This document shows, piece after piece, positions 1-40,968 of a stretch of DNA of 40,968 bases (the first letter of the stretch is position 1; each line of letters starts with the position of its first letter). Source of the stretch: Mariprofundus sp. (GTDB taxonomy: Bacteria > Pseudomonadota > Zetaproteobacteria > Mariprofundales > Mariprofundaceae). The translations under genes were made by a program, and so were the position numbers. The stretch covers positions 1 through 40,968 of the forward strand of contig JAUZQK010000029.1 of NCBI GenBank assembly GCA_030951025.1, in the 5' to 3' direction. Under the pieces are notes generated by a model. It did not search any database, was not told where the DNA came from, and saw nothing but the letters and a program-made list of their open reading frames with translations.

Positions 1-402
1 TAGCTGAAACTGCTTGGCAACCTTTAAGCGCTGTTCATCATCAAACCACCACGACATCCAGCCCTGCACATATTCTGTCGGGCGATATTCACTCTGTGGG
101 CTTAACCACTCGATTTCGTTTGCGGCGATTAACGGTGTTGCGCCTCCCCCACTGAATCCAACCAGCACGCCCGCCGATGCCAGCATCCGCATCGCAGCTT
201 GCGTGATTGATGTGCCCGTTCCCAGCAACAAACAGGTGGTATTGGCAATCGGGATATTCCAATACTGCTTATCTTTTTTCTCTTCGGTGAGATAAAGCAC
301 CCGTCCATCTTTCTGCATCACACGACATTTTTCGAGATAAAAAATATTCGCTCGCTTGGAATGCAGAATCGCTTTCAGATTTTGCGGCGACAGCTTATCC
401 AT
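1..402 (-). CDS. cas1: Cas1, type I-F CRISPR integrase, 5' part only
   Basis: This is the N-terminal 134 codons of Cas1, the integrase that inserts new spacers into a CRISPR array; the gene continues beyond the left edge. The match is to the type I-F (Ypest/Csy) form and is close along its length: residues SPQNLKAILHSKRAN near the start, then IPIANTT, GTGTSITQAAMR, AGVLVGF and SEYRPTEY. This is the N-terminal beta domain and the start of the helical domain. The catalytic Glu/His/Asp residues lie in the missing part. The ATG at 400-402 matches the usual family start, but no ribosome binding site precedes it; a 32-bp repeat copy lies only 7 bases upstream. In type I-F loci, cas1 is followed by cas2-3 and the csy genes, which would be outside the window. 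No CRISPR array is visible here. Confidence 0.93.
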   Translation of the reverse strand, partial: MDKLSPQNLKAILHSKRANIFYLEKCRVMQKDGRVLYLTEEKKDKQYWNIPIANTTCLLLGTGTSITQAAMRMLASAGVLVGFSGGGATPLIAANEIEWLSPQSEYRPTEYVQGWMSWWFDDEQRLKVAKQFQL

Positions 403-409
403 TAGAAAT

Positions 410-441
410 GAATGAAGAATTTAGAATGTTGAATAGTAAAA
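410..441. repeat. 32-bp direct repeat, copy 1
   Basis: The 32 bases at 410-441 recur exactly at 524-555, a period of 114 bases. The similarity continues weakly for about ten more bases (a gttt...caat stretch) with small gaps. This copy lies directly upstream of the cas1 start codon. The core resembles AT-rich 'gaatttagaatg' intergenic repeats that I recall from many environmental bacteria. Confidence 0.9.
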
Positions 442-497
442 TGTTTCAATCTTTTATCCCCCTTTCGATATTTTAACGGCAAGCATGGCACGGCGCG

Positions 498-514
498 AGG
501 TCATATAGTGACCT
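498..514. promoter_or_regulatory. Inverted repeat upstream of cas1, candidate operator
   Basis: AGGTCA and TGACCT form a perfect 6-bp inverted repeat around a 5-base spacer (TATAG). It lies between the two direct-repeat copies, in the gap between the WYL regulator and cas1. The size and symmetry suit a dimeric repressor site, and the neighbouring WYL protein is the obvious candidate ligand. That link is inference only. Confidence 0.45.
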
Positions 515-523
515 TACAGGAGC

Positions 524-555
524 GAATGAAGAATTTAGAATGTTGAATAGTAAAA
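524..555. repeat. 32-bp direct repeat, copy 2
   Basis: Exact second copy of the sequence at 410-441. It ends 20 bases from the stop codon of the WYL regulator. Together the two copies bracket the 82-base segment holding the inverted repeat, so a local duplication or insertion may have rebuilt the cas1 leader. Confidence 0.9.
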
Positions 556-574
556 GTTTTTCAATTCACCCTTC

Positions 575-1534
575 TCACTGCTTATATTGATCTGCAGCAG
601 CTTGTAACTTCTGTGCAACTTGCTGGCGCAACTCTGTTGGTTCAATCACTTCAACATCAGCACCATAACGGCAGATTTCCATGATTAATTCGGTGGGATT
701 GTGATATGGAATGCGCAGTTCGAAATCACCATTTTCGAGCCAGCAACCGCATTCACCAGGGAACCATTCTTCATCAGCCACCCAGCGCGCGGCTTTTTCA
801 GTAAAGTGCAAAACCGCTGTGGCCGTTGCTTTGCCGGAAAAGATACCGAACGATGTCATCAGCTTTTCATTCAACTGCTCATCGGGGATTTCTTTGCATG
901 ACTCATCCAATAAGCCTGCTTGCTCGATTTTCTCCACGGCAAATGAACGCAGCGCTTTCGCCTTGTGGCACCAGCAATCGAGAAACCAGTTGCCCTTATA
1001 AAACACCAGACGTTGCGGTGATACTGTGCGTTCGCTTTGCTCTCCACGTTGGCGACCATGATAAAGCAGATGCAAACGCTGACGTTGCAAGACTGCACTG
1101 GTCAGCACGGCAAACATTGGCAATATCTTGCTGCGTGAGCCTGTAGCCAGCATGCGAATCCGCCGAATTTCAGATGGCGCAGGCATGTGTTTACCGAGCA
1201 AGGATGTCGCTTTCTGCTGAATTAACTTTATGCTCTCATCAAACAGACCACCAGAAAGATTGGCTGTGAGCTGTTCAATGGTCAGCAGCGCATGTAATTC
1301 TTCGGGCGAAAACCACACACCGGGCAATTCAAAAGCAATATGTTTATCGTAGCTATAACCAAGACCATCGGTACAGTAAATGGGTGCCCCAAGGTTTCTC
1401 AGATCTTGTAATGTGCGTTTGACAGTCGATTCACTGCAATCGTCAAACATTGCTTGCATGTCAGTCATTGCGAATGGTGTATGTCGCAGGTTTAATGTTT
1501 TGTGTAATCGCTGTGCCCGTTCAAGTTTATCCAT
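575..1534 (-). CDS. WYL-domain transcriptional regulator (YafY-like)
   Basis: A 319-residue regulator with an N-terminal winged helix-turn-helix (about residues 1-65, including SESTVKRTLQDLRNLGAPI) and a WYL domain (about 140-235). The name-giving Trp-Tyr-Leu appears here as Trp-Phe-Leu in GNWFLDCWC. WYL domains are thought to sense ligands, often nucleic-acid fragments, and such regulators commonly accompany CRISPR-Cas and other defence loci; this one lies directly upstream of cas1 on the same strand. I chose the ATG at 1534 because AGGAGG stands six bases before it; an ATG 27 bases further upstream lacks such a site. It is transcribed divergently from radA. A role in controlling the type I-F locus is inferred from position. 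Confidence 0.85.
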   Translation of the reverse strand: MDKLERAQRLHKTLNLRHTPFAMTDMQAMFDDCSESTVKRTLQDLRNLGAPIYCTDGLGYSYDKHIAFELPGVWFSPEELHALLTIEQLTANLSGGLFDESIKLIQQKATSLLGKHMPAPSEIRRIRMLATGSRSKILPMFAVLTSAVLQRQRLHLLYHGRQRGEQSERTVSPQRLVFYKGNWFLDCWCHKAKALRSFAVEKIEQAGLLDESCKEIPDEQLNEKLMTSFGIFSGKATATAVLHFTEKAARWVADEEWFPGECGCWLENGDFELRIPYHNPTELIMEICRYGADVEVIEPTELRQQVAQKLQAAADQYKQ

Positions 1535-1654
1535 GACTATCCTCCTACCCTTATTCAGCAATAGCGTAACAAGATATTGCCAAGTGTCGTCACAAAAAAA
1601 ACGTCATAAATTATTATCATGGAGTCCAACGCATATCCGACTACACTGCCGCGC

Positions 1655-3046
1655 ATGGCGAAATCTCTTTTTGTGTGTCAAAGCTGTGGTGCAGAGCATC
1701 GTAAATGGATGGGGCAATGTACCGATTGCGGTGAATGGAATGCTGTCACCGAACAGGTTATCGAAGCTGCTGCGGTGCGTTCGCTAGGCAAGGCTAAAGC
1801 CTTGCGTGCATCGCCCATTACCGATATCTCCCAGAGTGGCAATCCGCGCCGCTCTACACATATTGAAGAGCTTGATCGTGTGTTGGGTGGCGGCTTAGTG
1901 GCTGGCTCGGCTGTGTTGATTGGGGGTGATCCGGGCATCGGTAAATCCACCCTGTTACTGCAGGCTGCAGCCAAGCTTGCAGCCGATAAAAAGCACGGTC
2001 CGGTGCTGTATATTACCGGAGAGGAATCCATTCAGCAGGTGCATTTGCGTGGCAGTCGCATTGATGCTCTGCATGATGATTTACTGCTTATTTCAGCCTG
2101 TGAGCTGGAATCAATGCTGGCCACCATTAGTGAGATCAAACCCTCCACCGTGATTATCGATTCCATCCAGACCACCGTAAGCAGCAAACTTAGCAGCGCA
2201 CCGGGCACGGTTTCACAGGTGCGCGATTGCTCGGCCGCCTTGATTCAGCATGCCAAAACGCATGGTCATGTGGTGGTTCTGGTCGGCCATGTGACCAAAC
2301 AAGGCGCACTGGCAGGGCCACGTGTGCTGGAACACATGGTGGATGCAGTGATTTATTTTGAAGGCGATCGCGGTCATGCCCATCGTATTTTACGGGCGGT
2401 GAAAAACCGTTTTGGCCCGGCCGGTGAAATCGGCGTATTTGAAATGTCGGATCGTGGGCTGATTGGTATTCGTGATGCCTCGCGTTTGTTTCTGGCTGAA
2501 CGCGCCAAAGATACACCCGGCTCAGTTGTGCTGGCCTGCATGGAAGGCACGCGCCCCTTGTTGGTGGAAGTGCAGGCCTTGATTGCACCGACCGTTTATG
2601 CCACGCCGAAACGCTCTGCAGTTGGAGTGGATAGTGGCCGCGTTGCCATGCTCACTGCGGTACTGGAGCGCCGTATTGGTTTACCGCTCGCCCAACACGA
2701 TGTGTATATCAACATCGCAGGTGGAGCACGCATAGCAGAACCAGCCGCTGATCTGGCTATTTTATTGGCCATGGTCTCAGCCTATCAGGAAAAAGCCGTG
2801 CCTGAAGATATTGCGGTGTTTGGTGAAGTCGGCTTAACCGGTGAAGTGCGCCCGGTCGGACAACCTGAAAGCCGTGCCAAAGAAGCGGCCAATCTGGGTT
2901 TCTCATCCATCCTGTTGCCGAGTGAAAATCATGAGAGGGTGCAGAAGGCAAATATCATTGCTAACATGCGCCGCGAAACAGCCATGCCGCTAAAATTGTT
3001 GCAAGCCAGACATTTATCCGAAGCTGCACAACAGATATTGAAATAA
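1655..3046 (+). CDS. radA: DNA repair protein RadA (Sms)
   Basis: RadA is a RecA-like ATPase that helps process recombination intermediates by driving branch migration. The 463-residue protein has the expected order: an N-terminal zinc finger (Cys8, 11, 22, 25), a Walker A motif GGDPGIGKST at about 90-99, the RadA-specific KNRFG motif near 250, and a C-terminal Lon-protease-like domain. I placed the start at the ATG at 1655 because family members begin MAK...FVCQ.CG. An in-frame ATG at 1619 would add 12 residues, and neither has a clear ribosome binding site. It is the first gene of a plus-strand run with cvpA and purF. Confidence 0.95.
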   Translation: MAKSLFVCQSCGAEHRKWMGQCTDCGEWNAVTEQVIEAAAVRSLGKAKALRASPITDISQSGNPRRSTHIEELDRVLGGGLVAGSAVLIGGDPGIGKSTLLLQAAAKLAADKKHGPVLYITGEESIQQVHLRGSRIDALHDDLLLISACELESMLATISEIKPSTVIIDSIQTTVSSKLSSAPGTVSQVRDCSAALIQHAKTHGHVVVLVGHVTKQGALAGPRVLEHMVDAVIYFEGDRGHAHRILRAVKNRFGPAGEIGVFEMSDRGLIGIRDASRLFLAERAKDTPGSVVLACMEGTRPLLVEVQALIAPTVYATPKRSAVGVDSGRVAMLTAVLERRIGLPLAQHDVYINIAGGARIAEPAADLAILLAMVSAYQEKAVPEDIAVFGEVGLTGEVRPVGQPESRAKEAANLGFSSILLPSENHERVQKANIIANMRRETAMPLKLLQARHLSEAAQQILK

Positions 3047-3091
3047 GTTGTTTGTTTCCATGCACCTTAAACAAACATATTGAGGACGCAC

Positions 3092-3682
3092 TTGAACTTT
3101 GTTGATTATATATTAATTGCCATCGTCGGCTTATCGATGATTTTATCGTTATGGCGCGGCTTTGTACGCGAAATCATCTCGCTGATTGGTCTAGTCGCAG
3201 CCTTCCTGATTGCCAGCCGTTTCTCCGGCAGTACGGGTGATTTCCTCGGCCAATGGATCAATAATGGTACGGCATCTGATATTGCTGGCTTTGTGCTGGT
3301 ATTTGTTGTGGTGATGATCGTGGTCGGCTTGATTGGTGCTATTATTCGTCGTCTGGTGGATATGGCGGCATTAACCGCCACTGATCGCACGCTCGGTGTG
3401 TTTTTTGGGGCAGCGCGTGGCATGGCCTTAATCGCCCTGTGTTTTCTAGTCTACACCTCCTACAGTAAACCCGATGCGGCCTGGTTGAAAGCCAGTAAAC
3501 TCACCCCTTACGCTGTTCAACTTGGCGATATGCTTGGCGGCCTGATTCCTCAAGAATATCCGTTTTCCAGACAAGGTGGTGCCAAGCGCCCTTCACCGCA
3601 GGCCACCAATTCGCGTATTCAAAATTTGATTCCGATGAAAGATAAAGCCGCACTCAAATCCATCATCGAAGGTAACCGATAG
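3092..3682 (+). CDS. cvpA: CvpA family membrane protein
   Basis: A 196-residue inner-membrane protein of the CvpA family, with an N-terminal segment NFVDYILIAIVGL, the conserved RGFVREIISLIG, and three further hydrophobic stretches (about four transmembrane helices in all), then a basic, soluble C-terminus. The name comes from colicin V production; the molecular role is unsettled. It precedes purF, a pairing also known in enterics. The start is probably TTG at 3092: a GAGG site lies about seven bases upstream and the residues after it match family N-termini. An earlier in-frame TTG at 3080 overlaps that site. Confidence 0.88.
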   Translation: MNFVDYILIAIVGLSMILSLWRGFVREIISLIGLVAAFLIASRFSGSTGDFLGQWINNGTASDIAGFVLVFVVVMIVVGLIGAIIRRLVDMAALTATDRTLGVFFGAARGMALIALCFLVYTSYSKPDAAWLKASKLTPYAVQLGDMLGGLIPQEYPFSRQGGAKRPSPQATNSRIQNLIPMKDKAALKSIIEGNR

Positions 3683-3736
3683 TGAAATCAACCACAGTAA
3701 ACAAGACATTCAGCATAACACTGCAGGAGCAAAGCT

Positions 3737-5167
3737 ATGCGCGTTGAAATCGATAAGAACGATCATTTCCATGATGAATGTGGTGTGTTCGGTGTATTCA
3801 ATCACAACGAAGCAGCCAACCTGACTTATCTCGGCCTTTATGCCCAACAGCATCGTGGCCAGGAATCAGCCGGTATCGTCAGCACTGATGGACATGCTTT
3901 TAACACCCATCGCGGTATGGGTTTGGTTGCAGATATCTTCAAAAAAGCAGACATCAAAAATCTGGCTGGTCAACACAGTATCGGCCATGTGCGTTATTCC
4001 ACTTCCGGTGAATCCGGCCTGCGCAACTGCCAACCGTTTTCCTATGAATATGCCCACGGTGGCATTGCCATGTGCCACAATGGCAATATCGTCAATGCGC
4101 CTGAATTACGCACTGAGCTAGAGGAAATGGGTTCGATTTTTCAATCCACATCGGATACTGAAGTATTGATTCATCTGGTGGCTCGCAGCAAAGCCGCCAG
4201 CATGAAAGAACGCTTGGCCGAAGCAGTAAGCCGCTTGAGCGGTGCCTTTTCATTGTTGGTGCTGGTGGAAAAGCGTTTGGTCGGTATGCGTGATCGGCAT
4301 GGTATTCGGCCCCTGGTATTGGGTAAATTGGATGATTCCTGGGTGCTGGCCTCAGAAACATGTGCATTTGATCTGGTCGGTGCAACCTATATACGTGATG
4401 TTGAGCCCGGTGAAATGGTTGTGATTGATGGCGATGGCATCGAGAGTCTGTATCCATTCAAACCTACCGAGCCAAAGTTCTGTGTGTTTGAATATGTCTA
4501 TTTTGCTCGCCCCGACTCCACTCTCGAAGGTATTAATGTTTATCAGGCGCGTTATCAAATCGGTGTTGAACTGGCCAAAGAGTCACCGGTCAAGGCTGAT
4601 CTGGTGATTCCCGTGCCTGATTCCGGTGTACCACCGGCCATGGGTTTTGCCGAAGCGTCCGGCATCCCGTTTCAGATGGGGCTTATTCGCAACCACTATG
4701 TGGGGCGTACCTTTATTGAACCACGTCAGTCGATTCGGAATTTCGGTGTCAAACTGAAACTCAACCCGAATCGCAGCATGATCAAAGGTAAATCGGTGGT
4801 GCTGGTGGATGATTCCATTGTACGCGGTACCACCAGTCGCAAGATTGTTGAAATGGTGCGCGCTGCCGGAGCCACTGAAATCCACATGCGCATTTCCAGC
4901 CCGCCGACCAAACACTCTTGTTTTTATGGTGTCGATACACCGGATGCCGATGAATTGATGGCCAACAAAATGAGCCTGGAAGAAATGCGTCAGGCCATCG
5001 GTGCTGATACGCTGGCGTTTGTCAGCTTCGAGGGCATGTATAAAGCCGTTGGCAAGCCGCGCTCATTGCATTGTGATGCTTGTTTTTCCGGCAACTATCC
5101 TGTGCCGGTAGAGAAGCAGCGTTCACCACAGCTTTCCTTGTTACGCATCCATAATAAAAAACAATAA
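3737..5167 (+). CDS. purF: Amidophosphoribosyltransferase PurF
   Basis: Catalyses the first committed step of purine synthesis: glutamine and PRPP to 5-phosphoribosylamine. The 476-residue protein has a short N-terminal propeptide ending HDEC, with Cys15 as the glutaminase nucleophile. The phosphoribosyltransferase domain carries the PRPP-binding loop VLVDDSIVRGTTS at about 354-366. Cysteines in FCVFEY, SCFYGVD and HCDACFSG match the four-cysteine pattern of the iron-sulfur, Bacillus-type enzyme rather than the E. coli type. Its propeptide is presumably cleaved before Cys15. The start has a good site (caggagc) before the ATG. Confidence 0.96.
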   Translation: MRVEIDKNDHFHDECGVFGVFNHNEAANLTYLGLYAQQHRGQESAGIVSTDGHAFNTHRGMGLVADIFKKADIKNLAGQHSIGHVRYSTSGESGLRNCQPFSYEYAHGGIAMCHNGNIVNAPELRTELEEMGSIFQSTSDTEVLIHLVARSKAASMKERLAEAVSRLSGAFSLLVLVEKRLVGMRDRHGIRPLVLGKLDDSWVLASETCAFDLVGATYIRDVEPGEMVVIDGDGIESLYPFKPTEPKFCVFEYVYFARPDSTLEGINVYQARYQIGVELAKESPVKADLVIPVPDSGVPPAMGFAEASGIPFQMGLIRNHYVGRTFIEPRQSIRNFGVKLKLNPNRSMIKGKSVVLVDDSIVRGTTSRKIVEMVRAAGATEIHMRISSPPTKHSCFYGVDTPDADELMANKMSLEEMRQAIGADTLAFVSFEGMYKAVGKPRSLHCDACFSGNYPVPVEKQRSPQLSLLRIHNKKQ

Positions 5168-5201
5168 TGTTTAATACTGTTTACTCTATTTCTAAGATGT
5201 A

Positions 5202-7067
5202 ATGAATAAACTTCTTTCATTGCGTAATCGCTGGATGGCTTTCCTGCACGATTTATTGTGGGTGCCTGCGGCCATATTGCTGGCCTTTTGGTTACGCTTT
5301 AATTTGGGCGATATTCCGACCGCCTATGTGGATGCATTTCAACATTTGATTGTTGTATCTCTGCCCATTCAGGCATTAACATTCTGGTATCTGGGTTTGT
5401 ATCGTGGTATCTGGCGTTATGCGTCCATGTCTGACTTATTGCGCATTCTGCGCGCAGTATTGATTGGTGTATCGATTTCGTTCATGATTATTTTTATCTG
5501 GCAACGGCTGGAAAATATGCCGCGTACAGTGTTCGTCTTGTATCCGGTTATTTTAGCACTCGGTCTGGCCATGCCACGTATTGTTTACCGCTGGTTGAAA
5601 GATCATCATTTTGATTTCCATTCTGAGCATCGTGAACGCAAACGTGCTTTGCTTATTGGTGCCGGGCGCGCTGGTGAGCTGCTGGTGCGTGATTTACTCA
5701 AACCAGGCCCTTATGAGGCGGTAGGCTTTCTGGATGATTCCGAGCGCAGACTGGGGCAGGAAATCCATGGCATCCGAGTCATTGGTAAGTTGAATCAACT
5801 GGAGAATGTGCTCGAAAAACATGCCATTGAAATCGTGCTGTTGTGTATGCCGTCTGGCTCTCAGCAAGTCATTCAATCTGTCATCAGTACTTGCCAAAAA
5901 CATAGCATTGCATGCCGCACCCTACCCTCGGTTGCAGATTTAGCCGATGGAAAAGTCGAAGTATCACGCCTTAGACAAGTTCAGATTGAGGATCTACTCG
6001 GGCGCAATACGATTGATATCGATAACTCCAATATTGCGCATTTGATCACCGATCAATGTGTGCTGGTTACCGGTGCTGGTGGTTCTATTGGTTCAGAGCT
6101 ATGCCGACAAATATTACGGCATAATCCGACCAGTTTGTTGCTGCTCGATCATGGCGAATTCAATCTGTACAATATTGAAAAGGAATTGCTTCAACATCGC
6201 CCTGAATCATCAGCTTATGGCATTGAAGCTTTATTGGGCGATATTCGTGATCATGATCGCATGAGCTGGTTGTTTGAGCATTTTCAACCCGATGTCGTAT
6301 TCAATGCCGCAGCTTATAAACATGTGCCGTTGGTTGAACAGAATCCAGCCGAAGGTGTGAAAACCAATGTATTGGGTACCTGCCAATTGGCTGATTTGGC
6401 TGTGCAGTTCGGAGTGAAAAAGTTCATTCAAATTTCTACCGATAAAGCAGTGAACCCCACCAATGTCATGGGAGCCAGCAAACGCTCGGCTGAAATTTAT
6501 TGCCAGAATCTCAATCGCCGTACTGAAACTACCGCATTCATTACCACCCGTTTTGGCAATGTGCTGGGATCTGCCGGCTCTGTCGTGCCATTGTTTCATA
6601 GCCAGATTGAAGCTGGAGGCCCGATCACCGTAACCCACCCTGATATTACCCGCTATTTCATGACCATTCCTGAAGCTGTGAGTCTCATCTTACAAGCTGG
6701 CAGCATGGGAAAAGGTGGTGAAATATTTGTACTCGATATGGGTGAGCCCATCAAGATCACAGATTTGGCCGAGCAAATGATTCGACTGGCAGGCCTGGAA
6801 CCCGGCCGTGATATCGAAATCAGTTTTACCGGTTTACGGCCGGGTGAAAAGTTATTTGAAGAATTGTTTCATCATGCTGAACAATTGGGCCAGACATCAC
6901 ACCCTAAAATCATGTTATCCGGCAGTCGTGAAATGGATTGGTCTGATATTCAGCGTGTGCTTGAGGATTTACACAAGGCTTGTCGCACACGCGATGTTCA
7001 ACACCTGCATCTTACCTTGCAGCAGCTGGTGCCTGAGTTCACCCCCATGACAACAAACAGGACATGA
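5202..7067 (+). CDS. Nucleotide-sugar epimerase/4,6-dehydratase, FlaA1/CapD/WbpM type
   Basis: A 621-residue membrane-anchored protein. Four hydrophobic segments occupy roughly residues 10-135. A CoA-binding-like Rossmann fold (GAGRAGELLVRDLL) follows, then the catalytic short-chain dehydrogenase domain with NAD motif TGAGGSIGSELCRQIL. The STDKAVNPTNVMGASKR segment supplies the Met and Lys of the family's modified active site, which replaces Tyr-x-x-x-Lys. Relatives convert UDP-GlcNAc to a 4-keto-6-deoxy sugar for surface polysaccharide or protein glycosylation. There is no glycosyltransferase cluster around it, so its product's destination is not evident. Its stop overlaps the priA start by four bases (ATGA). 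Confidence 0.9.
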   Translation: MNKLLSLRNRWMAFLHDLLWVPAAILLAFWLRFNLGDIPTAYVDAFQHLIVVSLPIQALTFWYLGLYRGIWRYASMSDLLRILRAVLIGVSISFMIIFIWQRLENMPRTVFVLYPVILALGLAMPRIVYRWLKDHHFDFHSEHRERKRALLIGAGRAGELLVRDLLKPGPYEAVGFLDDSERRLGQEIHGIRVIGKLNQLENVLEKHAIEIVLLCMPSGSQQVIQSVISTCQKHSIACRTLPSVADLADGKVEVSRLRQVQIEDLLGRNTIDIDNSNIAHLITDQCVLVTGAGGSIGSELCRQILRHNPTSLLLLDHGEFNLYNIEKELLQHRPESSAYGIEALLGDIRDHDRMSWLFEHFQPDVVFNAAAYKHVPLVEQNPAEGVKTNVLGTCQLADLAVQFGVKKFIQISTDKAVNPTNVMGASKRSAEIYCQNLNRRTETTAFITTRFGNVLGSAGSVVPLFHSQIEAGGPITVTHPDITRYFMTIPEAVSLILQAGSMGKGGEIFVLDMGEPIKITDLAEQMIRLAGLEPGRDIEISFTGLRPGEKLFEELFHHAEQLGQTSHPKIMLSGSREMDWSDIQRVLEDLHKACRTRDVQHLHLTLQQLVPEFTPMTTNRT

Positions 7068-9238
7068 CCGAGCAACAACCCTCATCTGAAACACAAGTCC
7101 ATCAAGGCAACACTTACGTTGATGTGGCGGTCTTCGCCCCCCTGGCCGGTACATTCACCTATTTATGGCCGGATAATCTGGGTTTAGCCATCCCAGGTAT
7201 CCGCATTCAAGTCCCCTTTGGTAAAGGCAAACGCTTTGCAGTCATCATGCATATCACACAGATTAAACCAAATTATGCTTGCAAAATAGTTATCGACAGG
7301 TTGGATGAAAGCCCGCTGTATGACTCAAGCAGACAACAATGGTTACAACGCGTCGGCCGCTATTATTTGGCTCAAGCCGGTGAGTTATGGAGCACAGCGC
7401 TAGGTTGGGCTGGGCAAGATGATACACGTCGTTTTCGTTGCCCTGATCCTGCAGCTTTAACACAACAAGCTCCAATGCTGGCTCTGCTCTTTCCCAACCG
7501 CACTGCTATTGCATTAAAAACTATTTTACAGCGCTCTGATCAAGCCAGTGGCATGCGTTATTTGATTCAACAAGCCTGTGCCAATGGCTGGCTTGAAGCA
7601 GTTTATCATGCGCCTGCGTGGCAACAACACAGTCCAGAAGCTCATGATAAACAGCCTCCTATCGCTACAGAGACCCAACAAAAAGCCATTACTGCCATCA
7701 CCAACTCAGCTGATAAATTCCAGCCTTTTCTGCTATTTGGCTGCACAGGATCAGGTAAAACTGAAGTCTATCTCAAAGCCGCAGAACAGATCATCACATC
7801 TGGTGGCCAGGTCTTGGTGCTGGTGCCGGAGATCGGTTTAACACCATTGTGGATGGCACGCTTAAAACAACGTTTTGAGCGTGTATCACTTTGGCATTCA
7901 GCCATGACCGCCAAGGAACGTCTGCTGGTGCGCCAACACCTGCACGATACTGACATACTCATTGGCACCCGCTCCACCCTGTTTTTACCGCTAGAAAAAC
8001 TGGCCATGATTGTGATTGATGAAGAGCACGATGCCAGCTTTAAACAACAGGAGGGCATGGCTTATTCGGCTCGCGATATGGCGATCCTATTGGCGCAGGA
8101 ATTAAATATCCCCATTGTACTGGGCTCTGCCACCCCGAGCCTGGAAAGCTGGCGGCAAGCAAGCGCTGGCATCTATCAACGCTTAAATTTACCGCAGCGT
8201 ATTGCATCAAATAATCCCGCTATTGCATCAACCATCGTTGATATGCGACAAGCGGATGAGCTAATCTCCAAGCTGTTATTGGCCGCATTGCAACAGACAC
8301 TGGCTGATGGTGATCAAGCCATTTTATTTCTCAATCGGCGCGGTTATGCCCCTGCCCTGCAATGCACCGCCTGCGGTGATGTACCGGAATGCTCTGCCTG
8401 TTCGATGCGTTTAACCTTACATCGTCGAGCTGGCCAATTGCGCTGTCATAGCTGTGGTTATCGACGCAGAGTGCCCAAGACCTGTGAATGCTGTGGCGAG
8501 GTTGCCTTTTTGCCACTCGGAGAAGGTACGGAAAAGCTGGAAGAATGGTTGGCCAAAGCAATACCCGAGCTGCGTTTTAGCCGCTTTGATCGTGATGTTA
8601 TCACCAGTCATAGCCGCCTTGAACAAACATTGACGGACTTTGAGCAGGGTAAACTCGATTGTTTGATTGGCACCCAGATGCTGGTCAAGGGGCATGACTT
8701 TCCAAATGTAACACTGGTTGGTGTGATCAATGCTGATCTGGGTGTAAACCTGCCTGATTTTCGGGCGGGTGAACGCTGGTGGCAGCAAATGACCCAGGTT
8801 ACCGGCAGGGCTGGACGCGGCCAAAAGGCTGGTCAGGTCATCATTCAAACACGCATGCCCGAAGCCGAATGGTTCAATCGGATGGATGAATCACAAGCTG
8901 AATCGACCATGAATGATGAACTGGAATTGCGCCGTCAACTATCATTCCCCCCCTTTGCACGTTGGGTACGCATCGTCTTTGCAGCACAAAAACTGCAGCG
9001 GGCAACTGAATCGGCCATGCAATGCGCCAAGCTCTGTGAAGACTTGCAAGATATCAGCATTACCGGCCCCATGCCCTGCCCCATGGAACGCATCGCCGGA
9101 AAATACCGCATTGAAATCCTGTTGCGTGATACAACACGCAAGGTATTACCGTGGAAATTGAAACGTATATTTGATGCCATGCCGAAGCAACGCAATGTGC
9201 GTATTCGCATTGATGTCGATCCTCAGGATATGATGTAA
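7064..9238 (+). CDS. priA: Primosomal helicase PriA
   Basis: A 3'-5' superfamily 2 DNA helicase that reloads the replisome at collapsed forks. The 724-residue protein shows the N-terminal DNA-binding region, Walker A in GCTGSGKTEVYL (about 226-237), the DEEH box in VIDEEHDASF (about 320), and paired zinc-binding cysteines between about 434 and 475 (CTACG, CSACS, CHSCG, CECCG). Helicase motifs VTGRAGR and the C-terminal PriA domain are intact. It overlaps the upstream dehydratase gene by four bases, implying translational coupling although the two roles are unrelated. Confidence 0.96.
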   Translation: MTEQQPSSETQVHQGNTYVDVAVFAPLAGTFTYLWPDNLGLAIPGIRIQVPFGKGKRFAVIMHITQIKPNYACKIVIDRLDESPLYDSSRQQWLQRVGRYYLAQAGELWSTALGWAGQDDTRRFRCPDPAALTQQAPMLALLFPNRTAIALKTILQRSDQASGMRYLIQQACANGWLEAVYHAPAWQQHSPEAHDKQPPIATETQQKAITAITNSADKFQPFLLFGCTGSGKTEVYLKAAEQIITSGGQVLVLVPEIGLTPLWMARLKQRFERVSLWHSAMTAKERLLVRQHLHDTDILIGTRSTLFLPLEKLAMIVIDEEHDASFKQQEGMAYSARDMAILLAQELNIPIVLGSATPSLESWRQASAGIYQRLNLPQRIASNNPAIASTIVDMRQADELISKLLLAALQQTLADGDQAILFLNRRGYAPALQCTACGDVPECSACSMRLTLHRRAGQLRCHSCGYRRRVPKTCECCGEVAFLPLGEGTEKLEEWLAKAIPELRFSRFDRDVITSHSRLEQTLTDFEQGKLDCLIGTQMLVKGHDFPNVTLVGVINADLGVNLPDFRAGERWWQQMTQVTGRAGRGQKAGQVIIQTRMPEAEWFNRMDESQAESTMNDELELRRQLSFPPFARWVRIVFAAQKLQRATESAMQCAKLCEDLQDISITGPMPCPMERIAGKYRIEILLRDTTRKVLPWKLKRIFDAMPKQRNVRIRIDVDPQDMM

Positions 9239-9251
9239 CAGCCGTACAGGC

Positions 9252-10121
9252 TTATTTGATGATATCAGCGATACCATGTTTAAAATCAGGGAATTTTAAC
9301 TGAGGCAATAATTGTTCATGCAGCAAGGCATTCGATACACGTTTATTATCACGGAAAAAATCCAGTGCAGTTGGAGAAAGCTGCAACTCTCCCTGCTGTT
9401 CAGTCAGTATCTCAGGCGCAGGTGCGCCGATTATCTCTGCCAGAGCACAAACATATTCCGCATGCGGTAAGGGTAAATCATCGGCCAGATTCATGATGCG
9501 TCCAGCTTGCGCTTGTTGCATGGCTGCCAGCAGGGCTGCCACAATATCATCGATATGAATACGGCTGGAATAGTGCGGTGGATTCCACGCCACGGTTTGA
9601 TAAACACCAGCCTTTAAACGCTCGATCATATTGCGCTCCGGCCCATAGATACCAGCCAAACGGAATATTTCAGCCGGTAATGCTGTATCTAACCATGCCT
9701 TTTCTGCCAACAAGCGTTCCGTACCCCGCGCGCTAGTGGCTTGGCATGGCCATGATTCATTCACCCATGCACCTTCAGCATCCCCATACACACCGGTTGT
9801 TGATAAATAAGCCGCCCATTGCACATTTGAAAGTCTGGTGGCTAGCTCAGGCAACCATTGCAACTGCGAGGCATGCATGCCCTGCTCGTTTCGATTAAGC
9901 GGAATCGAATCCAATACAGCATCAACTGAAAGCAAAAGTGCATCAGGCAAATCAAGTGGAGATGCGGTCACATGGGCTTCAATACCCTGAAGCTCTAATG
10001 CCTTGGCGTGCTCCGCATTGCGACTGCTCGCAATCACCTGCATACCATCGGCCATACAGGCCTTGGCCAGCTTCTGACCGACATAACCACAACCGAGGAT
10101 CAATATACGTTTAATCTTCAT
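9252..10121 (-). CDS. NAD(P)-binding epimerase-like protein (YeeZ-like)
   Basis: A 289-residue extended short-chain dehydrogenase-like protein. The N-terminal Rossmann motif is ILGCGYVGQKLA (Gly-x-Gly-x-x-Gly), and a YLSTTGVYG stretch sits at the usual active-site strand. The typical Tyr-x-x-x-Lys is not obvious, as in many YeeZ-like members, so catalysis is uncertain. The substrate is unknown. It is convergent with priA (14 bases between the stops) and lies 27 bases behind the DUF971 gene, probably in one transcript. Confidence 0.75.
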   Translation of the reverse strand: MKIKRILILGCGYVGQKLAKACMADGMQVIASSRNAEHAKALELQGIEAHVTASPLDLPDALLLSVDAVLDSIPLNRNEQGMHASQLQWLPELATRLSNVQWAAYLSTTGVYGDAEGAWVNESWPCQATSARGTERLLAEKAWLDTALPAEIFRLAGIYGPERNMIERLKAGVYQTVAWNPPHYSSRIHIDDIVAALLAAMQQAQAGRIMNLADDLPLPHAEYVCALAEIIGAPAPEILTEQQGELQLSPTALDFFRDNKRVSNALLHEQLLPQLKFPDFKHGIADIIK

Positions 10122-10148
10122 CGAGCTATGCCCCTGTCTGATATGCTT

Positions 10149-10448
10149 TTATGATTTGTTCTGATCACTGCGCAGTTGCTCAAAAGTATAGATGCCAGTG
10201 TCATGATCATCATCAAAACTGATGCGAATGGCATAATTACCCACCATTTCAATCGCGCTAATATGCACATCGGCTTTACCTGTAATCACCTTGGCCTGAT
10301 CCGGCGTATGCCCTCGGCAACCGGCACAAGGGCACTGCACACGTAAATCTTCATGTGCATAACGGCTGTTCAAACCATCGTCCCAATCGATTTCCAGACA
10401 GGCATCGGCATGGTGGTTGCGAATTGCACTTGGCATGAATATTGGCAT
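10149..10448 (-). CDS. DUF971 family protein
   Basis: A 99-residue protein made almost entirely of a DUF971 domain, the fold found at the N-terminus of gamma-butyrobetaine hydroxylase. Visible are the acidic/aromatic core LEIDWDDG, the cysteine motif CPCAGCRGH, which could bind metal, and a C-terminal GIYTFEQLR. Stand-alone DUF971 proteins are often linked to iron-sulfur or Mrp-type proteins; no such partner is adjacent here. I start it at the ATG at 10448 because AAGGAG lies six bases upstream; a longer frame reaches back to 10478 without such a site. Confidence 0.82.
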   Translation of the reverse strand: MPIFMPSAIRNHHADACLEIDWDDGLNSRYAHEDLRVQCPCAGCRGHTPDQAKVITGKADVHISAIEMVGNYAIRISFDDDHDTGIYTFEQLRSDQNKS

Positions 10449-10546
10449 AACGGTCTCCTTGTTGCCTTCTATCATCACATGTAAGCAGTGTCTCCCTATT
10501 TTCTAATGGGTGGTAGTCATTCACACTATCATGCACCCTTGCCCGC

Positions 10547-12160
10547 ATGGCTGATCAAGCATTACTCACGTTGGAAAATCTGCATTTTGATAATCGTTTT
10601 ACACGTTTATTGCCGGCTGATCCACAGCAAGGCAAACAAGCGCGACAAGTGTTCTCTGCATGTTATTCACGTGTTCAACCTACCTCGGTTAGCAACCCCT
10701 CTCTCATTATCCATGCTCCCGATGTTGCCGGGCAACTCGGCATCTCATCTGAGCTGTGTCAGTCCGATGCCTTTGTGCAACTTTTTTCCGGCAATCAAAC
10801 CTTACCCGGTATGGATCCCCATGCCTGCTGTTACGGTGGCCATCAGTTTGGCAACTGGGCAGGGCAGCTGGGCGACGGGCGAGTCATTAATCTGGGTGAA
10901 TTGATCAGCCCTCAAAACAAACGCTGGATGTTGCAACTCAAAGGCGCAGGCCGAACCCCCTACTCCCGTAGCGCCGATGGGCTGGCTGTCTTGCGTTCAT
11001 CGGTACGCGAGTTTTTATGCAGCGAAGCGATGTTTCATCTTGATATTCCTACTACCCGTGCCTTGAGTCTGATATTAACCGGTGAGCAGGTGATGCGTGA
11101 TATGTTTTACGATGGCCATGCAGCCTTGGAGCCCGGCGCGATTGTGTGCCGTGCTGCCCCATCATTCACCCGCTTCGGCAGCTTTCAAATCTTTGCTTCA
11201 CGCGGTGATACAGCCACCTTAAAAGCCTTATTGGATCATACCATCACGACCGATTTCCCCCATTTGGGCGCGCCCAACCAAACTAGCTATGTGCAATGCT
11301 TTGAAGCCATCTGCCAATCCACAGCCGAACTGATGGTCGACTGGATGCGGGTGGGTTTTGTGCACGGTGTTATGAATACCGATAATATGTCAGTGCTCGG
11401 TTTAAGCATTGATTACGGCCCCTACGGCTGGCTGGAAGATTACAATCCCGATTGGACTCCCAACACCACCGATAAGGCGATGCATCGTTATTGTTATGGC
11501 CAGCAAGCGGCCATTGCTGGCTGGAATCTGGCACGTCTGGCTGAAGCTATTCTGCCATTGATTGGCGATGCAAAAGCGTTGCAACAAGCCTTGAACAATT
11601 ATTCCACCATCTACAATACACTGTGGCAAAACATGATGGCCGATAAGCTCGGTTTGCAATGTTTCGAGCCACAAACGGATACTGTGCTGATTGATGAATT
11701 GCAGCGCATACTCAGCCTTTGCGAAACCGACATGGGTATTTTTTATCGCAAACTGGCCATGTTGGATGCCACACAAAGTCTGGAAAAGACCAATGATTCA
11801 GAACTGATGCGGCCGATTCTTGATGCTTATTATAAACCGGATGAGATTAAACCCGACACGCAGCAACAGATCGCAAACTGGTTACGCAGCTATATCCTGC
11901 GCCTGCAACAGGATGGACGCAGCAACGCAGCCCGAAAACAACATATGAACCGGCATAATCCTAAATACGTGTTACGCAACTACCTTGTTCAAATCGCCAT
12001 CGATCAAGCTGCAATGGGCGATTACAGTGAAATTCATCGACTCTACCAAGTTATCCAGCGGCCTTATGATGAGCAACCGGCATTTGAATCGTACGCTGCC
12101 AAGCGCCCCGAATGGGCCAGAAACCGCGCTGGCTGTTCGATGTTATCATGCAGTTCATAA
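10547..12160 (+). CDS. selO: Protein adenylyltransferase SelO (YdiU/UPF0061)
   Basis: SelO is a pseudokinase-fold enzyme that transfers AMP from ATP onto protein hydroxyl groups, linked to redox stress. The 537-residue protein, longer than the roughly 480 of E. coli YdiU, contains the family segments GNWAGQLGDGR, LKGAGRTPYSR, RSSVREFLCSEAM, HGVMNTDNMS and DYGPYGWLEDY; the last two hold the metal-binding Asn and Asp. The C-terminus RPEWARNRAGCSMLSCSS is the standard tail in which eukaryotic homologues carry selenocysteine; here it is cysteine. It is divergent from the DUF971 gene. Confidence 0.95.
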   Translation: MADQALLTLENLHFDNRFTRLLPADPQQGKQARQVFSACYSRVQPTSVSNPSLIIHAPDVAGQLGISSELCQSDAFVQLFSGNQTLPGMDPHACCYGGHQFGNWAGQLGDGRVINLGELISPQNKRWMLQLKGAGRTPYSRSADGLAVLRSSVREFLCSEAMFHLDIPTTRALSLILTGEQVMRDMFYDGHAALEPGAIVCRAAPSFTRFGSFQIFASRGDTATLKALLDHTITTDFPHLGAPNQTSYVQCFEAICQSTAELMVDWMRVGFVHGVMNTDNMSVLGLSIDYGPYGWLEDYNPDWTPNTTDKAMHRYCYGQQAAIAGWNLARLAEAILPLIGDAKALQQALNNYSTIYNTLWQNMMADKLGLQCFEPQTDTVLIDELQRILSLCETDMGIFYRKLAMLDATQSLEKTNDSELMRPILDAYYKPDEIKPDTQQQIANWLRSYILRLQQDGRSNAARKQHMNRHNPKYVLRNYLVQIAIDQAAMGDYSEIHRLYQVIQRPYDEQPAFESYAAKRPEWARNRAGCSMLSCSS

Positions 12161-12259
12161 GTTCTGTTGCAGCTCCAGGGTTCATTCATCCTGGCTTTAA
12201 TTTATCCTTCCCTGTTGTTCAATAGTGATTAGCATTCAGCCTAGAGGAAACAGACACCG

Positions 12260-13378
12260 ATGGGCTTGAGCAAACTGGGTTTAGATCGCTGGTTTAAAAA
12301 TCATATACATGAGCTGTGTGGCTCGAAGAAAAATATTGCCCGGGTGGTCGCTATCGATCGGGGTCGCATCATGGTGCATGATGGTGACAACGAATTTTCC
12401 GCCGAGTTACTGGGAAACTTTTTTTATGCGGCTGAATCTGCTGCAAAATTCCCCTGTGTTGGCGATTGGGTATGCCTCAAACAGCATGATGACGACTCCC
12501 CAGATAGCGCAGGATTTGCGAGCATTGAGCGTATCCTGCCGAGAAAAACACTGCTAAAACGTAAAACAGTCGGATACAATGAAGAGTTTCAGATACTGGC
12601 ATCCAATATTGATGTCGCTTTCATTGTCATGGCATGCCACTACGATTTTAATGTACGCAAGCTTGAACGCTTTCTGGTGATGATCCATGAAGCACATATT
12701 GAGCCCGTATTGCTATTCACCAAAACAGATTTAATCAGCCCTGAAGCTTTGCAGCGATTGATAAACGATATTCGGGGTGCTGATATTCATATTCAAATCC
12801 TGGCCATTAGTAATGTCTCTGGCGATGGGCTGAATCAGCTTCGACAATTCATCCAAGCCAAAAAAACATACTGCCTGCTTGGCTCATCCGGAGTCGGTAA
12901 AAGCACCCTCATGAATCAACTGCTTGGCAAAGATAGTTTTGCAACACAAGCGGTGAGCGATTCAGGCCAAGGTAAACATACCACCGTGCGCCGTCACCTA
13001 ATGTTGCTCAAACAAGGCGCCATGCTGATTGATATGCCCGGCATGCGTGAACTGGCTGTTGCCGAGATTAAAGACGGTATTGAAGTCAGTTTTTCAGATA
13101 TTTTAGAGCTTGCTCAAAATTGTCGATTCGCCAATTGCAGCCATAACAGCGAACCCGATTGTGCCATTTCAGCAGCCTTGGCCAACCACACACTCAATAG
13201 CGAACACTATAAGAATTATTTGAAAATCCAAAAAGAATCCAGACATCATCAAAAACAGACCTTGTTCGTCGAAAAGCGGCGCAAGGCAAAAAATGCCAGC
13301 CGTATTGCCCCAACAAAAACACAACAGCGCAAACAACGTAAACAAGTGATCACTGAGGATGAACAAAATCAATCATGA
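12260..13378 (+). CDS. rsgA: Ribosome small-subunit GTPase RsgA (YjeQ)
   Basis: A circularly permuted GTPase that acts in late 30S ribosome maturation. The 372-residue protein has an N-terminal OB-fold (about 25-110), the permuted G4 motif FTKTDL before G1, G1 GSSGVGKST at about 207-215, and a C-terminal zinc finger in CRFANCSHNSEPDC (about 288-301). A lysine/arginine-rich tail of about 40 residues follows, consistent with rRNA contact. It is followed after 76 bases by the convergent thiO-like gene. Confidence 0.95.
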   Translation: MGLSKLGLDRWFKNHIHELCGSKKNIARVVAIDRGRIMVHDGDNEFSAELLGNFFYAAESAAKFPCVGDWVCLKQHDDDSPDSAGFASIERILPRKTLLKRKTVGYNEEFQILASNIDVAFIVMACHYDFNVRKLERFLVMIHEAHIEPVLLFTKTDLISPEALQRLINDIRGADIHIQILAISNVSGDGLNQLRQFIQAKKTYCLLGSSGVGKSTLMNQLLGKDSFATQAVSDSGQGKHTTVRRHLMLLKQGAMLIDMPGMRELAVAEIKDGIEVSFSDILELAQNCRFANCSHNSEPDCAISAALANHTLNSEHYKNYLKIQKESRHHQKQTLFVEKRRKAKNASRIAPTKTQQRKQRKQVITEDEQNQS

Positions 13379-13454
13379 GGGATGATGTTGCCCTGCCGTT
13401 CATAGCACAGTTCATAACAATCGTTCACAAAAATTGTTCACAACCCTCAGAAAC

Positions 13455-14648
13455 TCATGACGCTGCCATGATCTGACGTGCAGGAAAACCAAGGCTATCG
13501 TGTTGAAAACATGGGCGCTGAATACGGAAATCGGACATATCAATTTTGGGCTTTTCACCCATGATCCAGCGGCTGATGATATCAGCTGTCCCCGGAGCCA
13601 GAACCACACCGTTACGATAATGGCCACTGGCCACCCATAGGCCGGGATGCCCATCGACAGGCCCCAGATAGGGCAAACCATCGGGGCTACCCGGACGAAA
13701 ACCCATCCATTGCTGAATAATTTTTGCCTTCTTGAGGCCGGGTGCGATTTTATACGTTGCATCCAGCAGTTGCTCGACAACCGTGTCTGTTGTGCCCCGC
13801 TGAAAACCGACATACTCCATACTGGCACCGACTAAAATATGGCCATCACTTCTGGGAACCAGATACGCATCATCATGTTTAATAATATGATTCACTGTTC
13901 CCGGCTGATCTTTTAACAATACAATCTGGCCTTTGACCGGTTGAATGGGCAGCGTCAAATCAATCTGGCTGGCCAGTTCACCACTCCAGCTGCCTGCCGC
14001 CAGTAATACTGCATCGGCTTCAACGCGCTCCCCATTGGCCAGTGAAACTGCATTGATATGGCCGCTTGATGATTGCTGCACAGCCACCACTTCAGCCTGT
14101 TCTCGAATCATAACACCACATGTTTCAAGTGCCTGTTTCACCGCTTGCAGCAAACGCGGATTACGCACCTGCCTCACATCCGGCCATAATAAACCACCAG
14201 CCACCTGATCATTTAAACACGGTTCATGTGCTTTGCACTGCGCCGCATCGAGCTCTTCCACCTGCCAATGAAAGCGCTTCGACCAAGCCAGCGCCTGTTG
14301 CCGGTGCTCAATACGATCATCCTCAAACAAGGGAATCAGCAATCCACTCTTGCGCCACTGGATACTGGTATGGCTCATTTCCATCAGCATCTCATGCATG
14401 CCTGGATAGAGTGATAAACTGGCATCAACCAAATGCGAAAAACTATCCGGATACAGCCAGGGATGAATCGGACACAATATACCGGCTCCAGCCCAACTGG
14501 CTTCTTGGCCAGCCTGTCCCTTTTCCAGTATCGTCACTTGCGCACCGAGACGATGCAAATACAACGCGGTTAAACAGCCGATAATACCGCCACCAACAAT
14601 AACTACGCGTTTGCCATCAGACTGCTTGTTTTTTTTGATCATGGTCAC
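13455..14648 (-). CDS. thiO: FAD-dependent glycine oxidase-like protein ThiO
   Basis: A D-amino-acid-oxidase-family flavoprotein of 397 residues. ThiO oxidises glycine to the imine used for the thiamine thiazole ring. The dinucleotide motif VVIVGGGIIGCLTALYL begins near residue 16, followed by the FAD contact ILEKGQAGQEASWAGAGIL and a C-terminal GHYRNGVVLAPGTA typical of ThiO. The start is probably GTG at 14648, six bases after a GGAGA site; the ATG two codons later is too far from it. The reading frame stays open upstream to 14903, but that part overlaps the hpnC region and looks non-coding. No other thiamine gene is nearby. Confidence 0.82.
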   Translation of the reverse strand: MTMIKKNKQSDGKRVVIVGGGIIGCLTALYLHRLGAQVTILEKGQAGQEASWAGAGILCPIHPWLYPDSFSHLVDASLSLYPGMHEMLMEMSHTSIQWRKSGLLIPLFEDDRIEHRQQALAWSKRFHWQVEELDAAQCKAHEPCLNDQVAGGLLWPDVRQVRNPRLLQAVKQALETCGVMIREQAEVVAVQQSSSGHINAVSLANGERVEADAVLLAAGSWSGELASQIDLTLPIQPVKGQIVLLKDQPGTVNHIIKHDDAYLVPRSDGHILVGASMEYVGFQRGTTDTVVEQLLDATYKIAPGLKKAKIIQQWMGFRPGSPDGLPYLGPVDGHPGLWVASGHYRNGVVLAPGTADIISRWIMGEKPKIDMSDFRIQRPCFQHDSLGFPARQIMAAS

Positions 14649-14737
14649 CGTTATTCTCCAGAGATGCTTGCAATGAACTTGCGGAAAGCTTGTTGCACCG
14701 CCAATATGCCGCCATGCAAGCTGCAACCGCTCAAACA

Positions 14738-15613
14738 ATGAATTTAACGCAAGCTTATCAACATTGCCAAGATATCGCACGCAAGCACTATGAAAATTTT
14801 CCCACCGCATCAAAGCTGTTACGGGCTGACTTGCGTCCGGCCGTTGCTGCCATTTATGCTTTTGCCCGTCATGCTGACGATCTGGCTGATGAAGGCGATG
14901 CAAACGCTGCCACCCGGCTCAAACAACTCGATGCCTGGGAAACCCTATTGGAGCGCTGTGAACAGGATCAAGCTATTGATCAACCCATTTTTCAAGCTCT
15001 TGGCGACAGTATTCAGCGTTTTCAACTCGATAGTGAAGAATTAAATAATCTACTCATCGCTTTTCGGATGGATGTCAGTATTCATGCGTATTCATCGCTG
15101 CATGAGTTATTATTTTATTGCAAACACTCGGCCAATCCGATTGGTCGGTTAATGTTACAGCTGCACAATATCCGTGAACCGGCAGCTATTTTATGCTCCG
15201 ATAATATTTGTTCTGCGCTGCAATTGATCAATTTCTGGCAGGATTTAAGCATTGATTTACCCAAAGGCCGTTGTTATTTGCCCGAAGATTGGTTGCAGGA
15301 GTTTGATCTCTCCGGCCAATTATTGCTCGATGGAAAGATCGATACCTCGGGTCTGCAACCGGCTTTGAATAAAGCTCTCGCTGAAACCCGCAGCATGCTT
15401 GAAGCAGGCCTGCCTCTGTTGGGCATGATCCCCTTTCGTTTGCGTCTGCAAATTGCCGCTACCATTCATGCCGGCCGTTTGATGCTGGATAGAATTGAGC
15501 AACTGGATAAACCCTTAGAGCAGCGTGTGAGCATCAGAAAATCCGATTGGACATCTTTATGCTGGCCTATTTTTAAAGATTCCCTGTTTCCACCAAAGAG
15601 TAAACAACCATGA
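14738..15613 (+). CDS. hpnC: Squalene synthase-like HpnC
   Basis: HpnC acts with HpnD and HpnE in making squalene from two farnesyl diphosphates; HpnC rearranges presqualene diphosphate to hydroxysqualene. The 291-residue protein has the trans-isoprenyl synthase Asp-rich motifs HADDLADEGD (first) and QDLSIDLPKGR (second), and the ARKHYENFPTAS start typical of HpnC. The start is uncertain: ATGs at 14714 and 14738 and a TTG at 14690 are in frame, none with a clear ribosome site; I prefer 14738 from family N-termini. It overlaps hpnD by four bases. Confidence 0.9.
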   Translation: MNLTQAYQHCQDIARKHYENFPTASKLLRADLRPAVAAIYAFARHADDLADEGDANAATRLKQLDAWETLLERCEQDQAIDQPIFQALGDSIQRFQLDSEELNNLLIAFRMDVSIHAYSSLHELLFYCKHSANPIGRLMLQLHNIREPAAILCSDNICSALQLINFWQDLSIDLPKGRCYLPEDWLQEFDLSGQLLLDGKIDTSGLQPALNKALAETRSMLEAGLPLLGMIPFRLRLQIAATIHAGRLMLDRIEQLDKPLEQRVSIRKSDWTSLCWPIFKDSLFPPKSKQP

Positions 15614-16485
15614 CCCCACAAGAATACTGCCGCGATAAAACGCGTGGTTCCGGCTCCTCCTTTTTCTATGCCTTTTTGTTTTTATCCGATGACCAACGCC
15701 GTGCCATGATGGCTTTGTACGCCTTTTGCCGCGAAGTCGATGATATCGCCGATGAAATTAAGGAACAGGATGTTGCCCTGCCCAAGCTGGCATTTTGGCG
15801 CGAAGAACTAAGCCGTGTGTTCAGCGATAAACCACGCCATCCGGTTGGCCGTGAACTGCATTGGAGCAAACAACATTTCGCCCTTGATGAAGAGCTATTG
15901 GCTGAAATTATCGATGGCATGCTGATGGATGTGATGCGCAAACCGATCTTGAAAACATCCGATTTATCCTTGTACATCTACCGTGTGGCAGGTGTGGTCG
16001 GTCTGTTGAGCATCGAAGTGTTTGGTTATACAGAGCGCAAGTCCCGTGATTTTGCCACATCACTGGGTGAGGCTCTGCAACTGACCAATATCTTGCGCGA
16101 TGTGGCTGAAGACGCGCGCATTGGACGCATTTATTTCCCACAAGCTGATCGCATTCGTTACCGTATCAGCGATCAGGATTTCAAGGACGGCACGTGCAAC
16201 GCAGCCATGCAGCAGCTGCTGGCTGAATATGCCGACAAAGCCGAAGCTGCGTATCGGCAGGCATTAGCCTATCTGCCTGATGAAGATCGCATCAGTCTGC
16301 GTCCATCGATTGTCATGGGCTGCATTTATTATGCCTATATGAAAGAGCTTCGAGCCATCAATTTTGATGTCTGGCAGCATCCCATCCGCATTTTACCATT
16401 ACGGAAAATATGGATTGCATGGCGCAGTTGGCGTTACGAGATTAAAGCCTGTAAAAAGAATCTGCCGCTTAAACTGGATTTTTAA
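15610..16485 (+). CDS. hpnD: Presqualene diphosphate synthase HpnD
   Basis: Condenses two farnesyl diphosphates into presqualene diphosphate. The 291-residue protein has the family N-terminus (GSGSSFFYAFLFL, CREVDDIADE) and the second Asp motif LRDVAEDARIGRIYFP. It differs from HpnC by its RGSGSSFF start and intact DDxxDE motif. It begins at the ATGA overlap with hpnC and ends two bases before hpnE, so the three genes form one tightly coupled transcript. No squalene-hopene cyclase is in the window, so the hopanoid end product is inferred. Confidence 0.94.
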   Translation: MTPQEYCRDKTRGSGSSFFYAFLFLSDDQRRAMMALYAFCREVDDIADEIKEQDVALPKLAFWREELSRVFSDKPRHPVGRELHWSKQHFALDEELLAEIIDGMLMDVMRKPILKTSDLSLYIYRVAGVVGLLSIEVFGYTERKSRDFATSLGEALQLTNILRDVAEDARIGRIYFPQADRIRYRISDQDFKDGTCNAAMQQLLAEYADKAEAAYRQALAYLPDEDRISLRPSIVMGCIYYAYMKELRAINFDVWQHPIRILPLRKIWIAWRSWRYEIKACKKNLPLKLDF

Positions 16486-16487
16486 AC

Positions 16488-17753
16488 ATGGATAGCGCAC
16501 CGGTTGCAATCATTGGCGCTGGCTTAACCGGCCTGACTGCCGCTATTCGATTGGCTGAACAGGGTGTTAAGGTGCATATCTTTGAAGCAGCACCCAAAGC
16601 CGGTGGCAGAACACGTTCGTTTTATGAAAGCAAGGTGGATTGCTTGTGTGATAACGGCCCTCACCTGCTGGTTGGCGCTTACAATGCCACCGAGAAATTG
16701 CTGCAAGATTGTCATATTGCCCATCATGTCAGCTGGCAAGCCAGCCTGCATTTACCACTCTGGGATCAATCGCGCGGTGTGTTTCACTTTCAGCCCAGCA
16801 CCTGGTTACCCTTTCATATCTCTTTGCTCAAAGCCGTTGCCTGCTTGCCCGGCCATGGTAAAACATCAGCACTGGCGATGATTAAACTGGCCACCACACT
16901 GAAATCAAACATGCATGAATCTGTGACGGTGAAAGGCTGGTTAGAACAATTATCCATGCCGGACGCATTGATTCGCGATCTGATTGAACCTTTGTGTCTG
17001 GGTGCGATGAATGAAAACATCGATACCGCCTGCGCATTATCGTTTCGGCGTGTATTGCATGAGAGCTTTGCCAACCATAAACAAGCGCGTCTGGGTTGGT
17101 TTACAAAACCGTTGGATCAGGCACTGATTGAACCACTATGCCAACGTGGTCAAGAGCTGGGGGTCGAACTGCATCTCCGAAAACGTATCCGTTCCTTGCC
17201 GCAACAGCATGGAATGTTTCAGATCGACGAGCAAGCGTTTCAGCAAGTCATCTTGGCTTTACCCGCTTATGCCACGGATCGCTTGCTTGGCCGCCCAACA
17301 GCATGTGAAACGCGCGGCATTTGCAATATTCATTTGTGGTTTGAACAGGATATTCACCTGCCGTCTTTATTCATCGGAGCACTCGGCACGACAGGTCAGT
17401 GGTTTTTTGATATTTCAGCACAAATACAGCAAAGCCCTGCTCGGCATTTAAGGCACTACTGCGCAGTCATCAGTGCAGACCAGAACACACAGGATGACCT
17501 GAAACTGGTGAACTCCATACTCAATGAACTGCGGATAATCACCGGCACACACACATTAAAGCCAGTGCATTATCGTATCATCAGAGAAAAACGAGCCACC
17601 GTGCTGGTGCGCCCGGATATGAATAAATACGGTTTACCCAAGGCTATTATTGATGCATCCGAGCGGCCAAGACCGGGTGATCTGCCAGCCACCATTGAAT
17701 GGGCCGTGCAACGTGGTGAGCAGGCTGCAACGCAATGTTTAAAGCGGTTATAA
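16488..17753 (+). CDS. hpnE: Squalene-forming flavin oxidoreductase HpnE
   Basis: HpnE reduces hydroxysqualene to squalene, the last step of the HpnCDE route. The 421-residue protein is a flavin amine oxidase-like fold with an N-terminal motif VAIIGAGLTGLTAAIRLAEQG and the following GGRTRSF, which contact FAD. The conserved EPLCLGAMNENI and a C-terminal ATIEWAVQRGEQAA segment match the family. It follows hpnD after two bases. Confidence 0.93.
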   Translation: MDSAPVAIIGAGLTGLTAAIRLAEQGVKVHIFEAAPKAGGRTRSFYESKVDCLCDNGPHLLVGAYNATEKLLQDCHIAHHVSWQASLHLPLWDQSRGVFHFQPSTWLPFHISLLKAVACLPGHGKTSALAMIKLATTLKSNMHESVTVKGWLEQLSMPDALIRDLIEPLCLGAMNENIDTACALSFRRVLHESFANHKQARLGWFTKPLDQALIEPLCQRGQELGVELHLRKRIRSLPQQHGMFQIDEQAFQQVILALPAYATDRLLGRPTACETRGICNIHLWFEQDIHLPSLFIGALGTTGQWFFDISAQIQQSPARHLRHYCAVISADQNTQDDLKLVNSILNELRIITGTHTLKPVHYRIIREKRATVLVRPDMNKYGLPKAIIDASERPRPGDLPATIEWAVQRGEQAATQCLKRL

Positions 17754-17809
17754 GGCAACAAAACTTTCCACATTAAAAATCCACTATTGCGCTGTATCAA
17801 CGGGCTTTT

Positions 17810-18490
17810 ATGATTACATCTATGGATAATAATTTTCGTCAAACAAGTATAGCAGATCGTTTTATCGGTGGGTTGGATCGCGCCCTGAATAATATTTTTT
17901 GTACACAAAAGAGTTCACGCACGTATCCCGCCGACCTGGCAGTATCTGGAACCGATACTCAGCCCATCCCGGAACTCACAGCGACTCAAAAAAAACAAGC
18001 GGCCAGTCTGATGCGTGTCAATCATGCCGGTGAAATGGCTGCTCAGGCTTTGTATCAAGGTCAAAGCCTGACTGCCCGTGACCCCAGTCTGGCAGATAAG
18101 CTGAAACACGCATCGCTGGAAGAAGCAGATCACCTCAACTGGTGCCGCAACCGTTTACACGAACTCGGTGAAAAACCATCCCTGTTGGATCCGCTCTGGT
18201 ATGCAGGCTCTTTTACTATCGGTGTAGCTGCCGGCATTGCCGGAGATCGCTGGAATTTAGGTTTTCTGGCTGAAACAGAGCATCAAGTGGTGCGTCACTT
18301 GCAAGATCATCTCAGCCGTTTACCGGAAAATGATGTGCGTAGCCGCGCTATTGTTGAACAGATGCAAATCGATGAACAAGGTCATGCCGATCTGGCTGAA
18401 TACCTGGGTGCTGCAGAGCTTCCCAAACCGGTGAAAGACATGATGCAACTGACATCAAAAGTAATGACCACGCTGGCTGAAAAAATCTAA
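17810..18490 (+). CDS. coq7: Demethoxyubiquinone hydroxylase Coq7
   Basis: A diiron monooxygenase that hydroxylates 3-demethoxyubiquinol in ubiquinone synthesis. The 226-residue protein has the ferritin-like carboxylate ligands in MRVNHAGEMAAQALY, LEEADHLNW, the second-half AETEHQVVRHL, and MQIDEQGHADLA. Coq7 indicates aerobic respiration with ubiquinone. The ATG at 17810 is given, with an alternative at 17822; neither has a strong ribosome site. It lies 56 bases after hpnE and is convergent with dapB. Confidence 0.94.
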   Translation: MITSMDNNFRQTSIADRFIGGLDRALNNIFCTQKSSRTYPADLAVSGTDTQPIPELTATQKKQAASLMRVNHAGEMAAQALYQGQSLTARDPSLADKLKHASLEEADHLNWCRNRLHELGEKPSLLDPLWYAGSFTIGVAAGIAGDRWNLGFLAETEHQVVRHLQDHLSRLPENDVRSRAIVEQMQIDEQGHADLAEYLGAAELPKPVKDMMQLTSKVMTTLAEKI

Positions 18491-18530
18491 ACCGGACTAA
18501 CTCACAAAACGTATCACGTCCGTACTAGAA

Positions 18531-19343
18531 CTAGACCTCGTTTAAACCAAGCACGTGCTGCATGTCATACCAGCCTTTATTCTGCGCTGAAACCCAGCCT
18601 GCGGCACGTACTGCGCCGCGCGCAAACACCATGCGATCAGCAGCAATATGATTGATTTCGATGCGTTCTTCATCGGCAATAAACATGGCCTGATGTTCAC
18701 CGACAATATTGCCACCACGCACGACGGAAAAACCAATCGAACCCGGTTTGCGTGCGCCGGTGATGCCTTCTCGCGATAACACCGCCACATCATCCAGAGC
18801 CACACCGCGACCGGTAGCTAAGGATTTACCCATGGCCAGAGCCGTACCGCTCGGGGCATCGACTTTGTGTTTGTGGTGCGCTTCGAAAATCTCAGCATCG
18901 TAATCGTCACCCAACACCTGAGCGGCTTTTTCAATCAAATTCAACGCCAAGTTTACACCGACTGAATAATTGGCTGCCATCACCACTGGCGTATTGGCCA
19001 GCGTCTTGTGTAGTTGTGCTGATTGTTCGGTATCAAAACCAGTCGTACCAATCACCATGGCCATCTTATGCTCGGCCACAAAAGCAGCATGGTTCAGCGT
19101 TGCCGCAGGCGCGGTGAAATCAATCACCAGATCAGCTGTCGCACAGGCTTGGATATCATCGACCAGCAGTACGCCACGGCCATCACTGCCGGCTAATTCT
19201 CCGGCATCACGTCCGACAAATGCAGAGCCAGCCCGCTCCGTTGCGCCGGCCAAGGTCACCCCTTGCGCTTCGCTTACCGCGCGCACCAACATGCGCCCCA
19301 TACGCCCCGATGCTCCAACAATAATGATGCGTAAATCAGCCAT
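18531..19343 (-). CDS. dapB: 4-hydroxy-tetrahydrodipicolinate reductase DapB
   Basis: Reduces the DapA product in lysine and meso-diaminopimelate synthesis, using NAD(P)H. The 270-residue protein has the nucleotide-binding motif IIVGASGRMGRML and the catalytic/substrate segment EAHHKHKVDAPSGTA, with the expected His-His and Lys. It begins 14 bases after the dnaJ stop, with GGAGG about eight bases before its ATG. It therefore appears to be the last gene of the heat-shock operon, an arrangement I recall in other proteobacteria. Confidence 0.96.
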   Translation of the reverse strand: MADLRIIIVGASGRMGRMLVRAVSEAQGVTLAGATERAGSAFVGRDAGELAGSDGRGVLLVDDIQACATADLVIDFTAPAATLNHAAFVAEHKMAMVIGTTGFDTEQSAQLHKTLANTPVVMAANYSVGVNLALNLIEKAAQVLGDDYDAEIFEAHHKHKVDAPSGTALAMGKSLATGRGVALDDVAVLSREGITGARKPGSIGFSVVRGGNIVGEHQAMFIADEERIEINHIAADRMVFARGAVRAAGWVSAQNKGWYDMQHVLGLNEV

Positions 19344-19357
19344 GCCTGTTTCCTCCG

Positions 19358-20503
19358 CTATTTCTGTTCGTGGGAGAGATCATCCCAAAAATGTTTCACC
19401 TTACCCAGAAAGGAAGAGCGTTCGGGATACACATCATCACCAGCTTCATTGGCAAACTCACGCAACAAATCCTTTTGACGCGTACTCATCTTTTTCGGCA
19501 CAGCAATCTGAACACGCACATACAAATCACCCTTCTGGCTACCCGCACGTACATCCAGCACACCATGACCACGCAGGCGGAAAATACGCCCACCTTCAGT
19601 ACCGGCTGGAATTTTGATTTTCACTCTGCCATTGAGCGTTGGTGCATCGACTTCCGCGCCGAGAGTCGCCTGTGGAAACGTCACAGGCATGGTGCAATGC
19701 AAATCAGCACCTTCACGCTCAAAAATAGCGTGTTCTTTCAACCCGATCACCACATACAAGTCACCGCTCGGACTGCCCTGTTGGCCTGCTTCACCTTCAC
19801 CGCTGACACGCACCTGTGCGCCATCATAGACACCCGCAGGCACTTTAATCTTGAGTTTTTTGGTGATTTTGTTGCGCCCTGCTCCACCACATTCCACACA
19901 GGGTGATTCGATTCGTGTACCTGCACCATGACAGGTCGGGCATGTACGCCGAACGGCAAAAAAGCCTTGCTGCATCTGCACCTGACCATGACCACCACAA
20001 GTATTACATGGCACAGGGTTCGAGCCGGGTTTTGCACCTGAGCCATGACAAACATTACATGATTCATGTTTCGGTATTTTCAGCTCAACCTCACGACCCG
20101 CCGCCGCATCTTCCAGCGACATGGATAGGTTATAACGCAAGTCAGCACCACGAGCCGAACGACCGCCACCATTAAAACCGAACATATCACCAAATACATC
20201 ACCGAACATATCCCCGAAATCACGGAAAGCATTGGAATCCTGTGCGCCTCCACGACCCCAGAAATCCTGCATCTGTTCATCAACACCAGCATGACCATAC
20301 TGATTATAACGCGAGCGTTTGTTATCATCGGTCAGCACTTCATAAGCTTCAGTCACTTCACGGAAACTTTCAGCCGCCGCCTTGTCATCCGGATTACGAT
20401 CCGGATGAAATTTCATAGCCAACTTACGGTAAGCCCGTTTGATGGTATTGGCATCGGCATCTTTGGCCACACCCAATACTTCATAATAATCGCGTTTGGA
20501 CAC
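19358..20503 (-). CDS. dnaJ: Chaperone co-factor DnaJ
   Basis: Hsp40 partner of DnaK, delivering substrates and stimulating its ATPase. The 381-residue protein has the J domain with His33-Pro-Asp, a Gly/Phe-rich linker (about 75-115), four CxxCxGxG zinc repeats ([32 protein letters not shown]) and the C-terminal substrate domains. The start is most likely GTG at 20503, five bases after GGGAG; another GTG at 20509 overlaps that site. A candidate terminator and a repeat-like element separate it from dnaK, so read-through or a separate promoter must supply it. Confidence 0.95.
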
Positions 20504-20533
20504 GTTCACTCCCTGAAAAACTATTCAAAATCT

Positions 20534-20569
20534 TTCACCACAGAGGACGCAGGGTACACAGAGGAAAAG
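20534..20569. repeat. Widespread 'CCACAGAGGACGCAGG' type intergenic element
   Basis: In the dnaK-dnaJ gap, a purine-rich stretch reads cac-cacagagg-acgcaggg-tacacagagg-aaaa. Short repeats of this kind (acagagg units 8-10 bases apart) recur in intergenic regions of many unrelated bacteria, to my recollection. A related degenerate stretch in the opposite orientation occurs at 40762-40782. The function is unknown. Confidence 0.5.
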
Positions 20570-20641
20570 CATCATTGAAGCTCTATTCCTCTTGTATTCT
20601 CGCTGCAGCCTTTACAGTGAACACCTTTTGCTCATTAACGT

Positions 20642-20675
20642 GAAAAGGAGCGGCAGACCTAAGCCCCCCGCTCCT
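20642..20675 (-). terminator. Candidate terminator after dnaK
   Basis: An 8-bp perfect stem, AGGAGCGG (20646-20653) against CCGCTCCT (20668-20675), with a 14-base loop. On the minus strand a short T run follows it. It starts about 20 bases after the dnaK stop. The T tract is short, so partial termination, lowering dnaJ relative to dnaK, is plausible. Confidence 0.5.
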
Positions 20676-20695
20676 CTCACCTTGTTGCTAAGGTT

Positions 20696-22644
20696 TTACT
20701 TTTTACTGTTGCTGTCATCCACAACTTCAGCATCTACAATTTCTGCATCCTGAGCGGCATCTTTTTTAGCCGAACCAGCATCTGCTGCGTCATCTGCACC
20801 AGACATGTCAGATGCGCCTTCTGGCGCGGCCTGTTCCTGCTGCATCTGCTGATAAATCACTTCACCCAACTTCTGTGACTTCTCAGCCAGTTTTTCTTCC
20901 GCCGCTGTTATCGCTGCTGCATCACCGGATTCAATGGCTTTCTTGAGCTCTTCCAATGCATCTTCGATTTCTTTACGTGTTTCTTCATCGACTTTATCAC
21001 CGTGTTCTTTAAGTGATTTTTCAGTTGAATACACCAGCGCGTCAGCATGGTTCTTGGCTTCAATCTGTTCTTTCAACGCTTTATCCGCATCCGCATTGGC
21101 TTCAGCATCCTGCTTCATGCGTTCTATTTCAGCTTCAGACAGACCGGAACCGGATTCAATACGAATCGAAGTTTCTTTGCCCGTACCCTTATCTTTCGCA
21201 TGCACATGGATAATGCCGTTGGCATCGATATCAAAGGTCACTTCGATCTGTGGCATGCCGCGCGCTGCTGGCGCAATGCCTTCAAGATTAAACAGCCCCA
21301 TATCTTTATTGGCTGAGAACAGATCACGTTCACCCTGTGCAACTTTAATCGTTACAGCCGTCTGGTTATCGGCAGCAGTGGTATACGTCTGGCTCTTCTT
21401 GGTTGGGATAGTGGTGTTCTTCTCGATGATTTTATTAAACAAACCACCTTCAACTTCGATACCAAGTGATAATGGTGTGACATCGAGTAACAATACGTCC
21501 GTCACATCGCCAGTCAAAACCGCACCCTGAATCGCTGCACCAATGGCAACCACTTCATCCGGATTCACGCCCTTATGCGGCTCTGAACCAAAGAATGCCT
21601 GCACTTTTTCCTGCACTAGCGGCATACGAGTCTGACCACCAACCAATACCACTTCATGGATATCAGAGGCTTTTACACCGGCATCTTTCAAAGCCTGTGT
21701 ACAAGGTTTTAAGGAAGCTTCAACCAAGTCACCTACCAGGCTTCAAACTTGGCACGGGTGAGCTTGATCAACAAATGTTTAGGACCGGTTGCGTCTGCTG
21801 TAATGAACGGCAGATTCACTTCAGTCTGCTGGCTGGAGGAGAGTTCAATCTTGGCTTTTTCAGCTGCTTCTTTCAGACGCTGCAAGGCCAGTTTATCGGC
21901 CATCAAATCAACGCCCTGTTCTTTCTTGAATTCTGCAGCCAGATATTTGATCAGCACCTGATCGAAATCTTCACCACCAAGGAAGGTATCGCCGTTGGTC
22001 GCTTTTACTTCAAATACGCCATCACCGATTTCCAGTACGGAAATATCAAACGTACCACCACCGAGATCGTAAACTGCGATCAAATGATTTTCTTCAGTTT
22101 TATCCAAGCCATAAGCCAGAGCAGCAGCAGTGGGTTCGTTAACAATACGCAACACGTTCAAACCGGCAATCGCACCCGCATCCTTGGTAGCCTGACGCTG
22201 TGAGTCATTGAAATAGGCAGGCACAGTAATGACCGCATCTTTGACTTCTTCGCCGAGATAATCTTCAGCAGTTTTCTTCATTTTCTGTAAGGTAATCGCA
22301 GAAACTTCCTGCGGACTCATTTTTTTGCCATCCACTTCCAACCAGGCATCACCATTATCGGCGGCAACGATGGGGTAGGATACCAGCTCATGGTGATGTT
22401 TGGTTTCAGCCGAATCAAACTTGCGTCCGATCAAACGTTTTACCGCATAAAATGTATTGTCCGGATTGGTCACCATCTGACGCTTGGCCGATGCACCGAC
22501 CAAACGCTCATCGTTGGCAAAGGCCACGATGGATGGTGTGGTGTTATCGCCTTCCGAGTTGGCAATCACTTTCGCTTTATCGCCTTCCATGACCGCTACG
22601 CACGAGTTGGTGGTTCCGAGGTCAATTCCTATTACTTTCGCCAT
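20696..22644 (-). pseudogene. dnaK: DnaK chaperone gene split by a one-base frameshift
   Basis: Hsp70 chaperone. The ATG at 22644 follows AGGAG and opens with [15 protein letters not shown]; the ATPase domain runs normally to LTRAKFEAW and then hits TAG at 21733-21735 after 303 codons. In the next frame the protein resumes at once with [11 protein letters not shown] and continues through the substrate domain and acidic tail to TAA at 20696. Restoring one base near 21739 (a GCC read for GCC plus C) gives a continuous protein of about 649 residues, the normal length. Everything else is intact, so either a recent mutation or a sequencing error is likely; given the gene's importance and the run of Cs, an error is my first choice. 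Confidence 0.93.
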
Positions 22645-22690
22645 TTCATTTCTCCTGATCAATTTCTTATCAATTATCTTATGTATCTAG

Positions 22691-22719
22691 TTATGGGGAA
22701 TCTGATGTTGCGATTCAAC
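22691..22719 (-). promoter_or_regulatory. Sigma-32-type heat-shock promoter for dnaK
   Basis: On the minus strand, GTTGAAT (22719-22713), a 14-base spacer and CCCCATAA (22698-22691) match the known heat-shock consensus CTTGAAA-N11..15-CCCCATnT closely. It lies about 50 bases before the dnaK start, in the grpE-dnaK gap, so dnaK can be induced independently of grpE. Confidence 0.78.
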
Positions 22720-22750
22720 CCCTTAGCTTTGATTTAGTTTAAAAAATCAA

Positions 22751-23362
22751 TTATTCGGCAGGGCCACTCGACACCAGCACCTTGGCGGCGCGAATCAAAC
22801 GGCCGTGCAAGGTATAACCGGCCACATGTTGGGCAATCACCGTACCTTCGGGTTCATCGCTCGGCATTTGTGTTAAGGCTTCATGCAGATGCGGATCAAA
22901 ATCCGTGCCAACTGCATCAATACGAGCCACTTCAAAACGCTTCATCATATCATGCCAGCTGTTGAGGGTGAGCTGGATGCCTTCGCGCACAGCCTCTTCA
23001 TTGCCCTGCTCAGCTTCCAATGCGCGTTCAAGATTATCCACCACATCAAGCAAGGAAGTGGCAAATTTTTCAACACCGAACTTATGCGCATCCGCCACTT
23101 CACGACGGGTACGCTTGCGCAGGTTTTCCATTTCAGCCTGCATACGCAATAATTTATCATTCAACTCACCGACTTCAGCTTCAGCCTGCTGCAATGGATC
23201 AAGTTTGGGCGCAGCGCCTATTTCATCGCCGTTCTCATCCAACGCCACGGCATCATCAGATTCCAACACATCAGATTCCAACATTTCATCCAGACTAGCG
23301 TTTTCCAATTCGCTCTCTGTCACTACTTCAACTTCAGCCTTTTTTTTCTTTCCACCTATCAC
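22751..23362 (-). CDS. grpE: Nucleotide exchange factor GrpE
   Basis: Releases ADP from DnaK. The 203-residue protein has an acidic, low-complexity N-terminus (about 10-55, including a short VLESDD repeat), the long coiled-coil dimer helix (about 60-110, with MQAEMENLRKRTRREV), and the C-terminal beta domain with DPHLHEALTQ and VAGYTLHGRLIRAAKVLVS. The start is GTG at 23362, six bases after AGGAGG. It is the first gene of the heat-shock operon; no hrcA precedes it and no CIRCE inverted repeat is visible, matching sigma-32 rather than HrcA control. Confidence 0.95.
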   Translation of the reverse strand: MIGGKKKKAEVEVVTESELENASLDEMLESDVLESDDAVALDENGDEIGAAPKLDPLQQAEAEVGELNDKLLRMQAEMENLRKRTRREVADAHKFGVEKFATSLLDVVDNLERALEAEQGNEEAVREGIQLTLNSWHDMMKRFEVARIDAVGTDFDPHLHEALTQMPSDEPEGTVIAQHVAGYTLHGRLIRAAKVLVSSGPAE

Positions 23363-23407
23363 TGCTTGCCTCCTGATATCAACCGTAACCTAAGCTCTGA
23401 CTGACTC

Positions 23408-23437
23408 TCTATAGGGCCATCAAAACAGCGTTTCAAG
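23408..23437 (-). promoter_or_regulatory. Sigma-32-type heat-shock promoter for grpE
   Basis: On the minus strand, CTTGAAA (23437-23431) is an exact -35 match to the known sigma-32 consensus; after 14 bases comes CCCTATAGA (23416-23408). It stands about 46 bases before the grpE GTG. The spacer equals that of the dnaK promoter. Confidence 0.82.
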
Positions 23438-23491
23438 AGCTATAAAGCATGTTCATTTTATTGTTTGTTGCAGAGCGGGTAGATTGGCGAT

Positions 23492-23956
23492 GTGATTGTT
23501 ATTTCTATTTCAAAACAAAAACTCTATCACCATCGCAAATGTGGGGTTTGTTATACCTACCCTGTTTCAACGGCGAGTAAGGGAGCAGGCAACCGCAATG
23601 GCAGCTTTCAAACACCGTTAGGTAAACATCGTATTGCCAATAAGATTGGTGCAGACATGCCTATTTTCACTGCATTCAAAGGCCGCCAGAGCTTTTGCAT
23701 CTATGATCCAGCCACTGACAAGCCTAACCAGGATTGGATTTTGACTCGTATTTTATGGTTACAAGGCTGTGAAACAGGAAAAAACCGTCGCGGCCAAGTC
23801 GATACCTACAAACGTTATATCTATATTCATGGTACCCATGCAGAAGAGCAGATTGGCCAACCAGCCTCACACGGCTGCATACGCATGTTGAATGCTGATA
23901 TCATCGAACTATTCAATCATGTCGCATGTGGAGAAAGCGTTCGCATCTCTGCATAG
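23492..23956 (+). CDS. L,D-transpeptidase (YkuD) domain protein
   Basis: A 154-residue protein that is essentially one YkuD domain, the fold of enzymes that cross-link peptidoglycan stem peptides at meso-diaminopimelate. The signature HGTHAEEQIGQPASHGCIRM holds the conserved His and the catalytic Ser-His-Gly-Cys-Ile-Arg (Cys about 129). No signal peptide or membrane segment precedes the domain: the GTG start leads straight into the first strand (IVISISKQKLYHH), so export is unexplained. It is divergent from grpE, with only 129 bases between them. Confidence 0.85.
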   Translation: MIVISISKQKLYHHRKCGVCYTYPVSTASKGAGNRNGSFQTPLGKHRIANKIGADMPIFTAFKGRQSFCIYDPATDKPNQDWILTRILWLQGCETGKNRRGQVDTYKRYIYIHGTHAEEQIGQPASHGCIRMLNADIIELFNHVACGESVRISA

Positions 23957-23996
23957 ACATCTCAATATTAAAACTTACACGATCACCAGCAACCCT

Positions 23997-24563
23997 TTAA
24001 GCGACAATAATATCCATTTGTCTGGCTTCATACACTGCTTCTGAGCGAGAATGAACACGTAGTTTTTTATAAATGCGTTTGGTATGTGTCTGGATCGTCG
24101 TCAATTTACAATCCAGCAAAACAGCCACTTCATTATAACTGTATCCCTTGGCAAACATATTCAATACTTCATTTTCTTTGCATGACAAGGCATTTAAGTC
24201 ACATGAACCCGTATCAAACGGGCAAGTCGTTGCTGTTATATTTTGCGCCGGTTGATGCGAGCGGGACTGCTGACGTTCGGCTTGCTGATGGCCCGTTTGA
24301 TGATGACCCGTTTGATGATGACCAGACCGTACCAATAGCCTTTCAAGCTCAGCGATATCCCGAGCTACCGAAGCATGCATATCTTGCAAGAGATCATAGA
24401 CAGAAGATAAATTATCGGACTCAGCATTAAAATGATTGGCTCTTTTATGTTCATCTGCTGGATATGCATGAATCAATTTTAGATCGCCACGATAACGCGA
24501 AAGATGTAATTGAATTTTTTCTAAATCTACAAACTGGTCACGTTGCTGTTCCATCAGCTGCAC
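23997..24563 (-). CDS. LuxR-family helix-turn-helix regulator
   Basis: A 188-residue protein with a C-terminal LuxR/FixJ-type DNA-binding domain (about 124-181: LSCKENEVLNMFAKGYSYNEVAVLL and TIQTHTKRIYKKL). The N-terminal 80 residues are helical and match no sensor domain I recognise. They are joined by a His/Gln-rich linker (about 81-108) with GHHQT repeats encoded by a 15-base tandem repeat. No receiver or autoinducer domain is visible. A GTG at 24563 or ATG at 24554 could start it; GGGGGG lies upstream of the latter. Its promoter region holds a perfect palindrome, a likely operator. Confidence 0.8.
   Translation of the reverse strand: MQLMEQQRDQFVDLEKIQLHLSRYRGDLKLIHAYPADEHKRANHFNAESDNLSSVYDLLQDMHASVARDIAELERLLVRSGHHQTGHHQTGHQQAERQQSRSHQPAQNITATTCPFDTGSCDLNALSCKENEVLNMFAKGYSYNEVAVLLDCKLTTIQTHTKRIYKKLRVHSRSEAVYEARQMDIIVA
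24280..24324. repeat. 15-base tandem repeat within the LuxR-type gene
   Basis: Three units of 15 bases (24280-24294, 24295-24309, 24310-24324); the last two differ only at their final base and the first is diverged. On the minus strand they encode GHHQT/GHQQA pentapeptides in the linker. The unit is a multiple of three, so copy-number change would alter linker length without a frameshift. Confidence 0.85.
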
Positions 24564-24619
24564 CCCCCATAAGGTTTACTATATATTTTATAGACCATAT
24601 CTTTCAATATTGCAAAGTT

Positions 24620-24644
24620 ATTATATTACCATGTTGATCAACAT
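24620..24644 (-). promoter_or_regulatory. Promoter -10 and 14-bp palindromic operator for the LuxR-type gene
   Basis: ATGTTGATCAACAT at 24631-24644 is a perfect 14-bp palindrome. On the minus strand, TATAAT (24625-24620) follows five bases after it, so the palindrome lies between a putative -35 and the -10. A regulator bound there would block polymerase. Autoregulation by the LuxR-type protein is inferred. No good -35 is visible. Confidence 0.55.
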
Positions 24645-24724
24645 AATGATCTCGAACACACCACACAAGTCGATATTAAGACCATGAAAAAAATGAGAAA
24701 ACCCACGTTGGCCAATTAGACCAA

Positions 24725-24808
24725 ATGACAAAGCGAATGACTGAACTTGCACAGAAGGGCTGGCAACGTAATATGGCGCCTCACAAATCTACGGCATTGG
24801 ATGACTAA
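24725..24808 (+). CDS. Possible 27-residue small ORF
   Basis: An ATG at 24725 opens 27 codons (basic, beginning MTKRMTELAQKGW) ending TAA one base before the ATG of the next gene, a spacing suggesting translational coupling. No ribosome binding site is clear and I recognise no family. It could be a leader peptide, a remnant, or chance. Confidence 0.25.
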   Translation: MTKRMTELAQKGWQRNMAPHKSTALDD

Positions 24809-24809
24809 T

Positions 24810-25211
24810 ATGAGCAAAGTACAAGCGCTTCCGGGAGCATTTCCCTTACATGAAGATCGTAATTTCGTATCTGAAAGTGAATGGGTGATCTTCAAGCTAT
24901 TATGCAAGCCGATCGACTCTTTCGTTGATGAAAATGCTGAAGCACTTTGCCTTGCCACAAGCTCTCAAGTAAGCCAGGCACGTTGCGATGTGTTGATTCG
25001 CACTGTGCGCATCAAACAACTCGATGGCTTAGGCAGCTGGATAGCTCGCTTGTTGGCTGAAGCTGGTTTTAACGATCATGACATACGTGATCAGGCCGCC
25101 AGCCACATCATTCATACGGTAAATCACAAAGCAGGATACCCGATTTGCAATGATGCGACCTTGCGTGCTTTGCACAAATTACAACTCGAATGGAAAGGTG
25201 GACAACAATGA
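24810..25211 (+). CDS. Unknown protein, possible helix-hairpin-helix
   Basis: A 133-residue protein I do not recognise. The middle section VRIKQLDGLGSWIARLLAEAGF resembles a helix-hairpin-helix (L..I.GlG..iA..L...Gf), as in DUF4332-type proteins; this is weak. It has no signal peptide or membrane segment. I start it at the ATG at 24810; the frame is open further upstream to 24747, but that part overlaps the small ORF. It overlaps hldD by four bases (ATGA), so the two are surely cotranscribed. Confidence 0.6.
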   Translation: MSKVQALPGAFPLHEDRNFVSESEWVIFKLLCKPIDSFVDENAEALCLATSSQVSQARCDVLIRTVRIKQLDGLGSWIARLLAEAGFNDHDIRDQAASHIIHTVNHKAGYPICNDATLRALHKLQLEWKGGQQ

Positions 25212-26167
25212 ATGAACGCATATTGGTAACTGGTGGTGCCGGTTATATCGGTTCGAATATTGCTGCTGCCTTATGCCTGCGTCCGGGTACAGATGTATTG
25301 GTGGTGGATGATTTTTCTTCCGGCGACTGGCGCAATCTGGTGCATGTCGATTGCGAAGTGCGTGCCACCGATTGTGACGACCCTGATCTGCTTGATGAAA
25401 TTGCCGATGGTGCATTTTCAGCCATATTCCATGAAGCTGCGATCACCGACACCACCGTCATGGATCAACGACTGATGATCGAAGCCAACACCAATGCCTT
25501 CGCTGATATTTTAGAAGCCAGCCATGCCTCATCCACGCGTGTTATCTACGCATCCTCGGCAGGCACTTATGGCAACTCTGTTGCCCCCAACAAGGTGGGT
25601 GAAGGAGAAGAGCCTGAAAACATCTACGGCTTCTCCAAGCTGGCCATGGATCGCATCGCCTATCGCTGGCATGAACGGCATAGCTCTCGTATTATCGGCC
25701 TGCGTTATTTCAATGTCTATGGTCCGGGTGAAACACATAAGAATGAAAAAACCGGCAATAAAACAGCATCCATGATGTTGCAACTTTATGAGCAGGTAAA
25801 AGCAGGTAAACAGCCTCGTTTATTCAAATACGGTGAACAAAAACGTGATTTTGTTTACATTCGTGATGTGGTTGCGGCCAATCTGGCGGCGCTCGATGCA
25901 AGCCGGTCGGGTGTTTGTAATGTTGGCTCAGGCCGGGCGCGCTCGTTCAATGATATTGTGAACACATTAAGCCAAGCCCTCGAAATAAAACTGGAAATTG
26001 AATATTTTGATAACCCGTTCTCATTTTATCAAAATCATACCGAGGCTGATTTGTCCGACACATTATCATTATTGCAATGGCAACCGGCATGGACACTGGA
26101 ACAAGGTATGTTTGATTATATCTCTTTATTGGAACAAGGCCATAGAGGCCCGGCGGAGACAGCTTAA
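25208..26167 (+). CDS. hldD: ADP-L-glycero-D-manno-heptose 6-epimerase HldD (RfaD)
   Basis: Epimerises ADP-heptose at C6, the last step in making the inner-core LPS heptose. The 319-residue protein has the Rossmann motif VTGGAGYIGSN, the family segment VVDDFSSGDWRNL, the serine strand YASSAGTYGN, the catalytic Tyr and Lys in IYGFSKLAMDR, and RYFNVYGPGE and KRDFVYIRDVV. The start is ATG 25208, behind AAAGGTGG and overlapping the previous gene. It implies a heptose-containing LPS outer membrane. It is followed with a one-base overlap by the BamE-like gene. Confidence 0.93.
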   Translation: MNERILVTGGAGYIGSNIAAALCLRPGTDVLVVDDFSSGDWRNLVHVDCEVRATDCDDPDLLDEIADGAFSAIFHEAAITDTTVMDQRLMIEANTNAFADILEASHASSTRVIYASSAGTYGNSVAPNKVGEGEEPENIYGFSKLAMDRIAYRWHERHSSRIIGLRYFNVYGPGETHKNEKTGNKTASMMLQLYEQVKAGKQPRLFKYGEQKRDFVYIRDVVAANLAALDASRSGVCNVGSGRARSFNDIVNTLSQALEIKLEIEYFDNPFSFYQNHTEADLSDTLSLLQWQPAWTLEQGMFDYISLLEQGHRGPAETA

Positions 26168-26487
26168 TGCGCATACTTTTTATCACCACCACACTATTCG
26201 CAGCTTTATTGCTGAGCGCTTGTCTGCATGAACCCATTCATCAGGGTAACAGGCTCGGTGGCGATGAAGTCTTTATGATCCATGAGGGCGACAGTAAATT
26301 CAGTGTTGAACAAAAACTCGGCTCTCCCAGTCTGGATAGCGTTTTACACCCAGACCGCATAACCTATTTCGAAGAGTTTGAAGATGAAGAAAGCGGCAAA
26401 TTACTCTGGCGCAGTGTTGAGATTGTATATGACAAAGCCTTGCGTGTTAAAAAAATAACCCGCACTGGTTTTAAAGAGAAAAAATAA
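26167..26487 (+). CDS. bamE: BamE/SmpA-like outer-membrane lipoprotein
   Basis: A 106-residue lipoprotein: a signal sequence ends in the lipobox LLSAC with Cys19. The mature part has the BamE pattern, PIHQGNRL, then FSVEQKLGSPSLDSVLHPDRITYF and a basic C-terminus. BamE is an accessory part of the outer-membrane protein assembly complex. The match is to motif order and length, so a non-Bam SmpA/OmlA relative remains possible. It overlaps the hldD stop by one base. Confidence 0.75.
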   Translation: MRILFITTTLFAALLLSACLHEPIHQGNRLGGDEVFMIHEGDSKFSVEQKLGSPSLDSVLHPDRITYFEEFEDEESGKLLWRSVEIVYDKALRVKKITRTGFKEKK

Positions 26488-26629
26488 TCCCTATCAAAGC
26501 AAAACACGCGAGCGCAGATGAAGCCTGATCAGATCAGATAAAAGCTTATTTTTCACGGGGTTCAACATATTAACGTCGGCTATAAAAAAAAACTGCTGAT
26601 TTTAAAACAAGCCTAAAACAGCCATAGTA

Positions 26630-26658
26630 TTGACACCTATTCATCGACATCGTAAATT
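26630..26658 (+). promoter_or_regulatory. Sigma-70 promoter for the first Roadblock gene
   Basis: TTGACA at 26630-26635 is an exact -35, followed by a 17-base spacer and TAAATT at 26653-26658 (4 of 6 to TATAAT). It gives a leader of about 30 bases before the ATT start at 26695. The rest of the 26488-26694 gap holds A/T-rich sequence with no other convincing signal. Confidence 0.7.
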
Positions 26659-26694
26659 TAGGTTCTTTCGCATTACTTTACAGGGGGATAGGTC

Positions 26695-27078
26695 ATTTCA
26701 CTTCAACATGAGCTTGAACGGCTGCAAGAAGAAATGGATCTCATTTTCATTCTCATTGCCAATGATGAGGGCTTGGTGATGGCCGAAGCAGGAGAAGCTC
26801 CCGGCGAAGATTTTGCGCCCTATTCGGCCACAGTCATCGAAACAGCACACAAAATGTCATTAACCGGCAATCTCGGTGATCCCGTTTGCAGTGCGCTTGT
26901 ACTCAAACGCGGCCGCATGCTGATTATGCATGAAGCCAATGTGGGCGGTGAAAGTATTTACCTGTCCATCTTGTGTCGCAAAGTGCCGGCCGGTGTGCAA
27001 CGCTTGCTTCAACGCATTATTGACTGCTTGTCCCAGGCTTTATTGGGTCATCGTCATCAGGATTCACTCAATGGCTAA
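26695..27078 (+). CDS. Roadblock/LC7 domain protein, probable ATT start
   Basis: A 127-residue Roadblock/LC7 protein, the fold of MglB-like GTPase partners. It has an N-terminal helix LQHELERLQEEM, then strands LIFILIANDEGLVMAEAG, and a C-terminal helix. The first ATG in frame (26734) would remove the N-terminal helix. The ATT at 26695 lies seven bases after GGGGG (26683-26687), and a stop at 26689-26691 precedes it, leaving no upstream ATG, GTG or TTG. A paralogue at 31956 aligns from this point (ISL...LE), so I take ATT as the start. The next gene overlaps its end by eight bases. Confidence 0.7.
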   Translation: MSLQHELERLQEEMDLIFILIANDEGLVMAEAGEAPGEDFAPYSATVIETAHKMSLTGNLGDPVCSALVLKRGRMLIMHEANVGGESIYLSILCRKVPAGVQRLLQRIIDCLSQALLGHRHQDSLNG

Positions 27079-27556
27079 TCAATACAAAGAAGCCTGCCGC
27101 CGAGAACTCGAAAACCTGGTATCGCGCGAAGCTAATCTGGATGCCGCTTTATTATGCAGTGTTGATGGTTTGCCGGTTGCATTTGTTTCCGATATTGATC
27201 TGGAGATCGATGCCATGTCTGCCATGTGTTCATCGATGTTATCGCTCGGTGATGCTCTATCGATTCAAGGCGGTGATGATGCATGCATTCAGGTAGTAAC
27301 CCAGTCCCGCAGCTGCACATTTGCCCTTATTCATGCTGGTGATGAATTATTATTGGCCTTGATGGGTAACCGTTCACTAAAACTCGGCATGTTATTGGGT
27401 CATGCCCGTAAAGAAGTTGAAATCATTGTTGAACTCATGAATAAGTCGAATCGACAAGACAAGGCTGCACAGGCCTCATTGCCCTTAAAAAACAAAAAAC
27501 CTGCACTACTTGAGGAACTGGTAAATCGTGTTGTTCAAGAAGCACAGCACAAATAA
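27071..27556 (+). CDS. Roadblock/LC7 domain protein with C-terminal extension
   Basis: A 161-residue protein: helix ACRRELENLVSREANLD, then LDAALLCSVDGLPVAFVSD and a long alternating helix-strand core, a Roadblock/LC7 pattern (about 5-115), then a charged C-terminal extension of about 35 residues. It overlaps the previous gene by eight bases, so the two Roadblock proteins are likely made together and may form a heterodimer. The start is ATG 27071; an upstream frame to 26930 overlaps the previous gene and looks non-coding. Confidence 0.75.
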   Translation: MANQYKEACRRELENLVSREANLDAALLCSVDGLPVAFVSDIDLEIDAMSAMCSSMLSLGDALSIQGGDDACIQVVTQSRSCTFALIHAGDELLLALMGNRSLKLGMLLGHARKEVEIIVELMNKSNRQDKAAQASLPLKNKKPALLEELVNRVVQEAQHK

Positions 27557-27580
27557 ACAGGTGCGATAATCATGTTCGTT

Positions 27581-27586
27581 TATAAT
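27581..27586 (+). promoter_or_regulatory. Possible -10 box before the unknown gene
   Basis: A perfect TATAAT stands 51 bases before the ATG at 27637, but the -35 region is poor (CAGGTG). It may give a secondary promoter within the Roadblock/GTPase cluster. Confidence 0.35.
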
Positions 27587-27636
27587 GCTTCTAATCTAGC
27601 CTACCATTACCACACCACCGAACAGAGGATGGACCT

Positions 27637-28278
27637 ATGAATTCACTTGTTTTTCTCCGTCGCATGATTATCAGCCAAAAGCCTTCCCGAATTGATTACA
27701 CTGTGGGGCAAGACGTAAAAAGCATTTATTATGAGCGCTCAGGCTTTGACGGCAGCCTTGATGAAGTCGTGCAAGCCTTGAGAGACATTTTTCAATCTGA
27801 TTCGGTTAGTATTGTTACCTGCACCGACTTCAACCCCTTGAGCACATCACGCATCTTTGCACCGCAGGCTATATGCTCTACCTTGGCTGGTTATAAGTTC
27901 GATGCTGAAACACGGGCTGTGCTGCTCAGCTTCACCATGCGTTTACCCCCCTTGATGGTCAGACTGTTCCCTTTGCAGCGCTATAACTTTCAGGATAATG
28001 CAGCCTATATGAAAATGCATATGCAATTTCAACATGACGGCGTATTCCGCATGCAGCAATATATTGCCCAGGCAGATAACTCATTCGACGAAATCGTACG
28101 ATTAAGGGTTATGGTCGCAACCTACATTTTGGGCTTAATTGCGCCCAGCGAAAAAGCCAAAGAAGCAAGTCATAATATGACGCAACAAGTTATAAATCAG
28201 CCACGTCAACAAGTCTCGCAAAAAAGCAAAAAGGTCAGCCTGCTTAGCAGAATTATTCGCCGCATCAGGGGGCTATAA
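27637..28278 (+). CDS. Unknown 213-residue protein of the Roadblock/GTPase module
   Basis: A soluble 213-residue protein I do not recognise. It has a mixed helix/strand body (about 1-175) without signal peptide or clear membrane segment and a polybasic C-terminal tail (about 195-213: SKKVSLLSRIIRRIRGL). That amphipathic, arginine-rich end could bind membrane or nucleic acid. Its stop abuts the GTPase start directly, and an AGGGGG before the GTPase ATG lies within its last codons. A good start site (GAGGA) precedes ATG 27637. As the gene always next to a GTPase, it could be an effector or regulator; this is inference. Confidence 0.65.
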   Translation: MNSLVFLRRMIISQKPSRIDYTVGQDVKSIYYERSGFDGSLDEVVQALRDIFQSDSVSIVTCTDFNPLSTSRIFAPQAICSTLAGYKFDAETRAVLLSFTMRLPPLMVRLFPLQRYNFQDNAAYMKMHMQFQHDGVFRMQQYIAQADNSFDEIVRLRVMVATYILGLIAPSEKAKEASHNMTQQVINQPRQQVSQKSKKVSLLSRIIRRIRGL

Positions 28279-28863
28279 ATGCAAGATGAAATCAAACAGG
28301 TTGTTAAACTTGTCATTACAGGCCCTGTCAATGCCGGCAAAACCACCATGGTACAGAATCTAAGTGATTCACAAATTGCGGCCACCGATGTCGCAGCTAC
28401 TGATCATGTCTCTCAACTCAAAAGCATGACCACGGTTGGGCTTGATTTTGGTATTCTTAAAATCGATGAAACACTGGAATTGCATTTATTCGGCACACCC
28501 GGTCAATCCCGCTTTAATTTCATGTGGAATATTTTATCCAAGGGTGCCATTGGTGCTATCTTTTTAGTCGACAGCACATCGGATGATTCGTTGCTCGAAA
28601 TGAAAAAAATGTTCGATTATTTTTCTGAACATGTTGATTTACCCGTTGTGGTCGGTGCAACCAAACAGGATTTGGAAGGTGCGAAAAGCATTGAAGAATT
28701 AAAAATACTGCTTAATCTTGGCGACACTATGATTATGCCCGTCGATGCCCGCAAAAAAGAAGAGAGCAAAACACTGGCTTTAACGTTATTGGGCAATGCT
28801 TTGCTCGATGCGCAAGAAGAAGAAGGCGATTACGACGATTCAGATTACGAAGATTTGTTTTAA
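28279..28863 (+). CDS. Small GTPase, COG2229 type (CvnD/MglA-like)
   Basis: A 194-residue GTP-binding protein of the bacterial Ras-like kind paired with Roadblock proteins, as MglA is with MglB. Motifs: G1 GPVNAGKTT (15-23), switch I region TTVGLDFG (51-58), G3 FGTPGQSRF (71-79, where the usual Asp is replaced, as in COG2229 proteins), and G4 ATKQDL (127-132, Thr for the usual Asn). The last 15 residues are strongly acidic (EEEGDYDDSDYEDLF). It lies in one unit with two Roadblock proteins and an unknown protein, so it is probably a switch regulating a cell-surface or polarity process. Confidence 0.82.
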   Translation: MQDEIKQVVKLVITGPVNAGKTTMVQNLSDSQIAATDVAATDHVSQLKSMTTVGLDFGILKIDETLELHLFGTPGQSRFNFMWNILSKGAIGAIFLVDSTSDDSLLEMKKMFDYFSEHVDLPVVVGATKQDLEGAKSIEELKILLNLGDTMIMPVDARKKEESKTLALTLLGNALLDAQEEEGDYDDSDYEDLF

Positions 28864-28887
28864 TCACAACAATTATTGCACCCTCAT

Positions 28888-30204
28888 ATGATCATATTTA
28901 TAGATATCGCTCGTAATTTATTCGTTTTCTTCGGCTTATTATTGCTTGCATCGTGTGCACAGCCAATTAAAAGCCTTAGCAACAACAAACCAATCATCTC
29001 CACAACGACTATCACACATACAGATATTATTATTCAAGCAGCAAAAACTGAAAAACTGAAACTGTCCCACTTTTTACCATCCTCCCCTCAAGACCCATTG
29101 CTCGAAGGCATTCGACCAGCCGATATAACCATGGCCAAAAAAATGGCCAAACAGAACTTTGAACGCAGTTGGAAGACCATTAGCCTACGCTCCCGTTTTG
29201 TGCGTGAACGGCTACTGCTCACGCTGAAACAGTTAAATGCACCAGCCTCGCTGCAGGTTATCCCTGCGGTCGAATCGACTTATAATCCTTATGCTTTATC
29301 CCATGCTGGGGCGCTTGGCTTATGGCAATTGATGCCACGTACAGCACGCGTATTGGGAGTGGAATCAAACACAAAACACAATGGCCGCAGAAATATCAGC
29401 ATGTCCACCACGGCTGCCATCCGTTATCTGCAAAAGATGCATCAGCGTTTCAATAGCTGGCCTCTGGCGCTGGCCGCCTACAATATGGGGCCTAATGCTG
29501 TAGCGAAACGTTTAAAGAAACGGGCATGGAAAGTTACAGATGGCCTCGAGAATATGCCAATTCCAACGGGAACCCGCGCCTATGTGCAGCATATCATCGG
29601 TTTAGCGGCTCTGTTGCATGATGCAACATTTGAATTCCCAACACCGATCACTACCCGTGCGCTGCAAGTACAAGCGCCTGTTGACCTTCAACGCTTGGCT
29701 AAGCTCAGTGGCATGACAAAAAACGATCTTTTTCGTTTCAATCCCAGCCTCAATAAAAGCCAGTATTTACATAACAGCGTCACCATTCATGTGCCCACAT
29801 CCCAGTACGACACACTGCAACATAACATCTCGCAAGCTGAACCCCTTTATATCAACAAAACCATTCAACACGGCGACAACCTGTGGACGATCGCCCGCAG
29901 CTACCACACTTCAGTTGCAACCATCAAAAGTCTCAATACGCATATGGGTAGATATTTGCGTATCGGTCAACATTTGAAAGTACCCGCGCATCACTTCGCT
30001 CAAAACAGTGCAGCTTATAACCCATTGTTATCTGACGGTTATCGTATGCGCTATAAAGTGCGTTCCGGTGATTCACTTTGGCGCATTGCCAACCGTTTCG
30101 GCACTACAGCCAAGGCCATTGCGCGGGTCAATCAAATTTCACAACATCATCTCATCCGTGCGGGTGATATCTTATGGGTACTCACCAGGGTGCGCCCAAG
30201 CTGA
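28888..30204 (+). CDS. mltD: MltD-like lytic transglycosylase lipoprotein with LysM domains
   Basis: Cleaves peptidoglycan glycan strands to anhydro-muropeptides. The 438-residue protein has a lipoprotein signal with lipobox LASC (Cys23), an SLT-type catalytic domain with Glu129 in PAVESTYNPYALS and the GALGLWQLMP helix, then two LysM peptidoglycan-binding repeats (about 325-370 and 389-436; GDNLWTIARSY, GDSLWRIANRF). A TTG at 28876 adds four residues; ATG at 28888 is more likely. It starts 24 bases after the GTPase, so the module and this wall enzyme are plausibly cotranscribed. Confidence 0.9.
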   Translation: MIIFIDIARNLFVFFGLLLLASCAQPIKSLSNNKPIISTTTITHTDIIIQAAKTEKLKLSHFLPSSPQDPLLEGIRPADITMAKKMAKQNFERSWKTISLRSRFVRERLLLTLKQLNAPASLQVIPAVESTYNPYALSHAGALGLWQLMPRTARVLGVESNTKHNGRRNISMSTTAAIRYLQKMHQRFNSWPLALAAYNMGPNAVAKRLKKRAWKVTDGLENMPIPTGTRAYVQHIIGLAALLHDATFEFPTPITTRALQVQAPVDLQRLAKLSGMTKNDLFRFNPSLNKSQYLHNSVTIHVPTSQYDTLQHNISQAEPLYINKTIQHGDNLWTIARSYHTSVATIKSLNTHMGRYLRIGQHLKVPAHHFAQNSAAYNPLLSDGYRMRYKVRSGDSLWRIANRFGTTAKAIARVNQISQHHLIRAGDILWVLTRVRPS

Positions 30205-31850
30205 ATGTTTTGAAGTTTTTCAGTTTCATTATACTGAGCATGCTGATCAGCTGCTCTCCATCCGAGCAGTCCAAACCCATTGATTATGATAGCGCGGCAG
30301 ATATTCCGGCATCTGGCGACCGCTTGGTCGAGGCCAGTATTGGTGATGCCAGCAATTTGATACCGATGATTGCTGGTGATGCATCGAGCCATGCCGTGGC
30401 TGGACAATTGTATTTGTCTTTGCTCAAGTATGACAAAAACCTGAATCTGGTTGGTCAATTGGCCAAGTCATGGGATATATCGAAAGACAATAAAACCATT
30501 ACCTTTCATTTGCGCAAAAACCTTAAATGGACGGATGGTTTAGCATTCACAGCAGCAGACTGCATCTTCACCTTAAAGCTGATGCAAAATAAACACACCC
30601 AAAGCGCCTACAAAGCCGATTATGCTTTGGTTGATCGGTTTGATAGCCCTGACCCACTCACTTTTATCGTGCATTATGATGAAGCATTTTCACCCGCTCT
30701 ATCCTCATGGTCATCGCTGGCCATATTACCCAAACATATCTTTAAAGATGTGGATATCATGAACACCACATTATCACGCCACCCCAAAGCCACAATTGGC
30801 CCTTATCAACTGCTCGACTGGCAAGCTCAGCAATCCATCTTGATGCGTGCCAATCCGCATTATTTTGATGCGCCTGTCTGGATTACTGAACGCCTTACAC
30901 GCATTATTCCTGATCGTGCCACTCAGTTTTTAGAACTCAATGCCGGACGACTGGATTCGGTCAATTTAAGCCCTATTCAATATGCCCGCTTGTTTGATAC
31001 AAAAGCACAGTTAAAAAATAATTTCAATCGGTTCAAATATCTGGATTTTGTTTACACCTACCTTGGTTTCAATTTAAAACGCGCACCATTTGACAATGCC
31101 CGTATACGTCAAGCCATTGCCTATGCCATTGATCGACAAGAGATTCTCGATGGTGTGCAACTCGGTTTGGGGGAGACTATCGCCAGCCCTTACAAGCCGG
31201 GCACATTCTGGGTCAATCAAAAGCTCAAACCGCGTGTTTATAATCCCGCAAAAGCCAAAGCTATGCTTGCTGCAGAGGGCTGGGTCGATAGTGATGGCGA
31301 TGGTATTCTGGATAAAAATGGCCAGCCTTTTGCATTCACCATTTTAACCAATAATGGTAATAAACAGCGCGCTGATGCCGCCACCATCATGCAATACCGC
31401 CTTAAAGCTATCGGCATCAAGGTGACCATACGTTTGGTTGAATGGTCTGCATTTATCGAAAACTTCATCAACAAACGTCAATTCGACGCTGTCATTCTAG
31501 GCTGGTCCTTATCGCCTGATCCCGATCAATTCACCATTTGGCATTCATCCCAAACTGGAGCACGACAGTTTAACTTTTTGTCCTACAACAATACCGTAGT
31601 CGATACGGCACTGGAAAAGGCTCGCCGCACCTTTGATCGTCAACAGCGCAAACAATATTACGATATCATGCAGCAAGAGATTTATAACGATGTACCGATG
31701 GTCTTTCTCTTTGCGCCATATTCGCTGCCGGTCATGCACAAACGATTTCATGGCATCAAAGCTGAACCAGCAGGTATCGGTTATAACGCTGAACATTGGT
31801 ATGTGCCGGCTGAATTGCAAAAGTATCAGATCACATCAATCGCACCTTAA
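30174..31850 (+). CDS. Peptide-type ABC substrate-binding lipoprotein
   Basis: A 558-residue solute-binding protein of the SBP_bac_5 (OppA/DppA) family, usually the periplasmic receptor of an oligopeptide or muropeptide importer. The signal peptide FFSFIILSMLISC ends in a lipobox at Cys27. The mature part has LAKSWDISKDNKTITFHLRKNLKWTDG, the usual family segment, then FDNARIRQAIAYAIDRQ and LVEWSAFIENFINK. No permease or ATPase genes are adjacent. The ATG overlaps the mltD end by 31 bases, so the two probably form one unit, possibly recovering wall fragments. Confidence 0.86.
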   Translation: MGTHQGAPKLNVLKFFSFIILSMLISCSPSEQSKPIDYDSAADIPASGDRLVEASIGDASNLIPMIAGDASSHAVAGQLYLSLLKYDKNLNLVGQLAKSWDISKDNKTITFHLRKNLKWTDGLAFTAADCIFTLKLMQNKHTQSAYKADYALVDRFDSPDPLTFIVHYDEAFSPALSSWSSLAILPKHIFKDVDIMNTTLSRHPKATIGPYQLLDWQAQQSILMRANPHYFDAPVWITERLTRIIPDRATQFLELNAGRLDSVNLSPIQYARLFDTKAQLKNNFNRFKYLDFVYTYLGFNLKRAPFDNARIRQAIAYAIDRQEILDGVQLGLGETIASPYKPGTFWVNQKLKPRVYNPAKAKAMLAAEGWVDSDGDGILDKNGQPFAFTILTNNGNKQRADAATIMQYRLKAIGIKVTIRLVEWSAFIENFINKRQFDAVILGWSLSPDPDQFTIWHSSQTGARQFNFLSYNNTVVDTALEKARRTFDRQQRKQYYDIMQQEIYNDVPMVFLFAPYSLPVMHKRFHGIKAEPAGIGYNAEHWYVPAELQKYQITSIAP

Positions 31851-31891
31851 GCATGTTACTTGAATCCGCCTTTGGGTTTAAACATTGTTCG

Positions 31892-31920
31892 TTGAACTTA
31901 TGGGCTGGAAAGGTGATAGT
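31892..31920 (+). promoter_or_regulatory. Possible promoter for the third Roadblock gene
   Basis: TTGAAC (31892-31897), a 17-base spacer and GATAGT (31915-31920) match 4 of 6 positions in each hexamer. It is a modest but well-spaced candidate in the 105-base gap before the ATC start. Confidence 0.4.
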
Positions 31921-31955
31921 TCTACTTTAGCTGACATCATCCTAGGGAGGCTGTT

Positions 31956-32312
31956 ATCTCTTTATCCGATCAACTTGAACTCATTCGACAAGAACAAGGT
32001 ATGGCCTGTATTATCATCATTGATGGTGAAGGACGTATGATTTGCCAGGTTGGAGAAACACCGGAAGGCGAAGAATTTGCGCTTTATTCGCCCATGGTCA
32101 TGGAAACGACCCGTCGCATGGCGATATGTGGCGGTTTTGGTGACCCGATCTGCAACGGTGTTATCCTCAAACAGGGGAAAATATTGATCACCCATGAAAC
32201 GGCTATCGGTGATGTCGTAATGTACACCTCTTTGTTATGCCAGAATAAGGTGCCTGCAGGTTTACTCGATGTGCTCAATAAAATTTCCGCGCTGGTGGCA
32301 AACGAGTTTTAA
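31956..32312 (+). CDS. Roadblock/LC7 domain protein, probable ATC start
   Basis: A 118-residue paralogue of the protein at 26695. The two share DEG or DGEG turns, GE.P..EFA.YS...ET...M, GDP.C and the VPAG... helix. From the TGA at 31932 to the ATG at 32001 there is no in-frame ATG, GTG or TTG. The ATC at 31956 lies five bases after AGGGAGG (31944-31950), and the residues from it (SLSDQLELIRQEQG) form the expected first helix. I therefore take ATC as the start. It ends flush with hrpA on the opposite strand. Confidence 0.7.
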   Translation: MSLSDQLELIRQEQGMACIIIIDGEGRMICQVGETPEGEEFALYSPMVMETTRRMAICGGFGDPICNGVILKQGKILITHETAIGDVVMYTSLLCQNKVPAGLLDVLNKISALVANEF

Positions 32313-35300
32313 TTATGCGGCGGTTAATTCCTGCCAGAACTTTTCAAGCCGTTTGACAGATACAGGTACGGATGTTTTTAAACCCTGTGCAAATAATGAC
32401 ACCCGAAGCTCTTCCAGCCGCCATCGATAAGCCAGCAGCGGCTGAGAATCCTCACCATGCTGCAGGCGCTGTTTGCATTCATGTTCGTAAGCTTGCCATA
32501 AACCCTGCACCAGCTGGCTATTGGCCTGATCCTGCTTGAGATTGGGCCCGGCTCGAGCCAGGCGCAGTTCAGCAGCTTGTAAAAAACGTGGTAGATGTTG
32601 CAACCAGATGTACGGTGTATGGCGCACAAAACTATCAGCCATCAAGTTATCCAGCTGGGCTTGAATATCGACCAACACCGGACGCAGTGCTGCGGCGCGT
32701 ATTTGGATCATCTTTTGTTGTAAATCTGCATGGGCTTTAAGGCTATCAATAATAAACCCTGCCAATCGAGTACCCTGCTCAACAATATCGGCCCGATGCG
32801 CCTGCAAAGATGTTTCAAAATCGGCTTGATTGCGTGGTATTGGCTTGATCATAAACACGCTGTTAAACACGTTAATCATCATATCATCCAGCAAATCACT
32901 TTGATGTAGAAGCCCTGCATAGAGCAAACTGATCTCACGCTGACGCGGTATATGCTGGCGCAGATATTGAATCTGACTATTCAAACTCAACATAAACAAA
33001 CGGCGCACAGCATCAAACATGGCCTGATCGGCAGCTTGCCTGCTTTCAAACAAGTCAATCGCGACACTGTGTCGATGATCCACCAAGGCCGGAAACATTT
33101 GCAAAAGCAAACGCCCCTGTCGTTGTTCTATGACTGTGGGTAATGACCCGAAATCCCAACGTGTGATACCTGTACGCCGAATATCTAAAGTATCACTTGC
33201 CTGAATATCTGTTTGACCATCAGTGCGATGATTTGTTCGGGTATCGGTTCGAACATCAGCCCGAACATCAGCCCGAACACCAGGTTTTTTTACCATCTTA
33301 GGCTGCAAAACATCACGCACTTGCTGGCCATAACGATGTTGCAACACAGCTAGGTTTGTATCTCGGGCTATGCTTTTGCCCTGCTCATCATAAACAGAAA
33401 CAGCGATCAACAAATGTTGTGGTAGTTTATCCAGCTGCCAATCGCGTGTTGTCATCGCAATGCCTGTCATACGCTGTAATTGTTTGGAAAAAGCACGCAA
33501 CAACGAACCTTGCCCAAAAGCCATGCTATCCGCACAGGCTCTGGCAAAGTCCGGTGCCGGCACAAAGTGTTTTCGTTGAGATTTCGGCAAGCCTTTAATC
33601 AATGCAATCAGCTTCTCAACCAGCATGCCCGGCACCAGCCATTCAAAGGCATGGTTTTCCAACTGCCCCAAGGCAGCAAGTGGCACATGCACTGTGATGC
33701 CATCGGCTTGATGGCTGGGATCAAAATGATAACTGAGTTTTAAATTCAATTGTTTGACCTGCATGCGGTTGGGAAACAAAGCTGCATCAACAGCGCTGGC
33801 TTGCTCATGCAATAATAATGCCTCAGACATAAACAATAAACGCGGCTGCTGCCGTTCAGCCGATTTGCGCCAGAACTCGAACGATTTACCATTGCATATA
33901 TCTGCCGCAATACGCGCATCAAAGAAATCATAGCGCGCCTGCTCATCAATCAGCAAATCTTTACGCCTTGTTTTGTGTTCCATTTTCTCCAATTTGTGTA
34001 CTAAAGAACGATTATATTTGAAGAATTCAGCATGACTATGGTATTCCATTTGCACCAGAGCATGGCGAATAAACAACTGCCGCGACAAGTCAGGATCAAT
34101 GGAGCCATAAGCAATGCGACGGCCAGTAACAATCGGCAAGCCATACAATGAAACTTTTTCAATCGCCACCACTTGTGCAGCTTTGGCCGACCAATGCGGT
34201 TCACTGTATTGCCGTTTGATCAAATGCGCCGCCAACGTTTCCAGCCAGGCTGGATCAATCGCAGCAGCACAACGGGCAAACACACGCGTTGTTGCCAACA
34301 AGCTGGCCGCCATCAGCCATTGCGGTGGTTTCTTGGCCAGTGCGGAGCCCGGAAACAAAAACAACTGTAAATTGCGTGCCCCCAGATAACCTTTTTCCGG
34401 ATGCCGCAATGCAATTTGACTCAATAAACCAGATAACAGAGAACGATGCACACTATCGGCATCAGCCGCTTGTTGATTGGGTTTCATCTGCAACTCACCC
34501 ACCACAGCCAACAACTGCTGATGCAAATCATGCCACTCACGTAAACGCATAAAAGCCAGATAATGTTGCTGACAGGTTTTTTTCAATTGCGCACGGCTTA
34601 ATTGGGCGACCTGCTCATGATACCAGTTCCATAATTTCAGCCATGATAAAAAGTCTGATGTATCATCAACAAATAAACGGTGTTTGGCATCAGCCTGCGG
34701 CTGGGATTCTGCCGGACGCAGACGCGGATCCTGTACCGATAATGCCGCAACAATAATCAACACCTCATGCAGTGCCCTTTCCTTATCAGCCTGAATCAAC
34801 ATACGCGCCAAACGCGGGTCTAATGGCAAGCGCACCATCGATTTTCCTATGGCTGTAAGCTTTCGGGGTTGGCCAACGCCACCTGCCTCAATGGCCTGCA
34901 ACTCTTCCAGCAAGCGATAACCATCACCGATGGCGCGTTTCTCCGGCGCATCCATGAATGTGAAATCTTCAATCCTGCCCAAATCCAGGCTAAGCATCTG
35001 CAAAATCACCTTAGCCAAATGGGTACGACGAATTTCTGGATCTGTATGTTCAGGCCGATTGTTAAAATCATCAGCTGCATACATACGGAAACAAATGCCT
35101 GCCGCCACCCGACCACAACGACCAGCACGCTGGTTGGCACTGGCCTGAGAAATCGATTCAATCGGTAAACATTGAATCTTGCGCTGGGTACTGTAACGAC
35201 TGATGCGCGCTAGCCCCGAATCAATTACAAAACGAATACCCGGCACTGTTAACGATGTTTCAGCCACATTCGTCGCCAATATAATGCGTCTGCCCCGATG

Positions 35301-36353
35301 CGTTTTAAATATTTTATCCTGCTCGGCCGGAGATAAGCGTGAATACAAAGGCAAAATTTCTGTATCTGCACAGTGATGTTGTCGAAGAGCATGGCTAAGA
35401 TCCCGAATCTCACGTTCACCCGGCAAAAAGATCAATATATCACCCAGAGGATCATGGCTGGCCGCTTCATCAACCACAGCAATCACCGATTGGTGAAAAT
35501 CAATCTCTGCCTGATTATCTTTTTTATCAGCCTGCACAGCTGGCCTGTATTCAATATCAACAGGATAACTGCGGCCGGACACTTCGATAATCGGCGCGCC
35601 ATGAAAGAATTGTGAGAAGCGTTCAGTATTGATCGTGGCTGATGTAATAATGAGCTTTAGATCAGGCCGCTTGGGCAAGATTTTTTTCAGATAACCGAGT
35701 AAAAAATCAATATTCAAACTGCGTTCATGGGCTTCATCGATGATGATGGTATCGTATTGCCACAATAAGGCATCGTGTTGAATTTCAGCCAGCAGAATGC
35801 CGTCGGTCATCAGTTTGATGTGGGTGTTGCGACGAGTTTGATCTGAAAAACGTATTTTATACGCCACAGCCTCACCAATCCGGCCACCCAGCTCTTCAGC
35901 AATTCGTGTTGCCACACTGCGTGCAGCGATACGGCGTGGCTGTGTATGGCCGATCATCGCCTTGATACCCCGCCCCAGTTGCAGGCAAATTTTGGGAATT
36001 TGCGTTGTTTTACCCGAGCCCGTTTCCCCGGCCACAATCACCACCTGATGATCTACAATCGTTTCTGCAATGCGCTGCCGCACCTGACTTACAGGCAATG
36101 ATTCCGGATAATGAATCGCAGGCACAGCAGCTTTTCGCTCAGCCAGCAATTGTTTGGATTCACTGACACTCAACTGCAATTGAGTCAAAGCCGGCTGAAT
36201 ATCTTTGCCCTGTTTGCAACGCGTCCGCATCCGGCGCAAGCGGTTGCGCAAAGAGCGCTGCTGCGCCTGCATGCATAACGAAATAGTGTTGGATAATTGA
36301 TCGATTTGTTTGAGTTGTTCGATTGCTTCAATCGATTCAGTCGGTAAATTCAT
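32313..36353 (-). CDS. hrpA: ATP-dependent RNA helicase HrpA
   Basis: A 1346-residue DEAH-box helicase; E. coli HrpA rescues stalled ribosomes, and the family length is about 1300. Walker A GETGSGKTT (109-117) and DEAH in IIIDEAHERSL (205-208) are followed by the helicase C-terminal domain, HA2 and OB-fold regions, and the large C-terminal DUF3418 region. A basic, repeat-rich insert (about 1020-1055, RADVRADVRT...) is unlike the rest and is encoded by a 12-base tandem repeat. Its stop directly abuts the third Roadblock gene. Confidence 0.95.
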   Translation of the reverse strand: MNLPTESIEAIEQLKQIDQLSNTISLCMQAQQRSLRNRLRRMRTRCKQGKDIQPALTQLQLSVSESKQLLAERKAAVPAIHYPESLPVSQVRQRIAETIVDHQVVIVAGETGSGKTTQIPKICLQLGRGIKAMIGHTQPRRIAARSVATRIAEELGGRIGEAVAYKIRFSDQTRRNTHIKLMTDGILLAEIQHDALLWQYDTIIIDEAHERSLNIDFLLGYLKKILPKRPDLKLIITSATINTERFSQFFHGAPIIEVSGRSYPVDIEYRPAVQADKKDNQAEIDFHQSVIAVVDEAASHDPLGDILIFLPGEREIRDLSHALRQHHCADTEILPLYSRLSPAEQDKIFKTHRGRRIILATNVAETSLTVPGIRFVIDSGLARISRYSTQRKIQCLPIESISQASANQRAGRCGRVAAGICFRMYAADDFNNRPEHTDPEIRRTHLAKVILQMLSLDLGRIEDFTFMDAPEKRAIGDGYRLLEELQAIEAGGVGQPRKLTAIGKSMVRLPLDPRLARMLIQADKERALHEVLIIVAALSVQDPRLRPAESQPQADAKHRLFVDDTSDFLSWLKLWNWYHEQVAQLSRAQLKKTCQQHYLAFMRLREWHDLHQQLLAVVGELQMKPNQQAADADSVHRSLLSGLLSQIALRHPEKGYLGARNLQLFLFPGSALAKKPPQWLMAASLLATTRVFARCAAAIDPAWLETLAAHLIKRQYSEPHWSAKAAQVVAIEKVSLYGLPIVTGRRIAYGSIDPDLSRQLFIRHALVQMEYHSHAEFFKYNRSLVHKLEKMEHKTRRKDLLIDEQARYDFFDARIAADICNGKSFEFWRKSAERQQPRLLFMSEALLLHEQASAVDAALFPNRMQVKQLNLKLSYHFDPSHQADGITVHVPLAALGQLENHAFEWLVPGMLVEKLIALIKGLPKSQRKHFVPAPDFARACADSMAFGQGSLLRAFSKQLQRMTGIAMTTRDWQLDKLPQHLLIAVSVYDEQGKSIARDTNLAVLQHRYGQQVRDVLQPKMVKKPGVRADVRADVRTDTRTNHRTDGQTDIQASDTLDIRRTGITRWDFGSLPTVIEQRQGRLLLQMFPALVDHRHSVAIDLFESRQAADQAMFDAVRRLFMLSLNSQIQYLRQHIPRQREISLLYAGLLHQSDLLDDMMINVFNSVFMIKPIPRNQADFETSLQAHRADIVEQGTRLAGFIIDSLKAHADLQQKMIQIRAAALRPVLVDIQAQLDNLMADSFVRHTPYIWLQHLPRFLQAAELRLARAGPNLKQDQANSQLVQGLWQAYEHECKQRLQHGEDSQPLLAYRWRLEELRVSLFAQGLKTSVPVSVKRLEKFWQELTAA
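33247..33282. repeat. 12-base tandem repeat within hrpA
   Basis: Three 12-base units (33247-33258, 33259-33270, 33271-33282), differing at two positions in the first and one in the last. On the minus strand they encode RADV/RTD-like tetrapeptides; the degenerate tail continues as RTNHRTDGQTD. Length changes would be in frame. Confidence 0.85.
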
Positions 36354-36381
36354 GGCAGATAATGTTCATTGGATTCAAACA

Positions 36382-36687
36382 TTAGCTTGTTTTACGAGCT
36401 TCTCTTCTAGCGCGAATGCGGGCTTTTTTATCATCGACAGCATGTGCATCACGTGGTTTTCTGGGCAAAGGTCGATATATCTCCACCCTGTCACCAGCTT
36501 TTAAAACCTGTACACCCTTCACCAGCTTGGCAAAAATGCCCAGTTTATTGATGCTCAGATCAATCTCCGGATGTTTATCCTGCAAGCCTGACATGTGCAC
36601 AGCCTCTTCAGCTGTTGTGCCATCAGCCACATCAATTTCTTCAATAAACTGTTCATGCGGTAAAGCATAGACGATAGAAACATGCAT
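36382..36687 (-). CDS. rnfH: RnfH family protein
   Basis: A 101-residue beta-grasp (ubiquitin-like) protein of the RnfH/UPF0125 family. It has the opening VSIVYALPHEQ, the middle LSINKLGIFAKLV, and the conserved C-terminal DRVEIYRPLPRKPRDA. The biochemical role is unknown. It follows ratA after four bases; ratA-rnfH is the same order as in gammaproteobacteria. AAGGGG at the end of ratA serves as its ribosome site. Confidence 0.93.
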   Translation of the reverse strand: MHVSIVYALPHEQFIEEIDVADGTTAEEAVHMSGLQDKHPEIDLSINKLGIFAKLVKGVQVLKAGDRVEIYRPLPRKPRDAHAVDDKKARIRARREARKTS

Positions 36688-36691
36688 GCGG

Positions 36692-37126
36692 TTATTGCCC
36701 CTTCAATTCTAAAGCGCGCTGCTCAAAGGCTTGCACCATGGATTTGCATGCGGTTGAAAAAATCGGGCTGGCAACAATATCCAGCATCATGCTACGAAAC
36801 TCAAATTCAATCGAAAAATGCACCTTACAGCTAGCTTCATCCACCGGATCAAACGTCCAAATGCTTTCGAGAAAACGAAATGGCCCTTCAAGCAAACGAA
36901 TTTCCACCAGTTTGTTGGCAACAAAACGATCTATAGTTTTAAAGCTATGGCGAGAACCGGCCAAATCAGCAATCAATTCAGCGGTTAATTCACCCGATTG
37001 GCGACTTAATATACTTGCATCTGCAACCCAGGGTAGAAACAAGGGATAAGCTTCGATATCCAGAACAATATCAAACATCTCTTTGGCTGAGCATTGAACC
37101 AGCCGCGTTTCTTCAAAGCTGCGCAT
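36692..37126 (-). CDS. ratA: RatA-like START-domain protein
   Basis: A 144-residue START/polyketide-cyclase-fold protein of the RatA/Coq10 family. Segments YPLFLPWVADASIL, FKTIDRFVANKLVEIRL and FEFRSMMLDIVASPIF are typical. RatA was described as a ribosome-association toxin in E. coli; Coq10 relatives bind quinones. Which applies here is not clear from the sequence. It lies between der and rnfH. Confidence 0.9.
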   Translation of the reverse strand: MRSFEETRLVQCSAKEMFDIVLDIEAYPLFLPWVADASILSRQSGELTAELIADLAGSRHSFKTIDRFVANKLVEIRLLEGPFRFLESIWTFDPVDEASCKVHFSIEFEFRSMMLDIVASPIFSTACKSMVQAFEQRALELKGQ

Positions 37127-37131
37127 TGCTG

Positions 37132-38556
37132 TTAGCGCCTTTTTTCCGATTGATACGGATTCTTACTGGCTGAGAATGAAAAGCGAACCGGCACACCAAC
37201 CAGATCGAAGGCTTTTCTGAATGACTGCTCCAGATAACGTCTGTAACTGGTTTTCAAGCCCTGTGGTCGATTGGCAAATATTTTAATGCTCGGAGGTCGG
37301 GTAGATATTTGCGAGGCATATTTCAAACGCACCAAAGCACCACCATCACTGGGTGGATGCTGTGCCTCTTGAGCCGCTTCCAGCCAGCGGTTCAATGCGC
37401 CGGTACTCAGTTCAAATTTATTGCGATCGGCGGCTTTAATGGCTTCATCAAGCAAACGCTTCACACCCTTACGACGACTTGCCGTAATCCGGAAAACAGG
37501 GATATCCGACATCGCCCGCATTCTGAAGTCCAGACGCTCGGCATAATGTTTCCATTCATCATTGCCCAATAAATCGAGTTTATTGACCGCCACAACCAGT
37601 GCACAACCAGCATCGCGTGCCAGCTGCATCAAACGCATATCTTGCTCAACGATACCTTCACCACCATCGAGCACCATCACTGCCACATCGGCGCGTTTAA
37701 ATGCCTGCACAGCTTTCACACGCGCCACAAACTCAATCACATCGGAGATGCGCCCGTGTTTACGCTGACCAGCCGTATCCACCAAACGCACCACACCATT
37801 GTTGTAAAGTAATGTGCTGTCAATCGCATCACGCGTAGTGCCGGCAACACTGCTAACCACCATACGTTCACGACCCAGCCAGGCATTAATCAGGGTAGAT
37901 TTACCCACATTAGGGCGACCAATTACAGCAACCGAAGCGAGCACATTACTCTCCGCTTCAGTCAGGAAATCATCCTGTAGATCAGGTACAAGCCGTTCAA
38001 TGGCATTCGCAAAGGCACGAATACCTTCGCCATGTGCCGCAGAAACAGCAATCGGATCACCCATACCGAGCCTGAAAAATTCTATTTCACTGCCCGGCTT
38101 TTCAGCTTTATTGGCCACCAGCAATACCGGCATATCCTGTCGGCGCAATTTATCTGCAATCGCATCATCAACCGGCGTTGATCCCACCTGTGCATCCACA
38201 ACAAACAAGACGATCTCGGCAATTTCCAATGCCGCTTCCACCTGAGCATCAATGGCTGGCTGCATGATATCATGGGTACCTTCACCAATACCGCCGGTAT
38301 CGACCAACACCACTTCGGTTTCACCAAAACAGCATTCGGACTCCAGGCGATCCACCGTCACACCCGGCCGATCACCCACAATAGCTTTGCGCTTGCCAAC
38401 CAAGCGATTAAACAACGTCGATTTCCCGACATTGGGACGGCCGACAATGGCCACCACAGGCAATCGTACCGCCCGGCGATCGCTGGCCTGGATGTTTTTA
38501 TGATCCACATCGCCATGATCAGTATTGTTATGACCTGTATTTAATTGCTCAGACAT
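37132..38556 (-). CDS. der: Ribosome biogenesis GTPase Der (EngA)
   Basis: A double GTPase needed for 50S subunit assembly. The 474-residue protein has two G domains: G1 GRPNVGKS at 39-46 and a second GRPNVGKSTLINAWLG at about 213, with VDTGG and VDTAG G3 motifs and NKLD as the second G4. A KH-like domain and a basic C-terminus ending SEKRR follow. It carries a 33-residue hydrophilic N-terminal extension (His/Asp/Asn-rich) that most family members lack. The ATG at 38556 is preceded by GAAGGTG, so the extension looks translated. Confidence 0.95.
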   Translation of the reverse strand: MSEQLNTGHNNTDHGDVDHKNIQASDRRAVRLPVVAIVGRPNVGKSTLFNRLVGKRKAIVGDRPGVTVDRLESECCFGETEVVLVDTGGIGEGTHDIMQPAIDAQVEAALEIAEIVLFVVDAQVGSTPVDDAIADKLRRQDMPVLLVANKAEKPGSEIEFFRLGMGDPIAVSAAHGEGIRAFANAIERLVPDLQDDFLTEAESNVLASVAVIGRPNVGKSTLINAWLGRERMVVSSVAGTTRDAIDSTLLYNNGVVRLVDTAGQRKHGRISDVIEFVARVKAVQAFKRADVAVMVLDGGEGIVEQDMRLMQLARDAGCALVVAVNKLDLLGNDEWKHYAERLDFRMRAMSDIPVFRITASRRKGVKRLLDEAIKAADRNKFELSTGALNRWLEAAQEAQHPPSDGGALVRLKYASQISTRPPSIKIFANRPQGLKTSYRRYLEQSFRKAFDLVGVPVRFSFSASKNPYQSEKRR

Positions 38557-38579
38557 CAGACACCTTCAAATTCAAACAC

Positions 38580-39824
38580 TTAACGCAGCATGTACAGCGC
38601 GCCTAGGTTATTGCGCACCAACACACCATCTTGAGCTGCGACTGGAGCACGATCAATACGCCCGTCCAGCTCTGTAACCGCCAATAATTTACCACTCTGA
38701 CTCAAGCGGTAAACCATGGCTTTATCATCAGCCACCCACAAATCACCCTGCCACAATGCAGGTCCAGTCAATTCACCCGCAGTCAATTGCTGCTTCCACA
38801 GTGTTTCACCACTGGCCGGATTCAAGGCGCTCACGGCACCGGATGTATCAGCTACAAACACCTGTTTACCCACCAATAGCGGGGCTGATTTCAGCGACAA
38901 CAAACGATTGCTTAATGTACTGCCATCCTGCAACGACAAGAATGACATTTCGCCTTGAAAAACCGAGACCAGCAATACATCTTCATCCCGACCCGATTGC
39001 TGCGCTGTAATCAGCAACGGCTGAGCTACGGGCACTTTCAACTCACTCATCACCGCAGCTTTATTACTCAACAACAACTGCCGTTTCCAGACAAAACTGC
39101 CATTCGCAGCTTTCAGAGCAACCACATCACCATTACTCAGAGCCGCATAAATACGCCCTTTGTGTACCACTGGAGACGGTGTTAAATGCATGCTCAAACC
39201 ACCAAGCAGGCCAGAGTAACTCCATAGCTTTTTGCCATCATTGCTGAAACGATAAATCTGATTGTTTGATGTCTGCACAACAAAACCATCATCAACCAAC
39301 ACAGGTGACCCGATCAAGGCAGAAGATAACGTGAAACGCCATACAATTTTCGCCTGTTCAATATCAAGGCCGTACAAGGTGCCGCCCAGATCACCCAACA
39401 CAGCCAGACCATTGGATAAGAGTAACACACCGGATTCAGATGCTGCCGCCAAACCGATGCGCGCCAACTCACTACCATCAGCATCAAAAATACGGGCACG
39501 TTGATCCTGACCACCGATAACAATGCGTTCACCTTGAGGCGTTTGCAAAGCGGCAGGCAAACTAAAACCCAATGGCGATGCAGGCTGACGGTAATCAACA
39601 TTATTACGCCAGCGGATATCAATTGAGCCGGCAGTGCTGGCAAGTTGGCGAATAGCCTGAACCGAAGGCGTCGTATCTTCAGCCATTGAGTGAGATAATT
39701 CGTTCGATGACTGATCCGCTTGTTTAGCGGCAGTTTCATCTGACCATAAACCGGAAACCATCGAGCAGGCCGATAAGGTCATCAGCATCAAAGCGGTCGC
39801 AGCAGTGCGCATAAATAAATGCAT
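38580..39824 (-). CDS. bamB: Outer-membrane assembly lipoprotein BamB
   Basis: A 414-residue lipoprotein with lipobox MTLSAC (Cys20) and a body of seven or eight PQQ-like beta-propeller repeats (ALNPASGETLWKQQL, ALKAANGSFVWKRQL, GLDIEQAKIVWRFTL). BamB is the propeller scaffold of the outer-membrane protein assembly complex. Its place between der and the YfgM-like gene matches the common proteobacterial order yfgM-bamB-der. The ATG at 39824 has a GAGG site seven bases upstream. Confidence 0.93.
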   Translation of the reverse strand: MHLFMRTAATALMLMTLSACSMVSGLWSDETAAKQADQSSNELSHSMAEDTTPSVQAIRQLASTAGSIDIRWRNNVDYRQPASPLGFSLPAALQTPQGERIVIGGQDQRARIFDADGSELARIGLAAASESGVLLLSNGLAVLGDLGGTLYGLDIEQAKIVWRFTLSSALIGSPVLVDDGFVVQTSNNQIYRFSNDGKKLWSYSGLLGGLSMHLTPSPVVHKGRIYAALSNGDVVALKAANGSFVWKRQLLLSNKAAVMSELKVPVAQPLLITAQQSGRDEDVLLVSVFQGEMSFLSLQDGSTLSNRLLSLKSAPLLVGKQVFVADTSGAVSALNPASGETLWKQQLTAGELTGPALWQGDLWVADDKAMVYRLSQSGKLLAVTELDGRIDRAPVAAQDGVLVRNNLGALYMLR

Positions 39825-39838
39825 TATTTGCCTCGCTC

Positions 39839-40516
39839 TTAGGCTGCTTGCTGAGGTAACAAGGTTTTAATTTTTTGTTTCAATTCATTATCATTGGATT
39901 TGGCATCCAATGCTTGTTGCAGATATTTATTCTTTTCAGCCACATCATCACTCAATTCAGCCAATAAATAATAACGCAGCTGCTGGTACTGTTTACCCAC
40001 AACCTTGTCCAACAAAACACGCGCAGCAGCTTGATCACCTTTGGCTATTTTAATTTCAGCCAAATCCAAACGTGCCTGCCAGACCCATTCTTCCATAGCA
40101 TGGTCGTTTTGTATTAAATTTTGCAAATGTGTTTCAGCATTTTCCGGATCCACACGCGCCAATTGCATCATGGCCAAGGCCGCATAACTATTACCAGAAA
40201 ACTGACTGGTCAGTTTCTCAAGCATGGCTTGTTTCGATGTCGAATCTTTTTCATTCACAGCCTGCTGATACAATGTTGCTGCAGCAGCACTTTGAGCTTG
40301 ATCTTTTTCTATCCACAAACCACCCACCATCAATGCGATGACCAATCCGGCCACAGCTCCAATAATTAGATTCTGATGCGACTGAACCCACTCAAACCAC
40401 TTGGCCGAACGCATTTCACGTTTGAGCTCATTCATCTCTTCTTGTAATGGCGAATTCTGCAATGGAACACTGTCTTCCGGCATCACCGTAACCTTTTTAG
40501 ATGTTTTATCATTCAT
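39839..40516 (-). CDS. yfgM: YfgM-like membrane protein with TPR-like domain
   Basis: A 225-residue inner-membrane protein: a 50-residue cytoplasmic start, a transmembrane helix (about 53-72, LIIGAVAGLVIALMVGGLWI), then a periplasmic helical-repeat domain. YfgM relatives act with the translocon-linked chaperone PpiD. I begin it at ATG 40516 behind GAGGAAAACAGC; the frame is open to 40543 without a site. Stop lies 14 bases before bamB. Confidence 0.88.
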   Translation of the reverse strand: MNDKTSKKVTVMPEDSVPLQNSPLQEEMNELKREMRSAKWFEWVQSHQNLIIGAVAGLVIALMVGGLWIEKDQAQSAAAATLYQQAVNEKDSTSKQAMLEKLTSQFSGNSYAALAMMQLARVDPENAETHLQNLIQNDHAMEEWVWQARLDLAEIKIAKGDQAAARVLLDKVVGKQYQQLRYYLLAELSDDVAEKNKYLQQALDAKSNDNELKQKIKTLLPQQAA

Positions 40517-40640
40517 GCTGTTTTCCTCTTTTCGCGTTTGCAATGGGTCTGATTGTATATTATTAGTCGGCGCAAGCTAAAAGCAGACTGCCGCCTGTCA
40601 ATCGAGCATTCAACGTCTTTCAAAAAATAATCAAAATCAA

Positions 40641-40673
40641 ACCGCGAATTCACACAAACAAACACGAATGGGA
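40641..40673. repeat. Degenerate widespread 'cgcgaattcacac..acacgaatggg' element
   Basis: An A/C-rich stretch of the 'ttcgtgtgaattcgcgg' kind that I recall as recurring in intergenic DNA of many unrelated bacteria, lying in the 299-base gap (40517-40815) between yfgM and the permease gene. The gap also holds the element at 40762-40782 and otherwise nothing I can support. Confidence 0.4.
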
Positions 40674-40761
40674 AATCAATATTCTTTTTTACCGCATAGG
40701 ACAGCAAAGGAGTAGAGAACAATCAAAGACTGTTGTGGGTAGAGTTCCCTCAACAAAGCTC

Positions 40762-40782
40762 TTCCTCTGCGTACTTTGCGGC
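40762..40782. repeat. Degenerate 'cctctgcg.actttgcgg' element
   Basis: A short stretch reading ttcctctgcgtactttgcgg, the complement-type counterpart of the element at 20534-20569. Confidence 0.35.
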
Positions 40783-40815
40783 AAATGCTTTTGATGCTAT
40801 TATTCAAAAGCGTTA

Positions 40816-40968
40816 TTAATCTTTTATCAAAGCTACTTTTTCTACTCGTTCTTCACGCCGTTCCAGAATAATGGAAATCACACTTTTTACCAATGCCGCC
40901 ATCGGAATGGCAATAATAACGCCGACAATACCCCATAAACTGCCAAACATCAGAATCCCGACAATAAT
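40816..40968 (-). CDS. AI-2E/PerM family permease, C-terminal end only
   Basis: The last 50 residues of a membrane protein; the start is beyond the right edge. The visible part has a hydrophobic segment (LMFGSLWGIVGVIIAIPMAALV) then a charged tail (ERREERVEKVALIKD). This is the characteristic final helix pair of the AI-2E transporter/PerM family (G..GIiGviiAiPlaA). Confidence is limited by the short piece. Confidence 0.75.
   Translation of the reverse strand: MIVGILMFGSLWGIVGVIIAIPMAALVKSVISIILERREERVEKVALIKD

Follow-up and report, generated by a model that had tools for sequence, protein, structure and literature searches.

Two MglB-like Roadblock genes of Mariprofundus very probably begin at ATT and ATC

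Roadblock genes and their neighbours

The window (the whole stretch of DNA analyzed from Mariprofundus sp., an iron-oxidizing zetaproteobacterium; 40,968 nucleotides of contig JAUZQK010000029.1) carries two paralogous genes on its forward strand, referred to here as A (26695-27078) and B (31956-32312). Both were delimited by orthologue comparison, supplemented for A with an AlphaFold model. A preliminary description had reported that neither frame contains an ATG, GTG or TTG between its upstream stop and a downstream ATG, and inspection of both frames bears out the coordinates, stops and ribosome sites given there. The frame of A proceeds from a TAG stop (26689-26691) through GTC to ATT (26695-26697), where the next in-frame canonical codon is the ATG at 26734, 13 codons past ATT. 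A Shine-Dalgarno sequence, AGGGGG (26682-26687), precedes ATT, with 7 bases separating it from the end of the GGGGG at 26683-26687. For B, an upstream TGA (31932-31934) is followed by AGGGAGG (31944-31950), which ends 5 bases before ATC (31956-31958), and the first in-frame ATG, GTG or TTG is the ATG at 32001, 15 codons past ATC. Both Shine-Dalgarno assignments draw on sequence, relatives and anti-Shine-Dalgarno duplex energy.

Upstream of A, a consensus scan places a sigma-70-type promoter at 26630-26658, composed of TTGACA (26630-26635), a 17-base spacer and TAAATT (26653-26658), which suggests a leader of ~30 bases. The promoter matches the consensus at 10 of 12 positions, where one such match against a mean of 0.6 in shuffled sequences is not significant on its own; TTGACA recurs at nearly the same distance in all 12 genomes that carry A. 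RNA structure at the window starts was not better than in shuffled sequences for either gene (z of +1.39 for A and +0.35 for B).

The A and B proteins, which are 41-43% identical, align from the isoleucine encoded by ATT or ATC, in agreement with the preliminary description. The same description had called both proteins Roadblock. A model of A built from a 25-row alignment (pLDDT 86.5) presents helices at residues 3-13, 40-58 and 101-117 and strands at 16-23, 28-33, 66-70, 74-83 and 86-94, which is the Roadblock order of helix, two strands, helix, three strands and helix. Comparison of the model with the PDB returned M. xanthus MglB as the first 15 among the matches listed, with a TM score of ~0.7 over ~120 columns. 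The assignment is therefore upheld by fold for A, whereas a Pfam search of A and B returned no family at E 0.01, and thus no match to PF03259. Likewise, A resembles Myxococcus MglB and the Roadblock-LC7 proteins in fold and in the nearby presence of a gene for a small GTPase, the third one after A, but is only 13-19% identical to the matched solved structures and lacks a Pfam match; a role as GAP or partner of the GTPase is putative and suggested by gene context only.

Three further genes complete the string. A second Roadblock gene (27071-27556), recognized by its match to PF03259, starts at ATG and in the window shares its first 8 bases with the end of A, while in some relatives it abuts or follows A; its start is ATG or TTG among the 11 relatives listed. 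It is followed by a gene for an uncharacterized 213-residue protein (27637-28278, no Pfam match) and by a gene for a small Ras/Arf-like GTPase (28279-28863, PF00025 and PF00071 above cut-off), which by context is a possible, MglA-like partner. In several relatives a third Roadblock gene lies ~3 kb downstream, and canonical codons are available in all eight copies read. The two other Roadblock genes nearby use ATG, GTG or TTG, and the odd start is thus a feature of A and B and not of the Roadblock genes of this region at large.

Start codons of the two paralogues

Comparison with relatives indicates that A and B very probably begin at ATT and ATC, respectively. Among 61 genomes searched, A is present in 12, all of them Mariprofundus, and all 12 carry ATT at the same codon. 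The ribosome site that precedes it in the relatives is AGGAGG, AAGGAG, AGGGAG or AGGGGT, that is to say, of the AGGRGG type or near it. Eight columns of A are conserved isoleucine columns, and only the start column keeps a single codon in all 12 genomes. More broadly, four of the 34 invariant degenerate columns keep one codon throughout; two of these four are CTT at positions 3 and 7, near the start, such that the constancy around ATT may stem in part from a conserved initiation region.

The most direct alternative is that translation starts at the downstream ATG codons (26734 and 32001) and that the in-frame codons before them are untranslated. These ATGs are the first canonical codons of both window genes, and eight of the 12 genomes with A have ATG at codon 14. 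Nevertheless, codon 14 is AAG in G001 and G015, where the next canonical codon falls within the second strand; because these two genomes are close relatives, the loss probably represents a single event. A start at 26734 would also delete the first helix, as the preliminary description had anticipated, since modelled helix 1 spans residues 3-13. In addition, the Shine-Dalgarno sequence is properly spaced for ATT and not for the downstream ATG, and codons 2-13 of A vary as coding sequence does, with 7, 5 and 10 of 12 sites variable at codon positions 1, 2 and 3. Homologues likewise start at the ATT column, and none that begins at the downstream ATG was seen among those inspected for it. We consider initiation at the downstream codons very improbable.

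The homologues in question are five proteins from outside the genus with identities of merely 19-30%, which leaves the alignment of their N-termini unsure. Two start exactly at the ATT column, with ATG in G037 and with TTG behind GGGAGG in G028, the latter having a further ATG 25 codons upstream. The remaining three start close by, with ATG two columns before the ATT column in G035 and G041 and five columns before it in G023. Canonical starts at the same column outside the genus indicate that the start column is old and that ATT and ATC are derived within Mariprofundus. Several lines thus strongly support ATT and ATC as starts: the codons are conserved, the ribosome sites are well placed, the modelled fold includes helix 1, ordinary start codons occupy this column in M. 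erugo B and in two of the five outside homologues, and two closely related species have lost the downstream ATG of A. Comparison supports where the starts lie as well as how old and how conserved they are.

All 12 copies of A retain the TAG two codons before ATT. Such constancy might be read as a sign that A forms the tail of a longer product, reached by TAG readthrough or by a frameshift from an upstream frame. However, the putative promoter lies merely ~36 bases upstream of ATT, the window leader of A contains no ATG, GTG or TTG in any frame, and B has no comparable TAG before it. The TAG is better explained as part of the Shine-Dalgarno spacer GGATAG, and a longer product is most improbable.

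A search of 23 Mariprofundus genomes detected B in 14, and its aligned start codon is ATC in seven and ATT in three. Three other genomes start B with ATG, at the exact start codon in M. erugo and one codon later in PV-1 and G010; the G010 copy also carries GTG at the aligned start codon itself. The start in G008, the remaining genome, is not assignable and is counted outside these sets. Retention of the non-ATG codon in homologues, which the preliminary description had raised, is complete for A and extends to 10 of 14 genomes for B, with the three ATG copies departing from it. Upstream in-frame ATG, GTG and TTG codons are wholly absent from four of the ten ATC or ATT copies (G000, G020, G011 and G006), whereas the other six have a canonical codon in frame 4 to 40 codons upstream; in three of those six, this codon is a TTG inside the Shine-Dalgarno sequence TTGGAGG. 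A 26-row tree resolves A and B as distinct groups with full support and places the three ATG copies of B in one clade (100/98). The weak start of B is thus dispensable in three closely related species. PV-1 combines an ATT-started A with an ATG-started B in a single strain, a ready natural contrast between the two kinds of start.

Initiation signals and other ATT-started genes

To place the two starts in context, ribosome sites were compared by their mean anti-Shine-Dalgarno duplex energies. Values of -9.3 kcal/mol for A (11 genomes) and -9.7 for B (8 copies) compare with -8.4 for infC (8) and -7.3 for rlpA (4). Among 190 control groups the median is -6.2, and 45 groups lie at -8.5 or below. 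The Shine-Dalgarno sequences of A and B are at proper spacing and above usual strength, although they are not unique in this respect.

A special initiator tRNA with, for example, anticodon AAU or GAU could read ATT or ATC as a proper start. A search with an initiator tRNA arm pattern, which would miss an initiator tRNA having other arm changes, gave 28 matches in 18 of 23 genomes and no match in the other five, among them G009, G007 and G022. Twenty-seven matches are tRNA genes with CAU. The single exception, G011:C23:107575, reads CTAATAA at the anticodon loop position and is the one observation in favor of a special tRNA; it is not a tRNA by ARAGORN, its flanks do not fold as one, and it resembles a duplicated integration site lying 16 kb away from the genuine tRNA gene. 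A dedicated tRNA is therefore hardly credible. Since the initiator tRNAs found are ordinary, the A and B proteins should begin with methionine rather than isoleucine.

Other genes of the genus were screened for similar starts. The material comprised 2,368,219 bases from 13 genomes and 298 ortholog groups with at least three members, of which 282 were usable. Groups were retained if an ATT, ATC or ATA column at the homology start was accompanied by a ribosome site and faced no rival canonical column. Four of 282 groups were retained: infC (8/8), A (11/11), B (8/12, with canonical starts in 2 more) and a lipoprotein of the rlpA type (4/4). Thresholds were fixed only after the data had been seen, and rlpA was first spotted by eye in earlier versions of the screen. 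These looser versions flagged 92 of 596 ORFs; flagged at least one member in 33 of 122 groups, most of these being overlapping genes; gave 234 groups, which was too permissive; or found no canonical column in 33 of 282 groups, of which those listed were read by eye. Because the screened stretches were picked around A, B and infC, rlpA is the only unprompted find.

Both additional genes were also followed across the genus. Of the 23 genomes, 20 yielded infC, always with ATT at the expected codon; in some infC copies a TTG additionally precedes the ribosome site. No pcnB match was obtained at the family cut-off in the 23 genomes. By comparison, rlpA (TIGR00413) was found in 23 of 23 genomes, with three copies cut by contig ends; the 20 readable copies all have ATT CGC at the signal peptide start behind GGAGAG-like sites, and one of them (G020) has a GTG five codons upstream. 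In other genera of the family, where 25 loci were read by eye and left unscored, an ATG is mostly within reach of the rlpA signal peptide (for example in G023, G025, G085, G089 and G077). With rlpA sharing ATT, the odd start is not limited to the two Roadblock paralogues.

These comparisons bear on whether the starts are real but neutral, that is, whether a strong Shine-Dalgarno sequence suffices for initiation and the codons are kept by drift without a regulatory role. Alternation of B among ATC, ATT and ATG is what drift would produce, the Shine-Dalgarno sites exceed the control median, and prokaryotic start codons are known to drift (PMC5622118). Conversely, ATT never varies among the 12 copies of A, the 20 of rlpA and the 20 of infC, although a single substitution to ATG would be enough for a strong start; and ATT or ATC starts occur in only 4 of the 282 groups. 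Drift is a realistic alternative, and we give it appreciable weight while holding it to be less likely than not.

Proposed control of initiation and known parallels

Our preferred reading, which we hold to be likely, is that ATT 26695 and ATC 31956 are true starts served by strong Shine-Dalgarno sequences, that the proteins begin with methionine, and that initiation is sensitive to IF3 such that output is held low. Transcription of A would proceed from the promoter before it, and the 30S subunit would bind A and B messages through their strong Shine-Dalgarno sequences. The fMet-tRNA (CAU) would then pair with AUU or AUC with a third-base mismatch, and frequent rejection of the mismatched pair by IF3 would lead to low output that depends on free IF3. 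Because A has a good promoter, its limit would lie at initiation. The presumed low output and IF3 dependence rest on analogy with the behavior of AUU and AUC elsewhere, which the regulatory reading fits, as it fits the ATT start of infC within the genus. A low dose of A and B may matter for the adjacent small-GTPase module, where the amount of MglB-like protein relative to GTPase is a natural guess for the reason behind it.

The gene infC, which encodes IF3, has an AUU start in E. coli and other bacteria and is autoregulated by its own product. A and B share with it an AUU-type start and a Shine-Dalgarno sequence, and the infC of Mariprofundus itself has ATT; they differ from this autoregulated gene in having Roadblock proteins as products. 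Another known case is E. coli pcnB, a non-IF3 gene limited by its AUU start (Binns and Masters 2002, by its title in the reference list of PMC13009471), although its protein is unrelated to Roadblock. PMC13009471 itself describes S. aureus cvfC1 (AUU) and ccpN (AUA), which have strong Shine-Dalgarno sequences and in which non-canonical codons give ~10% of the output of AUG. Like A and B, these genes have conserved non-canonical starts behind strong Shine-Dalgarno sequences, and cvfC1 is first in its operon; unlike A and B, whose starts are supported by comparison, theirs were proven by Ribo-Ret and reporters, and the passages on them describe no paralogue pair.

Streptomyces sigR has a GTC start that is repressed by IF3 (PMC5472188). 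It resembles A and B as a regulatory gene with a genus-wide non-canonical start and an extensive ribosome site, and resembles A in shortly overlapping the next gene. It differs in its codon (GTC against ATT and ATC), in its product (a sigma factor against Roadblock proteins) and in having been proven by mutation, against comparative evidence for A and B. In vitro, IF3 reduces the fraction of full-length product obtained from the AUU/CAU mispair (PMC10158994). One mark of the infC, pcnB and sigR class of IF3-sensitive starts, a non-canonical start codon retained among orthologues, is seen in all 12 copies of A and in 10 of 14 of B.

To our knowledge, few bacterial genes besides infC have a conserved start codon outside ATG, GTG and TTG. 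Here, three further genes from two unrelated families carry one within a single genus, and their orthologues or outgroups have ordinary starts at the same place. Searches of open-access papers yielded no report of Mariprofundus Roadblock genes or odd start codons. Conserved non-canonical starts are known as a kind, while these genes and this lineage appear new. What may surprise specialists is how many such genes a single genus has: infC, rlpA and a pair of paralogues.

A broader and rather improbable extension is an IF3 regulon, in which AUU and AUC genes beside infC (A, B, rlpA and perhaps more) would respond to free IF3. Such a regulon would jointly set the dose of a GTPase regulator of the polarity type and of a cell-wall lipoprotein of the septum or pole, and would couple the state of translation to cell polarity and division. 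Gene finders limited to ATG, GTG and TTG would truncate or miss the A, B and rlpA proteins. The claim that these three genes start at such codons can be tested in cultured strains (M. ferrooxydans PV-1, M. erugo, M. micogutta, EBB-1 and KV).

Start codon of the rlpA-type lipoprotein gene

In Mariprofundus, every one of the 20 rlpA-type lipoprotein copies whose N-terminus can be read starts with ATT CGC, namely the copy at G000:C35:11878-12468 (L241) and those of 19 relatives, all within the stretches L240-L262. The rlpA-type gene overlaps the gene upstream of it.

Arrangement of the Roadblock genes

From A through B (26695-32312), the window presents seven genes in the same direction, in the order of two Roadblock genes (A first), an unknown gene, a GTPase, a LysM/SLT transglycosylase, a family-5 solute-binding protein and B. 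Directly adjoining the stop of B is that of a helicase-like gene in convergent orientation, at 32313. A and B are separated by about 5 to 16 kb in relatives, and lie on different contigs in M. erugo. Several relatives also have a third Roadblock gene, a distant one, some 3 kb downstream of A (L072, G010:C54:35065-35409, and its relatives), for which canonical start codons are available; no match to this gene was found in the window's own genome.

Additional features

G011 contains an incomplete copy of the initiator-tRNA anticodon arm in which one base is altered (C23:107575-107594; L159 1501-1520); the true tRNA gene lies 16 kb away. This copy was rejected as a tRNA, as ARAGORN calls none, and looks like the integration-site copy of a mobile element. 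In the window, a DnaK-like frame on the reverse strand (21733-22662) stops after 309 residues, about half the usual length; the early end may reflect a frame error in the assembly.
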